This document shows, piece by piece, positions 1 to 64,000 of a stretch of 64,000 bases of DNA. The notes under the pieces were generated by a model. The model ran no database searches, had not been told where the DNA came from, and saw nothing but the letters and a program-made list of their open reading frames with translations. The stretch is from contig NZ_MQUC01000003.1 in NCBI RefSeq assembly GCF_002994045.1, positions 1,092,501-1,156,500 of the forward strand, written 5' to 3'. How positions within the stretch are numbered: position 1 is the stretch's first letter; the number at the start of each line of letters is the position of its first letter. Position numbers and translations under genes: made by a program. This DNA comes from Nonlabens agnitus. Its GTDB lineage: Bacteria > Bacteroidota > Bacteroidia > Flavobacteriales > Flavobacteriaceae.

Positions 1-12
1 GGTCTGGCATTC

Positions 13-20
13 TATATTTG
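13..20 (+). promoter_or_regulatory. TAnnTTTG -7 promoter box upstream of the DUF4494 gene
   Basis: TATATTTG is an exact match to the Bacteroidetes -7 consensus and ends 20 bp before the ATG at 41. The -33 element would lie off the left edge of the window, so it cannot be judged. Confidence 0.55.
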
Positions 21-40
21 CCGTCCCAAAAAAGAATCCT

Positions 41-601
41 ATGAGCGCCACATGGTACGAGTGCAAAGTGAAGTATAGAAAATTTGATGAAGCCACGGCC
101 AGTCATAAAATGAAAACAGAGCCTTTTCTGGTAGATGCGATATCGTACACTGAAGCCGAAAGCAGAATCACCGAAGAAATGGCGGCTTATTTGAGTGACA
201 ACGAGGAGATCAAAATCACCAACATCAAAGTGGCTAATTATGCCGAGATCCATCCATTTGAAAACTCAGATCGCTGGTTCAAATCAAAGATCTCACTCAT
301 CGCTGTAGATGAAGAAAGTGGTAAGGAGCGTAAAACCAACATCTATTTCCTTGTACAAGCCAACGATGTAAAGGAAGCGTATGAAAATACCGTAAGCGCC
401 ATGGCAGATACAATGGGAGAATATACGATTACAGCCGTTTCAGAATCGCCTATTATGGACGTGTTCCCATATTTCACCGGTGAGGAAGATGATGTAGAAC
501 GTTTGAAGAACTTCACGGCTCTTAAAGACTCAAAACCGGTTTTTAATGAAACCGATGAAGTGTTGGAAATGGAAGATTCCCTTATCGCTGTTGAGGATTA
601 G
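41..601 (+). CDS. DUF4494 family protein
   Basis: The 186-residue product looks like DUF4494, a small soluble Bacteroidetes family of unknown function; the N-terminal W-Y-E-C-K-V-K-Y run is the recognisable part. It has no signal peptide or membrane segment, so it should be cytoplasmic, and its last 40 residues are acidic. The ATG at 41 lies 20 bp after a TAnnTTTG box, which supports this start. It is convergent with the methyltransferase on the other strand and their ends overlap by 4 bp, with no room for a separate terminator. Family assignment is from memory; function is unknown. Confidence 0.85.
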   Translation: MSATWYECKVKYRKFDEATASHKMKTEPFLVDAISYTEAESRITEEMAAYLSDNEEIKITNIKVANYAEIHPFENSDRWFKSKISLIAVDEESGKERKTNIYFLVQANDVKEAYENTVSAMADTMGEYTITAVSESPIMDVFPYFTGEEDDVERLKNFTALKDSKPVFNETDEVLEMEDSLIAVED

Positions 602-1362
602 GATTTCTCAAAAACCATACAATGCTGCCACGGCAGGTTGTCAATGTTCTTGACCAATTTAAAACCTGCGGCTTCCATCTCTTTAATGGATTGCGCCTCG
701 GTCATTTTATGAATGGTTTTGATGGGAATGGATCGATCTTCACCACGATATTCAATCAGATAGACCTTTGCGTTGGGTCGCAAGGATTTTTTGATGGACA
801 ACATCATCTCTAATGGATAATTAAACTCGTGATACACATCCACCATTAGGACTTTGTCGATGGTATTTTCGGGTAGGTTAACGCTTTGCTCGTAGCCTTT
901 AATCAGGTTCACGTTGTCCAGACCATTATTTTGCAGTTGCCTGCGCATCTCTGCCAGCATTTCTTCCTGAATGTCGACCGCATATACTTCACCTTCGTGA
1001 GCTATAGGTGCCATTTTAAACACGTGATATCCAGATCCAGCGCCTATGTCGGCAATGACATCGTCACTTTGGATATCCATATTTTCCAGTAGTTTGGAAA
1101 CATTTTCTTCCTTCTCGCGCTCGGGACGGTTCAGCCACTCCATACCTTGAAATCCCATCACATGAGCGATCTCGCGACCTAGATACCACTTCCCTATTCC
1201 ATTGTAATCACCAGATTTATAGGTATAGATTTCGGTGGTGTTTTCTGTCGGTTCGTCTTTCTTTTGACCTTGACAACTCGTAAAACTCATGCAGAGTGCC
1301 AGCGTGATCACTGGAATCACATAGTGATGGATGCGACGGTAAAAAATGCTTTTGGAGTCCAT
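598..1362 (-). CDS. Class I SAM-dependent methyltransferase, predicted lipoprotein
   Basis: This is a 254-residue Rossmann-fold methyltransferase. Motif I (D-I-G-A-G-S-G, about residues 105-111) and the acidic residue after strand 2 (D130) for S-adenosylmethionine binding are clear. The N-terminus has a basic segment, a hydrophobic stretch and a lipobox ending at Cys30 (S-F-T-S-C), so the enzyme is predicted to be exported and lipid-anchored, which is odd for a protein needing cytoplasmic SAM. Similar lipoprotein-like methyltransferases occur in Flavobacteria. The substrate cannot be told from sequence. Its 3' end overlaps the DUF4494 gene by 4 bp. Confidence 0.85.
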   Translation of the reverse strand: MDSKSIFYRRIHHYVIPVITLALCMSFTSCQGQKKDEPTENTTEIYTYKSGDYNGIGKWYLGREIAHVMGFQGMEWLNRPEREKEENVSKLLENMDIQSDDVIADIGAGSGYHVFKMAPIAHEGEVYAVDIQEEMLAEMRRQLQNNGLDNVNLIKGYEQSVNLPENTIDKVLMVDVYHEFNYPLEMMLSIKKSLRPNAKVYLIEYRGEDRSIPIKTIHKMTEAQSIKEMEAAGFKLVKNIDNLPWQHCMVFEKS

Positions 1363-1404
1363 GATGCTAGGTTGAAAATTGGTGTTCGGTCTATTTCTGG
1401 AATT

Positions 1405-1863
1405 TTAGGCCTCGTCCTTGTTGGCCAAAAAGTAGGTCAGAGCACCTACGACCAGCGCCAGTCCAGCGCCTAGGTATAGGATCTCGATACCACTGTTATA
1501 GACCACCACACGACCCGTAAACGAGATTGTCATGATAAAAATGACCATCTTGATCATCAAGGCCTTTAAACCATCCAGGTCCTCAATGACCAGCCACGAT
1601 GGCAAATTGGGAATCTTACACACGTACAATTCAGATAAAGCCATCCCAACAGATAACAAAATCACGCCCAGCAACACAAGATCAAGTGCCTTCAAACAAT
1701 TCTTGATCACTTCGTCCTCTTCACTATACCCCAAAACTATCTTTGAGAGCGTACTATAAATCTCTTTAAATGCATAAAATTCCACGCCTATCGCGAGTGC
1801 GATAATGGCGATCACTGCCAGGGCAGCTACGATTTTCAGGAGGAAGCCTAGAGATTTTGTCAT
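1405..1863 (-). CDS. YqhA / UPF0114 family membrane protein
   Basis: The 152-residue protein has about four hydrophobic segments (roughly residues 8-30, 58-80, 104-122 and 128-147). The central L-P-x-W-L-V-I-x-D-L-D-x-L-K motif is the signature I associate with the YqhA/UPF0114 family of inner-membrane proteins, whose function is unknown. It is read in the same direction as the methyltransferase, 42 bp upstream of it, so the two may share a transcript. No exact -7 box was seen upstream. Confidence 0.8.
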   Translation of the reverse strand: MTKSLGFLLKIVAALAVIAIIALAIGVEFYAFKEIYSTLSKIVLGYSEEDEVIKNCLKALDLVLLGVILLSVGMALSELYVCKIPNLPSWLVIEDLDGLKALMIKMVIFIMTISFTGRVVVYNSGIEILYLGAGLALVVGALTYFLANKDEA

Positions 1864-1910
1864 TTTGGTGGTTTTTAATACGGTGAGAAAAGATAATGAA
1901 AATGTGGTCT

Positions 1911-1934
1911 ATTTCGCTTTCGCGAAAGCGAAAT
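1911..1934. repeat. Dispersed palindrome, 24-bp perfect copy
   Basis: This is the longest perfect copy of the dispersed element: core GCTTTCGCGAAAGC extended symmetrically to 24 bp. It is intergenic, between yqhA and the FtsX-like permease gene, and has no T-run typical of a terminator. Confidence 0.95.
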
Positions 1935-1990
1935 AAACATTCACTCATCCACTATTTTTAAACTTCATAACTGATAATCAATAAGGTGCA

Positions 1991-4534
1991 TCATGCTGCT
2001 TTGCGCAGCACTTCTAACGGTGAACTGCTCAATACACTGCGAATGTTGCTTAACCCTATGATTAAAACCAATATCGAAATTGCCGGTAAAAACACTATAA
2101 ACGGCACTGCTGATGGTACAAAAGGCTCCTTAAATATGAACAGCGCGAGCAGCAAACTGCTCACTAAAGCGAGTACGATACCTACCAAACTACCTAAAAT
2201 TCCCAGAAACAGATATTCCAAAGCGGTGATCCTAAGGATTTGACGATTTTTGGCCCCCAAAGTGCGCAGCAACACACTTTCCTTGATGCGCTGATATTTG
2301 CTGGTTCTTACAGATCCTATCAATACAATGATTCCCGTAAGAATGCTGAAGAACGCCATAAAATTGATGATCCAGGAGACTTTGTCCAGAATATCTTCTA
2401 CCACGTTAAAGACCTGTCGCAAATCGATGATGGAGATATTAGGGAACTTTCGCACCAGATCCCGCTGGAATCCTGCCGATTGCTCTTCGGTTGGTGCATA
2501 GGTCGTTAGCACATTAAACTGCGGTGCACTCTCTAGAATTCCGCTAGGGAAAACGATGGAAAAATTGATCTGCAGATTGGCCCAATCCACCTGGCGTATG
2601 CTGCCCACCACGGTCTCCATAAGAACGCCTTGTACGTTTAAGGTAATGCGATCGCCTATCGTAACATTGGCATCTTGTGCCAGGTTATCTGAAATGGAAA
2701 TCTGTACCAGTTCGCCAGTTTTTTGAGAAGGTGTCCAGCTGCCTGCAATGATTTTTTCAGACGGTATCAAGCTGTCACGATAGGTGGTTCTAAACTCATG
2801 ATTGAGGATCCAGCCGCGTATTTGTCGTGTGGTATCAACACGCAATTCGCTTACCAATTGATCCTTGATCTTATGCATGCGCATGGTGACTAACGGAATA
2901 TTGTCAATCACCGGTAATCCATTCTCTTCAAAGGTAGCGACCACAGCATCCAGCTGATCGGGCTGTACGTCCAGCGCAATGATATTGGCTCTTTCAGACG
3001 CCTGCCCTATTTCGGTTTTGCCCAGTAAAATGTCCTTGGTAAAGTATAAGGTGCTTACGAGAAAGGTGCCCAAACCTATGGCAACGAGTAACACGACGGT
3101 TTGGTTATTGGGTCTGAAAAGGTTGAGCAAGCTTTGTCGGGTCGTGAATCCCGCGCGTTTAGGAAAATACCTTTTGATCAAGCGCATTGCACCTATCGCG
3201 ATACCGGCTAAAATTGCAAAGGTCACCAGTACACCAGCCACGAACCCTAGCGCAAACAATGCATCTTTTAAAAGCCACCAGGAGAAAAGATACAGGGACA
3301 AAACGATCAATCCTATAATGATAACTCGCGCCATATTTGATCTAGCCGATGAAGAATTGGTTACTCTTAAGACTTCCAATGGAGAAACATACCAGGTGCG
3401 CATCAAGGGCAGCAAGGCAAAAAGCACAGACATGAAAAGACCCAGCAAAACGCCCATGATTAAGGGTTGTGCGGTAATGGTAATCTCTAAATCAAATGGT
3501 AAAAACTCCCTTAATAGGTAGGGAAATATCGCTTGGAGACCAACGCCAATAGCGGTTCCAATCAATCCACCAATGACGCCAATACCAGCAATTTGAATGA
3601 GGTAAATCAGGAAACTCTGTTTTCTGGAAGCGCCCATACATTTGAGAACCGCAACAGCGTTGAGTTTTTCCTTGATATAGATATTGACAGAACTGGCGAT
3701 ACCTACACAGCCCAACAATAAAGCGATAAAAGCGGCTAGATTTAAATAGGCACCTACGTTTTCATAACGTCTGCCCAGTCGCCTGCTGGTGCTCGTGTGT
3801 GTATCCAGATCTGCGTCTTCAACATCAAGTTGTGGCTCTACTCTCTGCTCCAGCGCCGTCAAATCTGCATCTGGCTGATTGAAGAAAAATTGATATTCCT
3901 TACGACTCCCGAATTGAAGCAATTCCGTCGCTTCCACATATTCATAAGGGATCACCACAGGTGGCGCTACAGATGTGGAAATACCTTCACTACCAGGAAT
4001 AGATTTGAGCGATCCAGCAATGGGTAATGTGAGTTCACCTATCTTGATTGAATCTCCAGGTTGGATGTTGTACTGCAGCATTAATGTGGCATCTACTAAT
4101 GCTCCGCCAGAATTTTGATACTGATCTCCAGCGTTAGCTGGCAGTGTTTTTATGGTACCATAAAAGGGAAACTTTCCTTCCAGACCGCGTACGTTGACGA
4201 GCTTTGTGCCACCATTTTTAGGAAATGCAATCATGGAAACAAATGTGACTTCCTTGGCATCAGGCTGCAAAGAATCTATGATCGCCTGTGCGCGTTCATT
4301 TGGAACGTCGTCGCTGTCGATGATAAAATCGGCACCCATCAGGGATTTGGATTGCCGCTGGATATTGTCGGTAAGATTTTGACTAAAAAGCTGAATGGAA
4401 ACCACAGCCGCAATACCCAAGATTATGGATGCCATAAACAGCAATAATCTGGAGGTACTAGCTTTGGCATCTCGCCACGCCATTTTGAAAAGCCATTTTA
4501 GCCTTAGACTCGAGGTTAATTGATTAGAATTCAA
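1991..4534 (-). CDS. ABC transporter permease, FtsX/YbbP-like
   Basis: This is an 847-residue permease of the FtsX/MacB superfamily with the YbbP layout: a first membrane helix near residues 28-50, a large extracytoplasmic domain, a bundle of helices in the middle (about residues 260-500), a second extracytoplasmic domain and three C-terminal helices ending in S-P-L-E-V-L-R. The motif S-P-L-E-V-L-R-V appears after the first bundle too, as expected for two FtsX domains. It overlaps the ATPase gene 4531-5220 by 4 bp, so the two are translationally coupled. Family members are mechanotransmission or lipid-related ABC systems; the substrate here is unknown. Confidence 0.9.
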   Translation of the reverse strand: MNSNQLTSSLRLKWLFKMAWRDAKASTSRLLLFMASIILGIAAVVSIQLFSQNLTDNIQRQSKSLMGADFIIDSDDVPNERAQAIIDSLQPDAKEVTFVSMIAFPKNGGTKLVNVRGLEGKFPFYGTIKTLPANAGDQYQNSGGALVDATLMLQYNIQPGDSIKIGELTLPIAGSLKSIPGSEGISTSVAPPVVIPYEYVEATELLQFGSRKEYQFFFNQPDADLTALEQRVEPQLDVEDADLDTHTSTSRRLGRRYENVGAYLNLAAFIALLLGCVGIASSVNIYIKEKLNAVAVLKCMGASRKQSFLIYLIQIAGIGVIGGLIGTAIGVGLQAIFPYLLREFLPFDLEITITAQPLIMGVLLGLFMSVLFALLPLMRTWYVSPLEVLRVTNSSSARSNMARVIIIGLIVLSLYLFSWWLLKDALFALGFVAGVLVTFAILAGIAIGAMRLIKRYFPKRAGFTTRQSLLNLFRPNNQTVVLLVAIGLGTFLVSTLYFTKDILLGKTEIGQASERANIIALDVQPDQLDAVVATFEENGLPVIDNIPLVTMRMHKIKDQLVSELRVDTTRQIRGWILNHEFRTTYRDSLIPSEKIIAGSWTPSQKTGELVQISISDNLAQDANVTIGDRITLNVQGVLMETVVGSIRQVDWANLQINFSIVFPSGILESAPQFNVLTTYAPTEEQSAGFQRDLVRKFPNISIIDLRQVFNVVEDILDKVSWIINFMAFFSILTGIIVLIGSVRTSKYQRIKESVLLRTLGAKNRQILRITALEYLFLGILGSLVGIVLALVSSLLLALFIFKEPFVPSAVPFIVFLPAISILVLIIGLSNIRSVLSSSPLEVLRKAA

Positions 4535-5220
4535 ATCGCGGTTGTGGGTTCATTGGTTAGCACTTGTCCACCTTTCAACCTTAGTATCTGCTGGGTTCTC
4601 GCAGCCAGATCTAGATCGTGTGATATGATCACCAGTGTTGTTCCTGCATCCTTATTGAGATCCAAAAGAAGTTTGATCACCTTCTCGCCGGTTTCTTCAT
4701 CGAGATTTCCCGTCGGTTCATCTGCAAACAAAATGGATGGACGATTGGAAAAAGCTCTGGCCAGCGCTACACGTTGCTGCTCACCACCAGATAATTGTGA
4801 TGGGTAATGGTTGACGCGATCGCCTAGACCTACCTTTTCCAGCAGTTCGCTAGCTCTGGAGACCGCAGTAGCATCACCTTGTAATTCTAAGGGAACACTC
4901 ACATTCTCTAAAGCTGTTAGTGTAGGTAACAATTGAAAATTTTGAAAAATGAAGCCTACCTCTTTGTTGCGCAGTTGAGCGCGCTCATCTTCATTAAGTT
5001 GATTCAAATCATGACCGCAAAGTTCAACAGTTCCAGCATTGGGCTGATCCAGACCTGCGCACAAACCCAGCAAAGTGGTCTTCCCACTACCTGATGGCCC
5101 GACAATGGAAAAAGTTTGCCCTTTTTCTACCTCAAACGAGACATTTTTCAATACCGTTAATTGTCGCGAGCCACTGGTATATGTTTTCTCCAGCCCATTA
5201 ATCTTTAATATCTTTGACAT
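4531..5220 (-). CDS. ABC transporter ATP-binding protein, YbbA/LolD-like
   Basis: A complete 229-residue ABC ATPase: Walker A G-P-S-G-S-G-K-T-T (residues 41-49), signature L-S-G-G-E-Q-Q-R, Walker B I-L-F-A-D-E-P-T-G and an H-loop in I-I-S-H-D. It powers the permease encoded immediately downstream. A TAnnTTTG box at 5255-5262 on the minus strand gives it its own promoter, about 35 bp upstream of the ATG. The tesA-like gene is divergent, as in the tesA-ybbA-ybbP arrangement of enterobacteria, which supports the YbbA assignment. Confidence 0.92.
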   Translation of the reverse strand: MSKILKINGLEKTYTSGSRQLTVLKNVSFEVEKGQTFSIVGPSGSGKTTLLGLCAGLDQPNAGTVELCGHDLNQLNEDERAQLRNKEVGFIFQNFQLLPTLTALENVSVPLELQGDATAVSRASELLEKVGLGDRVNHYPSQLSGGEQQRVALARAFSNRPSILFADEPTGNLDEETGEKVIKLLLDLNKDAGTTLVIISHDLDLAARTQQILRLKGGQVLTNEPTTAI

Positions 5221-5254
5221 TGATTCTTTTAATATTTTCTGCTAAGCTTATGCT

Positions 5255-5262
5255 CAAATCTA
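5255..5262 (-). promoter_or_regulatory. TAnnTTTG -7 box for the YbbA/YbbP-like operon
   Basis: On the minus strand this reads TAGATTTG, an exact -7 consensus, ending 34 bp before the ATPase start codon. It lies just upstream of the preferred divergent esterase start at 5268. Confidence 0.5.
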
Positions 5263-5267
5263 AAACT

Positions 5268-5999
5268 ATGGAAACCCTTTTAAACAGAGCAATTTATAGG
5301 CAACGCATCCTATTAAACTTTTGTTATTTTCTATGTACTTTGTCGCTCTTCTCCTGCAAGAATGACGCAGCACCAACTACAGAGACCACCACTGAAGCTA
5401 CCAGTCAGAAACCTGAGGAAGTTCAAACCTCAAGTGATAAAACCATTTTGTTTTTTGGAGATAGTCTGACGGCTGGATACGGTCTCGATGACACAGCAGA
5501 TGCCTTTCCTGGTGTGATTCAGGAAAAGATTGATGCCGCTGGTCTTGATTATCAGGTAGTTAATTCAGGTATTAGTGGTGAAACTACTGCTGGTGGAAAA
5601 AGCCGTATTGACTGGACACTCAATCAAAAAATTGATGTTTTTGTATTGGAATTAGGCGCTAACGACGGTTTACGTGGCGTGCCTGTTTCAGAAACCAGAG
5701 CTAATCTACAAGCCATTATTGATGCCGTTAGAGCCAGCGACTCAGAAACCAAAATTATTCTAGCTGGAATGCAACTACCGCCTAACATGGGTCAGCAATA
5801 TACTAGCGAATTCAAATCCATGTTCTCTGATCTTGCCACTGAAAACAACATCTTTTTGATACCGTTTCTATTAGAAGATGTTGGCGGTGTTCCATCCCTA
5901 AATCAAAACGATGGCATACATCCTACCGTTGAAGGTCACAAAATATTGGCAGATAATGTTTGGCAAGTTTTGGAAGGCGTGATTTCTACACCTTCATGA
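5268..5999 (+). CDS. TesA-like arylesterase / lysophospholipase, SGNH hydrolase lipoprotein
   Basis: The 243-residue protein carries the SGNH blocks: G-D-S-L-T-A-G-Y-G with the nucleophile Ser, the Gly block G-I-S-G-E-T, the Asn block L-G-A-N-D-G, and D-G-I-H-P-T near the end with the catalytic Asp and His. The N-terminus has a hydrophobic segment and lipobox L-F-S-C-K-N, so it is probably a lipoprotein in the periplasm or outer membrane. The open frame extends upstream to an ATG at 5214, which would overlap the divergent gene; I prefer 5268 (5250 is also possible). The pairing with a divergent YbbA/YbbP exporter is conserved in other bacteria. Confidence 0.88.
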   Translation: METLLNRAIYRQRILLNFCYFLCTLSLFSCKNDAAPTTETTTEATSQKPEEVQTSSDKTILFFGDSLTAGYGLDDTADAFPGVIQEKIDAAGLDYQVVNSGISGETTAGGKSRIDWTLNQKIDVFVLELGANDGLRGVPVSETRANLQAIIDAVRASDSETKIILAGMQLPPNMGQQYTSEFKSMFSDLATENNIFLIPFLLEDVGGVPSLNQNDGIHPTVEGHKILADNVWQVLEGVISTPS

Positions 6000-6038
6000 C
6001 CCATTCTTGATAGATAGATGCAAACGGTTTGTTGAAAG

Positions 6039-6078
6039 TTCGCTTTCGCGCCTGGCTGCTCGCAGACAGAAAAGCGAA
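6039..6078. repeat. Long-loop variant of the dispersed palindrome (left edge of the TIR/caspase block)
   Basis: Arms TTCGCTTT and AAAGCGAA flank a roughly 24-nt insert rich in CTG/CAG, instead of the tight palindrome. A similar element in the same orientation sits at 12251-12289, beyond the other end of the accessory operon. Confidence 0.8.
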
Positions 6079-6105
6079 TCAATCAATAACTCACACTCCT
6101 CACAA

Positions 6106-7101
6106 TTAATAATCCTGCTGATAAGCTATTTTCACCCAAACTTCCAAAGTCTCATTGTCCTGCTCGATGTCAAGAACAATCACCGGCTGGTCCTTGACCA
6201 ACACTTCATCTTTCAATACCGCAGATTGACCATTAATCACGGGCAATTCATACACCTTTACGGTTTTTAACGGATAAATCACATTGTCTGGCAATGGATA
6301 GCCTTCAGGATTCTTATTTTTATTGAAGGCTTCTACTGCCATAACCATTTCACCATCAACGTCCATAGGAACGTAGCCAGTAGCATCCATAAATGAGGCA
6401 ATGCGTTGCCTCGCCTCATCATAATGCGTGGCATTTTCTTTGAATTCGATAAGGTAATCAGTATAAATATTGAGCGTATTTGCATCTACTGTGTACGCCC
6501 ATGTGGCTTCGTCACTAGAGACTTCTCCAATAGGATCGTCACTTGTATCTTCTACAGCATCAGAATCAAACATCCAGACTAATAAAAAAGGAATCAAAAT
6601 AGCCACAGCGGCACCTATGATATAGGCTTTCCATGGTTTTTTTCTGGTGTAAACCCGTTTGACTTTCTTACGCGTTCTGGGTATGGCCGTCACTACGGGT
6701 TCACCACTGCTAGCGGATTGTTTTTCAAATTGAGCGCGCAGATCGTCGACGAGTCGCTGTGCACCTACATCAAAACCTAGAGTGAAATCTATAAACTGGG
6801 TACGTACCATCCTTAGCGGTACATCACATTCTTCGATCTTGATAGGTATAACGGGAACGTTACTGTGTTTTGAGAAAGCGATTTCATCCTTGACGTTCTC
6901 TGATGCTACCGAAGTTTGTGACAGTACCAGGACCATGGCGTCTGCCTTTTTGATCTGCTCTTCCAACACATCATCCCAACCTTTTCCTACCGGTATTTGC
7001 TCATCAAACCATATTTCAAATTCTTGTTCACGCAGGACATCAACCAGATGTTTGACATACTCCTTATCTGCACGCGAGTAACTTATAAATAAACGTTTCA
7101 T
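6106..7101 (-). CDS. Membrane-anchored TIR domain protein
   Basis: Residues 1-125 form a TIR domain: F-I-S-Y-S-R at the N-terminus, W-F-D-E-Q-I-P-V-G-K-G-W-D-D in the BB-loop region, and S-x5-S-x5-E ending at Glu73, the position of the NAD-cleaving glutamate in active TIRs. A basic stretch (143-155) precedes one membrane helix (about 157-178), so the TIR should face the cytoplasm and residues 180-331 lie outside. That outer part contains a W-A-x(n)-Y-x-x-Y-L pattern like the short helical repeats seen beside bacterial caspases, and a C-terminal beta-rich region that could be SH3-like. It is last in a four-gene operon, 20 bp after the caspase gene. NADase activity is inferred. Confidence 0.88.
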   Translation of the reverse strand: MKRLFISYSRADKEYVKHLVDVLREQEFEIWFDEQIPVGKGWDDVLEEQIKKADAMVLVLSQTSVASENVKDEIAFSKHSNVPVIPIKIEECDVPLRMVRTQFIDFTLGFDVGAQRLVDDLRAQFEKQSASSGEPVVTAIPRTRKKVKRVYTRKKPWKAYIIGAAVAILIPFLLVWMFDSDAVEDTSDDPIGEVSSDEATWAYTVDANTLNIYTDYLIEFKENATHYDEARQRIASFMDATGYVPMDVDGEMVMAVEAFNKNKNPEGYPLPDNVIYPLKTVKVYELPVINGQSAVLKDEVLVKDQPVIVLDIEQDNETLEVWVKIAYQQDY

Positions 7102-7121
7102 ATGGATTGGTTTTCAGTTGG

Positions 7122-9368
7122 TTAGTTTAAAAATACGCCATTTAAAAATCTCACGAACTCATCATTTGTTTTTCTGGTCAATGTGGTGTAGGCAAGGCAG
7201 GCATTGGCATGCATGGAAATTTTCTCTCGTGGTCCAGCCTCAGCAGCGGCAATGGTATATTGCTCTTTGGCCGTTGAGAAGTCGGCTAGATATATGCTGG
7301 CTTCGGCAATAGTGGCGGCTTTCCAGATGCTTTCAAAAGGATCTTCTTGAGCACGCTTTCGCGAAAGCGTGGCATACTTTGTCATCTCCGCCCTATCCTG
7401 ATGGTGAACAATGCTCATAAAGGCAAGATTGATAGCTAAAAAATATTGCTTCTCGATATTGTTCTCATCAACAGCCATATCAAACGCTTTTTTGTATAGG
7501 TCAAAACTGCGATCGCCGTCTTTCTCTTTGTTGTATTTAAGAAAACGCCGTTTGACACGACCTGCAAGTAAGCCTAAGAAATAAAGGCTTTCATTTTCAT
7601 TTGCCTGACTTTCTGCAAAGTCTATCGCATCATCCAGCCGGTCGAGTCCTTCTAGTGCAAATATTAAATTACGCGTTCCTTTGTTACCTAGATTTTTACG
7701 GTCTGGCCAGAGTTCCCTAACCACAGCCTCGTAATCGCCTAACAATAGATTAATTTCTTCTTTGTTGGTGTATTTATTGGAGAAGGTATTGTCAGTCAGT
7801 GTTTTGCAAATCAACTGGTAACCATCATGATCAGTGTCTTCTGGCTGCACCATACTGAAATGATCTCCAGCTACTAATACATCGCTTGATACGTCAAAAA
7901 CGCCAAAGCTATTTTCTGTTCCCACAAGATTGTCATCAGTTCCTACAGCATTCTTCAAGGTAAAATCTGGTGTAGAAAAGGACGCATTCCATTCCTTTCT
8001 CAAGTTTTGAATAAACGTTCCTGTAGAAAATAAATTCTGGTGTCGTTTTTCCACCTCTTTATTATCCTTGGCAAGAATCCCTTTGTTGGGCGTTGCCATT
8101 AAAATGATATGACTAATTATAGAACGTTCCTCTGGTTTGAGTTGCAACATGGCCATTTGAATAGCAAGTCCACCTAGGCTATGCCCTACTAGTGCCACCC
8201 TTTTATAATCCTCAAACTTATGACGTATTCCAGAGGCAATATTATCTGCCAACTTTTGAAGGTCTAACGAGCTGGCCCATATATCATGCCCCATTTCTGG
8301 CATGTTGTTTTGGGAAAACCCAAGAGGAAATAAATCCCAACCATCCATATCGCTATCCTGAGCCAGTAGCTTAGGGACTTCACCAAAGGATTTATGCGCC
8401 TCACCAGAAAAACCGTGTACAAAAACAGCAGCGTTTACACCATGATTCTCCCTAAATTTAGATAGCACTTCACCAGTAGCTTCTTTCTCTGTTCCTTTTG
8501 ATTCAGTATATTGTTTTACAGTCTCTTGTATGTCTTTAAGTATATTTTTACTTAATATGAAGTTATCAAACATCTGCAGGGTTACAAAAGGTCGTTGTAC
8601 GCTCTTGACTTCTGGCACTTTACGCATCACATGATTGATTACATCAGTCATTCTCACGTAGGGTTCTTTAAAATCAGGATGGTGTTTTCCTTCCAGGACT
8701 TCTAGCAAACATTCTGTAAACAGACTGTTTTCTGCATCCTTAGGAATGATCCACGATCGTTCTTCGGCACGGCAAGATGATAAAATAGACATACCGCGAC
8801 CATCATCCATCTTGTGAATCATCCCTTCTGGATTGGTCAATCGATCCTTTAGGCTTGCTTTGCCTATACCTGGCGAACTCTTAGTCATACCACCAGCGTG
8901 ACAACAGTCCAGCACTAGAATGAGGCGACGTGTTTTGAGTGATGCCAGCTTTTCCTTTAGCTCCGTAGCGAGAACCCAAGTATCTCTATACTTTCTACCA
9001 TTATAATCGTTAGGAACCCAGAAATAATGGGTTTCATTCTCTTCTTCTGGTTTGAGATCCTTCCCGTCATGTTCCCATTCTTGTATGTCATTATCGGTAT
9101 ATGTACCTCCATGACCTGAGTAAAATAGCAAAACGCTGGAGTCTTCGTCTGTTTTATCGATCAATGTATCAAATGCGTCCAGAATTCCTTTTCTAGTGGC
9201 TTGCTTTTCTACCAGCAATTGTATATTCTCTGGCTTATAACCTACTTTATCAGGATCTGAAAGCAGATTAGCTATAGCTTCCGCATCTCGTGCACTGGCA
9301 GGCAAATCCTTGCCTACTCCTATTAAAAGCGCATATGCATTGTCGAGGTTTGATGTAGAGCTACTCAT
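7122..9368 (-). CDS. Caspase-like peptidase fused to an alpha/beta-hydrolase and TPR-like domain
   Basis: A 748-residue multidomain protein without membrane segments. Residues 10-275 are a C14 caspase/metacaspase domain: Y-S-G-H-G-G with His86 and L-V-L-D-C-C-H-A-G with Cys156 as the likely dyad. Residues 310-530 are an alpha/beta-hydrolase resembling PGAP1-type lipases: F-V-H-G-F oxyanion strand, G-H-S-L-G with Ser397, and G-D-H-F-S-M-V with His503. Residues 540-748 are helical and recall the TRAFs-binding/DUF4071 TPR-like domain. The start overlaps the 167-residue gene upstream by 4 bp (ATGA). A palindrome copy at 7353-7370 encodes T-L-S-R-K-R in the C-terminal domain. Confidence 0.88.
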   Translation of the reverse strand: MSSSTSNLDNAYALLIGVGKDLPASARDAEAIANLLSDPDKVGYKPENIQLLVEKQATRKGILDAFDTLIDKTDEDSSVLLFYSGHGGTYTDNDIQEWEHDGKDLKPEEENETHYFWVPNDYNGRKYRDTWVLATELKEKLASLKTRRLILVLDCCHAGGMTKSSPGIGKASLKDRLTNPEGMIHKMDDGRGMSILSSCRAEERSWIIPKDAENSLFTECLLEVLEGKHHPDFKEPYVRMTDVINHVMRKVPEVKSVQRPFVTLQMFDNFILSKNILKDIQETVKQYTESKGTEKEATGEVLSKFRENHGVNAAVFVHGFSGEAHKSFGEVPKLLAQDSDMDGWDLFPLGFSQNNMPEMGHDIWASSLDLQKLADNIASGIRHKFEDYKRVALVGHSLGGLAIQMAMLQLKPEERSIISHIILMATPNKGILAKDNKEVEKRHQNLFSTGTFIQNLRKEWNASFSTPDFTLKNAVGTDDNLVGTENSFGVFDVSSDVLVAGDHFSMVQPEDTDHDGYQLICKTLTDNTFSNKYTNKEEINLLLGDYEAVVRELWPDRKNLGNKGTRNLIFALEGLDRLDDAIDFAESQANENESLYFLGLLAGRVKRRFLKYNKEKDGDRSFDLYKKAFDMAVDENNIEKQYFLAINLAFMSIVHHQDRAEMTKYATLSRKRAQEDPFESIWKAATIAEASIYLADFSTAKEQYTIAAAEAGPREKISMHANACLAYTTLTRKTNDEFVRFLNGVFLN
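7353..7370. repeat. Dispersed palindrome inside the caspase gene
   Basis: An 18-bp perfect palindrome around GCTTTCGCGAAAGC. In the gene's frame it is read as T-L-S-R-K-R, near residue 670. Confidence 0.92.
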
Positions 9369-9868
9369 TGTATGGAATCTAACATTTGTTGTAATTGGGC
9401 TACCTGAGCATGTGAAATTGATATAGGTGCTGCATCAATCGCGGTGATAAGACGTTGCATTTTTACGCTTTTTTTTGGTGGAATGATGTTGCGTTGTACC
9501 AGCTCTGTTAAGATAGAAGATGGAGATTTTCCAATTACATTTATAGAACAATCGGTTGCTAATTCTACCAACGTATTATCTATTGACCTTTTGATCTCAA
9601 CTAACTGTTCGTAAGGCCTTAACTTTTTCTCAAACCCTATCTTTGGACCACTTTTTTCTACACCAGCCGCAAGATCACTACCGAAAGTTTCTTGTGCGGC
9701 CTCAAGTGCGCTCTCGAAAGTAAGTGACAAACCACTGGCATTTGCCGTTATGGCTCCTAGCCTACCAAAGGCCGCTACCATAGGTTTGCGAAATAGAAGA
9801 ATAATAATCAACAACATTGAGGGCCAAATGATGACGTTGATGAGTGCAATAAATTCTTGGATGGTCAT
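9365..9868 (-). CDS. Small membrane protein with helical C-terminal domain
   Basis: I do not recognise a named family with confidence. The 167-residue protein has one membrane helix at the N-terminus (about residues 8-27, I-I-W-P-S-M-L-L-I-I-I-L-L-F-R-K-P) followed by a cytoplasmic region. The layout of the second half (a helix starting Y-E-Q-L-V-E-I, then S-S-I-L-T-E-L and a further helix) recalls the DUF4145-like/HEPN-like helical proteins often found in defence loci, but the R-N-x(n)-H ribonuclease motif is absent. It lies between the TPR sensor gene (18 bp gap) and the caspase gene (4-bp overlap), so it is almost certainly co-translated with them. Confidence 0.75.
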   Translation of the reverse strand: MTIQEFIALINVIIWPSMLLIIILLFRKPMVAAFGRLGAITANASGLSLTFESALEAAQETFGSDLAAGVEKSGPKIGFEKKLRPYEQLVEIKRSIDNTLVELATDCSINVIGKSPSSILTELVQRNIIPPKKSVKMQRLITAIDAAPISISHAQVAQLQQMLDSIQ

Positions 9869-9886
9869 ATGGTAGCGTTTTAATGG

Positions 9887-11872
9887 TTAATGCCAGTAAT
9901 TCATGATCTTATCAAATTCAGGGGTTTTGATTATATTTTTAAAAACGGGATCATTTTGAAACCTGCGCGTGGTATAAATGTTACCATCAGCAATGGAGGT
10001 TTGTAATAGTCGAAGGGCTTTATCATCATTCCCTATTCCTGCGTGATATCTAGCTAATTCATAATCAGTACTACCGTAATCGTAGTCTGTTTTAAGTCTT
10101 TTTATCTGGGCAAGCGTTTCCATGGCTTGTGATTTATTCCCGGCTTTATAAAATGCCGTTGCCAGCAAGGATTTTATTCTAATGTCTGCAGGTTTTGCGG
10201 CTGCTAGACGTTGCGCAAGCGATAGCGCTTTTACGTTTTGCCCTAGCCATAACATGGATTGTAGCGTACTGGCATCTTCAAAACCTTGACTTAATTCAAT
10301 GACTTTAAGGAATTTCGCTTTCGCGAAAGCGAGATCATCCATCAACATAGCCTGCATTCCAAGAAAATACTGCAACCGGACTATTTCTTCAGGCCGCAAT
10401 GATAATTCCTGCCGTTCCAGCAAAAGATCGATTTTTCTCTTCTGTCCCGTTTTAAGATAAGCGACTACCAATGGTTCCAGCAACAATTCTTGTTCCCGAT
10501 CCTTAATGACTTTCTCAAGTTCGCTGATCACCTTTTGATAATCCCCAAGCTCAATATGGGCTAACGCACTTACATATTGACGATTAAGACACGTGTGGCA
10601 GTTATACAGATCCAAAGAATCGTTTGAAATACGTTCATAAATAGGTTCTACATCCTCAGGCCTATTGACGTACTGCTGGGCAACAACCATTACAGTAGAG
10701 TTATCGACAAGCTGTTGTGGTACAAATCGATACTCTTCTAGCAGCGTTTGATAGACTCGATCGTTTTCTCCATTGATAAGCGCCTCATAGTACTTCAATA
10801 GATTTGCCTGTCTTTTATTATCGTAGGCTGTCAATTTTATGGTTCGGCGTAAAGAGTCTGCGATTTTGTAATTGCCTTGACCGTAATGGTAGGCCACTCT
10901 CAATACTTGAGGTTCAAAAAAGGTAGGATCTATAGATATAGACTCGTTCAATAAATTTAGATAGTCTTTCTCGCGATGGGACTTTGACTTTGCTTCCAGT
11001 AGTTTCTCGTAAGCCATATATTTAGGAGGATTACGTTGCAAGCTCAAAGAATCGTTTTTGTTTTCTAAAAACAGATACCCCATGATGAGTTGCTTAATAT
11101 TCTCGATACACACCAGCGGATCTCTACTGGAACACGATTGCGGTTTAAATGAAACCAATATATCCGATGTTTTCCCATCCGTTATGGAGCTTTGTACGAT
11201 CAGCTGATCTTTATTTAGAAAATATGTTCCCGTAATGATTTTACTAGGCTGTATGAACCGGTCTAGAATCTTGATAGAGCCAGATGTATAGCCTTCAAAA
11301 TCTTCTGCATATTGCTTTATGGTCTCGGTAGATATTACCTGGGCAATTTGTTTCTCATTAATTCCCTGAATAATCCAATCTGCCGCCATGCTGCCCGCTA
11401 CGTCCAGAGAATCTTGCATACTGTTATTCTTGAATTTGAGCACCACGATGCGATCATCAACATCTACTATGGGTTCGCTTTCCACGCGTACAACCGTCTT
11501 AACGAGTGGTTCATCGTTATTAAAGAAATTTGCTTTAGTAATGACCACTACAACAGCCATACAGACCACGGAGAATATAGCTACCGTACCGAAATAGATC
11601 TTTTTAAAAGAAGCAATAGATGCTAATTCTTTTTTGCTTTGATCCTCGTTGTATTCTATATGAATTTTAAATTTATAGATGTAATACAGATAGAACGGGA
11701 AACCTAGTACCAAAATGAGTATCAGGACGGTAACCGACTTTTTAGGTAAACCAATGGGTTCCCATACTACCGCGAGTACTTGAAGTAACACCCATGTGGA
11801 AACCAAGTAGATAGAAATAAGCTTTAGAACGTCCTTCTTTTGACATTCAGCGATAAATTGCTTTATCGTCAT
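9887..11872 (-). CDS. Three-helix membrane protein with FlgO/TolB-like and TPR domains (putative sensor)
   Basis: The 661-residue protein begins like the membrane proteins often attached to adenylate cyclases or TolB-like domains: a short cytoplasmic helix, then helices at about 17-38, 45-66 and 95-115 with the W-E-P-I-G-L-P motif between the first two. Residues 140-290 (starting I-V-V-L-K-F-K-N-N) resemble the FlgO/TolB N-terminal fold. The remainder is a chain of TPR repeats, ending in N-D-P-V-F-K-N-I-I-K-T-P-E-F-D as in that family. With three helices the large part should face the periplasm if the N-terminus is inside. It is first in the operon with TIR and caspase. A palindrome copy encodes A-F-A-K-A in a TPR. 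Confidence 0.82.
   Translation of the reverse strand: MTIKQFIAECQKKDVLKLISIYLVSTWVLLQVLAVVWEPIGLPKKSVTVLILILVLGFPFYLYYIYKFKIHIEYNEDQSKKELASIASFKKIYFGTVAIFSVVCMAVVVVITKANFFNNDEPLVKTVVRVESEPIVDVDDRIVVLKFKNNSMQDSLDVAGSMAADWIIQGINEKQIAQVISTETIKQYAEDFEGYTSGSIKILDRFIQPSKIITGTYFLNKDQLIVQSSITDGKTSDILVSFKPQSCSSRDPLVCIENIKQLIMGYLFLENKNDSLSLQRNPPKYMAYEKLLEAKSKSHREKDYLNLLNESISIDPTFFEPQVLRVAYHYGQGNYKIADSLRRTIKLTAYDNKRQANLLKYYEALINGENDRVYQTLLEEYRFVPQQLVDNSTVMVVAQQYVNRPEDVEPIYERISNDSLDLYNCHTCLNRQYVSALAHIELGDYQKVISELEKVIKDREQELLLEPLVVAYLKTGQKRKIDLLLERQELSLRPEEIVRLQYFLGMQAMLMDDLAFAKAKFLKVIELSQGFEDASTLQSMLWLGQNVKALSLAQRLAAAKPADIRIKSLLATAFYKAGNKSQAMETLAQIKRLKTDYDYGSTDYELARYHAGIGNDDKALRLLQTSIADGNIYTTRRFQNDPVFKNIIKTPEFDKIMNYWH
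10315..10332. repeat. Dispersed palindrome inside the TPR sensor gene
   Basis: An 18-bp perfect palindrome with core GCTTTCGCGAAAGC, translated as A-F-A-K-A within a TPR helix. Confidence 0.92.
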
Positions 11873-11915
11873 TGGTGGTTGGTTTTATAATTACTTGAAA
11901 ATTAAGGATTAATAA

Positions 11916-11923
11916 CAAATATT
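11916..11923 (-). promoter_or_regulatory. Possible -7 box of the TIR/caspase operon
   Basis: On the minus strand this reads AATATTTG, one mismatch from TAnnTTTG, 43 bp before the operon's first start codon. It is the best candidate in the 97-bp divergent gap, but weak. Confidence 0.3.
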
Positions 11924-11969
11924 CGCTAACTTAACAGTCATTAAGTTCTAACTAAAAAACCTTTAAACC

Positions 11970-12107
11970 ATGAGCACTGAAAAAACTCCATCACCAAAGC
12001 CAGGAAAAGACGCACCAAAACCTGGAAAACCTATTGATCAAGATCAAGACGGAACACCAAAAACTGGCGTAGTTATAGGTCCTAGAAGAGATGGCCCAGC
12101 CATCTAA
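11970..12107 (+). CDS. Small Pro/Lys/Gly-rich protein (45 aa)
   Basis: A short frame from ATG 11970 to TAA 12107 encodes 45 residues with no hydrophobic segment. It contains two K-P-G-K-x-x-P-K-P-G-K-like units (around residues 10-21), an acidic D-Q-D-Q-D-G stretch, and a C-terminal half V-V-I-G-P-R-R-D-G-P-A-I. Supporting evidence: it is divergent from the TIR/caspase operon (97 bp between start codons), its composition is far from random for AT-rich intergenic DNA, and a hairpin terminator follows at 12160-12184. No family is recognised. It could be a partner, substrate or signal for the neighbouring operon, but this rests on position only. Confidence 0.6.
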   Translation: MSTEKTPSPKPGKDAPKPGKPIDQDQDGTPKTGVVIGPRRDGPAI

Positions 12108-12159
12108 GTTTTGATTTTTAATTCAATAAGTAATCTAATTTGGACGTCATCTAATTAAA

Positions 12160-12184
12160 AAACCCATTGCACTGCAATGGGTTT
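12160..12184. terminator. Bidirectional hairpin terminator
   Basis: An 11-bp perfect stem (AAACCCATTGC / GCAATGGGTTT) with a 3-nt loop. On the minus strand it runs into a T6 tract, as expected for termination of the flavin monooxygenase gene; it may also end the small plus-strand gene at 12107. Confidence 0.8.
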
Positions 12185-12250
12185 CATTATAATCAAATGG
12201 TAAATGAGTATCGTATGGAGCTATTTTGCTTTTCAGAACTTCTTCTGTTT

Positions 12251-12289
12251 TAGCTTTCGCGCCAGCGCGCCGATAGGCAGAAAGTGAAC
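12251..12289. repeat. Long-loop variant of the dispersed palindrome (right edge of the TIR/caspase block)
   Basis: GCTTTCGCGCC, a GC-rich middle, then CAGAAAGTGAA: similar to, and in the same orientation as, the element at 6039-6078, with several mismatches in the second arm. Confidence 0.65.
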
Positions 12290-12307
12290 TAAAAATTAAA
12301 ACCTCAA

Positions 12308-13336
12308 TTATGCTGCCACTGCTTCCTTTTCGGCCGTGAGCTCTTTCATAATATTTGCAAATGAGTTGTAAGATTTGATCTTATCATTTACATCATAGAT
12401 ATTACAAACTGCGATGAGCTCATCGGCATTGGTTTGTTTCAAGAAATCTTTTACTTGCGCCTTAACAGTTTCCTTACTGCCAATAAAGGAATATTTGAGC
12501 ATTTGATGTAATTGTGGATGCTGCATCACTTGCTGTAAATCGTCGTCCATCACAACTGGAGGCTGCACAAAATCGCGTTGGCCCGTGAAGATCCCTATAA
12601 TCATTTTAATCAACGAGGTGGCTAGAGCTTGTGCTTCTTCGTCAGTGTCGGCAATAATTACATTCACACCTGCCATCACATAGGGTTTATCCAAAACCTC
12701 TGATGGCTTAAATTCTTCTCGGTAAATCTTTAGGGCATCAAATAAATGAGTGGTAGCAAAATGGCTGGCAAATGCATAGGGTAATCCTTTTGCTGCCGCG
12801 AGATGTGCACTGTCGGTGCTGGATCCAAGAATGTATAGAGGCACATCAACACCTTCAGCCACGGTAGCGCGAACTTTTGATCTTGCATTTTCCTTCTTGA
12901 AATAAGTCTCGAGTTTTTCCAGTTCTGCTGGAAAGGAATGCGCGGCTTGCATAAAATCAGAGCGAATCGCTTGTGCGGTTTCACGATCTGTACCAGGTGC
13001 ACGACCCAAACCTAGATCGATTCTATTGGGATAAAGGCTTGCCAAAGTTCCAAATTGCTCTGCTATAATCAATGGCGAGTGATTAGGTAACATGATGCCA
13101 CCAGATCCTATGCGCAAGGTATTGGTGTTTTCTGCCAGATATCCTATTAATATGGACGTAGCACTACTACCTATGTTTGGAGCGTTGTGATGCTCTGCAA
13201 GCCAATATCGCTCGTAACCATTCTCTTCGGCAGCTTCAGCAATCTTAAGAACATTGTGATAGGTCTGTTGAATGGTTTGACCTTGTGATACCAGTGCAAG
13301 ATCAAGTATAGAATATAATGTTTGATTCTTTTTCAT
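12308..13336 (-). CDS. LLM-class flavin-dependent oxidoreductase (luciferase-like monooxygenase)
   Basis: This 342-residue protein is full length for the luciferase-like monooxygenase family of the YhbW/MsnO8 type. Diagnostic parts are L-A-E-H-H-N (about residues 47-52), G-S-G-G-I-M-L-P-N-H-S-P in the flavin-binding barrel, and D-L-G-L-G-R-A-P-G-T-D. Such enzymes use reduced FMN (or F420 in some lineages) to oxidise small molecules; the substrate here is unknown. It is a single-gene unit ending at the hairpin 12160-12184. Confidence 0.88.
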   Translation of the reverse strand: MKKNQTLYSILDLALVSQGQTIQQTYHNVLKIAEAAEENGYERYWLAEHHNAPNIGSSATSILIGYLAENTNTLRIGSGGIMLPNHSPLIIAEQFGTLASLYPNRIDLGLGRAPGTDRETAQAIRSDFMQAAHSFPAELEKLETYFKKENARSKVRATVAEGVDVPLYILGSSTDSAHLAAAKGLPYAFASHFATTHLFDALKIYREEFKPSEVLDKPYVMAGVNVIIADTDEEAQALATSLIKMIIGIFTGQRDFVQPPVVMDDDLQQVMQHPQLHQMLKYSFIGSKETVKAQVKDFLKQTNADELIAVCNIYDVNDKIKSYNSFANIMKELTAEKEAVAA

Positions 13337-13442
13337 GAACTACAGAGGTCAAACGCTGTACCATTTTAAATAGCTGCCATAATAGCAAGATGAAGCACCT
13401 GTAATCGTGTTACTATTGAATTTTTTAAATGCCGTGCAATAA

Positions 13443-13474
13443 AAAACCCATCTAGGTAAGCCTAGATGGGTTTT
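13443..13474 (-). terminator. Terminator of the cold shock gene
   Basis: A 14-bp perfect stem (AAAACCCATCTAGG and its complement) with loop TAAG, followed on the minus strand by a T-run. It lies downstream of the Csp gene. Confidence 0.85.
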
Positions 13475-13531
13475 AATTTCAATTCCTTATTTCCTTAAGA
13501 AAACGGGAAGGGCAGTTTGTTTAAATTCTGA

Positions 13532-13723
13532 TTATAGAACTTTTACGTTTACTGCGTTCAATCCTTTGTTTCCTTCTTTAAGATCAAAAGATACTTCATC
13601 GCCTTCGCGAATTTCATCGATCAATCCTGAGATATGTACGAAGTGGTCCTTGTCAACACCTTCTTCAGTGATGAATCCGAAACCTTTAGTTTCATTGAAA
13701 AATTTTACTGTTCCTGTACTCAT
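13532..13723 (-). CDS. Cold shock protein, CspA family
   Basis: A 63-residue single cold-shock domain with both RNA-binding motifs: K-F-F-N-E-T-K-G-F-G-F-I (RNP1 region) and D-H-F-V-H-I (RNP2). It is an RNA chaperone of the cytoplasm. A near-consensus -7 box (CATCTTTG on the minus strand, 13749-13756) lies about 25 bp upstream, implying a short leader, not the long regulatory leader of E. coli cspA. Confidence 0.95.
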   Translation of the reverse strand: MSTGTVKFFNETKGFGFITEEGVDKDHFVHISGLIDEIREGDEVSFDLKEGNKGLNAVNVKVL

Positions 13724-13965
13724 TGTAAATGTTATAATAATTAAGCTGCAAAGATGAACTTATTCTAGGTAGGAACAGCTATTATTATCAGTTATATTTA
13801 AATAAAAAACTTTTGAAAATCAACAACTTACTATCTATAGGCCTTGCCATAGGATTGAACCTTTAATTAATTTTTGAATTGGCAGCTCACGACTACCTTT
13901 TTGTTGCGTATTGCAAGCCGATCGCCTATTTTTAAAGGGTCAAACAGGAACTAAAAGGACAACTT

Positions 13966-14850
13966 ATGGCCATTATCAAACGAGAAGACATTTCCCAAGA
14001 GGTTTTTGACCTCTATGACGATTATGCCCACAACAAGATTGACAGACGTGTCTTTTTAGAGCGTTTATCGGTTTTTGCGGTAGGCGCGATCACACTACCT
14101 TCCTTGCTCAGTTTTGTGCAACCTAATTATGAGAACCCAACGGTTCCCGTCGATGACGATAGATTTGCGAGTGAATACATTACTTATGAGTCTTCTAAAG
14201 GTGGCGGCGAGATTAAAGGTTTGCTTTCAAAACCAGCTCATCTGACAGATAAAGTTCCTGGTATCGTCGTGGTTCATGAAAATCGTGGATTGAATCCTTA
14301 TGTGGAAGATGTAGGCCGACAAGGTGCGGTTGATGGATTCATCACCTTAGCACCAGACGCCTTGACACCATTGGGCGGTTATCCAGGTAATGATGATGAA
14401 GGTCGTGCCATGCAAAGCAAGCGCGATCGATTGGAAATGCTGGAAGACTTTATTGCTGCTTACCATTACGTCAAAAACCATGAGAACTGCAATGGCAATG
14501 TAGGCGTCGTGGGCTTCTGTTTTGGTGGTTGGGTGGCAAACATGATGGCTGTACAACTGCCAGGTTTAGGTGCGGCCGTACCTTTTTATGGTCGACAGCC
14601 TGATAAGGAACAAGCCGCCGAGGTTAAGGCGCCGCTCCTACTTCAATATGCTGGACTGGATGAGCGCGTGAATGCCGGCTGGCCAGAATACAAGGAAGTT
14701 TTGGAATCCAACAACATTGAGCATACCGCTTATTTTTATGAAGGTGTCAACCACGGCTTCCACAATTATTCCACACCTAGGTACGACAAAGCTGCTGCAG
14801 ATCTTGCCTGGAGCCGTACGATTGATTTTTTCAAAAAGCATCTTTCTTGA
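13966..14850 (+). CDS. Dienelactone hydrolase family protein, possibly exported
   Basis: The 294-residue alpha/beta-hydrolase has the nucleophile-elbow G-F-C-F-G-G-W with Cys in place of Ser (typical of dienelactone hydrolases), the H-E-N-R-G-L-N-P motif, the acid in Q-Y-A-G-L-D, and N-H-G-F-H at the C-terminus. The N-terminus has D-R-R-V-F-L-E-R-L followed by a hydrophobic stretch and A-I-T-L-P, which looks like a Tat-type signal, as in several related proteins. A TATTTTTA box at 13927-13934 with a TTG 20 bp before it is a plausible promoter. The natural substrate is unknown. Confidence 0.88.
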   Translation: MAIIKREDISQEVFDLYDDYAHNKIDRRVFLERLSVFAVGAITLPSLLSFVQPNYENPTVPVDDDRFASEYITYESSKGGGEIKGLLSKPAHLTDKVPGIVVVHENRGLNPYVEDVGRQGAVDGFITLAPDALTPLGGYPGNDDEGRAMQSKRDRLEMLEDFIAAYHYVKNHENCNGNVGVVGFCFGGWVANMMAVQLPGLGAAVPFYGRQPDKEQAAEVKAPLLLQYAGLDERVNAGWPEYKEVLESNNIEHTAYFYEGVNHGFHNYSTPRYDKAAADLAWSRTIDFFKKHLS

Positions 14851-14870
14851 TGCAAGAAGATACAGAGTCT

Positions 14871-14908
14871 CGCTTTCCTGTTTACCGACAAGCAATCACA
14901 TAAGCGAA
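14871..14908. repeat. Degenerate long-loop copy of the dispersed palindrome
   Basis: CGCTTTCCTG begins the element and TAAGCGAA closes it, with a middle that has lost most pairing. It resembles the copy at 62809-62845. It may be a decaying member of the family. Confidence 0.45.
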
Positions 14909-14961
14909 CTCTCATAAAACTTTTTCCGTCTAATTTTAAACCTAACAATTAATATAAACCA

Positions 14962-16509
14962 ATGAAGAAAACTCAATTATTATTCTCGAGTCTCATACTG
15001 GCCGCTGGCCTTGTGACGGCCCAACAACAAGATCCAGTGGTAGATGCCATGGTAAAAGAAGCCACTGAAAACTCCCAACTGGAAAACCTAGCGCATGAAC
15101 TTATGGATGTCGTGGGACCACGTCTAGTAGGTTCACCACAGATGAAGGCCGCTGGTGACTGGGCAGTAAATAAATACAAATCATGGGGCATCGACGCCAA
15201 AACCGAAAAATATGGCGACTGGCGCGGCTGGGAACGCGGTATAACGCACATTGATTTGGTAGCACCTAGAGTACAAACGCTGCAGGGTATGCAACTGGCC
15301 TGGAGTCCTAGCACCGGTAAAAAAGGAGTACGCGGTGAAGTCGTGGCACTACCTACCGTTTCCAATGAAGCAGAATTCCAAAATTGGTTAAAAACCATTA
15401 AAGGTAAAATCGTCCTAACATCTATGCCGCAATCTACCGGTAGACCAGATGAAAACTGGGAAGAGTTCGCAACACCAGAATCATTTGAGAAAATGAAGGA
15501 AATGCGTGATACTCTCAACCAGCAGTTTAGAAAAAACATGAGTAATATGGGTGTTTCTTCCCGCGATTTGGATTCCGTTCTTGAAAAGGCTGGCGCTATT
15601 GCGGTAATTTCATCTAACTGGTCCAGAGGTTTTGGAGTGAATAAGATCTTCAGCACCAGTACAGAAAAGATTCCTGAAATCGACCTAGAACTGGAAGACT
15701 ACGGTATGTTATGGAGGCTGGCAGAATCAGGTCACAAACCAGAAGTAAACATTGTAGCCGAATCTAAAGACCTAGGAAAACAACCTACATTCAACACGAT
15801 AGCAGAAATTAAAGGAACTGAAAAACCAGATGAATATGTGGTGCTATCAGCGCACTTTGATTCTTGGGATGGCGGTACTGGAGCGACTGACAATGGTACG
15901 GGAACCATCACCATGATGGAGGCTGCAAGATTGCTTAAAAAGCACTACCCTAATCCAAAGCGTACGATTATCGTTGGCCTTTGGGGTAGCGAGGAACAAG
16001 GTTTGAACGGTTCTAGAGCTTATGTAGAAGATCATCCAGAAATCGTTGAAGGCGTACAAGCCGTATTCAATCAGGATAACGGTACTGGTCGTGTGGTTAA
16101 CTTATCTGGTGGTGGTTTTCTTTATTCTTATGACTACTTGAGCAGATGGCTTAGTGCCGTTCCCAATGATATTACCAAGCATATTGAAACGAGTTTCCCA
16201 GGTTCACCAGCACGTGGCGGATCTGACTATGCATCCTTCCAGGCTGCTGGTGCGCCAGCATTTAGTTTGAGTTCTATAAGCTGGGATTACTGGAATTACA
16301 CCTGGCATACCAATAGAGATACGTATGATAAAATAGTTTTTGACGACGTGCGCAACAATGCGATCTTGACTGCGATACTGGCTTACAAAGCCAGTGAAGA
16401 TCCTGAGAAAGCCTCTCGTGAAAAGGCTGTGTTGCCTATCAACCGTCGTACTGGTGAGCCTAGTGAATGGCCTACACCACGATCTCCCACAAGATTGGGC
16501 GGCATGTAA
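14962..16509 (+). CDS. Secreted M28-family zinc metallopeptidase
   Basis: A 515-residue exported peptidase with signal peptide (residues 1-20, cleavage near V-T-A-Q). The M28 zinc site is visible: H-F-D-S-W (first His/Asp), G-A-T-D-N-G-T-G (bridging Asp) and G-S-E-E-Q-G-L-N-G-S (catalytic and metal Glu). A PA-type insert (about residues 110-260) precedes the catalytic core, as in aminopeptidases of this family. Its role is degradation of extracellular or periplasmic peptides. No T9SS C-terminal sorting domain is present, so it probably stays in the periplasm. Confidence 0.9.
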   Translation: MKKTQLLFSSLILAAGLVTAQQQDPVVDAMVKEATENSQLENLAHELMDVVGPRLVGSPQMKAAGDWAVNKYKSWGIDAKTEKYGDWRGWERGITHIDLVAPRVQTLQGMQLAWSPSTGKKGVRGEVVALPTVSNEAEFQNWLKTIKGKIVLTSMPQSTGRPDENWEEFATPESFEKMKEMRDTLNQQFRKNMSNMGVSSRDLDSVLEKAGAIAVISSNWSRGFGVNKIFSTSTEKIPEIDLELEDYGMLWRLAESGHKPEVNIVAESKDLGKQPTFNTIAEIKGTEKPDEYVVLSAHFDSWDGGTGATDNGTGTITMMEAARLLKKHYPNPKRTIIVGLWGSEEQGLNGSRAYVEDHPEIVEGVQAVFNQDNGTGRVVNLSGGGFLYSYDYLSRWLSAVPNDITKHIETSFPGSPARGGSDYASFQAAGAPAFSLSSISWDYWNYTWHTNRDTYDKIVFDDVRNNAILTAILAYKASEDPEKASREKAVLPINRRTGEPSEWPTPRSPTRLGGM

Positions 16510-16532
16510 AAGCAGCTGGATCTATTTCATAA

Positions 16533-16562
16533 AAAAGCCATTCTAGTGATAGAATGGCTTTT
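16533..16562. terminator. Bidirectional terminator between convergent genes
   Basis: A 13-bp perfect stem (AAAAGCCATTCTA and its complement) with loop GTGA lies between the M28 peptidase (plus) and the small membrane protein (minus), with T-rich flanks on both strands. Confidence 0.85.
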
Positions 16563-16582
16563 CTTATATAGTATAAAAGCGT

Positions 16583-16768
16583 TTAAGAATTCGCTTTCTT
16601 CTCCTTTTCCAGTTTCTTGGCTTCTCTCTTCATTTTCATTTTTTCAAGCATTGTACCTGTAATCCAGTAAGGGATCGCAAATGCTGTCAAGAAAATCATT
16701 AACCAGAATCCTATCGTTAGAATTGCTGCAAATGCTAAAAAGCCTAAATATTGATCAAATTCAAACAT
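16583..16768 (-). CDS. Small membrane protein (61 aa)
   Basis: No named family recognised. The 61-residue product has a hydrophobic segment over about residues 8-38, possibly two helices, and a highly charged Lys/Glu-rich tail from residue 44. This layout is common among short hypothetical proteins of Flavobacteria. It stands alone, convergent with the peptidase, and its coding nature is supported by the shared hairpin terminator just downstream. Confidence 0.7.
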   Translation of the reverse strand: MFEFDQYLGFLAFAAILTIGFWLMIFLTAFAIPYWITGTMLEKMKMKREAKKLEKEKKANS

Positions 16769-16882
16769 AACTTTTGTTTAGATACTGCAAAGATAGTGGC
16801 TGCAGGCATAAAATAAAACTTGCAGGTATACTTTATTAACAAAAATCTTCTGTTTGATGTGAATAAAGTGGTGTGGATAAGT

Positions 16883-16900
16883 TCGCTTTCGCGAAAGCGA
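16883..16900. repeat. Dispersed palindrome, intergenic
   Basis: An 18-bp perfect palindrome with core GCTTTCGCGAAAGC, in the gap upstream of fumC, about 75 bp before its -7 box. Confidence 0.92.
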
Positions 16901-16974
16901 TAACCTCAAAAGTCTCTGTGCAAATCTTAAGAACAATTTATTGAGGTTGATTCAGCCATAAGCGCCTTGAACTC

Positions 16975-16982
16975 TATATTTG
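16975..16982 (+). promoter_or_regulatory. TAnnTTTG -7 box of fumC
   Basis: TATATTTG, exact consensus, ending 15 bp before the ATG at 16998. It also overlaps an upstream in-frame TTG at 16980, which is therefore unlikely to be the start. Confidence 0.6.
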
Positions 16983-16997
16983 TGTAAAATCAACTCC

Positions 16998-18392
16998 ATG
17001 GAATACCGTATAGAAAAAGATACCATGGGACCCATTGAGGTTCCAGCAGATAAATTGTGGGGCGCGCAAACACAGCGTTCCCGTGAGAATTTTAAAATAG
17101 GTCCATCTGGCAGTATGCCGTTGGAAATAATTTATGGCTTTGCCTACCTCAAAAAAGCGGCGGCTTATACTAATGAAGAGCTAGGTGTCCTCGCCACTGA
17201 GAAGCGCGATTTGATCGCGCAGGTTTGTGACGAGATTCTGGATGGGAAACATGACGATCAATTCCCGTTGGTGATCTGGCAAACCGGTTCTGGTACACAA
17301 TCCAACATGAATGTGAACGAGGTGATTGCTAACCGCGCCCACCAGATTGCAGGTAAAAAAATAGGCGAAGGTGATAAAACCATACAACCCAACGACGACG
17401 TCAATAAATCCCAAAGTAGTAACGATACTTTCCCAACAGGAATGCACATTGCCTGCTATAAAAGAATTGTAGAAGACACCATTCCCGGGATCATACAGCT
17501 GCGCAACACATTGCACGAAAAAAGCCAGGAATTTAGCGAAGTAGTCAAAATAGGACGCACACACTTGATGGATGCGACTCCATTGACTTTAGGACAAGAG
17601 TTTTCAGGATATGTTTCCCAGTTGGATCACGGTATCATTGCTTTGGAGCATACCTTGGATCATTTGAGTGAATTGGCTCTAGGTGGAACCGCTGTAGGAA
17701 CAGGACTCAACACACCAGACGGCTATGACGTTAAAGTGGCAGGCTACATTGCAGAATTCACAGGCCTACCTTTCAAGACAGCCGATAATAAATTTGAAGC
17801 CTTGGCGGCTCATGATGCTTTGGTAGAAACGCATGGAGCGTTAAAGCAAGTGGCTGTTTCCTTAAATAAAATTGCTAACGACATAAGAATGCTGGCCAGT
17901 GGACCACGCAGCGGTATAGGCGAAATCATCATCCCAGCAAACGAACCAGGAAGTTCTATTATGCCAGGAAAGGTCAACCCAACTCAATGTGAAGCATTGA
18001 CGATGGTAAGCGCCCAAGTCATGGGTAACGATGTCACGGTAAGCGTTGGTGGTATGCAAGGTCAATATGAACTAAACGTATTCAAACCAGTTATGGCTGC
18101 TGCGGTATTGCAAAGCGCCCAATTGATAGGTGATGCTTGTAGAAGTTTTGAAGAACACTGTGCTGCGGGAATCGAACCTAATCATACACGCATCAAGGAT
18201 TTATTAAACAACTCTTTAATGCTGGTTACCGCCTTGAATACCAAGATAGGCTACTACAAAGCCGCCGAAATAGCCAACAAGGCTCATGAAGAAGGCACTA
18301 CGTTAAAAGAAGCTGCCGTAGCGACAGGCTATCTAACTGCCGAAGAGTTTGACGAATGGGTCAGACCTGAGGATATGGTTGGGAAGCGGTAG
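16998..18392 (+). CDS. fumC: Class II fumarate hydratase
   Basis: A full-length 464-residue fumarase of the TCA cycle (fumarate to L-malate). The superfamily signature [11 protein letters not shown], the [12 protein letters not shown] substrate loop and the [10 protein letters not shown] region are all present. The open frame reaches an upstream TTG at 16980, but that codon lies in the -7 box, so ATG 16998 is chosen. It is a single-gene unit followed by a strong hairpin at 18415-18440. Class II enzymes do not need iron-sulfur clusters. Confidence 0.96.
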
Positions 18393-18414
18393 TATTTTCA
18401 ACAAAATCAAAGGA

Positions 18415-18440
18415 AAATCCCAACTGAACGGTTGGGATTT
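18415..18440 (+). terminator. fumC terminator
   Basis: A 10-bp stem (AAATCCCAAC / GTTGGGATTT), 6-nt loop, then a run of T, 22 bp after the fumC stop. Confidence 0.88.
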
Positions 18441-18560
18441 TTTGTGCTCTAATGTGTCTTGATAATGTTCATTTAAAACATAGCCTACTGTAAGTTAAAG
18501 AGATAGTTGACTACTCTTAGATATATGGCGCTACTTGTTGCCATATGCTAATCTGCCAAC

Positions 18561-19460
18561 ATGCTGCAAAATAATCAACTACTCAATAAATCCTTTGAGG
18601 TTCTTCTTTCAGACAAAACTCGAGGCATTGTAGAGCGTGTCATTCTTATCATCGCGCTCATCAGTTTCTTTATCCATTTGTTATTAATCTATCTGGTGAA
18701 ATTTGAGGTGATCACCTTTCAAAATCTTCCAGAATTACTGGAGAGTCCAATCTCATCTGTTTATACACCTTTCTCCTTTATATTGATTTATGAGGTCTAT
18801 CTGCTTATTTATTATCTACCCAAATCATTTACGACCTATATCATTAAGCAATATGAAATCATTACGCTCATTATCATCCGTAAGCTGTTTAAGGATCTAT
18901 CTGCTTTAAAGCTAAGTTCTGACTGGTTTGAGATTAAAGGAGACCTGCAGTTTACCTATGACATCATCGCTTCTCTAGTCCTATTCTACCTCATTTATTT
19001 ATTCCAGAAGCAAGGCAAGAAGAAGTACATCAGTGAGAAAATTGACCAAAAGATTATCAAGAGCTTTATATTTCAAAAGAAAACCATTGCTGTTTTCCTA
19101 TTGCCATTATTTTTTGGCATGGCACTCTATACATTAATAAATTGGGTAATAGGAGTTGCTGGCACCGGCGATCAAGTGGATGCTTTTGAGAGTATCAACA
19201 ATCTGTTTTTTGACCAATTCTTTACCATTTTGATACTAGTTGACGTCGTGCTTTTGCTCATCAGCTTTTTCTACACGCACCATTTTCATAAGATTATAAG
19301 AAACTCAGGATTCATCATATCTACCATTCTCATTCGCATGTCCTTTGGTGTGGACGATTTGATCAGCACGGTACTTATCGTCGTTGCCGTCGCCTTTGGT
19401 CTTGGCATCATTGCGATTCATAACCGCTATGAAAAAAGCGATTTACAAGACGAAGTCTAA
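18561..19460 (+). CDS. Multi-pass membrane protein of unknown function
   Basis: Not assigned to a named family. The 299-residue protein has about seven hydrophobic segments (near residues 24-45, 70-90, 95-112, 133-150, 172-192, 218-240 and 266-284), separated by short charged loops. No catalytic motif is visible. It is monocistronic between fumC and the convergent ccsBA gene. Proteins of this look are conserved but uncharacterised in Flavobacteriaceae; a transport or sensing role is possible but unsupported. Confidence 0.75.
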   Translation: MLQNNQLLNKSFEVLLSDKTRGIVERVILIIALISFFIHLLLIYLVKFEVITFQNLPELLESPISSVYTPFSFILIYEVYLLIYYLPKSFTTYIIKQYEIITLIIIRKLFKDLSALKLSSDWFEIKGDLQFTYDIIASLVLFYLIYLFQKQGKKKYISEKIDQKIIKSFIFQKKTIAVFLLPLFFGMALYTLINWVIGVAGTGDQVDAFESINNLFFDQFFTILILVDVVLLLISFFYTHHFHKIIRNSGFIISTILIRMSFGVDDLISTVLIVVAVAFGLGIIAIHNRYEKSDLQDEV

Positions 19461-19504
19461 TAAAACAAATCTGGTTCTTGATTAGCGGTAGATGATAAGT
19501 GTCG

Positions 19505-19540
19505 CGCTTTCGCATCTGTCAGTCGGCAGACGAGAAAGCG
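19505..19540. repeat. Long-loop variant of the dispersed palindrome
   Basis: CGCTTTCGC at the left and GAGAAAGCG at the right flank a TCTGTC...GGCAGA inner hairpin. It lies between the convergent membrane protein gene and ccsBA, four bases before the end of the latter. Confidence 0.8.
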
Positions 19541-19544
19541 AATT

Positions 19545-22500
19545 CTACTTTAACCTATTCTTACCGTACACCTTTTTCTCTCTCCATCGGGCAAATCCTG
19601 CGAGAATAGCTATAAATGTAAGAGATCCAAAAATCGCTTGATAAGAAATGATCTGGTCACCACTGGCATAACTGTGCAGTCCAGACAGGTAAAAGTTCAC
19701 TCCAAAATAGGTCATCATCACGCTGTAAAAAGCCAACACAGACCATAGATTAAACGTCCAGCGGCCTTTCAAGCCTGGAACTAATCTCAAGTGCAGCACA
19801 AAGGCATAAACGAAAATGGTAATCAAAGCCCACGTTTCCTTTGGGTCCCAACCCCAGTAACGTCCCCAACTTTCATTAGCCCACATAGCTCCCAAAAAGT
19901 TACCAATGGTCAACATGATCAAGCCTACCGTCAAAGAAACCTCGTTGATGTAGGTCAACTCTTTGATGTTAAGATCCATCTTCTTTTTATTCTTCTTGGA
20001 CGAGAAAATCATCAAGATCAAGGTAACAATACCTAGAATCATCCCTAAGGCAAATGGCCCATAACTACCTACAATTACAGCCACATGAATCATTAACCAG
20101 TAAGAATCCAGTACTGGTTGAAGGTTGGCTATCGATGGATCAAGCCAGTTCAATTGTGCGACCCATAATATAATTGCGACTACAAAAGCCGTACTGGCAA
20201 TGGTCATTTCACTTTTTCTTCCAAACATCAACCCAAAGGCCATGGTAGCCCAAGCGACATAAATCAAGGATTCATAAGCATCCGACCATGGTGCATGACC
20301 ACTCAAATACCAGCGAACGGCCAGCGCCAATGTATGCACCAGGAAGATCCCAAGAATGGCATACTTGTGAAATTTAATAGTCCAGCGGATTTCTTTCATA
20401 GGCCTAACGATCTCAACGATCAATAGGATCAGCATGACGACTCCGAACCACACGTACCATTTGTACAAGCCCTTGAAGACATCGTATTTGTTGTAAAGAA
20501 TTTCTGCCTCAATCTTGTCTTCTGACGGCATCACGTCTGCACCATAAGCGCGCTGAAATTCAAATAGACTATTCAGCGCTGTATTGGCTCTTAAATAATC
20601 ACCTGTCTGTTTACCTTCATTGAGTAAGGTCGTATATGCTGGTACAAAATCCCTGACAAAATTATAATCTCCTTCACGTTCAAAACCAGCCTCATCTCTT
20701 TCCAGTGCAGAGTACCACTTATTATTTTCTGCGTTGGGATTAGGGAAAATTTTTAAAATCGAACCACTGATAACTTGATCCAGCAAACCAACACTAAAGT
20801 TGATATCGATAAATTCGTTTTGGATATTGGTTTTGACGTCGGCGCTATTGGCATCGTCCAGGAACGGACTTAATTTATAGCCACCTACCTCGCCGTTAGG
20901 TTTTCTAAAGAAATCCATACCGCTGGCATACGAGCGACTTTTATCCACATCAATAACCGATTTTAAGGAATCGTTCTTGTAATTCAATTTGATAATGGGC
21001 ACCTCAAACCAAAGTTGGCCCATTTGCATCATGCTTATAAGCGTTTGTTCTGGAGATAAGCGCACTGTGGAATCGCCCACCTTTGCCTCATAGTAATCAC
21101 GCTCTGACATGCGGCGCAACACCTCAGATGCTAGAGTTGCGATAGGCTTCATACGACCATTGTCCTGTACCACTACTCTACCAAAACGGTCTGCCTGTGC
21201 CTTAGGAACCATGTTTGCCACGATGATGCTATCTAAAACCCGCAACGGGATTTCTGGAAGTACCTGTGGCGTGGCAGGTGCCGCTTGTTCTGCTTTCATG
21301 GCGTCTGCTGGCATGTTGGTACTAACACCATCACGACTTTCCATGGAAGTGTCTCCATCTACAGTCTCATGGTCGTGTCCTGCATGATTTTGAAAGGCTG
21401 GTTGTTGGACCGCGTGGTTGTGACCTGAATGGTCTACCGCAACGCTGTCGGTTTGTGTAGGTGGTTGTTGGTAATTCGCTTTCGCGAAAGCGAAACTACC
21501 ACTCATCAACACTGCGATCATCAACACTTTTTTAGCTTTACGCTTCTCTACTCTATTGATCAATCTGCGCAGCTCTCCAAATCTGGTATTAGGATCAAAG
21601 ATCAAAGCCATCATCGCTATGTACAACAAAATATATCCAGTATAGGTTACTACTTTACCCCAGAAATCATGATTTACTGACAGGTGAGTTCCCAACTCAT
21701 CTGGATCAAAACCAGATTGGAAAAATCTAAAACCAGCTTTGTCCAAAACGTGGTTCATGTAAATATGTTCGTCGGTTTTTGTGCTATCTGGATTAGTAAC
21801 GACAACCTTGCTTTCATAGGATGAATACGCTTTTTCGGTTCCTGGATATTTGTTTGCGATAAAGTCGTTGAGTGTGATGCTAAAAGGAAGCTCTCGCTCT
21901 ATGGAACCATATTTCATGTAAAACTTAAGGCCATTGATATCAACACTTGAAAAATCGTTTAGAATACCTTTTCCACCCATCAATTCAATGCGCTGCTCAT
22001 CATCACCGCTGCGTAAGGTTCCGATAAGACCATATGCTTTAGCCGATGTAGGTTCTGCACTCGCCACAATACCTACTTCTCCTTGCTGTATTGGTTCTGG
22101 AATGACAAACTGCATTCCTGCCATGTTGTACAAGGAACGTAACTGTAATGGCTGGAGAGAATCTGCAAAGACTTCGCCCTTTTGCTGGTCTGCCATTCTT
22201 AGGTAATCACCTTCAAAAGGTGTCTGGATGGAGTAACCGTTCCAGTTCTCGATAATGTTGATCATGCCTTTCTCGGCCGCTTCTTGAGGATCTTTGTTTA
22301 CGGCAAAAAGAACACCGTGAATACTAGCTTCCTCGCCATCTTTTATCAAGTGATCATGTCTGGATCCAGATCCAGCCTCTACAATCTTGAGGTAACGATC
22401 GCCATTTTCACTAGGCTTTAACCCTTCTACCGCGTCATAAATAAGCGTATCCACTTGAAAACTGATCTCTTTATCATAGAATTCAAAAGTCTCCACGTCG

Positions 22501-22958
22501 TCATAATCATAGCGGCTCAACAAAACTTCTTCTCGCACTTCTCGTTGCATGGGATTCCCGTTGGGATCTTCGCCTTGAATTAAAACGCTGTAATATGTTT
22601 CATCGCTTAAAAAGGTATTTTCTGTCTGGCCTTCACGTATCAACATCATCCCTTCATAAGAAATGTATCTTGTGATTCCAGCGCCTATGATGATAAGAAT
22701 CCATGACAAGTGCATGGTAAGCGTTGCCCATTTCTTCCACTGCCATAATTGATAGCGTTTAATGTTACCTATAAAATTGAGCATCAACCACAACATCAAG
22801 GCAGAAAACCACCAGGTATTATACACCCAAAGCTTTGAAGTAGGCGTGTCGTAGGAGTTTTCAATAAATGTACCAACGGCCATGCTTATCGCAAAAACAA
22901 TCAGTAAAATGGACATGGTTCTAGTGGAGAAAAGAATCGCTATTATCCTGTCTTTCAT
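19545..22958 (-). CDS. Fused cytochrome c biogenesis protein CcsBA (ResB + ResC)
   Basis: The 1137-residue protein joins both halves of the System II cytochrome c synthase, which exports haem and attaches it to apocytochromes in the periplasm. Residues 1-450 are ResB/CcsB-like, with four membrane helices and a large periplasmic domain. The C-terminal third is CcsA, with the haem-binding W-G-R-Y-W-G-W-D-P-K-E-T-W motif. A His-rich linker lies in the middle. The frame is open up to 23153, but that extension overlaps the divergent gene and follows the -7 box at 22978-22985; ATG 22958 (M-K-D-R) is the proper start. A palindrome copy encodes F-A-F-A-K-A-N. Confidence 0.92.
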   Translation of the reverse strand: MKDRIIAILFSTRTMSILLIVFAISMAVGTFIENSYDTPTSKLWVYNTWWFSALMLWLMLNFIGNIKRYQLWQWKKWATLTMHLSWILIIIGAGITRYISYEGMMLIREGQTENTFLSDETYYSVLIQGEDPNGNPMQREVREEVLLSRYDYDDVETFEFYDKEISFQVDTLIYDAVEGLKPSENGDRYLKIVEAGSGSRHDHLIKDGEEASIHGVLFAVNKDPQEAAEKGMINIIENWNGYSIQTPFEGDYLRMADQQKGEVFADSLQPLQLRSLYNMAGMQFVIPEPIQQGEVGIVASAEPTSAKAYGLIGTLRSGDDEQRIELMGGKGILNDFSSVDINGLKFYMKYGSIERELPFSITLNDFIANKYPGTEKAYSSYESKVVVTNPDSTKTDEHIYMNHVLDKAGFRFFQSGFDPDELGTHLSVNHDFWGKVVTYTGYILLYIAMMALIFDPNTRFGELRRLINRVEKRKAKKVLMIAVLMSGSFAFAKANYQQPPTQTDSVAVDHSGHNHAVQQPAFQNHAGHDHETVDGDTSMESRDGVSTNMPADAMKAEQAAPATPQVLPEIPLRVLDSIIVANMVPKAQADRFGRVVVQDNGRMKPIATLASEVLRRMSERDYYEAKVGDSTVRLSPEQTLISMMQMGQLWFEVPIIKLNYKNDSLKSVIDVDKSRSYASGMDFFRKPNGEVGGYKLSPFLDDANSADVKTNIQNEFIDINFSVGLLDQVISGSILKIFPNPNAENNKWYSALERDEAGFEREGDYNFVRDFVPAYTTLLNEGKQTGDYLRANTALNSLFEFQRAYGADVMPSEDKIEAEILYNKYDVFKGLYKWYVWFGVVMLILLIVEIVRPMKEIRWTIKFHKYAILGIFLVHTLALAVRWYLSGHAPWSDAYESLIYVAWATMAFGLMFGRKSEMTIASTAFVVAIILWVAQLNWLDPSIANLQPVLDSYWLMIHVAVIVGSYGPFALGMILGIVTLILMIFSSKKNKKKMDLNIKELTYINEVSLTVGLIMLTIGNFLGAMWANESWGRYWGWDPKETWALITIFVYAFVLHLRLVPGLKGRWTFNLWSVLAFYSVMMTYFGVNFYLSGLHSYASGDQIISYQAIFGSLTFIAILAGFARWREKKVYGKNRLK
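21475..21494. repeat. Dispersed palindrome inside ccsBA
   Basis: A 20-bp perfect palindrome TTCGCTTTCGCGAAAGCGAA, read as F-A-F-A-K-A-N in the loop just after a membrane helix. Confidence 0.93.
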
Positions 22959-22977
22959 AGGTCTATTTAAAGGTGTG

Positions 22978-22985
22978 CAAAGATA
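22978..22985 (-). promoter_or_regulatory. TAnnTTTG -7 box of ccsBA
   Basis: TATCTTTG on the minus strand, exact consensus, ending 19 bp before the ATG at 22958. This fixes the start and rules out the longer frame. Confidence 0.55.
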
Positions 22986-23045
22986 CTTTACAAAAGCCGC
23001 ATTGCCATACCTTGTCTGTCGCTTGTTACTTCCTATTTTTACAGT

Positions 23046-23798
23046 ATGATCACTGTTTTTGTCATAGGTACCGGTAATCTGGGAACGCAATTGTGTAGCA
23101 CGCTGGAAACGGCTGTAGATTCTCAAGTCAAGCTTGTTGGATATACGAATCAAAGCGGTTCCAAACTTTCAGAAATCAATGCACCATTGTTCAAAGAAAA
23201 CTGGCCGCCATGCGACCTTTACATCATCGCGGTACCAGACGATGCGATTCAAGAAGTAAGTCAGGTCATACCTCAAGATCAGGCCGTGGCGCATACCAGC
23301 GGTAGTGTACCCATGAATGCTTTGGCACGGCAGGAGCAGCATGGTGTTCTCTACATCCCGCAAACTTTTACCAAATACCGACGAGCGGCTTTGGAAGAAG
23401 TTACCGTATGCCTGGAATCTAACTCAGCTGATATAGATGAAAAATTGAGGTTGGTGGCTGGTACGCTTTCGCGAAAGCGAACTCATATCAATTCCACGCA
23501 ACGACAACAGCTTCATCTTGCCGCTGTCTATATGAACAATTTTGTCAATCACTGTTATTTAAAATCTGCGGAAATCCTAAAAAATGCCGACCTCGATCAA
23601 GATCTGCTGAATGAATTGATGGCAGAAACGCTGACTAACGCACAGTCCACAACCGCTCATGAGGCACAAACGGGACCAGCGCGCCGTGGTGACCAAAAAA
23701 CCATCGAGCGTCATTTGAAGCAATTAAAACAAGAAGATAAAGCCATGTATCTGGCCATAAGTGAATCCATCAAACGTACCTATGAAGACGAATTATAA
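23046..23798 (+). CDS. Rossmann-fold / DUF2520 oxidoreductase-like protein
   Basis: The 250-residue protein begins with an NAD(P)-binding Rossmann motif (V-F-V-I-G-T-G-N-L-G-T-Q) and continues with an all-helical C-terminal DUF2520 domain, an arrangement like F420-dependent or pyrroline-carboxylate-type reductases. The substrate is unknown. It begins a tight run with kdsC (16-bp overlap), a UbiA-family gene and maf. A -7-like box TATTTTTA (23034-23041) lies just before the ATG. A palindrome copy at 23464-23479 encodes T-L-S-R-K-R between the two domains. Confidence 0.85.
   Translation: MITVFVIGTGNLGTQLCSTLETAVDSQVKLVGYTNQSGSKLSEINAPLFKENWPPCDLYIIAVPDDAIQEVSQVIPQDQAVAHTSGSVPMNALARQEQHGVLYIPQTFTKYRRAALEEVTVCLESNSADIDEKLRLVAGTLSRKRTHINSTQRQQLHLAAVYMNNFVNHCYLKSAEILKNADLDQDLLNELMAETLTNAQSTTAHEAQTGPARRGDQKTIERHLKQLKQEDKAMYLAISESIKRTYEDEL
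23464..23479. repeat. Dispersed palindrome inside the DUF2520 gene
   Basis: A 16-bp perfect palindrome, read as L-S-R-K-R at the interdomain linker. Confidence 0.92.
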
Positions 23799-24315
23799 GA
23801 AACTGCTCAACAATATCAAGGCCTTTATTTTTGACGTCGATGGCGTGTTAACTGACGGTCGGTTGCTAATTTCAGATAGTGGTGAATTGCTGCGCACCAT
23901 GAATGCCAAGGATGGCTATGCAATGAAAACCGCACTTAACAATGGTTACCTGGTCTGCATTATAACTGGTGGTAAAAATGAAGGTGTCAAATCCAGACTA
24001 CTGGGTTTAGGTGTCAATGATGTGTTTCTGGATGCTCACGACAAAATGAAGCAACTCCAGGAATACAAGGACAAACACGACTTAAAAGCGGAAGAACTAT
24101 TATATATGGGCGACGATATGCCTGACGTTCCTGTTTTAGAACATGTAGGACTGGCTACTTGTCCACAAGATGCCATTCCTGAAGTCAAAGCGGTTTGCGA
24201 TTATATTTCCCACAAAAAAGGTGGCGATGCCTGTGTACGCGATGTCATTGAGCAAGTCATGAAAGTGCATGGCAAATGGAAGGTGGAATATGGTAAAAAT
24301 GCCGCTAGCAGTTGA
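23782..24315 (+). CDS. kdsC: KDO 8-phosphate phosphatase, HAD family
   Basis: The 177-residue C0-type HAD phosphatase has F-D-V-D-G-V-L-T-D-G (nucleophile and acid Asp), I-T-G-G (motif II), a Lys in motif III, and G-D-D-M-P-D (motif IV). It matches KdsC in size and the K-G-G-D-A-C-V-R-D C-terminus; it hydrolyses 3-deoxy-D-manno-octulosonate 8-phosphate for lipopolysaccharide inner core synthesis. The frame opens at a GTG at 23761, but the ATG at 23782 fits the family start and overlaps the preceding gene by 17 bp. The next gene starts at the TGA (TTGA overlap). Confidence 0.9.
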   Translation: MKTNYKKLLNNIKAFIFDVDGVLTDGRLLISDSGELLRTMNAKDGYAMKTALNNGYLVCIITGGKNEGVKSRLLGLGVNDVFLDAHDKMKQLQEYKDKHDLKAEELLYMGDDMPDVPVLEHVGLATCPQDAIPEVKAVCDYISHKKGGDACVRDVIEQVMKVHGKWKVEYGKNAASS

Positions 24316-25214
24316 TATACTTAAAACTTACTCGATGGCCTAATGTGTTGATGACCATTCTTACTCAGCTGGTCATTATTTATGGCTATTTACCGCAGAC
24401 GCAGGCTTCGTTGGCTTTAGAATCTTGGCAGGTCTTATTATTGCTACTGGCCACCGCTTTGCTAACAGCGAGTGGTAACGTGATCAACGACATTTATGAC
24501 GTTGCTACAGATATGCTCAACAAACCGGAAAAGGTGATCGTGGGCAAACGTATTACTGAAAAAAAAGCCTTCAATTTTTACATCCTATTGACCATCCTTG
24601 CCGTGATTGCTGGATTTGTTTTAGCCAATAGCGTGCACTTACCTAGTCTAGCCGCAATCTTTATCATCGTGTCCTTTGTCCTTTACTTGTATGCGACCTA
24701 CTTAAAGAAAATACTGCTTTTGGGAAATGTGGTAATCTCTGTACTGGTAGCGCTGGTGGTGATTATCACCGCAGTTTTTGAACTGGTTCCCGCAATAACC
24801 GATTTAAATAGAGCTATACAATTAGCTGTATTCCAGCATCTCTTGATATTTGCTCTATTTGCATTTTTAGTAAATCTCCTAAGAGAAAACATCAAGGATT
24901 GCCAAGATGTAAAAGGAGATCACGCCACCGGCAGGAACAGCCTTGCCATAGTTCTGGGCCGATCTAGGGCGTTGAAAGTGTTGTCCGTTTATACCATTAT
25001 CTTGGTATTGGTCATAGGTTATCTGGTTTTTGATCAGCTTTTTGCAGACCGTGTGACCTTGTACTATATCGTGTTTTTAATCATGGCGCCGTTAATGTTT
25101 CTGGGAATCAGACTGTGGACGGCCGTATCCAAAAAAGAATTAGCGACACTTTCAATGGTTTGTAAATTGGTTTTACTCACTGGTATAGTAGGTATCGCCT
25201 TAATCAAATTTTAA
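24312..25214 (+). CDS. UbiA-family prenyltransferase (geranylgeranylglycerol-phosphate geranylgeranyltransferase-like)
   Basis: This is a 300-residue membrane prenyltransferase with about eight helices and both Asp-rich motifs: N-D-I-Y-D-V-A-T-D and the second N-I-K-D-C-Q-D-V-K-G-D. In Bacteroidetes such proteins are usually annotated as digeranylgeranylglyceryl-phosphate synthase-like; the true substrate is not settled. The best start is a TTG at 24312 that overlaps the kdsC stop, since the conserved Y-L-K-L-T-R-W-P-N follows directly and no ATG precedes it. It is co-transcribed with kdsC and maf. Confidence 0.82.
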   Translation: MIYLKLTRWPNVLMTILTQLVIIYGYLPQTQASLALESWQVLLLLLATALLTASGNVINDIYDVATDMLNKPEKVIVGKRITEKKAFNFYILLTILAVIAGFVLANSVHLPSLAAIFIIVSFVLYLYATYLKKILLLGNVVISVLVALVVIITAVFELVPAITDLNRAIQLAVFQHLLIFALFAFLVNLLRENIKDCQDVKGDHATGRNSLAIVLGRSRALKVLSVYTIILVLVIGYLVFDQLFADRVTLYYIVFLIMAPLMFLGIRLWTAVSKKELATLSMVCKLVLLTGIVGIALIKF

Positions 25215-25799
25215 ATGTTACAGGAAAAACTTCAACATATAGACATCATACTTGCCTCACAATCGCCACGCCGGCAAGAATTACTAAAAGGACTGGACAT
25301 TGATTTTAGAATTGAAACCAGGCCTGTCGATGAAGTTTATGAAGATCACTTAAAGGCTGGTGAAATCAGCGCTTTTCTTGCTACGCTCAAGGCAAAAGCA
25401 TTTCAGAATGACGTTAAGGAAAATGAGCTGCTGATAACCAGTGACACCATTGTGTGGTTGGAAAACGAGGCTTTTGGCAAACCAGAAAGCGAACAGCATG
25501 CCAAAGAAATGCTCGCCACCATGAGTGGCAAGATGCATGAAGTGTACACATCGGTCACCTTTACCACAAGTAAAAAACAAGACACTATAACCGATTGTAC
25601 CAAAGTCTATTTTAAAAATCTCACGACTGCTGAAATATCTTACTACGTAGATACCTATCAACCTATGGATCGCGCCGGCGCCTATGGCATACAAGACTGG
25701 ATAGGTTATACTGGAATTGAAAAGTTGGATGGTTGCTATTATAACGTGATGGGGTTACCTTTACCTAAAGTCTATGAATGGCTTTCACAGAATTTCTAA
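25215..25799 (+). CDS. maf: Maf family nucleotide pyrophosphatase
   Basis: A 194-residue Maf/YhdE-type house-cleaning enzyme, which hydrolyses dTTP, UTP or modified nucleotides to monophosphates. The N-terminal A-S-Q-S-P-R-R-Q-E-L-L motif, S-D-T-I-V-W and the G-K-P-E stretch are present, as is D-R-A-G-A-Y-G-I-Q-D near the C-terminus. The start codon follows the previous stop directly, and the lipoprotein gene begins 2 bp after its stop, so all are in one transcript. Confidence 0.93.
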   Translation: MLQEKLQHIDIILASQSPRRQELLKGLDIDFRIETRPVDEVYEDHLKAGEISAFLATLKAKAFQNDVKENELLITSDTIVWLENEAFGKPESEQHAKEMLATMSGKMHEVYTSVTFTTSKKQDTITDCTKVYFKNLTTAEISYYVDTYQPMDRAGAYGIQDWIGYTGIEKLDGCYYNVMGLPLPKVYEWLSQNF

Positions 25800-25801
25800 G
25801 T

Positions 25802-26224
25802 ATGAAAAACAACATCGCCTCTACTCTATTCTTTATGGTTCTTATGTTGGCTACCATGAGCTGTAAAAACGATAAGGACTCTTCCGCAGATGATGTGGTG
25901 GAAGTTCTAGACTGCTCTTCGGTTAAAACGGGTAAGTTCAAGTATGCCAATCCTGCCTACGGCGAGTGGATCATAGATCGCAATGAGACGACCAGTGTGG
26001 AAATTAGCAAAACCGACGATCTCAAGATTTACAGCGATGTCGTCTGGATCACTGATTGTGAATACGAACTACACATCACCGATACCGATAACCTGGATAA
26101 CATGGCCGTGGTTTCCAGCGTCCTGAGAGTTGTCATTACTGATGTGATGGATTATGGCTACAAGTGCATATCCTACACACCAGATGGTCCAGAAGAATTT
26201 GAAATGATTAGGATTGATGGATAA
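25802..26224 (+). CDS. Hypothetical lipoprotein
   Basis: Unknown family. The 140-residue product has a lipoprotein signal with the lipobox at M-S-C-K (Cys21), then an acidic mature domain with several Cys residues and a strongly beta-like pattern. The frame could start earlier (25778), but that would overlap maf; ATG 25802 gives a normal signal peptide. It overlaps the start of the next small membrane protein gene by 8 bp. Role unknown; envelope location inferred. Confidence 0.75.
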   Translation: MKNNIASTLFFMVLMLATMSCKNDKDSSADDVVEVLDCSSVKTGKFKYANPAYGEWIIDRNETTSVEISKTDDLKIYSDVVWITDCEYELHITDTDNLDNMAVVSSVLRVVITDVMDYGYKCISYTPDGPEEFEMIRIDG

Positions 26225-26438
26225 AATTTACAAAGGTTTTGTGGCTGGAAGTATTGCAGCGGCTGTTCTATCACTGCTGTTCTATAGTTCGGAAATAAAT
26301 TTCCAGTATGAATATTTTAACTGGAAAAATTTTGCATGGCTATTTCTACAAACCATTGCACCTTTGATGGTCATGGCTATGTATTATTTGTGGCGAACTT
26401 TGTATAAATTGAAAGATCTTAAAAGTCACGAGGATTAA
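26217..26438 (+). CDS. Small two-helix membrane protein
   Basis: The 73-residue protein has two hydrophobic segments (about residues 6-24 and 40-60) with a Phe/Tyr-rich loop between and a Lys/Asp/Glu tail. Not recognised. ATG 26217 is preferred over the TTG three bases earlier. It overlaps the lipoprotein gene by 8 bp and is the last gene of the run that begins at 23046; a palindrome follows at 26446. Confidence 0.6.
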   Translation: MDKIYKGFVAGSIAAAVLSLLFYSSEINFQYEYFNWKNFAWLFLQTIAPLMVMAMYYLWRTLYKLKDLKSHED

Positions 26439-26445
26439 ATAAATT

Positions 26446-26461
26446 CGCTTTCGCGAAAGCG
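26446..26461. repeat. Dispersed palindrome, intergenic between convergent units
   Basis: A 16-bp perfect palindrome, 8 bp after the small membrane protein gene and 10 bp before the ndk terminator hairpin. Confidence 0.92.
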
Positions 26462-26470
26462 TTGAAACAA

Positions 26471-26502
26471 AAAACCCATCTTGAAATATCAAGATGGGTT
26501 TT
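26471..26502 (-). terminator. ndk terminator (possibly bidirectional)
   Basis: A 14-bp perfect stem (AAAACCCATCTTGA and complement) with a 4-nt loop, followed on the minus strand by T6; the plus side also has T5. Confidence 0.88.
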
Positions 26503-26523
26503 TAATTTTATAAAGAATGTTCT

Positions 26524-26943
26524 CTAGAACATCTCTCTTCCTGCAAAGTGGAATGCTGCCTCAATCGCTGCATTCTCATCACTATCGCTACCGTGTACAG
26601 CATTCTCTCCTACACTTTTGGCAAATAATTTTCTGATGGTTCCATCAGCAGCCTCAGATGGGTTGGTAGCACCTATCAAGGTACGGAAATCTGCTACGGC
26701 ATTTTCTTTCTCTAACACTGCAGCCACAATAGGACCACGAGACATGAATTCTACCAATTCGCCAAAGAATGGACGCTCACTGTGAACGGCATAAAATTCT
26801 TCAGCATCTGCCACAGTCATTTGTGTCAATTTCAAAGCGGCGATCTTAAAACCACTGCTTGTTATTTTTTCTAGTATAGCACCTATGTGTCCATCCTCGA
26901 CAGCATCAGGTTTGATCATTGTAAATGTTCTATTCGTTGCCAT
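26524..26943 (-). CDS. ndk: Nucleoside-diphosphate kinase
   Basis: A full-length 139-residue NDK with [11 protein letters not shown] at the N-terminus and N-A-V-H-G-S-D-S, which carries the phosphorylated His, near the C-terminus. It moves phosphate between nucleoside tri- and diphosphates. It is monocistronic, with an exact -7 box (26967-26974) and a TTG about 21 bp further upstream, the clearest complete promoter in the window, and a strong terminator. Confidence 0.97.
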
Positions 26944-26966
26944 TTTTCATTTTTAAAATTGCGGTG

Positions 26967-26974
26967 CAAAAATA
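26967..26974 (-). promoter_or_regulatory. ndk promoter, TAnnTTTG box
   Basis: TATTTTTG on the minus strand, with a TTG 21 bp further upstream (26996-26998), matching the -33/-7 arrangement of Bacteroidetes sigma-ABfr promoters. The box ends 23 bp before the start codon. Confidence 0.65.
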
Positions 26975-27072
26975 CGTCATATAAAAGGCTTTAAACAATG
27001 TATTTAAGCTTTTTTGCCATAGGTACTTCACACATATCTGCTTATCTACCATCGTCAAATGCCTAGAAATCC

Positions 27073-27080
27073 TATTTTTG
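27073..27080 (+). promoter_or_regulatory. TAnnTTTG box of nrnA
   Basis: TATTTTTG ends only 7 bp before the ATG at 27088, so the transcript should have almost no leader. Confidence 0.55.
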
Positions 27081-27087
27081 CAGCCTT

Positions 27088-28113
27088 ATGCAAAAAGAAG
27101 AAATCCAAAAACTGAAGGCCGAATTATCAACGCCACAGAAAATTGTCATTGTACCCCACAAAAGTCCGGACGGTGATGCTGTTGGTTCCATTACCGCGCT
27201 TTATAGTTTTCTCGTTAAACAGAATCATGAGGTAAGCATGATTTCTCCCAACGATTTCCCGTCCTTTCTGTCGTGGTTGACGCATAGCGATAAGATTTTG
27301 AACTATGAGCAGACCAGATCTGAATCTGACGCGCTTATCGCAGCGGCAGATTTCATTTTTATTCTGGATCATAATGCCTTGCATAGAACGGGTGATATGG
27401 AATCACCGCTATCACAATCTAATGCGACCTTTGTGATGATTGATCATCACCAGCAGCCTGATGATTTTGCTACCTATATGTATAGCGACACCAGTATGAG
27501 TAGTACCTGTGAGATGATGTATCACTTTTTGGATAAGATGGATGCCTTGGATCAAATCGATGCTGCCATGGCCACAAGTCTATATACTGGTATTTTGACG
27601 GATACGGGCAGTTTCAAATATAGATCCACAACATCTACGACGCTGCGCGTGGCAGCTAACCTGATAGATAAAGGTGCCGATAGCGAGGCCATCAACCGCA
27701 AGATCTATGACGTGAACACACCATCAAGAATGAAATTATTGGGTGTGGCACTTAACAATCTCACCGTTCTACCTAAATATAGAACTGCCTTTATCACCTT
27801 GACACAACAAGAACTGGACGACAACAATTACCAAAAAGGCGATACTGAAGGCTTCGTTAATTATGCCTTGAGTCTCGACGACGTAGTATTTGCACAGATC
27901 TTTATCGAGAAAAAGGATGAGAGCATCATAAAGACGTCCCTTAGGTCCAAAGGTGATTTTGACGTCAATGAAATGGCCCGAAAACACTGGAATGGCGGCG
28001 GTCACAAGAATGCGGCTGGCGGCAGGTCAGAACTAAGCATGCAAGAAACTAAAGACAAATTAATCCTTATATTGCGCGACTATGAAAAAGCCCTACAGGA
28101 TACTCAAATATAG
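27088..28113 (+). CDS. nrnA: Bifunctional oligoribonuclease / PAP phosphatase NrnA
   Basis: The 341-residue DHH/DHHA1 phosphoesterase has S-P-D-G-D-A-V-G-S (metal-binding), D-H-H-Q-Q-P-D (the DHH motif) and the C-terminal G-G-G-H-K-N-A-A-G-G of DHHA1. NrnA-type enzymes degrade 2-5 nt RNAs or pGpG and dephosphorylate 3'-phosphoadenosine 5'-phosphate. A -7 box stands just before the ATG. The gldI gene starts inside its 3' end, overlapping by 32 bp in another frame, which implies coupled expression. Confidence 0.92.
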   Translation: MQKEEIQKLKAELSTPQKIVIVPHKSPDGDAVGSITALYSFLVKQNHEVSMISPNDFPSFLSWLTHSDKILNYEQTRSESDALIAAADFIFILDHNALHRTGDMESPLSQSNATFVMIDHHQQPDDFATYMYSDTSMSSTCEMMYHFLDKMDALDQIDAAMATSLYTGILTDTGSFKYRSTTSTTLRVAANLIDKGADSEAINRKIYDVNTPSRMKLLGVALNNLTVLPKYRTAFITLTQQELDDNNYQKGDTEGFVNYALSLDDVVFAQIFIEKKDESIIKTSLRSKGDFDVNEMARKHWNGGGHKNAAGGRSELSMQETKDKLILILRDYEKALQDTQI

Positions 28114-28642
28114 TCTCGTACTGACGCTACTTGTCGGGTTTTTGATCAGTTGCAAAAACCTGGAGGCGCGTGAGCCCATCGAGCGTAAAACCAGCACCAA
28201 GACTGATTTCTCCATCGAGCTCAACAAACAAAGAAACGCTGCCGAAGAAGCCTATATAGAAAAACTAATCAAGGCAGATTCTACAGAATTTGTGAGGTCT
28301 TCTAATGGATTTTATTACCGTTTTATTGTCCAGGACAGCATTGCTGGTGACCGTCCAGAATTTGGCGATCGCGTGACTTTTGAATACAACATCGAGACTA
28401 TTGACGGCGAGACCATTTATAGCAAGGAAGAACTCTCACCGGTCACTAAAAGTCTGGAACAGGAATACGGCATCTTCAAAGGCTTGCGTGAAGGTCTTAA
28501 ATTGATGCAGGAAAATGATGAAGTCGTCTTTTATTTCCCGTCGTACACGGCCTATGGTTTCTATGGCGATGAAAAAAGGATAGGCTTGCATACACCTATC
28601 AAAAGCACGGTTAAATTGCTGGAGATTGATAAGAGTAATTAA
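28082..28642 (+). CDS. gldI: Gliding motility-associated peptidyl-prolyl isomerase lipoprotein GldI
   Basis: The 186-residue FKBP-type PPIase carries a lipoprotein signal (lipobox L-I-S-C-K-N, Cys near residue 24). The F-G-D-R-V-T-F-E-Y-N core and the C-terminal A-Y-G-F-Y-G-D of the FKBP fold are visible. GldI is needed for gliding and T9SS function in Flavobacterium johnsoniae, presumably folding secretion components in the periplasm. Position directly after nrnA, overlapping it by 32 bp, is the usual order in Flavobacteria. Confidence 0.85.
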   Translation: MKKPYRILKYSLVLTLLVGFLISCKNLEAREPIERKTSTKTDFSIELNKQRNAAEEAYIEKLIKADSTEFVRSSNGFYYRFIVQDSIAGDRPEFGDRVTFEYNIETIDGETIYSKEELSPVTKSLEQEYGIFKGLREGLKLMQENDEVVFYFPSYTAYGFYGDEKRIGLHTPIKSTVKLLEIDKSN

Positions 28643-28654
28643 TATTAAATTTGT

Positions 28655-28674
28655 TTCGCTTTCGCGAAAGCGAA
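28655..28674. repeat. Dispersed palindrome between gldI and the PPIase gene
   Basis: A 20-bp perfect palindrome, TTCGCTTTCGCGAAAGCGAA. It sits in the 72-bp gap between two same-strand genes. Confidence 0.93.
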
Positions 28675-28714
28675 CTCAACCACAAACCCTATAATTCTAA
28701 TTAAATTTTTGAAA

Positions 28715-29863
28715 ATGAAGAAAATTCACGGCTTACTACTTATTCTAGCCATCATATTAACTGCAGCGTCCTGTAAAAACGAGTATCCAGACATGGAGGA
28801 CGGCATTTATGCAGAATTCCAGACTACCAAAGGAACCATGCTGGCAGAGCTTTATTATGAAGCTGCACCTACTACAGTGGCAAACTTTGTCGCACTTACC
28901 GAAGGTAATCACGAGTACGTACTGGACAGTCTTAAAGGAAAACCTTTCTATGATGGATTGATCTTTCATAGGGTCATTGATAGTTTCATGATCCAAGGTG
29001 GTGACTATACGGGTACAGGTTCTGGTCAAACAGGTTACCAATTTGCTCAAGAAATCGTCGACACTTTAAAGCACGATGAAAAAGGAATTCTTTCCATGGC
29101 AAATGCTGGACCTGGTACTAATGGTAGCCAGTTCTTTATCATGGACGAGCCCAATGCAAATCTGGATGGTGGTTATAACGTTTTTGGTAAAGTAATAGAA
29201 GGACTTGCCGTAATCGACTCCATATCGACGGTAGCGACTAATCCTAGAGACAATCGTCCAGTGGATAGCGTTATAATGAAAAAAGTGAGAATCATTAGAA
29301 AAGGTAAAGAAGCCAAAAAATGGGATGCCGTAAAGACTTTTAAAGAAGGTCAGGAACTTGCAGAACAAGAGCGTATCGCCGCACAAAAACTAGCAGAAGA
29401 CCGTCGCGCGGCAGCACCCGCAAAGCGTGAAGCAAAAGCAAATGAATTTGCTGAGATGAAAGCTAAAGCCAGTAAGTTGCCCAACAGCAGCGTAATGGTA
29501 TATTCCATCGAGAAAGGCAATGGCGGTAAACCAGAAGAAGGAACTAGAGTTTTATTGGAATATTCTGGATTTTTAGAAAACGGTAATCTCTTTGATAGTA
29601 GCAGTATTGAAATAGCTCAAGAATTTGATGCGGTCAACCCTAATAAGGAAAGAGCCAATATGTACAGAGCTATTCCAGTGCAGTACAGCAAGCAAGCGGC
29701 AGCGATTCCTGGTTTTAGAGATGCATTATTATCCATGAATTATGGTGACAAAATCGTAGCCTTTATTCCTGCAGAGTTTGCCTATGGTGAGGCTGGAAAC
29801 GGTCCTATACCACCTAACTCAAACATCATCTTTGAGATGGAACTCATGGAAGCCGATCAATAG
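28715..29863 (+). CDS. Two-domain peptidyl-prolyl isomerase lipoprotein (cyclophilin + FKBP)
   Basis: A 382-residue lipoprotein (lipobox A-A-S-C-K-N, Cys20) that fuses two unrelated PPIase folds. Residues 29-200 are a cyclophilin (F-H-R-V-I-D-S-F-M-I-Q-G-G-D, G-T-N-G-S-Q-F-F-I). A charged Ala/Glu/Lys-rich helical linker (about 205-260) leads to an FKBP domain (V-L-L-E-Y-S-G-F, and P-A-E-F-A-Y-G-E-A-G near the end). It is a periplasmic foldase, next to the FKBP-like GldI. ATG 28715 is preferred to the TTG at 28709. Confidence 0.9.
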   Translation: MKKIHGLLLILAIILTAASCKNEYPDMEDGIYAEFQTTKGTMLAELYYEAAPTTVANFVALTEGNHEYVLDSLKGKPFYDGLIFHRVIDSFMIQGGDYTGTGSGQTGYQFAQEIVDTLKHDEKGILSMANAGPGTNGSQFFIMDEPNANLDGGYNVFGKVIEGLAVIDSISTVATNPRDNRPVDSVIMKKVRIIRKGKEAKKWDAVKTFKEGQELAEQERIAAQKLAEDRRAAAPAKREAKANEFAEMKAKASKLPNSSVMVYSIEKGNGGKPEEGTRVLLEYSGFLENGNLFDSSSIEIAQEFDAVNPNKERANMYRAIPVQYSKQAAAIPGFRDALLSMNYGDKIVAFIPAEFAYGEAGNGPIPPNSNIIFEMELMEADQ

Positions 29864-29885
29864 CCTAAAAAGCTAAATCTATTGT

Positions 29886-29914
29886 AAAAACGCGCCCGAA
29901 AATGGTGCGTTTTT
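29886..29914 (+). terminator. Terminator of the gldI/PPIase unit
   Basis: Stem AAAAACGCGCC / GGTGCGTTTTT (one G-T pair) ending in a run of ten T. Confidence 0.9.
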
Positions 29915-29948
29915 TTTTGCTCTACCATAAACCATTATATTTATCGAC

Positions 29949-30344
29949 ATGAAGGAAATTATATACACTAAGACAGCGCCCAATCCCATAGGACCGTACA
30001 ATCAAGCGGTTTTATGGAGAGGATTGCACCAACATACATTATATACCAGCGGCCAGATTGCCATTGATCCATCTACTGGAAATCTAGATATCAGTGATCT
30101 TGAAAAGGAAACTCATTTAGTGATGAAAAACCTACAAGAAGTCCTTAAAGCTGCTGGAATGAGTTTTGATCACGTGGTCAAGACCAGCATTTTTTTAAGC
30201 GACATGAAAAACTTTGCTATAGTGAATAAGGTGTATGGCAGCTACTTTGATGAAGCCACCGCACCAGCAAGGGAAACAGTAGAAGTGGCAAACTTGCCAA
30301 AGTATGTGAATGTAGAAATTTCAGCTATCGCGATCAATGGATAA
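29949..30344 (+). CDS. ridA: RidA family enamine/imine deaminase
   Basis: A 131-residue YjgF/YER057c/UK114 protein, with P-I-G-P-Y-N-Q-A-V, S-G-Q-I-A-I-D-P and the catalytic Arg in P-A-R-E-T-V-E-V. RidA hydrolyses reactive 2-aminoacrylate-type enamines formed by PLP enzymes, releasing ammonia. It overlaps the nucleoside phosphorylase gene by 8 bp and begins a new operon after the terminator at 29886. Confidence 0.93.
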   Translation: MKEIIYTKTAPNPIGPYNQAVLWRGLHQHTLYTSGQIAIDPSTGNLDISDLEKETHLVMKNLQEVLKAAGMSFDHVVKTSIFLSDMKNFAIVNKVYGSYFDEATAPARETVEVANLPKYVNVEISAIAING

Positions 30345-31215
30345 GACAACCTTTTCTGATTCTGAGTTGATCCTAAATAATGATGGTAGTATTTATCATT
30401 TGAATTTAAGACCTGATCAACTTGCCCATACCATCATCACCGTTGGCGATCCAGAACGTGTTCCTGAAGTCTCCAAGTACTTTGATTTCATTGAGCATAA
30501 AGTAGCCAAAAGAGAATTTCATACACATACTGGAACTTATCAAGGCAAACCTGTCAGTGTCATTTCTACCGGAATAGGAACGGATAATATTGATATCGTG
30601 TTTAATGAATTGGATGCTTTGGTCAATATTGACTTTGAAACTCGACAGATCAAGGAGAATCTCACCTCTCTTGATATCATACGTATAGGTACGACAGGTG
30701 CCGTACAGCCCAATATTCCCATTGATTCATTCCTTCTTTCCCAACGCGGTATAGGCTTTGACAGTTTATTGCACTGGTATGACAATGATATTGAGGATAA
30801 AGAATTTACAGATGCACTTATCAAAGAACTTAAGTTATCTGATGATATGGCTACACCGTATATTGTCCAGTGTAATAGGGAACTTGCAAAACACTTTCAG
30901 ACGATTGAAATGCTAAACGGTACCACGGTTACCAACGTTGGTTTTTACGGTCCACAGTCCCGTAGATTAAGGTTGGCACCATCCAATAAGGAATTAAAGC
31001 AACTCATCTCCAATTTTTCATTTAACGGTCACCAAATTACCAATCTAGAAATGGAAACTTCTGGTATATATGCCATGGCAGCATTGCTGGGACATAGAGC
31101 AGTTTCTTTGAATGCGGTTCTAGCTAATAGAGCTACAGGAGATTTTTCCAAAACGCCCAACAAGACGGTTGATAAGTTGATTCAGTTTACGTTAGATCGC
31201 ATATTAAGTATTTAG
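30337..31215 (+). CDS. Nucleoside phosphorylase (uridine phosphorylase-like)
   Basis: The 292-residue PNP/UDP-family enzyme has G-D-P-E-R-V (phosphate-binding), S-T-G-I-G-T-D-N-I and the M-E-T-S-G-I-Y ribose-binding segment. It cleaves nucleosides with phosphate to free base and ribose 1-phosphate; uridine preference is suggested by family resemblance but not proven. It follows ridA with an 8-bp overlap and is 4 bp before ppk1, so it is in one operon. Confidence 0.87.
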   Translation: MDKTTFSDSELILNNDGSIYHLNLRPDQLAHTIITVGDPERVPEVSKYFDFIEHKVAKREFHTHTGTYQGKPVSVISTGIGTDNIDIVFNELDALVNIDFETRQIKENLTSLDIIRIGTTGAVQPNIPIDSFLLSQRGIGFDSLLHWYDNDIEDKEFTDALIKELKLSDDMATPYIVQCNRELAKHFQTIEMLNGTTVTNVGFYGPQSRRLRLAPSNKELKQLISNFSFNGHQITNLEMETSGIYAMAALLGHRAVSLNAVLANRATGDFSKTPNKTVDKLIQFTLDRILSI

Positions 31216-31219
31216 AAAT

Positions 31220-33295
31220 TTGAGTTCATATAAAACGCTCGTGGAAAAACTAAAGGATTATCCGTATCAGCACAGAGATATCAATTGGCTTAGCTTCAAT
31301 GATCGCGTGCTGCAAGAAGCTGCAGATACTAGCAATCCGCTATATGAACGTTTGAAGTTCATTGCAATTTTTTCTTCCAATCTCGATGAGTATTTTCGGG
31401 TTCGGGTGTCACAACTGCGGCAGCTTAAAAGGGTTGATAAAAGCTTACGCAAAAAACTAGCACTACGGCCATCCAAGTTTGTCAAACAATTACTGCAAAA
31501 GGTTCATGAGCAACAGCAATGGCTAGGTGATATTTTCTTTGACCAAATTGTCCCTGATTTGGCTAAGCACAACATCATTCTTCTTAAAAAAGATGAGCTG
31601 CAGGACAAATTCAAAAAAGAAGCGCTTCATTATTTTGAAAAGAATTTAAAGAGCCTGGTCCATTCAGAATTAGTGGAAGCCAGTAAGCACAGCGATATTT
31701 TCCTAGAGAATCAGCATATCTATCTGCTCGTAACATTTAAGGATGATTCTAAATACGGTATTGTCAAGGTTCCATCAAATGAAGATCAGCGGTTTATTGA
31801 GATCGCTCAAGAAGATGGAAAATTTTACATCTGTTTTCTGGATGATATTATTAAATTGAAGCTCCCACATCTATTTGAAGAAGAAACGATTACAGGTTGC
31901 TATTCGGTCAAGTTGTCTAGAGATGCAGAATTATATCTGGATCAGGAACTTGAAGGCGAACTAGCAGACAAGATTTACGAATCTCTCGCTCAACGTACGG
32001 ATGGTCAACCTACCCGATTCCTTTACGACGAGGCCATGCCTAAAGAGGTGCGGAAGAATATTAGAAAAAGCCTAGGATTAGGCAAAATCGATATGGTGGC
32101 TGGTGGCGCTTATCACAATTTTGATGATTTCTTTGGTTTTCCAGATCCTACCAACAATCCAGAGCTACATGCTCCAGAAATGAAGGTTATTGAGCATTCA
32201 GGATTGCATGGTAAGAATTATTTTGATGTAATTAAGGAAAAGGATCAATTGGTTCACTTTCCGTTCATGTCCTTTGACTATGTTCAAAAATTCATTGATC
32301 AAAGCTCCACAGACGATCAAGTAGAAGAAATCAAAATAAGCTTGTATCGCGTAGCAGATGAAAGTGATCTTACGGATTCGCTCTTGACGGCTCTTAAAAA
32401 TGGAAAAAAAGTGACCGTTTTCGTAGAAGCCAAAGCAAGATTTGATGAGGAAAACAACATCAAATGGGGTCGTATTTTTGAGGAACATGGCGCTCAGGTC
32501 ATCTACAGTTATCCGCGTATTAAGGTCCATAGCAAGGTATTGCTTGTACTGCGCCGTGAGAAAAATAAGCTGAAGCGGTACGCTTACATAGGTACAGGAA
32601 ATTTCAACGCCAAAACCTCAAAGATCTACTGCGACCATGGCTTGTTTACCGCAAATAAACAGGTTACCAAAGATCTATCGCGCGTTTTCAAGGTACTGGA
32701 AGGCAAATTAATTATTCCTAGGGCCAAACATTTGCTCATTTCTCCGTTTACCACAAGAAGAACTTTTGAAGATTTGATTCGCAAGGAAATTGATGCGGCT
32801 AAAGCAGGAAAACCAGCCAAAATCACTGCAAAAATGAATCAGCTGGAAGATCCTGGAATGATCAATCTACTCTATAAAGCCAGTCAAGCTGGAGTTAAAA
32901 TTAGATTGATCGTGCGTGGCTTTTCAAGTCTCATCCCACAATTGGATCAAATAAGTGAGAACATTTACATGACCTCGATTGTAGATCGATATCTGGAGCA
33001 CGGCAGGATTTATAAGTTTCACAATAACGGTGAGCCGCTCATGTTTATGGGCAGTGCAGACTGGATGTCCCGTAATCTGGATCGTCGCATAGAGGTCCTC
33101 GCTCCTATTTACGACGACGATATTTTCAAGGAGCTGGACGAGATTCTTGAAATCCAACTCAATGATAACGTCAAGGCACGCATTCACACGCCTGAAGAAG
33201 ACAATCCTTTTGTAGAGACCGATGAGAATAACATCGTTCGCTCCCAAGAAGAGGTTTATAAATATTTAAAAAACAAACACCAGGCACAAATATGA
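31220..33295 (+). CDS. ppk1: Polyphosphate kinase 1
   Basis: A full-length 691-residue PPK1. The N-terminal I-N-W-L-S-F-N-D-R-V-L-Q-E-A, the phospholipase D-like catalytic domains with V-H-S-K-V-L-L (the autophosphorylated His), and Y-I-G-T-G-N-F-N-A-K-T are clear. It synthesises polyphosphate from ATP at the membrane. A TTG start at 31220 is inferred because no suitable ATG is near; a GTG at 31241 is an alternative. It overlaps the next gene by 4 bp (ATGA). Confidence 0.94.
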   Translation: MSSYKTLVEKLKDYPYQHRDINWLSFNDRVLQEAADTSNPLYERLKFIAIFSSNLDEYFRVRVSQLRQLKRVDKSLRKKLALRPSKFVKQLLQKVHEQQQWLGDIFFDQIVPDLAKHNIILLKKDELQDKFKKEALHYFEKNLKSLVHSELVEASKHSDIFLENQHIYLLVTFKDDSKYGIVKVPSNEDQRFIEIAQEDGKFYICFLDDIIKLKLPHLFEEETITGCYSVKLSRDAELYLDQELEGELADKIYESLAQRTDGQPTRFLYDEAMPKEVRKNIRKSLGLGKIDMVAGGAYHNFDDFFGFPDPTNNPELHAPEMKVIEHSGLHGKNYFDVIKEKDQLVHFPFMSFDYVQKFIDQSSTDDQVEEIKISLYRVADESDLTDSLLTALKNGKKVTVFVEAKARFDEENNIKWGRIFEEHGAQVIYSYPRIKVHSKVLLVLRREKNKLKRYAYIGTGNFNAKTSKIYCDHGLFTANKQVTKDLSRVFKVLEGKLIIPRAKHLLISPFTTRRTFEDLIRKEIDAAKAGKPAKITAKMNQLEDPGMINLLYKASQAGVKIRLIVRGFSSLIPQLDQISENIYMTSIVDRYLEHGRIYKFHNNGEPLMFMGSADWMSRNLDRRIEVLAPIYDDDIFKELDEILEIQLNDNVKARIHTPEEDNPFVETDENNIVRSQEEVYKYLKNKHQAQI

Positions 33296-34164
33296 CAACG
33301 ATCAATATAGGTGGCGTTCCAGAACATTTCAATTTACCGTGGCACCTTGCTATTGAGGATGACGCTTTCGCGAAAGCGAACATAGAATTAAACTGGCAGG
33401 ACATACCAGAAGGTACTGGTAGAATGTGCCAAGCGCTGCGTGATGGCGAGCTTGATGTCGCCTGTATTTTGACAGATGGGATCATCAAGGATATAACGGC
33501 AGGAAATCCGTCCAAAATCCTTCAGGTGTATGTGAAATCACCTTTATTATGGGGCGTTCATGCGCCTGCAAACCTCATTGCAGAGGATACGGCCCAGCTT
33601 CACGATCCAGTCATCGCCATAAGTCGTTATGGCAGTGGTTCGCATTTGATGAGTTTTCTACTTGCAAAGCGACACGACTGGAATCCTGAAGAATTAAAAT
33701 TTGACCTGGTCAACACGCTAGATGGCGCCGTAAAATCCTTGAGTACAGGACAAGCGCAATTGTTTCTCTGGGAACGTTATATGACGCAGCCTTATGTAGA
33801 TCAAGGTATTTTCAAACGATTGGAAACCATCGCAACGCCATGGCCCAGTTTTGTTATTGCAGCAACAGATCAATGCATTGCAGAAAAGCAGGAAGCACTG
33901 ATCAAAATGCTACAAATCATTAATAAGTATTCCGCTGATTTTAAAGAGATTCCAAGCATTGACCGTACTATTGCTTCACATTACGATCTGCAAGTTGGTG
34001 ACGTACAACAATGGCTATTAAGAACAGAGTTTACCGACCAGCAATTAAACGCAAAGACGGTTGCAAAGATCAGTGAGCAGTTCATGAATGTAGGCATTTC
34101 AAAAGAGCCTATAAGACTGGAAGATTTGTTATACGATCTACCATTTCCTGACGAGGAAGAATAA
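33292..34164 (+). CDS. Periplasmic-binding-fold protein lacking a signal peptide
   Basis: The 290-residue protein has the SsuA/THI5-like type 2 solute-binding fold (starting I-N-I-G-G-V-P-E-H-F-N-L-P) with no signal sequence or lipobox, so it is cytoplasmic. No permease or ATPase gene is nearby; it shares a transcript with ppk1. A role as a soluble enzyme or sensor, by analogy with MqnA/MqnD or THI5, is possible but not shown. A palindrome copy near the 5' end encodes D-A-F-A-K-A-N. Confidence 0.78.
   Translation: MTTINIGGVPEHFNLPWHLAIEDDAFAKANIELNWQDIPEGTGRMCQALRDGELDVACILTDGIIKDITAGNPSKILQVYVKSPLLWGVHAPANLIAEDTAQLHDPVIAISRYGSGSHLMSFLLAKRHDWNPEELKFDLVNTLDGAVKSLSTGQAQLFLWERYMTQPYVDQGIFKRLETIATPWPSFVIAATDQCIAEKQEALIKMLQIINKYSADFKEIPSIDRTIASHYDLQVGDVQQWLLRTEFTDQQLNAKTVAKISEQFMNVGISKEPIRLEDLLYDLPFPDEEE
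33363..33378. repeat. Dispersed palindrome inside the binding-fold gene
   Basis: A 16-bp perfect palindrome translated A-F-A-K-A, at residues 25-29 of the gene product. Confidence 0.92.
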
Positions 34165-34165
34165 A

Positions 34166-34837
34166 TTACCAATCAATAGGCTTCTTGCCTTGCTCCTGCA
34201 AATAGCGGTTGCATCTGGAGAAATGCTTGTTGTCAAACCAGTAGCCACGATTGGCACTTAATGGTGATGGATGTCCAGAAGTGAGCACAAAGTGCTTTTT
34301 CTCATTGATGAATTTGAGCTTGCTTTTGGCAAAACTTCCCCAAAGCATAAAAACAAGCTTCTCACGTTCCTCGGCAAGAGTTTTAATGACATGATCTGTG
34401 AATTGTTCCCAACCTTTTTTCTGATGGCTACCGGCCTTTCCAGCTTCTACAGTGAGTGTGGCATTGAGTAGTAAAACACCTTGATCTGCCCAGTGTTCCA
34501 GGTTGCCTGATTTGGGATAAGGCTTTCTCAAATCAATATCGCGTTGCTGTTCCTTAAATATATTGATGAGTGATGGTGGATGCGCCATCCCATCTGCTAC
34601 TGAAAAGCATAAACCATTTGCCTGACCGGCACCGTGATATGGGTCTTGTCCTAAAATAATCACCTTGACCTCTTCAAAAGGTGTACGATCAAAGGCCGCA
34701 AAGATTTTATTTCCCGGTGGATAACAGGTTTTAGTTTCGTATTCCTGCTTGACAAATGCAATAAGGTTTTCAAAATACTCTTTACTAAATTCCTCTCGCA
34801 GCATTTCCTTCCAACTGGGCTCAATTTTTACAGGCAT
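34166..34837 (-). CDS. ung: Uracil-DNA glycosylase, family 1
   Basis: The 223-residue enzyme has the catalytic water-activating motif G-Q-D-P-Y-H-G, the uracil-stacking Phe region G-L-C-F-S-V, and the C-terminal H-P-S-P-L-S minor-groove loop. It removes uracil from DNA in base excision repair. It is convergent with the binding-fold gene, with only one base between the ends. Start is ATG 34837; a TAacTTTA-like box (34853-34860) is a possible promoter. Confidence 0.96.
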   Translation of the reverse strand: MPVKIEPSWKEMLREEFSKEYFENLIAFVKQEYETKTCYPPGNKIFAAFDRTPFEEVKVIILGQDPYHGAGQANGLCFSVADGMAHPPSLINIFKEQQRDIDLRKPYPKSGNLEHWADQGVLLLNATLTVEAGKAGSHQKKGWEQFTDHVIKTLAEEREKLVFMLWGSFAKSKLKFINEKKHFVLTSGHPSPLSANRGYWFDNKHFSRCNRYLQEQGKKPIDW

Positions 34838-34977
34838 CTTAAGCTTTTACCGTAAAGTTACAATCCAGAACCTATAACGCTGGAGCGATCTGGACTAAAG
34901 TATTCACAACATCTTTCATATCATCTAAGCACCGTTAAAAAACCACCAATCAGCGGTTGGGAACGGCGTTACTGCCC

Positions 34978-34985
34978 TATTTTTG
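34978..34985 (+). promoter_or_regulatory. TAnnTTTG box of mutS2
   Basis: TATTTTTG, with a TTG 18 bp upstream (34957-34959), ending 9 bp before the ATG at 34995. A very short leader is predicted. Confidence 0.6.
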
Positions 34986-34994
34986 TTAGTGATT

Positions 34995-37160
34995 ATGAGG
35001 AAAATTTCCAGAAAGACATTACAGGATATTGAGTTTGACAAAGTTGTCGAGCAAGCCACCGTTTATTGCAGTACAGACGACGGTAAGGCCGCATTATCAA
35101 AAGTAAGACCGCTAGAAGGTAGAAAAGCAATTGTTGAATCGCTCTCGCACACCAGCGAGTACCTGTCATCATTTTCTTCTGACTATGCCATTCCTAATCA
35201 TGGATTTGATCCCATAGATCGCGAGTTGCAACTATTGGGAATCGAGAATAGCGTCTTGGAAAAGGAAAGCATTCGCAAGTTGGTGGTATTGCCTAGATCT
35301 GTCAATGAGCATATCAAATTCTTCAAAAAAACCGAAGAGCTGTTTCCAGCGCTTGCCGCCAGAACTAAGGAACTGGAATACAACACTCAAGTGCCGGATA
35401 AGGTTGATGAGATTTTGGATCGTTTTGGAGAGATCAAGGATGACGCCTCACCAGTACTTAAAAACCTGCGTAGGGAAATGAATACCGTGCGCGGCCAGCT
35501 CAACGGTAGCTTTGGCGCTGCATTGACTCATTATCTCAAGTTGGAATACTTGGACGACATCAGGGAAACGGTTGTTGAAAATCGTCGCGTCCTCGCTGTT
35601 CGTTCCATGCACCGCCGCAAAGTAAAGGGAAAGATCATGGGCAGCTCCAAAACCGGTAGCATCACCTACATCGAACCAGAGCGCGTGTTGACGCTTTCGC
35701 GAAAGCTGTCAGAATTAGAAATTGAGGAACACGAAGAAATTCAGCGAATTCTCAAAGAGCTGACAGATTTCATGCGCTATTTCACCGAAGATTTTGAGGA
35801 ACAACGGAAGTACCTCACGCAAACCGATGTCGTCGCTGCCAAAGCTAAGTATGCGCGTAAGATTGATGGGTTATTACCCATTATCGTGGATCATCTGGAA
35901 CTGGATCTGGTAAATGCCTATCATCCATTACTGATGGTAGCCAACAGAGAACGCGACCAAAAAACCTATCCACAAAGTATACGACTGGCTCCTGAAAATA
36001 GGATCATTGTCATTTCTGGACCTAACGCTGGTGGTAAATCCATCACATTAAAAACCATTGGATTACTGCAGGTCATGCTGCAATCTGGTATGCTATTACC
36101 GGTGCATGAAAAAAGTAGGGTTTGTTTTTTCAATAATATTTTAACTGATATAGGTGATAATCAAAGTATCGATAATCAATTAAGTACTTATAGTTATCGC
36201 TTAAAGAACATGAGAGGCTTTTTGCGCAAAGCAGATGATAGGACGCTTTTCCTTATCGATGAATTTGGTACAGGCTCTGACCCAGAATTGGGTGGTGCTC
36301 TAGCAGAAAGCATGCTGGAAGAGCTTTATGCGAGAAAATCCTACGGGATTATTACCACGCACTACACCAACTTAAAAATGCTGGCCAACGAGCTGGATGA
36401 GATGACCAATGCCAATATGTTGTTTGATGCTCAAACCCTCGAGCCTATTTACCAGTTGCAGCTAGGAGAAGCAGGTAGTTCGTTCACTTTTGAGGTTGCT
36501 CAAAAAAATGGGATCCCATATTCATTGATCAATAAGGCCAAAAAGAAAGTCGAACGTGGTAAAATACGCTTTGATAAGTCCATTGCCGCTCTTCAAAAAG
36601 AACGCTCAGATTTGCGTAAGAACAACGCTTCTTTGAGAGATAAGGAAGTACGCGCTACACAAACCGCCAACAAATTAGAGGACACTCAGGATCGAGTTAA
36701 GCAAAAACTGGAAGATTTTCAAGAACTCTATGACAGTTACCAGCGCTACATTCAGCTGGGTAAAAAGTTTGATCAGCTGGCTAAGGACTTTTCAAACAAT
36801 AAGAAAAAACGTTTATTGCTGGACGAACTCATGAAGCTCGTCATCACTGAAAACGTGAAACGACAACCCAAACCAGCAAAAAAATCGGAAGCCAAAAAAG
36901 AGCAAGGCAAAAAGAAACAAGTGGAAAATGAGGTCATTCAAAAGGTGACCAAAATAAGGCAGGAACGAAAAGCAGCCCAGCCCAAAGTTGTGGTAGAGGA
37001 AAAACCTAAACACACGTTTAAGCTGAACGAAAGGGTACGTTTGATCGACTCAAAATCCATAGGAACTATTGATAGCATAGAAAAAGGCAAAGCGACAGTC
37101 AATTATGGGATGTTTACCACCTTAGTCAGCCTTGAACAATTAGAACCAGTAAAGAAATAA
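34995..37160 (+). CDS. mutS2: MutS2-family DNA mismatch-repair-like ATPase
   Basis: The 721-residue protein has a MutS core and clamp, then the ABC-type ATPase with Walker A G-P-N-A-G-G-K-S-I-T and Walker B L-F-L-I-D-E-F-G-T-G-S-D-P-E. After the ATPase comes a coiled coil (about residues 510-610) and a Lys-rich region. I see no C-terminal Smr nuclease domain; the protein ends in a small beta region, making it shorter than the usual ~780 residues. MutS2 acts on recombination intermediates or collided ribosomes, not mismatches. ATG 34995 follows the promoter box. A palindrome copy encodes T-L-S-R-K-L. Confidence 0.92.
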   Translation: MRKISRKTLQDIEFDKVVEQATVYCSTDDGKAALSKVRPLEGRKAIVESLSHTSEYLSSFSSDYAIPNHGFDPIDRELQLLGIENSVLEKESIRKLVVLPRSVNEHIKFFKKTEELFPALAARTKELEYNTQVPDKVDEILDRFGEIKDDASPVLKNLRREMNTVRGQLNGSFGAALTHYLKLEYLDDIRETVVENRRVLAVRSMHRRKVKGKIMGSSKTGSITYIEPERVLTLSRKLSELEIEEHEEIQRILKELTDFMRYFTEDFEEQRKYLTQTDVVAAKAKYARKIDGLLPIIVDHLELDLVNAYHPLLMVANRERDQKTYPQSIRLAPENRIIVISGPNAGGKSITLKTIGLLQVMLQSGMLLPVHEKSRVCFFNNILTDIGDNQSIDNQLSTYSYRLKNMRGFLRKADDRTLFLIDEFGTGSDPELGGALAESMLEELYARKSYGIITTHYTNLKMLANELDEMTNANMLFDAQTLEPIYQLQLGEAGSSFTFEVAQKNGIPYSLINKAKKKVERGKIRFDKSIAALQKERSDLRKNNASLRDKEVRATQTANKLEDTQDRVKQKLEDFQELYDSYQRYIQLGKKFDQLAKDFSNNKKKRLLLDELMKLVITENVKRQPKPAKKSEAKKEQGKKKQVENEVIQKVTKIRQERKAAQPKVVVEEKPKHTFKLNERVRLIDSKSIGTIDSIEKGKATVNYGMFTTLVSLEQLEPVKK
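35692..35706. repeat. Dispersed palindrome inside mutS2
   Basis: Core GCTTTCGCGAAAGC, read L-S-R-K in the clamp region of MutS2; the outer arms are no longer symmetric. Confidence 0.88.
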
Positions 37161-37564
37161 TGGAAAAGAAAATCGTGCTTTTTGATGGTGTTTGTAATCT
37201 GTGTAACAAAGCAGTGCCGTTTATTATTGAGCATGATCCTAAGGATCAATTTAGATTTGCAGCCTTACAAAGTGAAATAGGTACATCTTTACTTTCAAAA
37301 CATCAGATTGATCCGGCCAAAATTGACAGCATCATCTTAATCAAAGACGATAAGGCCTACATTAAGGCCAGTGCTGCTTTACGTATTGCAAAAGACCTTT
37401 CTGGAGCTATATCATTAGTGTATGCTTTTGTCATCTTACCTAAGTTTATAACCAACTCCATCTATGATTTTATCGCAAGAAATAGATACAGTTGGTTTGG
37501 TAAGAAGGATAACTGTATGATCCCAACGCCAAGTTTAAAATCCAAGTTCCTGGACCAAGACTAA
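37160..37564 (+). CDS. Thiol-disulfide oxidoreductase-like DCC family protein
   Basis: The 134-residue DCC (DUF393) protein starts with F-D-G-V-C-N-L-C-N, the D-x-x-C-x-x-C motif giving the family its name. Function is presumed redox related but not established. It begins on the last base of the mutS2 stop codon (1-bp overlap), so it is co-transcribed. Confidence 0.88.
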   Translation: MEKKIVLFDGVCNLCNKAVPFIIEHDPKDQFRFAALQSEIGTSLLSKHQIDPAKIDSIILIKDDKAYIKASAALRIAKDLSGAISLVYAFVILPKFITNSIYDFIARNRYSWFGKKDNCMIPTPSLKSKFLDQD

Positions 37565-37627
37565 GTATTAGTTAACATCTTGGCATTCTTACGGTTTAAG
37601 CTATTATATTTATGAAAATTTTTTTGA

Positions 37628-38707
37628 GTGAAAAGTTTCTTGATAGGCTTATTGGTTTTTCTATTCTATGCCGCTTTGTGCGTAGTGCTCCTATCTTATG
37701 CCATGGATACTTATTCCATAAAGGAGAACTCTCCTGAAATCGTTGGAGAGAATGAAATTGATCCAAAAACGATCGATGATCTTTCCTATGAAGATTCAAC
37801 CGATCTAGGCTCATCAGTAACCAGTGAATTGGACGAGGTAAACAATGATTCTATCAATAATTCCCTACAGAATTCTGATAATGTCGATGCTGATGGTCTC
37901 ACTGATTCTGATGCAGAAACTGATGGCGCATCAATCGAAAATATAAATCGTCCAGCGATTCCTTTTAATGTAGTACTGCCTAATGGCACGCAGTTAATTC
38001 AGTGCAACTCTTTTTCAGTTGTTTTTCAAGATCAAGTTCGGGTGAAAATCCCTTATGCCTGCAGGGATTACGGTATAAGCATCAACTCTTTTTTAGACAA
38101 AAATCCTCAATCTATTCTTAGAATCACTGGTTATACTGATCCTAACGAATCGCCCAATACAGGAATTGGAAGAGCTGAATATCTAAAAAAACTATTGACC
38201 AATACAGGAATTCCAGCAGACAGAATTATTGCAACTTCTGCTGTAAATAACCTCAATTTTAGCTCTGGTTCTGCTAATGGCGGCGTTGCTATGGAAATCA
38301 ATGGGTCATTTACTTCAAACCCATCGTCATCTCAAACAGCTGATAACGAATCAAACCCAGCGCTAGACAATCCAAAAGAGTCCACTACCGTCATCGCTTC
38401 AAAGAAATTTACTTCAGGCTTCCAGGAAAAATACTTTTACGGTGATCAAAAATTTACAGCATACGCAACTACCATCAAAAGCCTGCTAAATCAAAATCCA
38501 TCTAGCAAAGTTTACGCATACAGTTATACGGATAGCGAAGGCGATAGTAAGGATAACTTTGCTATTTCAAGGGACAATGCCAGCACTGTTAGAAAAATCC
38601 TCTTACAAAGTGGTATACCATCCAACCGCATTCAGTCTGTGGCTCGCGGTGAGCAAAATGCTGGTGGATCAGGAAGCAACTTGTGCATAATACTAGTAAT
38701 CAAATAA
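37628..38707 (+). CDS. Membrane-anchored protein with two OmpA-like domains
   Basis: The 359-residue protein has an N-terminal membrane anchor (about residues 3-25), an acidic Ser/Asp/Asn-rich spacer (30-110), and two tandem OmpA-like peptidoglycan-binding domains, each ending in a G-I-P-x-x-R-I segment (about 115-215 and 255-355). A GTG at 37628 is the likely start. Anchoring in the inner membrane and not through an outer-membrane barrel is unusual for OmpA domains but known in motor-associated proteins. It is paired with the HhH protein gene 5 bp downstream. Confidence 0.78.
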   Translation: MKSFLIGLLVFLFYAALCVVLLSYAMDTYSIKENSPEIVGENEIDPKTIDDLSYEDSTDLGSSVTSELDEVNNDSINNSLQNSDNVDADGLTDSDAETDGASIENINRPAIPFNVVLPNGTQLIQCNSFSVVFQDQVRVKIPYACRDYGISINSFLDKNPQSILRITGYTDPNESPNTGIGRAEYLKKLLTNTGIPADRIIATSAVNNLNFSSGSANGGVAMEINGSFTSNPSSSQTADNESNPALDNPKESTTVIASKKFTSGFQEKYFYGDQKFTAYATTIKSLLNQNPSSKVYAYSYTDSEGDSKDNFAISRDNASTVRKILLQSGIPSNRIQSVARGEQNAGGSGSNLCIILVIK

Positions 38708-38712
38708 TAGCT

Positions 38713-39279
38713 ATGATGGAAGATATTCTAACCAATTGGACTTTCTATGCAATTCTAGTGGTCATGCTTTTTGGTGCCTTTATCATTGGCTATTTTTTCG
38801 GGAATTCATCTAATAAAACCGTGGTAGTAAAAACAGAGAAGGTTGTTGTACCTCTCGCCAGTTCCACACCAAAGCCAGCAGAACAAGATGCTAATGAAGA
38901 TAAACAGGATAAAAAGCGCATTGAAATAGACGAATTAAGCCGTCCTGGACCTATTAGAGCCCTAAAGACCAGAGAACGTTCTGGATCCTTGAGCAATGAT
39001 GCAAAGATGTCTTTAGCTGAAGAGAAGTTAGATTTTGAATCCATTGGCCGTGGCGATCGCCATAACAAAGATGATTTTCAAAAGATCATTGGTATTGGTC
39101 CCTTTATAGAAGAAAAGCTCAATTCCATCGGGATCTATAATTTCAGTCAGTTAGCTAATATGTCTGATAAAGACATGGAAGCCATCACCGCACTAATTGA
39201 TTTCTTTCCAGGGCGTATCCATAGAGATGACTGGAAAGGTCAAGCCAAGAAATTGACTGAAAAAGAAAATCAGGCATAA
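38713..39279 (+). CDS. Membrane protein with C-terminal helix-hairpin-helix domain
   Basis: The 188-residue protein has one membrane helix (about residues 8-30), a charged linker with S-R-P-G-P, and a C-terminal domain with I-I-G-I-G-P-F-I-E-E-K-L-N-S-I-G-I-Y, a helix-hairpin-helix motif of the kind seen in flap endonuclease-like small proteins. The track of open frame begins earlier (38683, TTG), but that would overlap the OmpA gene, so ATG 38713 is chosen. It likely acts with the OmpA-domain protein. Its stop codon lies in a hairpin (39268-39304). Confidence 0.72.
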   Translation: MMEDILTNWTFYAILVVMLFGAFIIGYFFGNSSNKTVVVKTEKVVVPLASSTPKPAEQDANEDKQDKKRIEIDELSRPGPIRALKTRERSGSLSNDAKMSLAEEKLDFESIGRGDRHNKDDFQKIIGIGPFIEEKLNSIGIYNFSQLANMSDKDMEAITALIDFFPGRIHRDDWKGQAKKLTEKENQA

Positions 39280-39304
39280 AAGCTTAAAGCTCTCATGCCT
39301 GATT
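39268..39304. terminator. Hairpin overlapping the stop codon, between convergent genes
   Basis: A 10-bp perfect stem (AATCAGGCAT / ATGCCTGATT) with a 17-nt loop includes the TAA stop of the HhH gene. No T-run follows, so termination function is uncertain. Confidence 0.5.
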
Positions 39305-39330
39305 CACAAAATACTGATAACTTCTTTTCT

Positions 39331-40140
39331 TTACTGGTTGCCTAAGATGATCGGTAAACCACTATCACCAGAACCTACGACTACCACTTTGGCATTAGGT
39401 GATTCGGCTAATTTAAGAGTCGCCTCTATACCTTTTTCCGTCAAAATTTTGTCTGTAAGTGATGCGCTTAAGATTTGATTGGCCACCGCTTTACCTTCCG
39501 CATCGATTTTTTGACGCTCGGCTTCTTTGGTTGCTTTAGTAAGACGGAACTCATATTCCAAAGATTCCTGTTCTTGACGCAATTTACGCTCGATCGCTTC
39601 CTTGATTTTTTCGGGCAGCGTTACATCCTTTACAAGCACTCTGTTGACTTGCACATATTGAGATTCCAACTCTTTACGGACTTCATCTAGAATTTCTGCT
39701 TGTATCACATCACGTTTGCTGGAATACAATTGCTCTGGAGTATAACGTCCCACAACACTACGAGCTGCAGCACTAATCGCAGGAGAAAGAATCTCGTTGA
39801 CATAATCTCTTCCTTTTTCTTTATAGAGATAAGGTAACTTGTCATATTCAGGTTGATACCATACGGTGGCATCTACTGAAACCTCTAGTCCATTCACAGA
39901 TAAAACGTTCATTCTGTCACTAATGGACAATTGACGTACTGGAAAGATGATCATATCATTCCATGGAGCTATGATTTGAAAACCTTCGCCATAGGTGTTT
40001 TCTAATTCAACTCCATCACTCAATTTAAAAAGAACACCAGCTTGACCTGCGTCAATAACGACGGCACTTTTGATTAAAACTATAATAAATAAAACGACTC
40101 CAATAATGATAAATATTGCAGCTCTAGGTAATCTCTCCAT
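39331..40140 (-). CDS. Prohibitin-family (SPFH) membrane protein
   Basis: A 269-residue SPFH/band-7 protein with one N-terminal helix (about residues 8-28), the V-I-D-A-G-Q-A-G-V-L-F core and a long charged C-terminal helix. Prohibitins form large membrane rings that modulate proteases or scaffolding. It is last in a leftward run with the VWA gene (10 bp upstream), fabG and a hypothetical; the prohibitin-VWA pairing suggests an envelope-organising unit, not proven. Confidence 0.88.
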   Translation of the reverse strand: MERLPRAAIFIIIGVVLFIIVLIKSAVVIDAGQAGVLFKLSDGVELENTYGEGFQIIAPWNDMIIFPVRQLSISDRMNVLSVNGLEVSVDATVWYQPEYDKLPYLYKEKGRDYVNEILSPAISAAARSVVGRYTPEQLYSSKRDVIQAEILDEVRKELESQYVQVNRVLVKDVTLPEKIKEAIERKLRQEQESLEYEFRLTKATKEAERQKIDAEGKAVANQILSASLTDKILTEKGIEATLKLAESPNAKVVVVGSGDSGLPIILGNQ

Positions 40141-40150
40141 TTGTAATTTT

Positions 40151-42172
40151 TTAAATTAATCCGTTATATTTTCTTAGGAACCATTCCGCAGAAAGTAATA
40201 GTAATATGATAGCCAGTAGGATTTTCCAGTCAATTAGTGACTCATAGGTAACTTCACTTCTTTCCACATCCTGCAGCAAGGTATCACTTAATAACTTGGT
40301 CTTGAGTTTATCTATTTCCTTTCCGTAAAAAACTTGATCATCTGTGGCAATAGACTGTAAAGATGAATAGTCTGCATTGACAAATTGTTGCTCAATATTA
40401 AATTCCAAAATTGAAAAGGCACCTGATCGGCTCAAATTTTCCCCAGCAGCATTCACACTAAAGCTGTAATCTCCTGCTGGTAAACCGCTCAAATCTACCT
40501 GATAGGAATTTCCAGAAAGCACAAAAGGACGTACCAGTTGGTCCTGTGAAGCATCATTTGTGATGGTCATATTAAGAACACCATCAGTAATAAACTCATA
40601 ATTTTTATTCAAATACTGCGCAGAAATTAAGATGCGTTCATTTTCAAAATAAAAAGTCTTGGAATCCACATCCAATCGATCTCTTTTCTTGTTGCTGGCG
40701 AGAAATTGGATTTGGGAATTGATGAGATCATCAAAATTTCTGAAATCCTTTTCCGCTAGGTAACTCTGGGCTCTCCATCGCCACAGGCCACTTCCCGTAA
40801 AAACGGCATGTTTACCAGTTGCGTTTTCATAGGTAAACCACAACGGTTGGTCTGTAGTGACTGATCCTATTTGTTTATACATCAAAACACTCAATGATTC
40901 TCTAGGAATGATTTGACCAAATGGTGACGTCACTGGTGGATAATCTTCAAAATCAAAGGATTCTAGATTAAAATTGGTATACGCCTCATTCAAAATAGGC
41001 TGTACGTCATCACTTTGTGGGTAATTCTCAATTTGAAATGCTTCGGATGTACTGTTTAGAAAACCTAGATTAGGCTTGGGTCCTAAAATGAGCCATGTGT
41101 TTTTTTGCAAGTTGTTTATAGTAGAGTTCGCTTTCGCGAAAGCGGAATCCATACCATACAAAATCACAAGGTTGTAGTCATTGATATCATAGGAGTCTGA
41201 TGTCTTCTTGATCTCAACGGTACGTTGCCTGTTGGACTCGATGGCCTTTTTGAGCGCAGCGATATCTGGATGGACGATATTGCTTAAAATCAATATTTTA
41301 GACTGCTGATCAATGACTTCTACAGCAAAATCACGTCTATTGTTTGTTATATTTTTCTCTTGGGTTATGGGATCCAACTGTGCAACCATTTTTTGCAGAC
41401 CGATGGCTGTACTTTTGAGCTGTACATTGATGATGGCAGAAGATTTTTCGGAATCAAAACTTAGTTTCTCCTGATATAACGTGGCGTTATTATTGACGAT
41501 CCTAAAAGTGGTCGTTACCGGATCGTCACCCGTATAGCTCACCAAAATTTCTACGGGATACTCGTTATTGAGATAACTGTATCGATTCACGTTTACCTGA
41601 TTGATTCTAAGGTCTGGATATCTCGTGGTGTCGCCGTAAACGACTGGATATACGTGTGATTTAGAATCAATTTTACTATATCGATAGTTGGAACCCAGAG
41701 TTTGGTTACCATCAGTCATCAACACAATGGCCTTGTTTCTATTTCTAAAAAGCTGTTGTGGTTGCTCCACAGCCGCAGAAATATCACTCGCAACTCCTTT
41801 AAAATTCAAGGAATCTGACAAAGAAATCCCATCAGAAAACTTGTAGGGAATAATTTCAAATTTGTTCTTCAATTCTGGATCTGTCAGTAATTGTTCAATG
41901 TCAGCAGCTAATTGTTCATCAGATTCCAGATTTACAATCGACTGACTATTGTCTGCCATCAAAACCAGTTGCGGTTTGATGGTTTGATAGGAAGTGCTTT
42001 CAAACTTAGGACTGATAAAAAGCAACAAGATGCAAAAAACCGTTGCTGCCCTTAAAATGGCAAACAACGGTTTTCTATTCTTTTTACTACTGGAAAACAA
42101 ATAATCATACTGAATCAGTGCAATAAGAACTGCAGCAATTGCCGCAATAAACAACCAGATCCAGACCATCAT
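40151..42172 (-). CDS. Membrane protein with von Willebrand factor A domain
   Basis: The 673-residue protein resembles the large VWA/BatA-like membrane proteins of Bacteroidetes. Two helices at the N-terminus (about 3-20 and 38-54) precede a VWA-like domain with D-N-S-Q-S (Asp74, Ser76, Ser78) at the metal site; a long mixed domain and a C-terminal helix (about 648-665) follow. It is a putative adhesion or chaperone-type scaffold. fabG is 5 bp upstream and prohibitin 10 bp downstream. A palindrome copy encodes S-A-F-A-K-A-N. Confidence 0.82.
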   Translation of the reverse strand: MMVWIWLFIAAIAAVLIALIQYDYLFSSSKKNRKPLFAILRAATVFCILLLFISPKFESTSYQTIKPQLVLMADNSQSIVNLESDEQLAADIEQLLTDPELKNKFEIIPYKFSDGISLSDSLNFKGVASDISAAVEQPQQLFRNRNKAIVLMTDGNQTLGSNYRYSKIDSKSHVYPVVYGDTTRYPDLRINQVNVNRYSYLNNEYPVEILVSYTGDDPVTTTFRIVNNNATLYQEKLSFDSEKSSAIINVQLKSTAIGLQKMVAQLDPITQEKNITNNRRDFAVEVIDQQSKILILSNIVHPDIAALKKAIESNRQRTVEIKKTSDSYDINDYNLVILYGMDSAFAKANSTINNLQKNTWLILGPKPNLGFLNSTSEAFQIENYPQSDDVQPILNEAYTNFNLESFDFEDYPPVTSPFGQIIPRESLSVLMYKQIGSVTTDQPLWFTYENATGKHAVFTGSGLWRWRAQSYLAEKDFRNFDDLINSQIQFLASNKKRDRLDVDSKTFYFENERILISAQYLNKNYEFITDGVLNMTITNDASQDQLVRPFVLSGNSYQVDLSGLPAGDYSFSVNAAGENLSRSGAFSILEFNIEQQFVNADYSSLQSIATDDQVFYGKEIDKLKTKLLSDTLLQDVERSEVTYESLIDWKILLAIILLLLSAEWFLRKYNGLI
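41129..41144. repeat. Dispersed palindrome inside the VWA gene
   Basis: A 16-bp perfect palindrome translated A-F-A-K-A. Confidence 0.92.
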
Positions 42173-42177
42173 ATTTG

Positions 42178-42924
42178 TTATGTCAACATGCCGCCATCCA
42201 CGTGCAAGGTTTGTCCCGTCACGTAAGCGCTAAGCTCACTGGCTAGAAACACACAGGCATTTGCTACATCTTCTGGTGTTCCACCACGTTTGAGCGGTAT
42301 GGCTTCTCTCCAGCTTTTGACTGTATCTTCATTAAGTGCGCCAGTCATCTCAGTTTCTATGAACCCAGGAGCAATAGCATTACATCTAATATTTCTAGAA
42401 CCCAATTCAAGAGCCACTGACTTCGTGAATCCTATGATACCGGCTTTACTTGCTGCATAATTGGTTTGACCAGCATTACCCTTAACACCTACCACACTAC
42501 TCATGTTGATGATGCTACCGTGACGTTGTTTGAGCATGGTGCGCTGCACCGCTTTAGTCATATTAAAAACGGACTTCAAGTTGACCTCGATCACTTTATC
42601 AAAATCTTCCTCACTAATGCGCATCAAGAGATTGTCTTTAGTGATTCCAGCATTATTGATCAACACATCGATGGAGTCAAAATCTTTAGCTACTTGATCA
42701 ATCAGGTCTTGAGATTCTTTAAAGTCTGCAGCATTGCTTTTGTAAGCCTTTGCCTTGACGCCCAATCCCTGAAGTTCTTTTTCCAATTCTAACGCTGGAG
42801 CTTCTGAGCTGCTGTAGGTAAAGGCGACGTTTGCGCCATGGTTAGCAAAAACCCTAGCGATACCACTACCTATTCCTCGGCTTGCACCGGTTATAATGAC
42901 ATTTTTACCTTCTAGTAATTTCAT
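42178..42924 (-). CDS. fabG: 3-oxoacyl-ACP reductase
   Basis: The 248-residue short-chain dehydrogenase has T-G-A-S-R-G-I-G-S-G (NADPH binding), N-N-A-G-I, and the catalytic Y-A-A-S-K. Length and sequence style match FabG, the reductase of fatty acid elongation. It begins directly after the stop of the hypothetical gene upstream and is 5 bp before the VWA gene, so the four form one transcript, an unusual place for fabG. Confidence 0.93.
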   Translation of the reverse strand: MKLLEGKNVIITGASRGIGSGIARVFANHGANVAFTYSSSEAPALELEKELQGLGVKAKAYKSNAADFKESQDLIDQVAKDFDSIDVLINNAGITKDNLLMRISEEDFDKVIEVNLKSVFNMTKAVQRTMLKQRHGSIINMSSVVGVKGNAGQTNYAASKAGIIGFTKSVALELGSRNIRCNAIAPGFIETEMTGALNEDTVKSWREAIPLKRGGTPEDVANACVFLASELSAYVTGQTLHVDGGMLT

Positions 42925-43467
42925 CTAGTCTGTTACTATTTTAGTTCTATATTCTTCTTTCAATAATCCTTCTCTCTCATACCATTCCTTGAGACCCATA
43001 TATTTTGTTCTGGAACCTTTGATGGCAAAATTGTCAATTTTGTCTTGTTTGGTTCTCAAAACAAAGGCTGCTGCGATGATTTTCTTACGAATCTTATCAA
43101 ATTGCGTAGGCTCAATATTTTTGATGGCAATAGCATGACTCGTCATATCGTCATAAGACAATGGTGTACGAGTTGCTTTAAGTCGAGAAAGTATAAATTT
43201 CCCCCAAATGGATTTACGTCCTGGCTTTTTCTTGTACTTACGTTTAGGTTTGTCTGCAGTTTCTTCTCGCCTACCACGATCATTTTGTGGTGACACATCT
43301 TCTGCTGAAGATTTAGACTGAGATTCAACAACTCCTGTATCCACACCAGACAATTCTTCTAGGATGGATTTTAACTCTGCAAGTTTTTCCAAAGTTTGTG
43401 AATACTCTTGCTGGTAATGCAGTTTCATCTTGACCGCAATTTCCTCACTAATTTTATAGTTAGACAT
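42925..43467 (-). CDS. Conserved hypothetical protein with basic linker
   Basis: Not recognised. The 180-residue protein has an N-terminal helical region (1-42, coiled-coil-like), a Ser/Glu-rich then strongly basic linker (R-K-Y-K-K-K-P-G-R-K near residues 75-85), and a C-terminal domain (88-180) whose pattern could be a winged helix. A nucleic-acid-binding role is plausible from the basic patch only. It precedes fabG directly and follows sucD in the same direction by 39 bp. Confidence 0.65.
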   Translation of the reverse strand: MSNYKISEEIAVKMKLHYQQEYSQTLEKLAELKSILEELSGVDTGVVESQSKSSAEDVSPQNDRGRREETADKPKRKYKKKPGRKSIWGKFILSRLKATRTPLSYDDMTSHAIAIKNIEPTQFDKIRKKIIAAAFVLRTKQDKIDNFAIKGSRTKYMGLKEWYEREGLLKEEYRTKIVTD

Positions 43468-43506
43468 AAAGGGGAATTTTAATGGTTGGCTACATTTAGC
43501 AAAGGA

Positions 43507-44382
43507 TTACTTAGAAAGTACCTCTGCTACTTTTTTGCCTATTTCTGCTGGAGAATCTACTACGTGAATACCACATTCTCTCATAATTTTCTTTTTAGCT
43601 TGAGCGGTATCTTCAGAACCACCAACGATCGCACCAGCATGACCCATGGTTCTACCAGCAGGCGCCGTTTCTCCAGCGATAAAACCTATAACTGGTTTTT
43701 TGTTGCCGTTTTCTTTGATCCATTTTGCAGCATCTGCTTCCAATTGACCACCTATCTCACCTATCATAACGATAGCTTCGGTTTCTGGGTCGTTCATGAA
43801 CAGCTCGACAGCTTCTTTGGTAGTCGTACCTATGATAGGGTCACCACCTATTCCTATCGCGGTAGAGATTCCGTATCCTTGTTTTACTACTTGGTCAGAA
43901 GCCTCATATGTTAGCGTTCCAGATTTAGAAACGATACCAACTTTACCTTTTTTAAATACAAAACCTGGCATGATACCAACTTTTGCTTCACCTGGAGTGA
44001 TCACACCTGGACAGTTAGGACCTACAAGACGGCAATCTTTATTTTTGATATAGTCAGCCGCTTTTACCATGTCTGCCACTGGAATACCTTCAGTAATAGC
44101 GATGATTACTTTGATACCTGCATCAGCAGCTTCCATGATCGCATCTGCAGCAAATGCTGGCGGGACAAAAATGATGGTCACATCTGCACCTGCTTTTTCC
44201 ACAGCTTCTTGTACGGTATTGAAAACAGGCTTGTCTAAATGTGTTTGTCCACCTTTTCCAGGCGTTACACCACCTACGACGTTAGTTCCATACTGGATCA
44301 TCTGACCTGCGTGGAATGTTCCTTCACTACCCGTGAATCCTTGAACAATTATTTTAGAATCCTTGTTTACTAAAACGCTCAT
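43507..44382 (-). CDS. sucD: Succinate-CoA ligase, alpha subunit
   Basis: The 291-residue alpha subunit has the CoA-binding Rossmann motif [10 protein letters not shown], and G-H-A-G-A-I-V-G-G with the phosphorylated His. With SucC it converts succinyl-CoA to succinate, making ATP or GTP, in the TCA cycle. The partner sucC gene lies about 14 kb away at 58020, so they are not an operon here. It is read in the same direction as the lipid A cluster, 34 bp after the NTF2-like gene. Confidence 0.95.
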
Positions 44383-44416
44383 TTATATGTTTTTTGAGTT
44401 GAGTATTATTATTTAA

Positions 44417-44788
44417 TTAAATAGCTGGGTGACTGGTTTGATGGCAAGTTTTCAACTTTCCATCTTCAATCTTCCAGATGCTTATAAAATATCCTATGGG
44501 AACTTCTTCACCAGGATTTTCAATAGTTCTTGTATATAATGTGTACCGCACGGCAACTTCATCCTTCTCACTTAAAATATGGCTCACATCATATCTCAAA
44601 CTTTCATAAGATAATGATGCAGACTCAATTAATTCCCAATAACTAGTGAAATCATAGACGTTGTAGCCTGTACTGGAATGCCAGTACACCTGTAGATCAC
44701 TGTGAATATATTGCTCGTAAACTTCCTTTTGTTTGAAGGCGTCTGATTCAAAGAACGAGGTTACTAACTTTTTTGCCGCTGCTGACAT
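44417..44788 (-). CDS. NTF2-like / SnoaL-like protein
   Basis: The 123-residue protein fits the small NTF2-like fold (SnoaL, limonene-epoxide-hydrolase type): an N-terminal helix pair, then W-H-S-S-T-G-Y-N and beta strands ending in W-K-I-E-D-G-K-L. No catalytic residues can be named. It begins 1 bp after the lpxD-like gene and precedes sucD. Confidence 0.72.
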   Translation of the reverse strand: MSAAAKKLVTSFFESDAFKQKEVYEQYIHSDLQVYWHSSTGYNVYDFTSYWELIESASLSYESLRYDVSHILSEKDEVAVRYTLYTRTIENPGEEVPIGYFISIWKIEDGKLKTCHQTSHPAI

Positions 44789-44789
44789 C

Positions 44790-45719
44790 TTATTTGTTAT
44801 TTTTCATAAAGTTAGGCAGCATACGAACAGCAGCCAACTCTTTAAACTTTTCTTTGGAATTTCCTGCTGGACTACCAAAAACACTACTTCCCGAAGGGAC
44901 ATCCTTGGAAATACCGCTTTGGGCAAAAACCTCTGCTCCTTTACCTATCGTTACATCGCTGCGAACACCGGCTTGACCCCATAATTTAGCATCATCTTCA
45001 ATAACCACGCAACCCGATATACCCACCTGACTGGCGATCAAGACATGTTTACCTAAAACAGTATCGTGACCTATATGAACTTGATTGTCGATTTTTGAAC
45101 CATAACCTATCGTCGTATCACCGCTTACGCCGCGATCAATGGTACAAAGTGCCCCTATTTCCACATTGTCCTCTATAATAACACGACCGTTGCTTAATAG
45201 CTTGTCGTATCCATCTGGTCGTCTTTTGTAGTAAAACGCATCAGTACCAATGACGGTTCCAGAATGTATGATCACATTATCACCAATTATACAATCGTTA
45301 TTGATGGAGACATTGCTATGAATGACACAGTTATCGCCTATTTCAACGCCATCTGCAATGAAGACGTTAGGTTGCACGATACTATTTTTACCAATTTTGT
45401 AGGCTGGTTGGTTCGCTTTCGCGAAAGCGATAAAAGGTCTAAATTTCTTAGTAAGCACATTGAAATCCCGAAATGGGTCATCTGATATAAGCAGCGCCTT
45501 GCCTTCCGGACAGTCTACTTTTTTATTGATCAAAATGATGGTAGCGGCACTGTTTAGGGCTTTATCGTAATATTTGGGATGGTCCACAAAAACAATGTCG
45601 CCTGGAGTCACCACATGAATTTCATTCATGCCAGTCACAGGAAAATCTGGAGCACCCACAAAATCGCATCCCAAAATGGATGCTATTTCGCTTAATGTGT
45701 ATGTAGTTGAGAACTTCAA
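44790..45719 (-). CDS. LpxD-like acyltransferase (second copy)
   Basis: The 309-residue protein has an N-terminal LpxD-type uridine-binding-like domain and a left-handed beta helix built of hexapeptide repeats (I-G-D-N-x-V, I-G-x-G-x-x and so on) with H-I-G-H-D. It resembles LpxD (48476) but is shorter and diverged, as in many Bacteroidetes where a second LpxD-like gene follows efp. It may add an acyl chain to a different sugar; the substrate is not known. A palindrome copy encodes I-A-F-A-K-A-N before the beta helix. Confidence 0.82.
   Translation of the reverse strand: MKFSTTYTLSEIASILGCDFVGAPDFPVTGMNEIHVVTPGDIVFVDHPKYYDKALNSAATIILINKKVDCPEGKALLISDDPFRDFNVLTKKFRPFIAFAKANQPAYKIGKNSIVQPNVFIADGVEIGDNCVIHSNVSINNDCIIGDNVIIHSGTVIGTDAFYYKRRPDGYDKLLSNGRVIIEDNVEIGALCTIDRGVSGDTTIGYGSKIDNQVHIGHDTVLGKHVLIASQVGISGCVVIEDDAKLWGQAGVRSDVTIGKGAEVFAQSGISKDVPSGSSVFGSPAGNSKEKFKELAAVRMLPNFMKNNK
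45413..45430. repeat. Dispersed palindrome inside the lpxD-like gene
   Basis: An 18-bp perfect palindrome translated A-F-A-K-A. Confidence 0.92.
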
Positions 45720-46286
45720 TTATTGCTTCATGCGCTCCTGGTACGAGCCTTTCTCTGTATCAATACGGATGATGTCACCTTCATTGATAAACAAAGGTAC
45801 GTTTACCGTTGCACCAGTCTCTACAGTAGCTGGTTTTGTAGCATTTGTCGCCGTGTTACCCTTAAGCCCAGGCTCTGTAGCCGTTACTTCAAGCACTACG
45901 TATTGAGGCATGTCTACGGAAAGTGGCGAGTTATCCTCTGTATTGATCTGGATCGTCACATTCTCACCTTCTTTCAAAAGCTCTGGTGTATCCAGAGAGC
46001 TCTCCAACAATCTGATTTGTGAATAATCGTCTGTATTCATGAAATGATAGAATTCACCATCATTGTAGAGATATTGAAATTTTTGGGACTCGACTCTAAT
46101 GTCTTCAATTTTGTGTCCAGCAGAAAAAGTATTGTCCAGCACTTTTCCTGACGTCACGCTTTTAAGCTTGGTTCTCACGAATGCCGGTCCTTTACCTGGC
46201 TTCACGTGAAGAAACTCTATGATTTTATAAATGTCGTTGTTGTACCTAATGCACAATCCTTTTCTAATGTCGCTTGTTGATGCCAT
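45720..46286 (-). CDS. efp: Translation elongation factor P
   Basis: The 188-residue protein has three beta-barrel domains, with P-G-K-G-P-A at the tip of domain I (Lys32, the position modified in other bacteria) and the conserved F-V-R-T-K-L-K. EF-P rescues ribosomes stalled at polyproline. It sits between lpxA (3 bp upstream) and the lpxD-like gene inside the lipid A operon, an arrangement common in Bacteroidetes. Confidence 0.95.
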   Translation of the reverse strand: MASTSDIRKGLCIRYNNDIYKIIEFLHVKPGKGPAFVRTKLKSVTSGKVLDNTFSAGHKIEDIRVESQKFQYLYNDGEFYHFMNTDDYSQIRLLESSLDTPELLKEGENVTIQINTEDNSPLSVDMPQYVVLEVTATEPGLKGNTATNATKPATVETGATVNVPLFINEGDIIRIDTEKGSYQERMKQ

Positions 46287-46289
46287 ATG

Positions 46290-47075
46290 TTAGTTACTAC
46301 CGACGTATCCTCTCATGATACCTCGTTTTGAGTTCTTAATAAATTCTAATATTTCGTCACGTTCTGTGGTTGCACTCATTTCTGCCTCGATGATCTCTAC
46401 CGCTTGGGTTACATTGTAGTTTTTTTGATACAGTATTCTGAAAATATCTTGTATCTCACGAATTTTTTCCAATTCAAATCCACGGCGGCGCAAACCTACA
46501 CTATTGATCCCAACGTAGCTCAAAGGTTCACGGCCAGCTTTTACAAATGGAGGAACATCCTTACGAACCAAGGATCCACCCGTTACAAATGCATGACTAC
46601 CTACTTGACAAAATTGCTGTACAGCAGCCATTCCAGCTAGCACCACATAATCACCTACCGTAATATGCCCAGCGAGCGTGCTGTTGTTTGAAAAAATGCA
46701 ATTGTCACCAACGATACAATCGTGCGCAATATGGCAATAGGCCATGATCCAGCAGTTTTTACCGATGATGGTTTTCATCCTATCAGAAGTACCTCTATTA
46801 ATGGTGACGCATTCCCTTATAGTAGTCCCATCACCTATGATGGTCTGTGTATCCTCATCGTCAAACTTCTTGTCTTGAGGGATGGCAGATATCACTGCTC
46901 CAGGGAAAATACTGACGTTCTTTCCTATACGAGCGCCTTCCATAATGGTCACATTGGAACCAATCCACGAACCTTCACCAATGATAACATCATTGTGAAT
47001 GGTAGTGAAAGGTTCTATCACGACATTTTTGGCAATTTTAGCTCCTGGATGTACGTATGCTAAGGGTTGGTTCAT
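46290..47075 (-). CDS. lpxA: UDP-N-acetylglucosamine acyltransferase
   Basis: The 261-residue left-handed beta helix of hexapeptide repeats (H-P-G-A-K-I, I-G-E-G-S-W-I-G) with the catalytic His in the C-H-I-A-H-D-C-I segment. It carries out the first step of lipid A synthesis, 3-O-acylation of UDP-GlcNAc, in the cytoplasm. Start codon overlaps the previous stop by one base (TAATG), showing coupling with lpxC/fabZ. Confidence 0.95.
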   Translation of the reverse strand: MNQPLAYVHPGAKIAKNVVIEPFTTIHNDVIIGEGSWIGSNVTIMEGARIGKNVSIFPGAVISAIPQDKKFDDEDTQTIIGDGTTIRECVTINRGTSDRMKTIIGKNCWIMAYCHIAHDCIVGDNCIFSNNSTLAGHITVGDYVVLAGMAAVQQFCQVGSHAFVTGGSLVRKDVPPFVKAGREPLSYVGINSVGLRRRGFELEKIREIQDIFRILYQKNYNVTQAVEIIEAEMSATTERDEILEFIKNSKRGIMRGYVGSN

Positions 47076-48475
47076 TATTTGACTTTAGAGATTTGGGCCA
47101 TGAGTTCAGCCTCTGCACATAATACTCCATTTGCATAAGCATAGGCTTGCATGTGAGCGATTCCTCTACGAATGGGGCTTATGAGCTCTGCTTTAAAAAT
47201 TAGTGTATCACCCGGAGAAACCTTTCTTTTGAATTTTACATTATCCATTTTCATGAAAAACGTGAGGTAATTCTCAGGATCAGGTACGGTACTCAAGACT
47301 AAAATACCACCATTTTGTGCCATAGCCTCAACAATGAGAACACCTGGCATTACTGGTTGTCCTGGAAAATGACCTACAAAAAACGGCTCGTTCATAGTGA
47401 CATTTTTCAAGCCTATAACTTCAGTATCAGTCAACTTGAAAATTTTATCTACTAAAAGGAATGGAGGTCTGTGTGGCAGAACTTCCATAATTCTCACTGT
47501 ATCCATCAATGGTTCCTGATGAATATCTACTTGAGGGACATTGTCCCTGATTTCTTTTTTGATAAGCTTGGAAAGTTTTTTAGCGAACTGTGTATTTATA
47601 AAATGACCAGGTTTAGTAGCGATAACCTTACCTCGTATTCTATAACCTACCAATGCCAAGTCGCCTATAACATCCAACAACTTATGTCTAGCGGCCTCAT
47701 TTGGATGATGTAATGTCAAGTTATCCAAGATCCCATTAGGCTTAACCGATATGTTATCCTTGTTGAATGCTTTCTTGAGATTGTCCATGGTTTTTTGAGA
47801 CAATTCCTTATCGACATATACGATCGCATTATTGAGGTCGCCACCTTGGATCAGGCCGTGCTCCAATAGCATTTCAATCTCATGTAAGAAACTGAAGGTT
47901 CTCGAACTCGCAATATCATCTTTAAAATTGGAGATCTTTTGTAAGGTGGCATTTTGGGTTCCCAAAACTTTAGTCCCAAAATCGACCATGGTAGTGATTT
48001 GATAAGAATCGGCTGGCATGAGAAGAATCTCGCTACCTGTTTCTTCATCTTTGTAAGAGATCACCTCTTTAACCACAAACTCTTTACGCATCACGTCAAG
48101 CTCTACTTTTCCAGCTTTTTCTAATGCTTCCACGAAAAATTTTGAAGAACCATCCATAATAGGTGGCTCGGAGCTATCAATTTCTATCAAGCAATTGTCA
48201 ATTTCCAATCCTACAAGAGCTGCAAGTACATGCTCGCACGTATTGATCTGCACACCATTTTTATCCAGCGTTGTCCCTCTTTTTGTATCGGTAACATAAT
48301 TAGCAAGAGCTTCAATGATAGGTTGTCCTTCTAAATCAATTCTTTGAAAGGCATAACCATGATCTGCTGGTGCAGGTTTAAAATTAAGTTTTACGGATTT
48401 TCCCGTATGCAGGCCTACGCCACTAAGCGACACCTCTTTTTCAATGGTAGTTTGCTTAAATTCTGTTGCCGTCAT
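47075..48475 (-). CDS. Bifunctional LpxC deacetylase / FabZ dehydratase
   Basis: The 466-residue fusion joins UDP-3-O-acyl-N-acetylglucosamine deacetylase LpxC (about residues 1-310; zinc motif H-K-L-L-D near the middle) and 3-hydroxyacyl-ACP dehydratase FabZ (about 320-466; H-F-P-G-Q-P-V-M-P-G). It links lipid A commitment and fatty acid elongation, which compete for the same 3-hydroxyacyl-ACP pool. The fusion is a hallmark of Bacteroidetes. It is adjacent to lpxD with no gap. Confidence 0.95.
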   Translation of the reverse strand: MTATEFKQTTIEKEVSLSGVGLHTGKSVKLNFKPAPADHGYAFQRIDLEGQPIIEALANYVTDTKRGTTLDKNGVQINTCEHVLAALVGLEIDNCLIEIDSSEPPIMDGSSKFFVEALEKAGKVELDVMRKEFVVKEVISYKDEETGSEILLMPADSYQITTMVDFGTKVLGTQNATLQKISNFKDDIASSRTFSFLHEIEMLLEHGLIQGGDLNNAIVYVDKELSQKTMDNLKKAFNKDNISVKPNGILDNLTLHHPNEAARHKLLDVIGDLALVGYRIRGKVIATKPGHFINTQFAKKLSKLIKKEIRDNVPQVDIHQEPLMDTVRIMEVLPHRPPFLLVDKIFKLTDTEVIGLKNVTMNEPFFVGHFPGQPVMPGVLIVEAMAQNGGILVLSTVPDPENYLTFFMKMDNVKFKRKVSPGDTLIFKAELISPIRRGIAHMQAYAYANGVLCAEAELMAQISKVK

Positions 48476-49495
48476 TTATGCGTGATTTTTCTCTAACTGT
48501 GTAATTCTCTTTTCTAGTTTCGGGAGGTTTTTGAAATTGACATAAGATCTATTCCAGTCTCCATATTCAAACGCAGGTGATCCTTGAATGTTGGAACCTG
48601 ATTTGATGTTTTTACCTATTCCTGATTGGGCTTGTATACCTACATTATCACCTATAGTAAGGTGACCGGCAATTCCTACTTGTCCACCTATTCTACAATT
48701 CTTGCCTATTTTACTGCTGCCCGCGATTCCAGTTTGCGATGCAATAACGGTGTTCTCACCAATCTCTACGTTATGCGCCACCTGAATCTGGTTATCCAAC
48801 TTCACACCTTTCCTTATAACCGTACTACCTAAGGTAGCTCTATCGATAGTTGTTAAAGCACCAATGTCAACATTGTCTTCAATGATGACATTGCCTATCT
48901 GTGGAACTTTGGAATAACTTCCATCCTCATTGGGTGAAAATCCAAAACCGTCTGCACCTATGACACAACCAGAGTTAATTATCACCTGATTCCCTATGAT
49001 AGACTCAGACATAATTTTTGCACCAGAGTAAATCACGCAATTGTCACCTATACTTACATTTTCTGAGATGTGAACGTTAGAAAATATCTTTACGTTTTTA
49101 CCAATTTTCACATTCTCAGCTATGTAGCTAAATGCGCCCAAGTAGAAACCATCAAGATGACTGGCGCTATCATGTATAAAGCTAGGCTGCTCAATACCAT
49201 TTTTATTGAGTTTTGCAGCTTGGTAAAATTCCAGTAATTTTGAAAAAGCTTTGTAGGAATCCTTAACTCTTATAAGAGTTGATGAAACTTCATTTTCTGC
49301 TTGAAAATCTTGATTTACTATCACTGCAGAAGCCTTAGTAGAGTATAGATACGAGTTATACTTAGGATTTGACAAAAAGCTTAAGCTACCCGCAGATCCT
49401 TCTTCTATTTTTGACAATTTGTGAACCTCAATATTTGGGTCACCATCTACGGTGCCCTCGAGGATATCAGCAATTTGTTGCGCTTTGAATTTCAT
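48476..49495 (-). CDS. lpxD: UDP-3-O-(3-hydroxyacyl)glucosamine N-acyltransferase
   Basis: The 339-residue LpxD has an N-terminal uridine-binding domain, the catalytic hexapeptide-repeat beta helix with A-H-N-V-E-I-G, and a C-terminal helix. It does the third step of lipid A synthesis. It is first in the operon lpxD-lpxC/fabZ-lpxA-efp-lpxD2, with an exact -7 box (49501-49508) only 5 bp before its ATG. Confidence 0.95.
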   Translation of the reverse strand: MKFKAQQIADILEGTVDGDPNIEVHKLSKIEEGSAGSLSFLSNPKYNSYLYSTKASAVIVNQDFQAENEVSSTLIRVKDSYKAFSKLLEFYQAAKLNKNGIEQPSFIHDSASHLDGFYLGAFSYIAENVKIGKNVKIFSNVHISENVSIGDNCVIYSGAKIMSESIIGNQVIINSGCVIGADGFGFSPNEDGSYSKVPQIGNVIIEDNVDIGALTTIDRATLGSTVIRKGVKLDNQIQVAHNVEIGENTVIASQTGIAGSSKIGKNCRIGGQVGIAGHLTIGDNVGIQAQSGIGKNIKSGSNIQGSPAFEYGDWNRSYVNFKNLPKLEKRITQLEKNHA

Positions 49496-49500
49496 TCCAG

Positions 49501-49508
49501 CAAAAATA
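49501..49508 (-). promoter_or_regulatory. TAnnTTTG box of the lipid A operon
   Basis: TATTTTTG on the minus strand, five bases before the lpxD ATG, implying a leaderless or nearly leaderless message. Confidence 0.55.
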
Positions 49509-49518
49509 CTAATTTAAA

Positions 49519-50736
49519 TCAATCTTGAATCTTTGGATAGCAATAGTAATATTTGGTCACTACTTTGGTTAAGGCCTCAAAACTCTGCTCGTTAGTAGCG
49601 TCAGTTAATTCCTCTAACTTTCCTTTTTTGTTGAGGATTAGAATAGGATTCGCTTTCGCGTAAGCGGAAACACTAATAGTCCCATTAAATATGAAATAGC
49701 CAGCCTCTTCACTCGTGAGGTTGTAGGATTTTTTGAGCTTCTCGATTTTACTTTTCAATTTGTTGGTGGAGACAGGCTTATCGACAATCTTGATTTTCAA
49801 CAACTGCCTATTGATGATCATTTTGCATAACTCGCTAAGAACGAAATCTGAAGAACTCATGTTTATTTTGAGTAACTGGATGACGTCGCTGTCATCAATC
49901 ATGGCAAAAGCTTCCAGTAAGTCTTTAGTAGCATTGGTGTCATTTTTCAAAAAATAACGAAGGGTTTGTGGTATTTCTACAACGACATCTCGCTGTATGA
50001 GTTCTGCAATGCGCTTGAAGACACTTTGAAGCAGGTGTTCTGCGCCTATGCCTGTCTTGTGCAGGTAGACTTGCCAGTACATCAATCTGCGATTGGATAA
50101 AAAACTCTCTACACTGTACAGTGCTTTTTCCTCCACCACCAGTCTATCGTCCTTGACATTGAGCATGGCAATAAGTCGCTGGCTATTGATATTACCTTCT
50201 GCAACACCCGTATAAAAGCTGTCCCTTCTCAAATAATCCAGCCGGTCCATATCCAGCTGACTCGATACCAATTCTAGCATGAATGGCCTGTCGTACTCAC
50301 CTTTGAATATTTGGATGGCAGTGGTTAAACTTCCGTTAAACTGACGGTTGAGATCCTCCATAAAAAGCAACGATAACTCCTCATGATGTCTTCCAGGTAC
50401 GATCAAATTCTCCAACGCGTGGGAAAATGGACCATGACCTAAATCGTGCAATAATATGGCTTTATATAATGCGTTTTCTTCTACTTCACTGATGCTAACC
50501 GACTTTGATCTAAGCACTTGAACCGCTTTTTGCATAAGATGCATACAACCTATTGCATGGTGAAATCTAGTATGGTTGGCTCCAGGATATACCAGATAAC
50601 TTAGACCCATCTGGGTAATGCGACGCAGCCTTTGAAAGTAAGGGTGCTCAATTAACTCAAATATCTCGTTGTTGGGGACGGAAATAAATCCATAGATAGG
50701 ATCGTTTAATATTTTAAGTTTGTTCTGCTGTTTCAA
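49519..50736 (-). CDS. HD-domain phosphohydrolase
   Basis: The ~405-residue HD hydrolase has H-T-R-F-H-H-A-I-G (first metal His), H-D-L-G-H-G-P-F-S-H (the HD motif) and D-R-L-D-Y-L-R-R-D, matching dNTPase/SAMHD1-like proteins. The open frame reaches 50781 but would overlap the divergent porX gene; a TTG at 50736 (or 50745) just after the -7 box on this strand is the likely start. A degenerate palindrome copy encodes S-A-Y-A-K-A-N. Substrate unknown. Confidence 0.85.
   Translation of the reverse strand: MKQQNKLKILNDPIYGFISVPNNEIFELIEHPYFQRLRRITQMGLSYLVYPGANHTRFHHAIGCMHLMQKAVQVLRSKSVSISEVEENALYKAILLHDLGHGPFSHALENLIVPGRHHEELSLLFMEDLNRQFNGSLTTAIQIFKGEYDRPFMLELVSSQLDMDRLDYLRRDSFYTGVAEGNINSQRLIAMLNVKDDRLVVEEKALYSVESFLSNRRLMYWQVYLHKTGIGAEHLLQSVFKRIAELIQRDVVVEIPQTLRYFLKNDTNATKDLLEAFAMIDDSDVIQLLKINMSSSDFVLSELCKMIINRQLLKIKIVDKPVSTNKLKSKIEKLKKSYNLTSEEAGYFIFNGTISVSAYAKANPILILNKKGKLEELTDATNEQSFEALTKVVTKYYYCYPKIQD
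49651..49666. repeat. Degenerate dispersed palindrome inside the HD gene
   Basis: CGCTTTCGCGTAAGCG: one mismatch to the perfect palindrome. Translated A-Y-A-K-A. Confidence 0.85.
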
Positions 50737-50754
50737 TAGATGCAAGCGTTTCAA

Positions 50755-50762
50755 CAAATATA
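50755..50762 (-). promoter_or_regulatory. TAnnTTTG box of the HD hydrolase gene
   Basis: TATATTTG on the minus strand, exact consensus. It overlaps the region where a longer frame would start, which indicates that the true start lies at or after 50745. Confidence 0.55.
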
Positions 50763-50767
50763 CAGAT

Positions 50768-52318
50768 ATGACGACGATCAAAATACTATGGGTAGATGAC
50801 GAGGTAGATCTTTTAAAACCTCACATCATATTTCTTAAAAACAAAGGATATGAAGTGGATACAAGAGTATCTGGAACTGAGGCACTGGAAGCTATTGAAG
50901 AAGAATTGTATGACATTGTCCTTCTAGACGAGAATATGCCAGGATTGACCGGTCTTGAAACCTTGCACGAGATCAAAGAAAAACAAGCCAATCTTCCCGT
51001 GATCATGATCACTAAAAGCGAAGAAGAATACATTATGGAAGAGGCCATAGGTTCCAAGATTGCTGATTACCTTATTAAACCCGTGAACCCAAACCAGATC
51101 CTATTATCTCTAAAAAAGAATTTGGACCACTCTAGATTGGTCAATGCAAAGACCACGTCAGATTACCAGCGCGAATTTCGCAAGATCGCTATGGATTTGT
51201 CGATGATCAATAGCTATGAAGAGTGGACGCAAATGTATCAGCGATTGCTTTTTTGGGAACTCGAACTCGAGAATGTAGACGATTCAGGGATGTTTGAGAT
51301 CCTAACAGCTCAAAAGACAGAAGCCAATCAACAGTTTTGCAAATTTATTGACAAAAACTACAAGCAATGGTTTGAAGATGAAGAGGACGCGCCGGTTTTA
51401 AGCCATCAACTCTTTAAAAAAAGAGTTGTTCCTCTATTACAGGAAAAAGAACCAGTTCTGTTTGTGGTCGTAGATAACATGAGGTATGATCAATTCAAGA
51501 TGTTTGAGAATATCATCAACAATAATTATAAAAAAGTCCAGGAGGAAACTTACTGCTCCATCCTTCCTACGGCGACTCAATACGCTCGCAACGCCATATT
51601 TTCTGGATTAATGCCTGCGGACATGGAAAAGAGGCATCCCAACTATTGGCTTAACGATACAGACGATGGTGGGAAAAATATGCATGAAAACGATTTTCTT
51701 GAAGCACAACTCAAGCGATTGGGTCTTAACATTAAGCATCAATACCATAAGATCACTAATGAACAAAATGGACGCAAACTAGCCGAAAGCTTCAAAACTC
51801 AAAAAGATAACGACCTAACGGTCATCGTATATAATTTTGTCGACATGCTTTCCCACTCAAAAACAGAGATGGAAGTAATTAAGGATCTCGCCAGTACAGA
51901 TAAGTCCTATCGATCACTTACTGTGAGCTGGTTCAAGAATTCGCCATTACTAGAGATGATCCAGCGTGGTGCAGAGTTGGGAATGAAACTCGTACTAACC
52001 ACAGATCACGGTACTATCAATGTCACCACGCCCAGCAAAGTCATAGGCGATAAAAACACAAGTCTCAATTTAAGGTATAAAACCGGTCGCAGTTTATCTT
52101 ATGAAGATAAGGATGTGATAGCAGCAACAGACCCATCAACCATAGGTCTCCCTAAAATTAATATGAGCAGCAGCTTCATATTTGCAAAAGGTGACCTATT
52201 CTTTGCCTATCCCAACAATTACAACCATTATGTAAGTTATTATAGGAACACGTATCAGCATGGTGGAGTTTCCCTTGAAGAGATGTTGATACCCTTTGCC
52301 GTCTTCAATCCTCGATAA
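50768..52318 (+). CDS. porX: PorX, T9SS response regulator with PglZ domain
   Basis: The 516-residue protein joins an N-terminal receiver domain (acidic pocket D10-D11, phosphorylated D54, T82, K104) to a C-terminal PglZ/alkaline-phosphatase-like domain, as in PorX. PorX with sensor PorY and an ECF sigma factor controls type IX secretion genes. The frame extends upstream to 50720, but ATG 50768 gives the receiver start. It is divergent from the HD gene and followed directly by tsaE. Confidence 0.92.
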   Translation: MTTIKILWVDDEVDLLKPHIIFLKNKGYEVDTRVSGTEALEAIEEELYDIVLLDENMPGLTGLETLHEIKEKQANLPVIMITKSEEEYIMEEAIGSKIADYLIKPVNPNQILLSLKKNLDHSRLVNAKTTSDYQREFRKIAMDLSMINSYEEWTQMYQRLLFWELELENVDDSGMFEILTAQKTEANQQFCKFIDKNYKQWFEDEEDAPVLSHQLFKKRVVPLLQEKEPVLFVVVDNMRYDQFKMFENIINNNYKKVQEETYCSILPTATQYARNAIFSGLMPADMEKRHPNYWLNDTDDGGKNMHENDFLEAQLKRLGLNIKHQYHKITNEQNGRKLAESFKTQKDNDLTVIVYNFVDMLSHSKTEMEVIKDLASTDKSYRSLTVSWFKNSPLLEMIQRGAELGMKLVLTTDHGTINVTTPSKVIGDKNTSLNLRYKTGRSLSYEDKDVIAATDPSTIGLPKINMSSSFIFAKGDLFFAYPNNYNHYVSYYRNTYQHGGVSLEEMLIPFAVFNPR

Positions 52319-52729
52319 ATGGAATACCAACTTAAAGACATCGATAAGGCTGCCTCTCATATTATCGCTTCTGCGAAAAGTGATAACCTCCTATTTGAAG
52401 CTCCCATGGGATCTGGTAAGACCACTCTAATTACAGCGATCTGTAAACAACTAGGCGTGACCGAAGCCATTTCTTCTCCTACCTATAATATAGTCAATGA
52501 GTATAGTGGGACGGACAAAGACATCTATCACTTTGACCTGTACAGAATCAATACTATCGACGAACTACACGATATTGGTGTCGAGGAATATTTTGATTCA
52601 ACTTCCTTGAGACTGATTGAATGGCCATCTCTAATTGTTCCAATTATTTCTGATTTCCAGTTTGTTAAAATTAAAATAATTGACAGCACATCGAGAATTG
52701 TAAATATCAGCGATGTAGTTCGTCGATAA
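52319..52729 (+). CDS. tsaE: tRNA threonylcarbamoyladenosine biosynthesis ATPase
   Basis: The 136-residue P-loop ATPase has G-S-G-K-T-T (Walker A), S-S-P-T-Y-N-I-V-N-E-Y and H-F-D-L-Y-R-I typical of TsaE, which works with TsaB/TsaD to make t6A37 in tRNA. Start follows the porX stop with no gap, a linkage common in Bacteroidetes. Confidence 0.93.
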   Translation: MEYQLKDIDKAASHIIASAKSDNLLFEAPMGSGKTTLITAICKQLGVTEAISSPTYNIVNEYSGTDKDIYHFDLYRINTIDELHDIGVEEYFDSTSLRLIEWPSLIVPIISDFQFVKIKIIDSTSRIVNISDVVRR

Positions 52730-52907
52730 AGTTTATTACCATTTATTAATATTAAAACTGAAACAATTAATAAAAAACGCTCTCTAAGCGACATATCTAT
52801 CATTTCGACGATTATACGTTCATAGCAGTAAAAAAAGGAGGTTTCAACCCTAGTTTTATATCACTTATTTACTTAAACCCTTTTTTTAATTACTTAAACC
52901 AAATATC

Positions 52908-53054
52908 ATGAACAACAAATCACTCAAAGCAATCGCCCTAGTTTCACTTTTTGCTGTATCTTTAGCTGCAACTGCAGCGACATCTTTCGCTCCTGAAGAC
53001 ATAAATGCAAAAGAAATCGATAAAAGCTGGATCAAATTACCTACTCACGGGTAG
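52908..53054 (+). CDS. Small secreted peptide (48 aa), possibly overlapping the next gene
   Basis: Frame ATG 52908 to TAG 53054. Residues 1-28 look like a signal peptide (basic start, hydrophobic A-I-A-L-V-S-L-F-A-V-S-L-A-A, then A-A-T-S-F-A). The mature part is about 20 residues. It overlaps the next gene (53005) by 50 bp in another frame. It could be real or an effect of a frameshift in an exported protein; unclear. Confidence 0.45.
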   Translation: MNNKSLKAIALVSLFAVSLAATAATSFAPEDINAKEIDKSWIKLPTHG

Positions 53055-53496
53055 TATAGTTGCGGTCATTTTGGCCACTACTCCATACTTTTTTTATACT
53101 TATGAAGTTGTCCCTGACGGTATGGTTTGGGACACTTTTTTGTTTACATATACTTCAAATCATTATGAACATGCGGTTCTCTCTGTCTGGACCATTTTTG
53201 GAAAGTTTATACCTTTCTATTTATTGATGATATGGTTTTTAACTTGTAAACATTGGTGGTATCATTGTATTCTTATACCTACGGCGATGTATGGTTATCA
53301 ATTAATTCAGGCATTGAATGATGATGTCAAATTTATGGATAAGGGCGAAGAGCTAGGTTTTATAGTTCCTGTTGTAGTTGCTTGTTTATCTATGTCTTAT
53401 CTTGCTAGGACAAAGGTCTTTGATAAAGTTCACGGCATCGATATTTCAGAAATTGAAAACTACGTCAAGAAACCTAGCGATAGATTTTTCAAGTAA
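53005..53496 (+). CDS. Membrane protein of unknown function
   Basis: A 163-residue protein with four hydrophobic segments (about residues 12-32, 58-78, 82-105 and 120-138) and an interior H-W-W-Y-H stretch. Not recognised as a named family. It lies 33 bp upstream of the alanine dehydrogenase gene and may be co-transcribed. The start ATG lies within the preceding small frame; an alternative is a later start, but none is better placed. Confidence 0.6.
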   Translation: MQKKSIKAGSNYLLTGSIVAVILATTPYFFYTYEVVPDGMVWDTFLFTYTSNHYEHAVLSVWTIFGKFIPFYLLMIWFLTCKHWWYHCILIPTAMYGYQLIQALNDDVKFMDKGEELGFIVPVVVACLSMSYLARTKVFDKVHGIDISEIENYVKKPSDRFFK

Positions 53497-53529
53497 TTAT
53501 TCTAACTTGCTGACTGCATAAAACGTGTT

Positions 53530-54729
53530 ATGAGTCACATTCTCAATCCATTTACTAAAGATCAGTTGATTCCTCAAGAGGAACGTCTAGAGATTCAACG
53601 CACTAAAAAGGAGCTTTTTATTGGGATTCCCAAAGAAGACCAACAGGTTGAAAAACGAATTTGCCTCACGCCAGACGCGGTTGCGGCACTCACGGCACAT
53701 GGACATCGCATCATCATTGAAAAAGGAGCTGGTTTAGGAAGCAGCTTTACTGATAACGAATATCTAAATTCTGGTGCAGAGCTTACTTCAGACACTAAAA
53801 AAGTCTTCTCCTGCCCTACTATTCTAAAGGTGGCACCACCTTCAATGGAGGAAATCAAAATGATCAAACCTCAAACCGTTTTGATCAGCGCTCTTCAGCT
53901 TAAAACAAGAAATAAAGAGTATTTTGAAAAACTTGCTGCCAAAAAAATAACCGCACTTGCGTTTGAATTTATTCAAGATGATGATGGTCACTATATAGCA
54001 ACTGCGGCTTTAAGCGAAATTTCAGGTGTAGCTTCTGTTCTTATCGCCTCAGAATTATTGAGTAGCGGCCCTAATCGTACTGGGCAATTGTTCGGTAATA
54101 TTACAGGAGTACCACCAGTTGATGTGGTAATCATGGGTGCAGGAACCGTAGGCGAGTTTGCCATAAGAACTGCCTTGGGTCTTGGGGCCAATGTAAAAGT
54201 CTTTGACAACTCTATTTCTAACTTAAGAAAAGTCAAAGACAACGTTAGCCAATCCATTTTTACAAGTACTCTTCAACCCAAATATCTCTCCAAAGCTTTG
54301 CGACGTTGTGATGTGGTCATAGCAGCACTGTCAGGGAAAAACCGCGCACCTGTGGTAGTATCCCAAACCATGGTAGAGAACATGAAAATTGGTTCTGTCA
54401 TTATTGATGTAAGTATTGACATGGGCGGTTGTTTTGAGACGAGCGAACTCACAACGCATGAAAATCCAACTTTTGTAAAGTACGGCGTGACGCATTATTG
54501 CGTTCCCAATTTGCCATCACGATATTCTAAAACCGCATCCATCTCATTGAGCAACATTTTTACTCCTTATATATTAAATATCGCAGATGATGGCGGTATT
54601 GAACATTCCATAAGAATGGATAAAGGACTTAAAAATGGTATTTACATGTATCATGGTATTAATACCAACAAATCAGTTGGTGAGTGGTATAACTTACCTT
54701 GTAGCGATGTAAATTTGCTTATCTTTTAA
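53530..54729 (+). CDS. ald: Alanine dehydrogenase
   Basis: The 399-residue enzyme has the PNT/AlaDH N-terminal domain (I-G-I-P-K-E-D, E-K-R-I, catalytic Lys and His region) and the NAD-binding Rossmann V-V-I-M-G-A-G-T-V-G-E-F-A. It reversibly converts L-alanine to pyruvate and ammonia. It is transcribed with the DUF4258-like gene, 9 bp after it. Confidence 0.9.
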   Translation: MSHILNPFTKDQLIPQEERLEIQRTKKELFIGIPKEDQQVEKRICLTPDAVAALTAHGHRIIIEKGAGLGSSFTDNEYLNSGAELTSDTKKVFSCPTILKVAPPSMEEIKMIKPQTVLISALQLKTRNKEYFEKLAAKKITALAFEFIQDDDGHYIATAALSEISGVASVLIASELLSSGPNRTGQLFGNITGVPPVDVVIMGAGTVGEFAIRTALGLGANVKVFDNSISNLRKVKDNVSQSIFTSTLQPKYLSKALRRCDVVIAALSGKNRAPVVVSQTMVENMKIGSVIIDVSIDMGGCFETSELTTHENPTFVKYGVTHYCVPNLPSRYSKTASISLSNIFTPYILNIADDGGIEHSIRMDKGLKNGIYMYHGINTNKSVGEWYNLPCSDVNLLIF

Positions 54730-54738
54730 GCAAACTTC

Positions 54739-55119
54739 ATGAATTTTATCAAACGTCTAGGTTTTTACATGGGCGGTTTTGCCATAGGCCTCGTATTTCT
54801 TGTATTCTTTTTAAGCGGTAAACGTGCGCAGTGCAACTGGTTTCCAGAAGATCGGGTCATTGCAGATATTAATAAAAAGAATTCAGTAAGATTCTCACCA
54901 GAATTTAGAGAACTGCTGGCTAATAAAGAGATTGACACCACCAGCGTCATCATGATCCTCAAATATGGCGATGTTGATTTCTCAAAATCCAATACAGACA
55001 CTATTCCATGTAATCGTTATTACATCAATGGCCGCCAAGAGTTGGCCAAAACTGCCTTGATCGTCACCAATTGCGATCGTTATGTACGCGTTGAGAAACT
55101 GGTTATAGAAAAGGATTAG
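54739..55119 (+). CDS. DUF4258-like hypothetical protein
   Basis: The 126-residue protein has an N-terminal membrane helix (about residues 9-29) and a small domain with S-V-I-M-I-L-K-Y-G-D-V and I-N-G-R-Q-E-L. I associate this pattern with DUF4258, a family of unknown function. The stop overlaps the convergent proline dehydrogenase gene by 4 bp. Confidence 0.68.
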   Translation: MNFIKRLGFYMGGFAIGLVFLVFFLSGKRAQCNWFPEDRVIADINKKNSVRFSPEFRELLANKEIDTTSVIMILKYGDVDFSKSNTDTIPCNRYYINGRQELAKTALIVTNCDRYVRVEKLVIEKD

Positions 55120-56285
55120 ATACCGCGTCGTTTGATCTCTTTATTGATCAAATTCAGTTCACGTCCTACCTGACCAGCCACCGAAGTATTTTCTTGGGCA
55201 CGTCTTATCAAATAAGGCATCACATCATTAATGGGTCCAAAAGGCAATATCTTGAATACATTATGATCTGCTTCAGCTAGATTGAATGTGAGATTGTCAC
55301 TCATACCGTACAATTGACCAAACCAAACATCGCCACTTCTAGGATCCACTCCTTTTTCTTTCATGAACTCCATAGCCGCAAGCGTGCTCTCTTCATTATG
55401 AGTTCCCAGACATAATTTGATGGTATCTAAATGATCAAGAATAAAGTTCATCACATCGTTGAACATTTGATCAGTAGCGGCTTTGTCCTTACAGATAGGT
55501 GATGGATAATTGAGCTCTTCTGCTCGCTCTCGTTCCTTTTCCATGTAGGCACCACGCACGATCTTTGCTCCAGCAATAAAATTATTCGCCTTGGCATTTT
55601 GATAAAGGTTTTCAATGTATTGCAAACGGTCCCAACGGTAACATTGTACCGTATTGTAGATATATGCTTTATCCTTGTTGTAACTCTGCATCATGTCTCT
55701 AACCAAGGCGTCTGCTGCATCTTGCATCCAGCTTTCTTCGCCATCAAATAAGAGCATCACTTCACTATCTACGGCCGTTTTGCAAAGTAGGTCAACTCTA
55801 TTCACGATTCGTTCCCATTCCAGCTGTTCTGGTGCAGTGAGTTCCTTACCTTCTGACACTTTTTGCCAGATGTAAAATCTTCCAAGTCCCGTAGGTTTGA
55901 CCACTTCAAAGGGTAATGCCTCATTAACAGCCGCTGCGTGAATCAAGGTAAGCTTCTTACCTACAACGCTATCAAAGTCGGCTTCATTTTCTTTTCCTTC
56001 TACAGAATAATCCAGAATGGAACTTACGCCTTTAGTGTACATATTCTCAACAATAGGCATACACTCATCTTCAGTAGTGCCGCCACAAAATTGGTCAAAT
56101 ATGGTATTTCTAATCAGTCCTTTGATGGGCAAACCTAGTTTCAATCCGGTCATGGTCAGTTTTGACCCTAGATTGACCAGCCACTGCTGTCCCATCATGG
56201 AAAATATAAATCGCGACTTTTTCAAATCAGCATTGGACTTGAGTGCAAAAGCCGTCTTAGTATCCTCAAAAAATTGCTTATTCAT
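55116..56285 (-). CDS. Proline dehydrogenase
   Basis: The 389-residue flavoenzyme is a monofunctional PRODH with the TIM-barrel motifs K-I-V-R-G-A-Y-M-E-K-E-R and G-T-H-N-E-E-S, and Y-L-I-R-R-A-Q-E-N-T-S-V-A near the C-terminus. It oxidises L-proline to pyrroline-5-carboxylate at the membrane. A TATATTTG box at 56290-56297 lies four bases before the ATG, so the message may be leaderless. Confidence 0.92.
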   Translation of the reverse strand: MNKQFFEDTKTAFALKSNADLKKSRFIFSMMGQQWLVNLGSKLTMTGLKLGLPIKGLIRNTIFDQFCGGTTEDECMPIVENMYTKGVSSILDYSVEGKENEADFDSVVGKKLTLIHAAAVNEALPFEVVKPTGLGRFYIWQKVSEGKELTAPEQLEWERIVNRVDLLCKTAVDSEVMLLFDGEESWMQDAADALVRDMMQSYNKDKAYIYNTVQCYRWDRLQYIENLYQNAKANNFIAGAKIVRGAYMEKERERAEELNYPSPICKDKAATDQMFNDVMNFILDHLDTIKLCLGTHNEESTLAAMEFMKEKGVDPRSGDVWFGQLYGMSDNLTFNLAEADHNVFKILPFGPINDVMPYLIRRAQENTSVAGQVGRELNLINKEIKRRGI

Positions 56286-56289
56286 GCCG

Positions 56290-56297
56290 CAAATATA
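56290..56297 (-). promoter_or_regulatory. TAnnTTTG box of the proline dehydrogenase gene
   Basis: TATATTTG on the minus strand with only four bases to the ATG. Transcription should begin at or very near the start codon. Confidence 0.5.
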
Positions 56298-56391
56298 AAC
56301 GGGAAATACAGCTCGTTTATCATAGAGTTGGTACTTTTGAAGCTATTTAAGTTCTCATTAAGACTTGTAGTTCAATGGTCGTGGATTGTGA

Positions 56392-56407
56392 CGCTTTCGC
56401 GAAAGCG
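56392..56407. repeat. Dispersed palindrome, intergenic
   Basis: A 16-bp perfect palindrome in the divergent gap between proline dehydrogenase and aroB. Confidence 0.92.
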
Positions 56408-56475
56408 AACTCCTCAATAATCCCATTGCAACCTATCGAGTTTTGGAAAGAGAGCCATCATAACATGACCCGCAA

Positions 56476-57546
56476 ATGACCTCAATTATCAATGAATCCT
56501 ATGCCATACACTTTGGCGAGGAATGTTATGTACAACTCAATACGTACGTGACCAAAAAGTTGCCCAGCATCATTATTGTGTTGGTCGACGAGAATACCAT
56601 GCAGTATTGTTACGCACCATTTATTGCAAAACTTGAAACGGTCGCTCCTATCGAGGTGATTGAAATTGAAGCTGGTGAAGAGTTCAAGAATATTGACACA
56701 TGCACTGGTGTGTGGAGCGCGCTCATTGAACTGGGCTGTGATCGCAACAGTCTTTTTATAAGTCTGGGCGGCGGCGTGGTGACTGATCTAGGTGGTTTTG
56801 TGGCTTGTACCATCAAACGCGGTATTGACTTCATTCACGTTCCTACAAGCTTGCTGGCGATGGTGGACGCATCCGTTGGTGGGAAAAATGGTGTGGATTT
56901 GGGGAATTTGAAAAATCAGATAGGTGTGATACAACCACCAGTAATGACACTGGTGGATCCAACTTTTCTAGAAACCTTACCTCAAAAACAATTACGCAAC
57001 GGTAGCTTTGAAATGTTTAAGCATGGCTTGATTGCAGATCGTGTGTATTGGGAAAATATGCTGGCGATTGATTTTGATTACAGCGACGAGACTTTTGAAT
57101 CCTTGATCTATCAATCCATCATTATTAAAAATGATGTGGTACAAAGCGATCCCTATGAAAAGGATGCCCGTAAATCACTCAATTATGGACACACTGTGGG
57201 CCACGCAATTGAATCCTTTTGCATGGCAAGTGACGATCACGAAGATTTACTCCACGGTGAGGCGATCGCCGCAGGAATAATGGTTGAATCCTACTTGAGT
57301 ACGCTTAACACTGGATTGTCTGCGGCAGATTTCAATCAGATTGACTCCTTTTACCAAAGTCTGAACTTGGAATTATCCTTCGCCGATAAAGAAATAGACC
57401 AAATTATCAGCCTCATGGCACATGACAAAAAGAACGTCAATGGCGAGGTCAGATTTGTACTTCTCAATGCCATAGGACAATACAAAACCGATTGTGTGGT
57501 CTCTGTAGATCAAATACGTAATGGATTTAAATTATACCTGAAATAA
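56476..57546 (+). CDS. aroB: 3-dehydroquinate synthase
   Basis: The 356-residue enzyme has S-L-G-G-G-V-V-T-D-L-G-G-F (NAD binding), T-S-L-L-A-M-V-D-A-S-V-G-G-K and N-Y-G-H-T-V-G-H (metal site). It forms dehydroquinate in the shikimate pathway. A four-codon upstream frame (ATG 56465) ends on its start codon (ATGA), probably by chance. Confidence 0.95.
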   Translation: MTSIINESYAIHFGEECYVQLNTYVTKKLPSIIIVLVDENTMQYCYAPFIAKLETVAPIEVIEIEAGEEFKNIDTCTGVWSALIELGCDRNSLFISLGGGVVTDLGGFVACTIKRGIDFIHVPTSLLAMVDASVGGKNGVDLGNLKNQIGVIQPPVMTLVDPTFLETLPQKQLRNGSFEMFKHGLIADRVYWENMLAIDFDYSDETFESLIYQSIIIKNDVVQSDPYEKDARKSLNYGHTVGHAIESFCMASDDHEDLLHGEAIAAGIMVESYLSTLNTGLSAADFNQIDSFYQSLNLELSFADKEIDQIISLMAHDKKNVNGEVRFVLLNAIGQYKTDCVVSVDQIRNGFKLYLK

Positions 57547-57620
57547 ATAAACTGGAACATTTTTATTGTCCGTACTAAGATATTTTTATACTTTCCCAAA
57601 AAATTGAAACACCTGCTCCT

Positions 57621-57947
57621 ATGAGAAATGTCATCGTAGATTATAAAAAATTGACACCTGATGTATTGCAACTTTTAGTAGATCGCTATCCAGACGGATA
57701 TGGCGATGACGATGTCATCAGTTTTAAAAACCATAAAAACGAAACCATCCACGCCGTAGAGGTAAAAACGGAAGACACAAAATACTTAGTGAAAATCTCT
57801 CAAAAACTGGAGATGCAAATGGAAGCTTTTGACGTTGACGATTATGACGATGCAGAAATGAATGATCCAGATGCACTACCAGAAATGGATCCAAATGCAG
57901 AGGCTGAGGACATTGCAGACGAAGAACCTGAAGATGACGAAGACTAA
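57621..57947 (+). CDS. Hypothetical acidic protein
   Basis: A 108-residue soluble protein with a folded N-terminal part (residues 1-70) and a strongly acidic tail (Asp/Glu-rich from about 72). Not recognised; such acidic small proteins are common beside aroB or sucC in Flavobacteria. Followed by the strong bidirectional hairpin at 57971. Confidence 0.72.
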   Translation: MRNVIVDYKKLTPDVLQLLVDRYPDGYGDDDVISFKNHKNETIHAVEVKTEDTKYLVKISQKLEMQMEAFDVDDYDDAEMNDPDALPEMDPNAEAEDIADEEPEDDED

Positions 57948-57970
57948 ATTGTTGATTTTATCATAAAACA

Positions 57971-57996
57971 AAAAACCATCCTCGCGGATGGTTTTT
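57971..57996. terminator. Bidirectional terminator
   Basis: An 11-bp perfect stem (AAAAACCATCC / GGATGGTTTTT) with loop TCGC and T-runs on both sides, between the acidic protein gene and sucC. Confidence 0.92.
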
Positions 57997-58019
57997 TTAT
58001 TTGGAAAAGTTCGCAATAC

Positions 58020-59213
58020 TTATGCGAGTACTGCTTGAACTTTATCTGCTGCTTCTTTGAATTCGATAGCGCTCTGCACGTCCATGCCGCTGTTATCGAT
58101 CAAGTCTTTTGCGATTTCGGCATTTGTTCCTTGTAGTCTTACGATCAATGGGACATTCATCGCGTCGCCCATACTTTTCTTAGCATCGATAATTCCTTGC
58201 GCCACACGGTCACAGCGTACGATACCACCAAAGATGTTGACTAGAATAGCTTTCACACCTTTGTCTTTCAAGATAATTTTGAAGGCCTCTTCTACTCTTT
58301 TTGCATCTGCTGTACCACCTACATCTAGGAAGTTAGCTGGTTCACCACCAGATTGCTTGATCAAGTCCATGGTTGCCATAGCAAGTCCAGCTCCATTTAC
58401 CATACAACCTACGTTACCGTCTAGGTCAACATAGTTCAATCCTACTTCACGTGCTTCCACCTCAGTTGGGTTTTCTTCACGTATATCTCTCATCGCTTCA
58501 AGATCCTTGTGACGGAACAATGCATTCTCATCCAAAGTAATTTTACAATCCACAGCGATAATTCTCTCATCACTGGCTTTCAATACTGGGTTGATCTCAA
58601 ACAAAGCACTGTCAGACCCTACGTATGCGTTGTAAAGCTTCGCCACAAATTTGGTCATTTCTTTAAATGCCTTACCGCTCAAACCTAAATTGAAGGCGAT
58701 GCGTCTGGCTTGAAAACCTTGTAGGCCGTGAGCCGGATCAATAATTTCAGTGAAGATCAGGTGCGGAGTCTCCTCTGCAACGGTCTCGATATCCATACCA
58801 CCTTCGGTAGAATACATGATCATGTTTTTCCCTTGCGCACGATCCAAGAGTACAGACATGTAGAATTCCTCTACTTCTACCTCGCCTGGCTCGTAGACAT
58901 CCTCTGCGATAAGCACTTGGTGTACACGTTTCCCTTCTGCAGAAGTTTGTGGTGTTACCAGGTCCATTCCTATAATCTCTCCAGAGATTTTCTTCACATC
59001 GTCAAGGCTTTTGGCAAGTTTTACGCCACCACCTTTACCACGTCCACCAGCATGTACTTGTGCCTTGATAACGTGCCATCCAGTTCCTGTTTCGTCGGTC
59101 AGTTCTTTTGCCGCTTGAACCGCTTCTTCTGGAGTGGTTGCGATTTTACCTCTTTGTACGGTAACTCCATAACTGGCTAAAATCTCTTTTCCTTGATATT
59201 CGTGAAGATTCAT
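58020..59213 (-). CDS. sucC: Succinate-CoA ligase, beta subunit
   Basis: A 397-residue ATP-grasp subunit, with H-E-Y-Q-G-K-E-I-L at the start, K-A-Q-V-H-A-G-G-R-G-K-G-G-G-V, and N-I-F-G-G-I-V-R-C near the end. It forms the enzyme with SucD, encoded about 14 kb away in this window. It is monocistronic, with an exact -7 box at 59244-59251. Confidence 0.96.
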   Translation of the reverse strand: MNLHEYQGKEILASYGVTVQRGKIATTPEEAVQAAKELTDETGTGWHVIKAQVHAGGRGKGGGVKLAKSLDDVKKISGEIIGMDLVTPQTSAEGKRVHQVLIAEDVYEPGEVEVEEFYMSVLLDRAQGKNMIMYSTEGGMDIETVAEETPHLIFTEIIDPAHGLQGFQARRIAFNLGLSGKAFKEMTKFVAKLYNAYVGSDSALFEINPVLKASDERIIAVDCKITLDENALFRHKDLEAMRDIREENPTEVEAREVGLNYVDLDGNVGCMVNGAGLAMATMDLIKQSGGEPANFLDVGGTADAKRVEEAFKIILKDKGVKAILVNIFGGIVRCDRVAQGIIDAKKSMGDAMNVPLIVRLQGTNAEIAKDLIDNSGMDVQSAIEFKEAADKVQAVLA

Positions 59214-59243
59214 ATGTGTTTTTTAAGTTTTGTAATAGGCTAG

Positions 59244-59251
59244 CAAAAATA
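59244..59251 (-). promoter_or_regulatory. TAnnTTTG box of sucC
   Basis: TATTTTTG on the minus strand, ending 30 bp before the sucC ATG. Confidence 0.55.
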
Positions 59252-59430
59252 ACAAAGCAAGTCTCTAAATGGAAATTATTGATCCTAATAATACGTTAGG
59301 GGATTTTGAGATAGGTTTGTCGAGAATAATGAATTCAAGTTGCCCTTCACTTGACAAAGCAACGTTTGATTTATTGGAGTGATTAACGTGGGAAATATAG
59401 GATTGATTTCTTCGAGACGAAATCGCTCGT

Positions 59431-59447
59431 TCTCGACTATCGCTCGA
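59431..59447 (-). repeat. Inverted near copy of the 19-bp repeat
   Basis: TCTCGACTATCGCTCGA is the reverse complement of the 19-bp unit at 59490-59508 with one difference. Confidence 0.7.
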
Positions 59448-59489
59448 ACCGGCTTTCTTTTTGCTTTAGTTTCATCTTTGTAAACCAAT

Positions 59490-59508
59490 ATCGAGCGACA
59501 GTCGAGAT
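59490..59508 (+). repeat. 19-bp direct repeat, copy 1
   Basis: ATCGAGCGACAGTCGAGAT, identical to copy 2. The repeat itself contains inverted CTCGA/TCGAG parts. Confidence 0.85.
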
Positions 59509-59602
59509 GTGGTTGAATGTTATACGTTTTTCCGAGAGTTATTTCTTCACCACGGCTGCTCGAACCCACTTCATTAAGAAATCAAACTGCCGATCAAACA
59601 AC

Positions 59603-59621
59603 ATCGAGCGACAGTCGAGAT
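59603..59621 (+). repeat. 19-bp direct repeat, copy 2
   Basis: ATCGAGCGACAGTCGAGAT again, 113 bp after the first copy; similarity continues weakly for about 10 bp downstream. Confidence 0.85.
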
Positions 59622-59771
59622 ATAGTTGGTGTTCCACTGCCGGTTTCTAAAATATTCCTTTTCTCGACACTTCGACCGGCTCAGAGTGACGCTGTCGCTC
59701 AAAATGGGAATCAATAGCTTTGGATTTTCATTATTGACCAGACAGCTCTAAGACAGGAATCGTAGCAAGCA

Positions 59772-59819
59772 GATGTTGAAACCTTTCGGCAAGCTTAGGG
59801 CAAGCAAGTTCCGAATGAC
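59772..59819 (-). repeat. Inverted, diverged copy of the 48-bp GTCATGCTGAA element
   Basis: Reverse complement matches the element at 61378-61425 along its whole length with several substitutions. Confidence 0.75.
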
Positions 59820-59857
59820 AATGACAAATTCAACATTCTCCAATCATTACTCCATAT

Positions 59858-59945
59858 CGCGTTAGGGATTGAAGTGGAAAGCCCGCAGCGATAGCGAGGA
59901 CTTGTAGCGTAAAGCCCGACCATCGTGGCAGCGATGGGAACGCCC
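59858..59945 (+). repeat. GC-rich structured element with direct internal repeats
   Basis: The segment contains AAAGCCCG twice (in 59879-59889 and 59911-59919) and AGCGAT-type units with possible pairing. I recall similar elements scattered in Flavobacteria, but have no database check. It could be a dispersed repeat or a structured RNA. Confidence 0.45.
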
Positions 59946-60044
59946 AGATAAAATAAATGAGCATTATAATCAAAACAAATACTGCTATGTGATGTAAAAC
60001 TTAAAATGTTTTGCCATAAAGCCGATTATGTGGCGTCTCCATCC

Positions 60045-60052
60045 TATTTTTG
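60045..60052 (+). promoter_or_regulatory. TAnnTTTG box of lysA
   Basis: TATTTTTG, exact consensus, ending 31 bp before the lysA start. Confidence 0.55.
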
Positions 60053-60083
60053 TTAGCTTAATTAAAATTTAATCGCATAACTA

Positions 60084-61316
60084 ATGAATGCAAAAGATCT
60101 ATTACATGTAGCGCAGGAACACGGTAGTCCTGTCTATGTCTATGATGCAGACACGATTGTGTCGCAGTATGAACGTTTGACGTCCGCTTTCGCGAAAGTG
60201 GAAAACCTTAGAATTCACTACGCTGTTAAGGCGTTGTCAAACATCTCGATCTTAAAGCTTTTTAAACAGTTAGGCGCCGGACTCGATACCGTGAGTTCAC
60301 AGGAAGTACAGTTGGGAATCGCTGCTGGCGTGGACCCATCAAAGATTATCTACACGCCGAATGGCGTCTCTCTCGAAGAAATCGAGAAGGTGGCCAGTAT
60401 GGGCGTGCAAATCAACATTGACAACCTATCGATTCTGGAACAATTTGGTGCGAAGCATCCCAAAGTTCCTGTTTGTGTGCGCATCAACCCACACGTGATG
60501 GCTGGTGGTAATGCTAACATAAGTGTAGGTCACATTGATTCAAAATTTGGTATTTCCATTCACCAGATACCGCATTTGTTGCGCATTGTAGAGAACACAG
60601 GAATGACCGTTAACGGTGTGCATATGCATACGGGTAGCGACATTCTGGACATAGGCGTATTCTTGTATGCCACCGAAATCCTTTTTGAAACGGCGGCCAA
60701 GTTCAAGGATTTGGAATTTATCGATTTTGGCTCTGGATTTAAGGTGCCTTATAAAGAAGGCGATGTATCTACAGACATTGAGGATCTAGGCGAGCAGTTA
60801 TCGGGCAGATTCAATGAATTCTGCAAGTCCTATGGTAAAGATATCGCGCTGGCGTTTGAACCTGGAAAGTTTTTGGTTTCTGAAGCTGGACACTTTTTGG
60901 CTCAAGTCAATGTGATCAAGCAGACGACCAGCACGGTTTTCGCTGGTGTGGATTCTGGTTTTAATCACTTGATAAGACCTATGTTGTATGGTTCCTACCA
61001 CGGCATCAAAAACATCTCTAATCCTGAAGGTAAAAATCGTTTCTACAGTGTGGTAGGTTATATATGTGAGACAGACACGTTTGCACAAAACCGTCAGATT
61101 AGTGAGATTAGTGAAGGTGATATTCTGGCATTCTCTAATGCTGGTGCCTACTGCTACTCTATGGCAAGCAACTACAACTCACGTTACCGTCCAGCAGAAG
61201 TGCTATGGCACAACGGCCAGGCGCACCTCATACGCGAGCGTGAAACCATGGAAGATATCTTAAAAAATCAGGTAGAAGTAGAATTAGAATTGAATTCTGA
61301 TCTGGTTGAAGCTTAG
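60084..61316 (+). CDS. lysA: Diaminopimelate decarboxylase
   Basis: The 410-residue fold-type III PLP enzyme has Y-A-V-K-A-L (PLP Lys near residue 49), H-M-H-T-G-S-D, D-F-G-S-G-F and E-P-G-K-F-L-V for phosphate binding, and C-E-T-D-T-F plus A-Y-C-Y-S-M-A-S-N-Y-N at the C-terminus. It makes L-lysine from meso-DAP. A degenerate palindrome copy encodes S-A-F-A-K-V. Confidence 0.95.
   Translation: MNAKDLLHVAQEHGSPVYVYDADTIVSQYERLTSAFAKVENLRIHYAVKALSNISILKLFKQLGAGLDTVSSQEVQLGIAAGVDPSKIIYTPNGVSLEEIEKVASMGVQINIDNLSILEQFGAKHPKVPVCVRINPHVMAGGNANISVGHIDSKFGISIHQIPHLLRIVENTGMTVNGVHMHTGSDILDIGVFLYATEILFETAAKFKDLEFIDFGSGFKVPYKEGDVSTDIEDLGEQLSGRFNEFCKSYGKDIALAFEPGKFLVSEAGHFLAQVNVIKQTTSTVFAGVDSGFNHLIRPMLYGSYHGIKNISNPEGKNRFYSVVGYICETDTFAQNRQISEISEGDILAFSNAGAYCYSMASNYNSRYRPAEVLWHNGQAHLIRERETMEDILKNQVEVELELNSDLVEA
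60185..60200. repeat. Degenerate dispersed palindrome inside lysA
   Basis: CGCTTTCGCGAAAGTG, one mismatch in the second arm; read A-F-A-K-V near the N-terminus of LysA. Confidence 0.8.
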
Positions 61317-61343
61317 TGATTTAAGATTGGCGATTGTAGATTT

Positions 61344-61368
61344 GTCATGCTAAACTCGTTTCAGCATC
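61344..61368 (+). repeat. Short copy of the GTCATGCTGAA element
   Basis: GTCATGCTAAACTCG...TTTCAGCATC: the same ends as the 48-bp copy but lacking its central section. Confidence 0.7.
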
Positions 61369-61377
61369 TCTATTTTT

Positions 61378-61425
61378 GTCATGCTGAACTCACTTGCCCT
61401 GAGCTTGTCGAAGGGTTTCAGCATC
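61378..61425 (+). repeat. Full 48-bp GTCATGCTGAA element
   Basis: Begins GTCATGCTGAACTC, contains GAGCTTGTCGAAGGG and ends TTTCAGCATC; the ends are inverted repeats (GATGCTGAAA/GTCATGCTGAA-like). A diverged inverted copy lies at 59772-59819. Confidence 0.75.
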
Positions 61426-61450
61426 TACATTATAACTAGTGAATGATTGT

Positions 61451-61485
61451 AAAACTCTCGATCCTTAGTCGGATTGGGAGTTTTT
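61451..61485 (+). terminator. Terminator downstream of lysA
   Basis: A 14-bp stem with two G-T pairs (AAAACTCTCGATCC / GGATTGGGAGTTTT) followed by T5. Confidence 0.8.
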
Positions 61486-61636
61486 CTTTAAAAATAATTT
61501 TCAACTATTCTTCACGCGCACTAATTAAGTAGGTGATTGTTATTTACCATAAACAAACTTTCTAAACATATCCTCTTGTAAGGATGAAAGGATTATACTA
61601 ACTTAATGGAGTAATCCCATTGACTTTAAGTTTCTT

Positions 61637-62626
61637 ATGGAAATAGCCGTATTCAGCACCAAGCCCTATGATCAAGCCTATTTTGAAAAGTATGCCCAAG
61701 ATCAAGCCCATGAATTTTCATTTTTTGAAACGTCGCTCAATAGGCATACTGCAAATCTTACTATAGATTTTGATGCGGTGGTTGTTTTTGTAAACGATAG
61801 TGTTGACAAGGCAACCATTGAAATTCTTTCTACAAATGGCATTCAACTTATTGCGCTGCGCTGTGCTGGGTTCAACAATGTTGATGTAGAAGCCGCCCAA
61901 AAGAAAAACATCAAAATCGTACGGGTTCCTGCCTACTCACCAGAAGCCGTAGCAGAACACGCAGTGGCTTTGATCTTAACGCTTAATAGAAAAACACATA
62001 AAGCCTACAATCGGGTACGTGAAGGGAACTTTTCCCTTAATGGTTTAATGGGTTTTAATCTGCACGGTAAAACTGTAGGCGTTATAGGAACAGGAACCAT
62101 TGGTGCCACTTTTTGCCGCGTTATGAAAGGATTTGGGTGCAATCTTGTTGCTTTTGATGTACAGGAATCTGCAGAACTTAAAGAGCTGGGCGTAACATTT
62201 TTGTCTTTAAACGAGGTATTCAAACAAGCAGACATCATATCGCTGCATTGTCCACTCAATGAACAGACGCAACATTTGATCAACAAAAAATCCATTGCGA
62301 TGATGAAAGATGGCGTCATGATTATCAACACAAGCCGTGGCGCATTGGTCGATACAGAAGATGCCATAAACGGACTGTCCAGTAAGAAAATAGGCTATTT
62401 GGGAATTGACGTCTATGAACAGGAAGAAAACTTGTTCTATCAGGATTTATCAGAAAGTATCATTCAAGATGATTTGCTGTTACGCCTCAACAGTTTCCCT
62501 AACGTTTTGATCACCTCACATCAGGCCTATTTTACTAAAGAAGCCATGAAAGAAATAACTACGACCACTCTGGTAAATATCGATGCCTTTTCCAAAGGTC
62601 AAGAATTAGAAAACGAAGTGAAATAA
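61637..62626 (+). CDS. D-2-hydroxyacid dehydrogenase (D-lactate dehydrogenase-like)
   Basis: The 329-residue protein has V-G-V-I-G-T-G-T-I-G-A (NAD binding), the A-L-R-C-A-G-F-N-N substrate region with Arg, N-T-S-R-G-A-L-V-D-T, and the catalytic His in T-S-H-Q-A-Y-F-T. It resembles fermentative D-lactate dehydrogenase (LdhA). It is a single-gene unit. Confidence 0.9.
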   Translation: MEIAVFSTKPYDQAYFEKYAQDQAHEFSFFETSLNRHTANLTIDFDAVVVFVNDSVDKATIEILSTNGIQLIALRCAGFNNVDVEAAQKKNIKIVRVPAYSPEAVAEHAVALILTLNRKTHKAYNRVREGNFSLNGLMGFNLHGKTVGVIGTGTIGATFCRVMKGFGCNLVAFDVQESAELKELGVTFLSLNEVFKQADIISLHCPLNEQTQHLINKKSIAMMKDGVMIINTSRGALVDTEDAINGLSSKKIGYLGIDVYEQEENLFYQDLSESIIQDDLLLRLNSFPNVLITSHQAYFTKEAMKEITTTTLVNIDAFSKGQELENEVK

Positions 62627-62808
62627 AAAATATAATCACTTAACTCCTTTTTGAACAAGGCTTCTTTCATGGGGATTCCACCAATTTGGAATTAAACTAC
62701 ACATTAGAATTGTAGTAGTTTGCCATTCAGAACGACTGGTTCAGGATTTTGCCGCGGTCTGATGTTTATGGTAAAGATTCTTCAAAAGAGAGAACTTATT
62801 TTAATTTC

Positions 62809-62845
62809 GCTTTCCTACCTGTCCGGCAGGCAGGCGCGAAAGCGC
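62809..62845. repeat. Long-loop variant of the dispersed palindrome
   Basis: CGCTTTCCTACC... and ...CAGGCGCGAAAGCG flank a TGTCCGGCAGGCA centre. It is in the opposite orientation to the copy at 6039-6078. Confidence 0.82.
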
Positions 62846-62859
62846 ACTAAATACAACTC

Positions 62860-63510
62860 ATGAAAGAAAAACTAAAAATCGACATTGTATCAGACGTCGT
62901 CTGTCCATGGTGTACGATAGGTTATAAACGATTAGAAAAAGCCATAAAAGAACTGGGAATCGAGAACCAAATCGAACTCGAATGGCAACCCTTTGAACTT
63001 AATCCCAACATGCCTGCAGAAGGTCAGAACTTAAAAGAGCATATCATAGAAAAATATGGCTCGAGTCCAGAACAATACCGTCAAATGCAGGAGCAGATGA
63101 CAGCTGCTGGAGATGATGTAGGTTTTGTTTTTGATTATTATGACGACCAGCGCATGTCAAATACGTTTGATGCTCACGTTCTACTGGAATATGCACATCA
63201 ATGTAGCAAACAAACCGATTTAAAAATGCGCCTGACCAAAGCATTTTTTAGTGAGCGTCAGGACGTTTCAAAAACCGAAGTTCTCAAGCAAGCTTTATTG
63301 GACGTAGGATTGGATGCTGATGAAGCACTGTCTATGCTAAATAATCAAGAAGCTCGTAACGAGGTACTTAAAAAAGAGGCTTATCGGAAAAGCTTAGGAG
63401 TCAATAGTGTTCCTACCATAGTATTTGATAGAAAAAGTGCCGTTACCGGCGCACAACCAGTCGATGTTTTCAAACAGGTTTTGAAAGAGGCTATGGAACA
63501 ACATGCATAA
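62860..63510 (+). CDS. DsbA-family oxidoreductase (FrnE-like)
   Basis: The 216-residue thioredoxin-fold protein has the active-site C-P-W-C (about residues 14-17) and the extended helical insert of the FrnE/DsbA group, and the cis-Pro G-V-N-S-V-P-T near the C-terminus. It lacks a signal peptide, so it should be cytoplasmic. Substrate unknown. A long-loop palindrome lies 14 bp upstream. Confidence 0.9.
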   Translation: MKEKLKIDIVSDVVCPWCTIGYKRLEKAIKELGIENQIELEWQPFELNPNMPAEGQNLKEHIIEKYGSSPEQYRQMQEQMTAAGDDVGFVFDYYDDQRMSNTFDAHVLLEYAHQCSKQTDLKMRLTKAFFSERQDVSKTEVLKQALLDVGLDADEALSMLNNQEARNEVLKKEAYRKSLGVNSVPTIVFDRKSAVTGAQPVDVFKQVLKEAMEQHA

Positions 63511-63521
63511 TTGGTAAGTTT

Positions 63522-64000
63522 ATGAAAGATGTAATGAGGCCTGAGGTGCTGTTTTTTGACGTCAATGAAACCTTACTGGATCTTTCTACCTTGAAAGAAA
63601 ACATCAGAGGATTGCTGGATGGTAGAGATGATTTTATTGATTTATGGTTTACTACGTTACTTCACCATTCTTTAGTGACCAGCGCTAGCGGACAGTATGA
63701 AGATTTCGGGAAGATAGGTGCCGCTACCTTACAAATGGTGGCAGCTAATCATGATATTACCATCCCAAAAGAGGTCGCTAGAGACGTAGTGATAAATTCA
63801 TTCCGTCATTTAAAGCCACATCCTAAAGTGAAAGATGCGCTTACCCAATTGAAAGATGATGGCTACAAGCTGGTAGCCTTCACTAATTCGTCCAAAGAAG
63901 GTGTAGAACAACAACTCACAAACGCTAGTATAGCAGATCTTTTTGAGGCTCGATTGAGCATTGAAGACTCTGGAAAATTCAAACCCTTTACGCAAGCCTA
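63522..64000 (+). CDS. Haloacid dehalogenase type II (HAD), 3'-truncated by the window end
   Basis: An open frame from ATG 63522 runs off the end of the window (159 complete codons). It begins V-L-F-F-D-V-N-E-T-L-L-D, the HAD nucleophile motif with the Asp-x-Asn form typical of 2-haloacid dehalogenases, and later F-T-N-S-S and the K-F-K-P motif. It may belong with the DsbA/FrnE gene 11 bp upstream. Confidence 0.82.
   Translation, partial: MKDVMRPEVLFFDVNETLLDLSTLKENIRGLLDGRDDFIDLWFTTLLHHSLVTSASGQYEDFGKIGAATLQMVAANHDITIPKEVARDVVINSFRHLKPHPKVKDALTQLKDDGYKLVAFTNSSKEGVEQQLTNASIADLFEARLSIEDSGKFKPFTQA

Follow-up and report, generated by a model that had tools for sequence, protein, structure and literature searches.

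The best explanation that we can offer for five neighbouring genes of Nonlabens agnitus, at a probability of roughly 0.45 for all proposed steps together, is a chromosomal, patchily distributed conflict cassette, serving cell suicide or immunity, that is arranged around a metacaspase-type protease. The most unusual part of the locus, merely mentioned in the initial annotation, is a divergent peptide gene that is conserved and in homologues usually encodes a tandem array of K-x-G units. Bacterial caspases are known antiviral effectors. A repeat peptide that is conserved next to such a protease and yet evolves fast is a concrete candidate for a substrate or inhibitor. It might reveal how bacteria set the threshold at which a lethal protease acts, may represent a novel component of a self-destruct or immune system, and would provide ready-made reporter peptides.

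All five open reading frames were confirmed in the window, i.e. the entire 64,000-nucleotide stretch analysed. Four lie on the minus strand and encode a TIR protein (6106..7101; 331 aa, with the TIR domain at residues 5–117, a transmembrane [TM] helix at 156–183 and a C-terminal region), a caspase fusion (7122..9368; 748 aa, with the caspase domain at residues 12–264, an alpha/beta hydrolase at about 310–525 and TPR-S at 558–651), a small protein without known domain (9365..9868; 167 aa) and a TPR membrane protein (9887..11872; 661 aa, with three TM helices followed by the TPR region). The TIR and caspase genes are 20 bp apart, the caspase and small-protein genes overlap by 4 bp, and another 18 bp separate the small-protein gene from the TPR gene. 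A 97-bp divergent intergenic region (11873..11969), putatively a shared promoter region, leads to the peptide gene on the plus strand (11970..12107), whose 45-aa product, MSTEKTPSPKPGKDAPKPGKPIDQDQDGTPKTGVVIGPRRDGPAI, is a short version of the peptide with K-x-G repeats. No noncoding RNA reached the gathering score in the block that holds these genes. Pfam matches of the operon proteins lie far beyond chance, each above its cut-off: TIR_2 (85.1 bits) in the TIR protein, Peptidase_C14 (69.0 bits), the DUF676 hydrolase (32.0 bits) and TPR-S (PF20308; 39.2 bits versus a cut-off of 27.6) in the caspase fusion, and TPR_19 (29.3 bits versus 25) in the 661-aa protein; the 167-aa protein had no significant Pfam match. 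By hydropathy, the TIR and small proteins have one TM helix each, the TPR protein has three, and the caspase fusion and the peptide have none. Spacing, domains and hydropathy thus agree with the four tightly packed leftward genes that the initial annotation had described, to which we add that the caspase fusion belongs, in its C-terminal part, to the TPR-S (sensor) family. PF00656, PF13676 and PF20308 each have a single match in the whole genome, all in operon proteins.

The five genes behave as a single unit of presence or absence and were gained or lost together. A 6.2-kb segment holding all of them (6079..12280) is missing from a sister species (G007), in which positions 255–4332 of locus L132 correspond to window positions 2001–6078 at 94.0% identity and positions 4325–5414 to 12281–13370 at 95.0% identity. 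An imperfect direct repeat, both copies of which begin GCTTTCGCGCC, has its left copy (6042..6078) at the block edge and its right copy at 12253..12288, the ends of both being drawn by eye. Defence genes, expected nearby, were not seen among ten flanking proteins in Pfam and PADLOC searches. By Pfam, these are a methyltransferase, FtsX/MacB, an ABC ATPase, a GDSL lipase, a luciferase-like monooxygenase, a dienelactone hydrolase, an M28 peptidase, a fumarase-type lyase, a cytochrome c assembly protein and one protein without family. Three of the ten matched PADLOC models (mad2; mad3/mad8/AriA; C3a156), which we attribute to the general resemblance among methyltransferases, ABC ATPases and oxidoreductases.

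Of 397 genomes sampled from the family, 33 carry a full-length caspase fusion. The distribution is patchy within the genus as well, where one of 22 further genomes was positive. Matches at E 1e-60 occur in 2/296 genomes of the order sample and matches at E 1e-30 in 8/395 genomes of the phylum sample; two of these eight are full-length (our own and G198) and six cover only the hydrolase and TPR-S part. The four-gene linkage (TPR, small protein, caspase and TIR) recurs in 15 of 34 homologous loci, a recurrence that the initial annotation had named as support for its reading. An intact TPR gene adjoins the caspase gene in 31/34 loci, compared with a TIR gene in 23/34; the small protein gene is present in 19/34 (L006, for example, has no match to it). 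The steadier core therefore consists of caspase, TPR protein and peptide. The idea of three lethal enzymes is accordingly not a constant feature, as TIR is missing from 11/34 loci and the hydrolase nucleophile is lost in 24/61 proteins of one alignment or 5/35 of another.

Position and composition of the peptide recur in homologues: 29 of 34 regions upstream of TPR genes passed the peptide test, compared with 2/344 controls, and the start-to-start distance from the TPR gene to the peptide is 97–111 bp in 27/34 rows. Differences between units fall on third codon positions in 652 of 752 cases and are thus mostly synonymous; the peptide is encoded by a gene under selection. A chance open reading frame is ruled out by the fixed distance, the composition, the control result and the third-position bias, and a regulatory DNA array is unlikely because most inter-unit changes are synonymous. 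Nor is the peptide supported as a general companion of TPR genes: of six complete TPR homologues that have no caspase gene next to them, none passes the test; these include L112_8 and L114_7, whose loci also hold a TPR–caspase pair. A weaker TPR match of 571 aa (L116_0) also fails, while L108 passes and was set aside because its TPR gene runs off the contig end. Units are alike within one array and different between species, and copy number changes fast, arrays of one unit spanning 75 aa and 198 aa in the sister loci L069 and L070. The window's peptide gene has no tandem repeat at the DNA level. A palindrome, TTCACTATATTAGTGAA, occurs with up to three mismatches in 19/34 divergent intergenic regions; it is not found in that of the window. 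A protein search with a repeat peptide gave three matches, all of one kind, among four candidates (E 1.2e-3 to 0.17). PGDYG had no match elsewhere in the genome, nor did the control of the same search, so that this negative carries no weight. We found no description of a K-x-G repeat peptide in the literature searched.

The caspase residues H86, C156, D28 and D154 are invariant in an alignment of 61/61 homologues. They comprise the His-Cys dyad and two acidic residues of the S1 pocket and, as aligned to metacaspases, place the enzyme among metacaspase/orthocaspase-type C14 peptidases, which cleave after Arg/Lys according to the available part of PMC6426788; cleavage after these basic residues is predicted for the window caspase as well. 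The notion that it cuts at every Lys is weakened by arrays (L061, L054) in which many Lys residues stand before Pro. The hydrolase carries a Ser-Asp-His triad by sequence (S397, D479, H503), S397 being kept in 37/61 proteins of one alignment and 30/35 of another. E73 of the TIR domain is the conserved TIR glutamate (28/28 rows), which we take to be the catalytic residue of an NADase in the window protein. TPR-S domains are predicted to bind an NAD-derived nucleotide.

Most likely, we are dealing with a caspase conflict system that works like type IV Thoeris and has a dedicated repeat peptide as substrate or decoy of the caspase; the mechanism that we infer is as follows. The 661-aa TPR membrane protein is a likely sensor and might, here together with the membrane TIR and 167-aa proteins, perceive an insult to the envelope. 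The TIR domain, judging from its family and conserved Glu, would cleave NAD+ to an ADP-ribose-type signal, and binding of this signal to the caspase TPR-S might release the protease, which would cut after basic residues. The K-x-G peptide, whose gene is under selection and is found repeatedly next to TPR loci with a caspase, could be a dedicated partner of the protease, acting as a substrate with several cleavage sites or as a competitive decoy that determines the killing threshold, and the hydrolase may be an optional second activity or binding domain. More generally, it is quite possible, and we tentatively suggest, that flavobacterial caspases have a dedicated hypervariable repeat-peptide gene across a shared divergent promoter region, with the peptide as cognate substrate, decoy or pro-signal and with TIR, hydrolase and small membrane genes as exchangeable sensors or effectors on this core. 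To our knowledge, no such caspase–peptide pairing is known from bacteria.

Other explanations weigh parts of this evidence differently. Short oligopeptide signals or kin markers might be matured by the caspase from a tandem-repeat precursor, in analogy to yeast alpha-factor. Cleaved FxSxx-type precursors offer a parallel, and the within-array likeness, species differences, rapid copy-number change and synonymous bias of the units would all fit; yet the window peptide lacks a hydrophobic stretch, the block contains no exporter gene and many Lys residues precede Pro in some arrays, so that we consider a signal precursor very improbable. A flavobacterial protease module for housekeeping stress responses, not antiviral in nature, would agree with the ordinary genes around the block, its identical chromosomal place in two Nonlabens genomes and the lack of full-length copies on phage or plasmid records: phage records gave no match, 33 plasmid records had partial matches, none covering 80%, and 0/44 pattern stretches on viral contigs were confirmed as carrying the genes. 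The patchy distribution in genus and family, the gain or loss as a block and the varying partner genes make such a module doubtful. A true relative of type IV Thoeris, in which TIR makes a cyclic ADP-ribose isomer that acts through the caspase TPR-S so that protein degradation stops phage, with the other genes and the peptide as accessories, would account for the shared operon of TIR and caspase genes and for the TPR-S, and type IV Thoeris is so described in the available part of PMC12847820. It remains somewhat unlikely, given the TIR-less loci and the greater constancy of TPR protein and peptide; in addition, the window TIR lies far below the only Thoeris model matched in NCBIfam (ThcB4, type III; 31.7 of 220 bits), a result that does not bear on type IV, for which no model was seen there.

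As the initial annotation had supposed, profile searches yielded no named system for the cassette. In PADLOC 2023, the caspase fusion matched the generic 'caspase' model (64.4 bits), the TIR protein matched TIR-domain models (best, Aga_TIR, 46.2 bits; ThsB at E 2e-7 or weaker), the TPR protein had one weak match (REase_II, E 0.0077), taken as chance, and the small protein had none. All 61 caspases matched 'caspase' and three matched LmuA, while 36 TPR proteins had no PADLOC match. NCBIfam 2026 gave no named defence-system member over cut-off; for NF047832 (EACC1-associated caspase), the window protein scored 75.4 bits, below the cut-off of 140, and 61/61 homologues matched at E 1e-5 or better, an E-value and not a score against that cut-off. 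PHROGs gave weak matches only, and none for the small protein, TPR protein or peptide.

In a marine group, the cassette thus brings together TIR, TPR-S and caspase with membrane proteins, and its parts recall several known systems. TPR-S (PF20308) conflict proteins, reportedly described by Burroughs and Aravind in 2020, share this domain with the window caspase. Metacaspases, orthocaspases and MALT1 share its fold and S1-pocket Asp and lack its fusion to hydrolase and TPR-S; the matches listed in a fold comparison were taken up by caspase and hydrolase domains and say little about TPR-S. We found no description of the caspase–hydrolase–TPR-S order with a TPR membrane protein and peptide in the literature searched. 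The Canu caspase-nuclease systems, as far as PMC12799240 was available, likewise combine a MALT1-related caspase with TPR domains in their loci, whereas the four window proteins have no nuclease family in Pfam, PADLOC or NCBIfam, discounting the REase_II match. The VMAP ternary and peptide-processing systems (Kaur et al. 2020; PMC7159879, in part) pair a caspase with an alpha/beta hydrolase, and their conflict genes are accompanied by small precursor peptides that evolve fast, both as at our locus; however, in actinobacterial VMAP and FtsH-ternary systems a metallopeptidase cuts these peptides to release a C-terminal peptide, and Pfam found no MoxR, vWA or VMAP in the window block. Closest to the proposed mechanism is type IV Thoeris (Rousset et al. 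2025), in which, according to the portion of PMC12847820 consulted, TIR makes N7-cADPR to activate a caspase-like protease. That pairing, already named, is encoded together in the window operon and at 23/34 loci, and a nucleotide-derived signal is plausible via the TPR-S; the claim of an undescribed combination is consequently right only in part. Compared with the system in that description, TIR is absent from 11/34 homologous loci, and in the window TIR is anchored in the membrane, a hydrolase is fused to the caspase, and a TPR partner with three TM helices, a one-TM protein and the divergent repeat peptide are added.

The window sequence confirmed the whole gene arrangement described in the initial annotation, four leftward genes with a small ORF diverging from them. 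On the reverse strand lie genes for a TIR protein (6106–7101), a 748-residue caspase fusion (7122–9368), a one-TM 167-residue protein (9365–9868) and a 661-residue protein (9887–11872); on the forward strand, the gene for a 45-residue peptide (11970–12107) diverges from the last of these. Pfam assigned TIR_2 to the TIR protein, Peptidase_C14, a DUF676 hydrolase and TPR-S to the caspase fusion, and TPR to the 661-residue protein, with no significant family for the 167-residue protein. PADLOC and NCBIfam scans of the operon proteins gave matches to generic caspase and TIR-domain models.

This five-gene block, the divergent peptide gene included, is one discrete genetic unit. Window positions 6079–12280, which contain it, are missing in a sister species (G007), while the flanks share 94–95% DNA identity; in the DNA alignment, positions 255–4332 of the sister locus (L132) correspond to window positions 2001–6078, and positions 4325–5414 to 12281–13370. 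Both edges of the block carry an imperfect direct repeat. In two further genomes of the genus (G018 and G020), the flanking GDSL and luciferase-like genes adjoin and the operon is missing. In Nonlabens marinus (G019), the operon occupies the same position, flanked by the GDSL/ABC genes and by the cold-shock gene; one side carries an additional gene, and the luciferase-like gene is missing.

Of the 59 genomes in the search of relatives, which include the genome of the window, four carry a full-length caspase fusion. Within the genus, the fusion is present in one of 22 genomes besides that of the window. At an E-value of 1e-60, and with a few partial matches, the fusion was detected in 33 of 397 family-sample genomes and 27 of 237 genera; relatives of the TPR protein were present in 41 of these 397 genomes. 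A protein database search with the fusion yielded 229 matches, and among the 120 matches listed, 119 covered at least 96% of the query. Among 34 loci examined from 33 genomes (L002, L016–L018, L046–L075; window excluded from the count), an intact TPR gene adjoins the caspase in 31; in L047 the TPR gene lies about 5.7 kb off, in L059 it is broken, and L071, with no TPR beside the caspase, ends at a contig edge. The 167-residue type occurs in 19 and TIR in 23 of the loci, and the TIR label requires six changes on the caspase tree (35 rows). All four genes occur together in 15 of the 34 homologous loci, bearing out the recurrent linkage that the initial annotation had sought. A PGDYG-like small gene of about 73–79 codons, absent from the window, occurs in 20/34 loci, mostly 3' of the caspase (e.g. 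L046, 11090–11320, forward strand; PGDYG family PF14083 assigned in the one scanned). In L060, which lacks TIR, the caspase is followed by genes for a patatin-like phospholipase and a peptidoglycan-binding protein (6823–7911 and 5532–6785, reverse strand).

Selection acts on the divergent peptide gene, which is a recurrent feature of the caspase loci. Upstream of TPR genes, the ORF encodes 40–296 residues, in most cases as tandemly repeated units built round a K-x-G core, such as (EPKTGITI)n, (SKPGVSINPK)n, (PKDGGGIN)n, (TSKEGPGL)n, (KSKTGPGV)n and others. By a test fixed after the peptides had been inspected (at least two K-x-G and K+P+G above 25%), 29 of 34 rows passed, the rows being the window and, from the 34 loci, 33 TPR genes with 600 or more codons. 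L047_1, L055, L058_6, L073 and L075 failed: in L047_1 the TPR gene is separate from the caspase and the peptide acidic, and the L058_6, L073 and L075 peptides show visible repeats with a different core. L058_6 and L075 have the same peptide, which reduces the distinct rows to 33. Only two of 344 other genes of the same loci passed, one of them with a peptide of this kind upstream of the L047 167-residue-type gene. None of six complete TPR homologues without an adjoining caspase passed (L047_1, L106, L107, L112_8, L114_7, L116_1); L116_0 also failed, and L108, at a contig end, passed. The L047 TPR gene away from the caspase operon (1232–3199, forward strand) has an acidic divergent peptide ending in GIHIDPKI, at 107 bp.

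Start-to-start distances between peptide and TPR genes are 97–111 bp in 27/34 rows; the others are 69, 75, 75, 84, 128, 130 and 264 bp, some of them outlying because an earlier in-frame ATG was chosen as start. Differences between neighboring repeat units total 67, 33 and 652 at codon positions 1, 2 and 3, respectively, a third-position bias somewhat overstated because stretches below 60% amino-acid identity were omitted and one identical pair was entered twice. The sister loci L069 and L070 share one repeat unit in peptides of 75 versus 198 residues. The window peptide is a short form, resembled by database peptides P0122–P0124, with a single clear unit by eye, PKTGVVIGPR; no DNA-level repeat was found in its gene. 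A palindrome, TTCACTATATTAGTGAA, occurs with at most three mismatches 20–27 bp 5' of the peptide start in 19/34 divergent regions, a count that is partly circular because the consensus was derived from those very regions; shuffled controls gave mean mismatches of 6.3–7.7, and 3–5 for the best of 200 shuffles. The window region (11873–11969) did not match it (seven mismatches). The palindrome is possibly a shared operator or promoter element.

A sister operon type (L109–L115, e.g. L109, 6787–8166, reverse strand) combines a TPR protein with a shorter caspase lacking the hydrolase; downstream lie a TIR protein in L111 and small GNVxIG-type proteins in L109. In the one shorter caspase that was scanned, a caspase domain was found, along with a TPR-S match slightly below cut-off. 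This type likewise has a divergent K/S/G-rich peptide: five of seven loci with a shorter caspase passed the peptide test, and in the remaining two, L109 and L110, a peptide rich in Ser and Lys lies at the same distance. Hydrolase-TPR-S-type proteins without caspase (L145–L150) adjoin a gene for an 'LCFVxMPFG' protein in five of six loci, L148 stopping short of that position; TIR-like proteins lie nearby in L145 and L147. Inspection of their listed neighbors revealed neither a TPR partner nor a repeat peptide.

The predicted catalytic residues of the operon proteins are conserved. The TIR Glu is present in 28/28 rows. In the hydrolase, Asp479 and His503 are invariant in the caspase alignment (window numbering) and the nucleophile position 397 is Ser, Gly or Asp, hinting that the domain may be switching from enzyme to binding domain. 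TIR proteins are of two kinds, one, as in the window, with TIR-TM and a long C-terminal region, the other with TIR and a membrane part of two helices. After the latter kind comes a separate protein with one TM, and the C-terminal half of this protein looks, by eye, like the C-terminal region of the window TIR protein. That these parts can be split into separate proteins suggests that the TIR and C-terminal parts work together. From hydropathy and charge, our guess would place the C-terminal parts of the TIR and TPR proteins in the periplasm.

We suggest a mechanism in which sensing would take place at the envelope, an NAD-derived signal would act via TPR-S to release the protease, and the K-x-G repeat peptide would serve as protease substrate or decoy. 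The strongest points against this mechanism are the 11 loci without TIR, those arrays that are rich in Lys-Pro, and the missing genomic context: neither the proximity to defense genes that the initial annotation had named as support, nor any defense-island or mobile-element context, emerged from the flanking proteins or the viral, plasmid and phage records tested.

Full-text searching, including for caspase-linked peptides and substrates, found no description of a K-x-G repeat peptide, though one may still exist in print. General background is provided by excerpts of PMC9503650 and PMC8195603. The pairing of TIR with caspase, which the window operon shares, goes by the name of type IV Thoeris according to excerpts of PMC12847820. 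Caspase-hydrolase pairing and processed small peptides are also found in the systems of Kaur et al. 2020, and TPR occurs together with caspase in canu, too.
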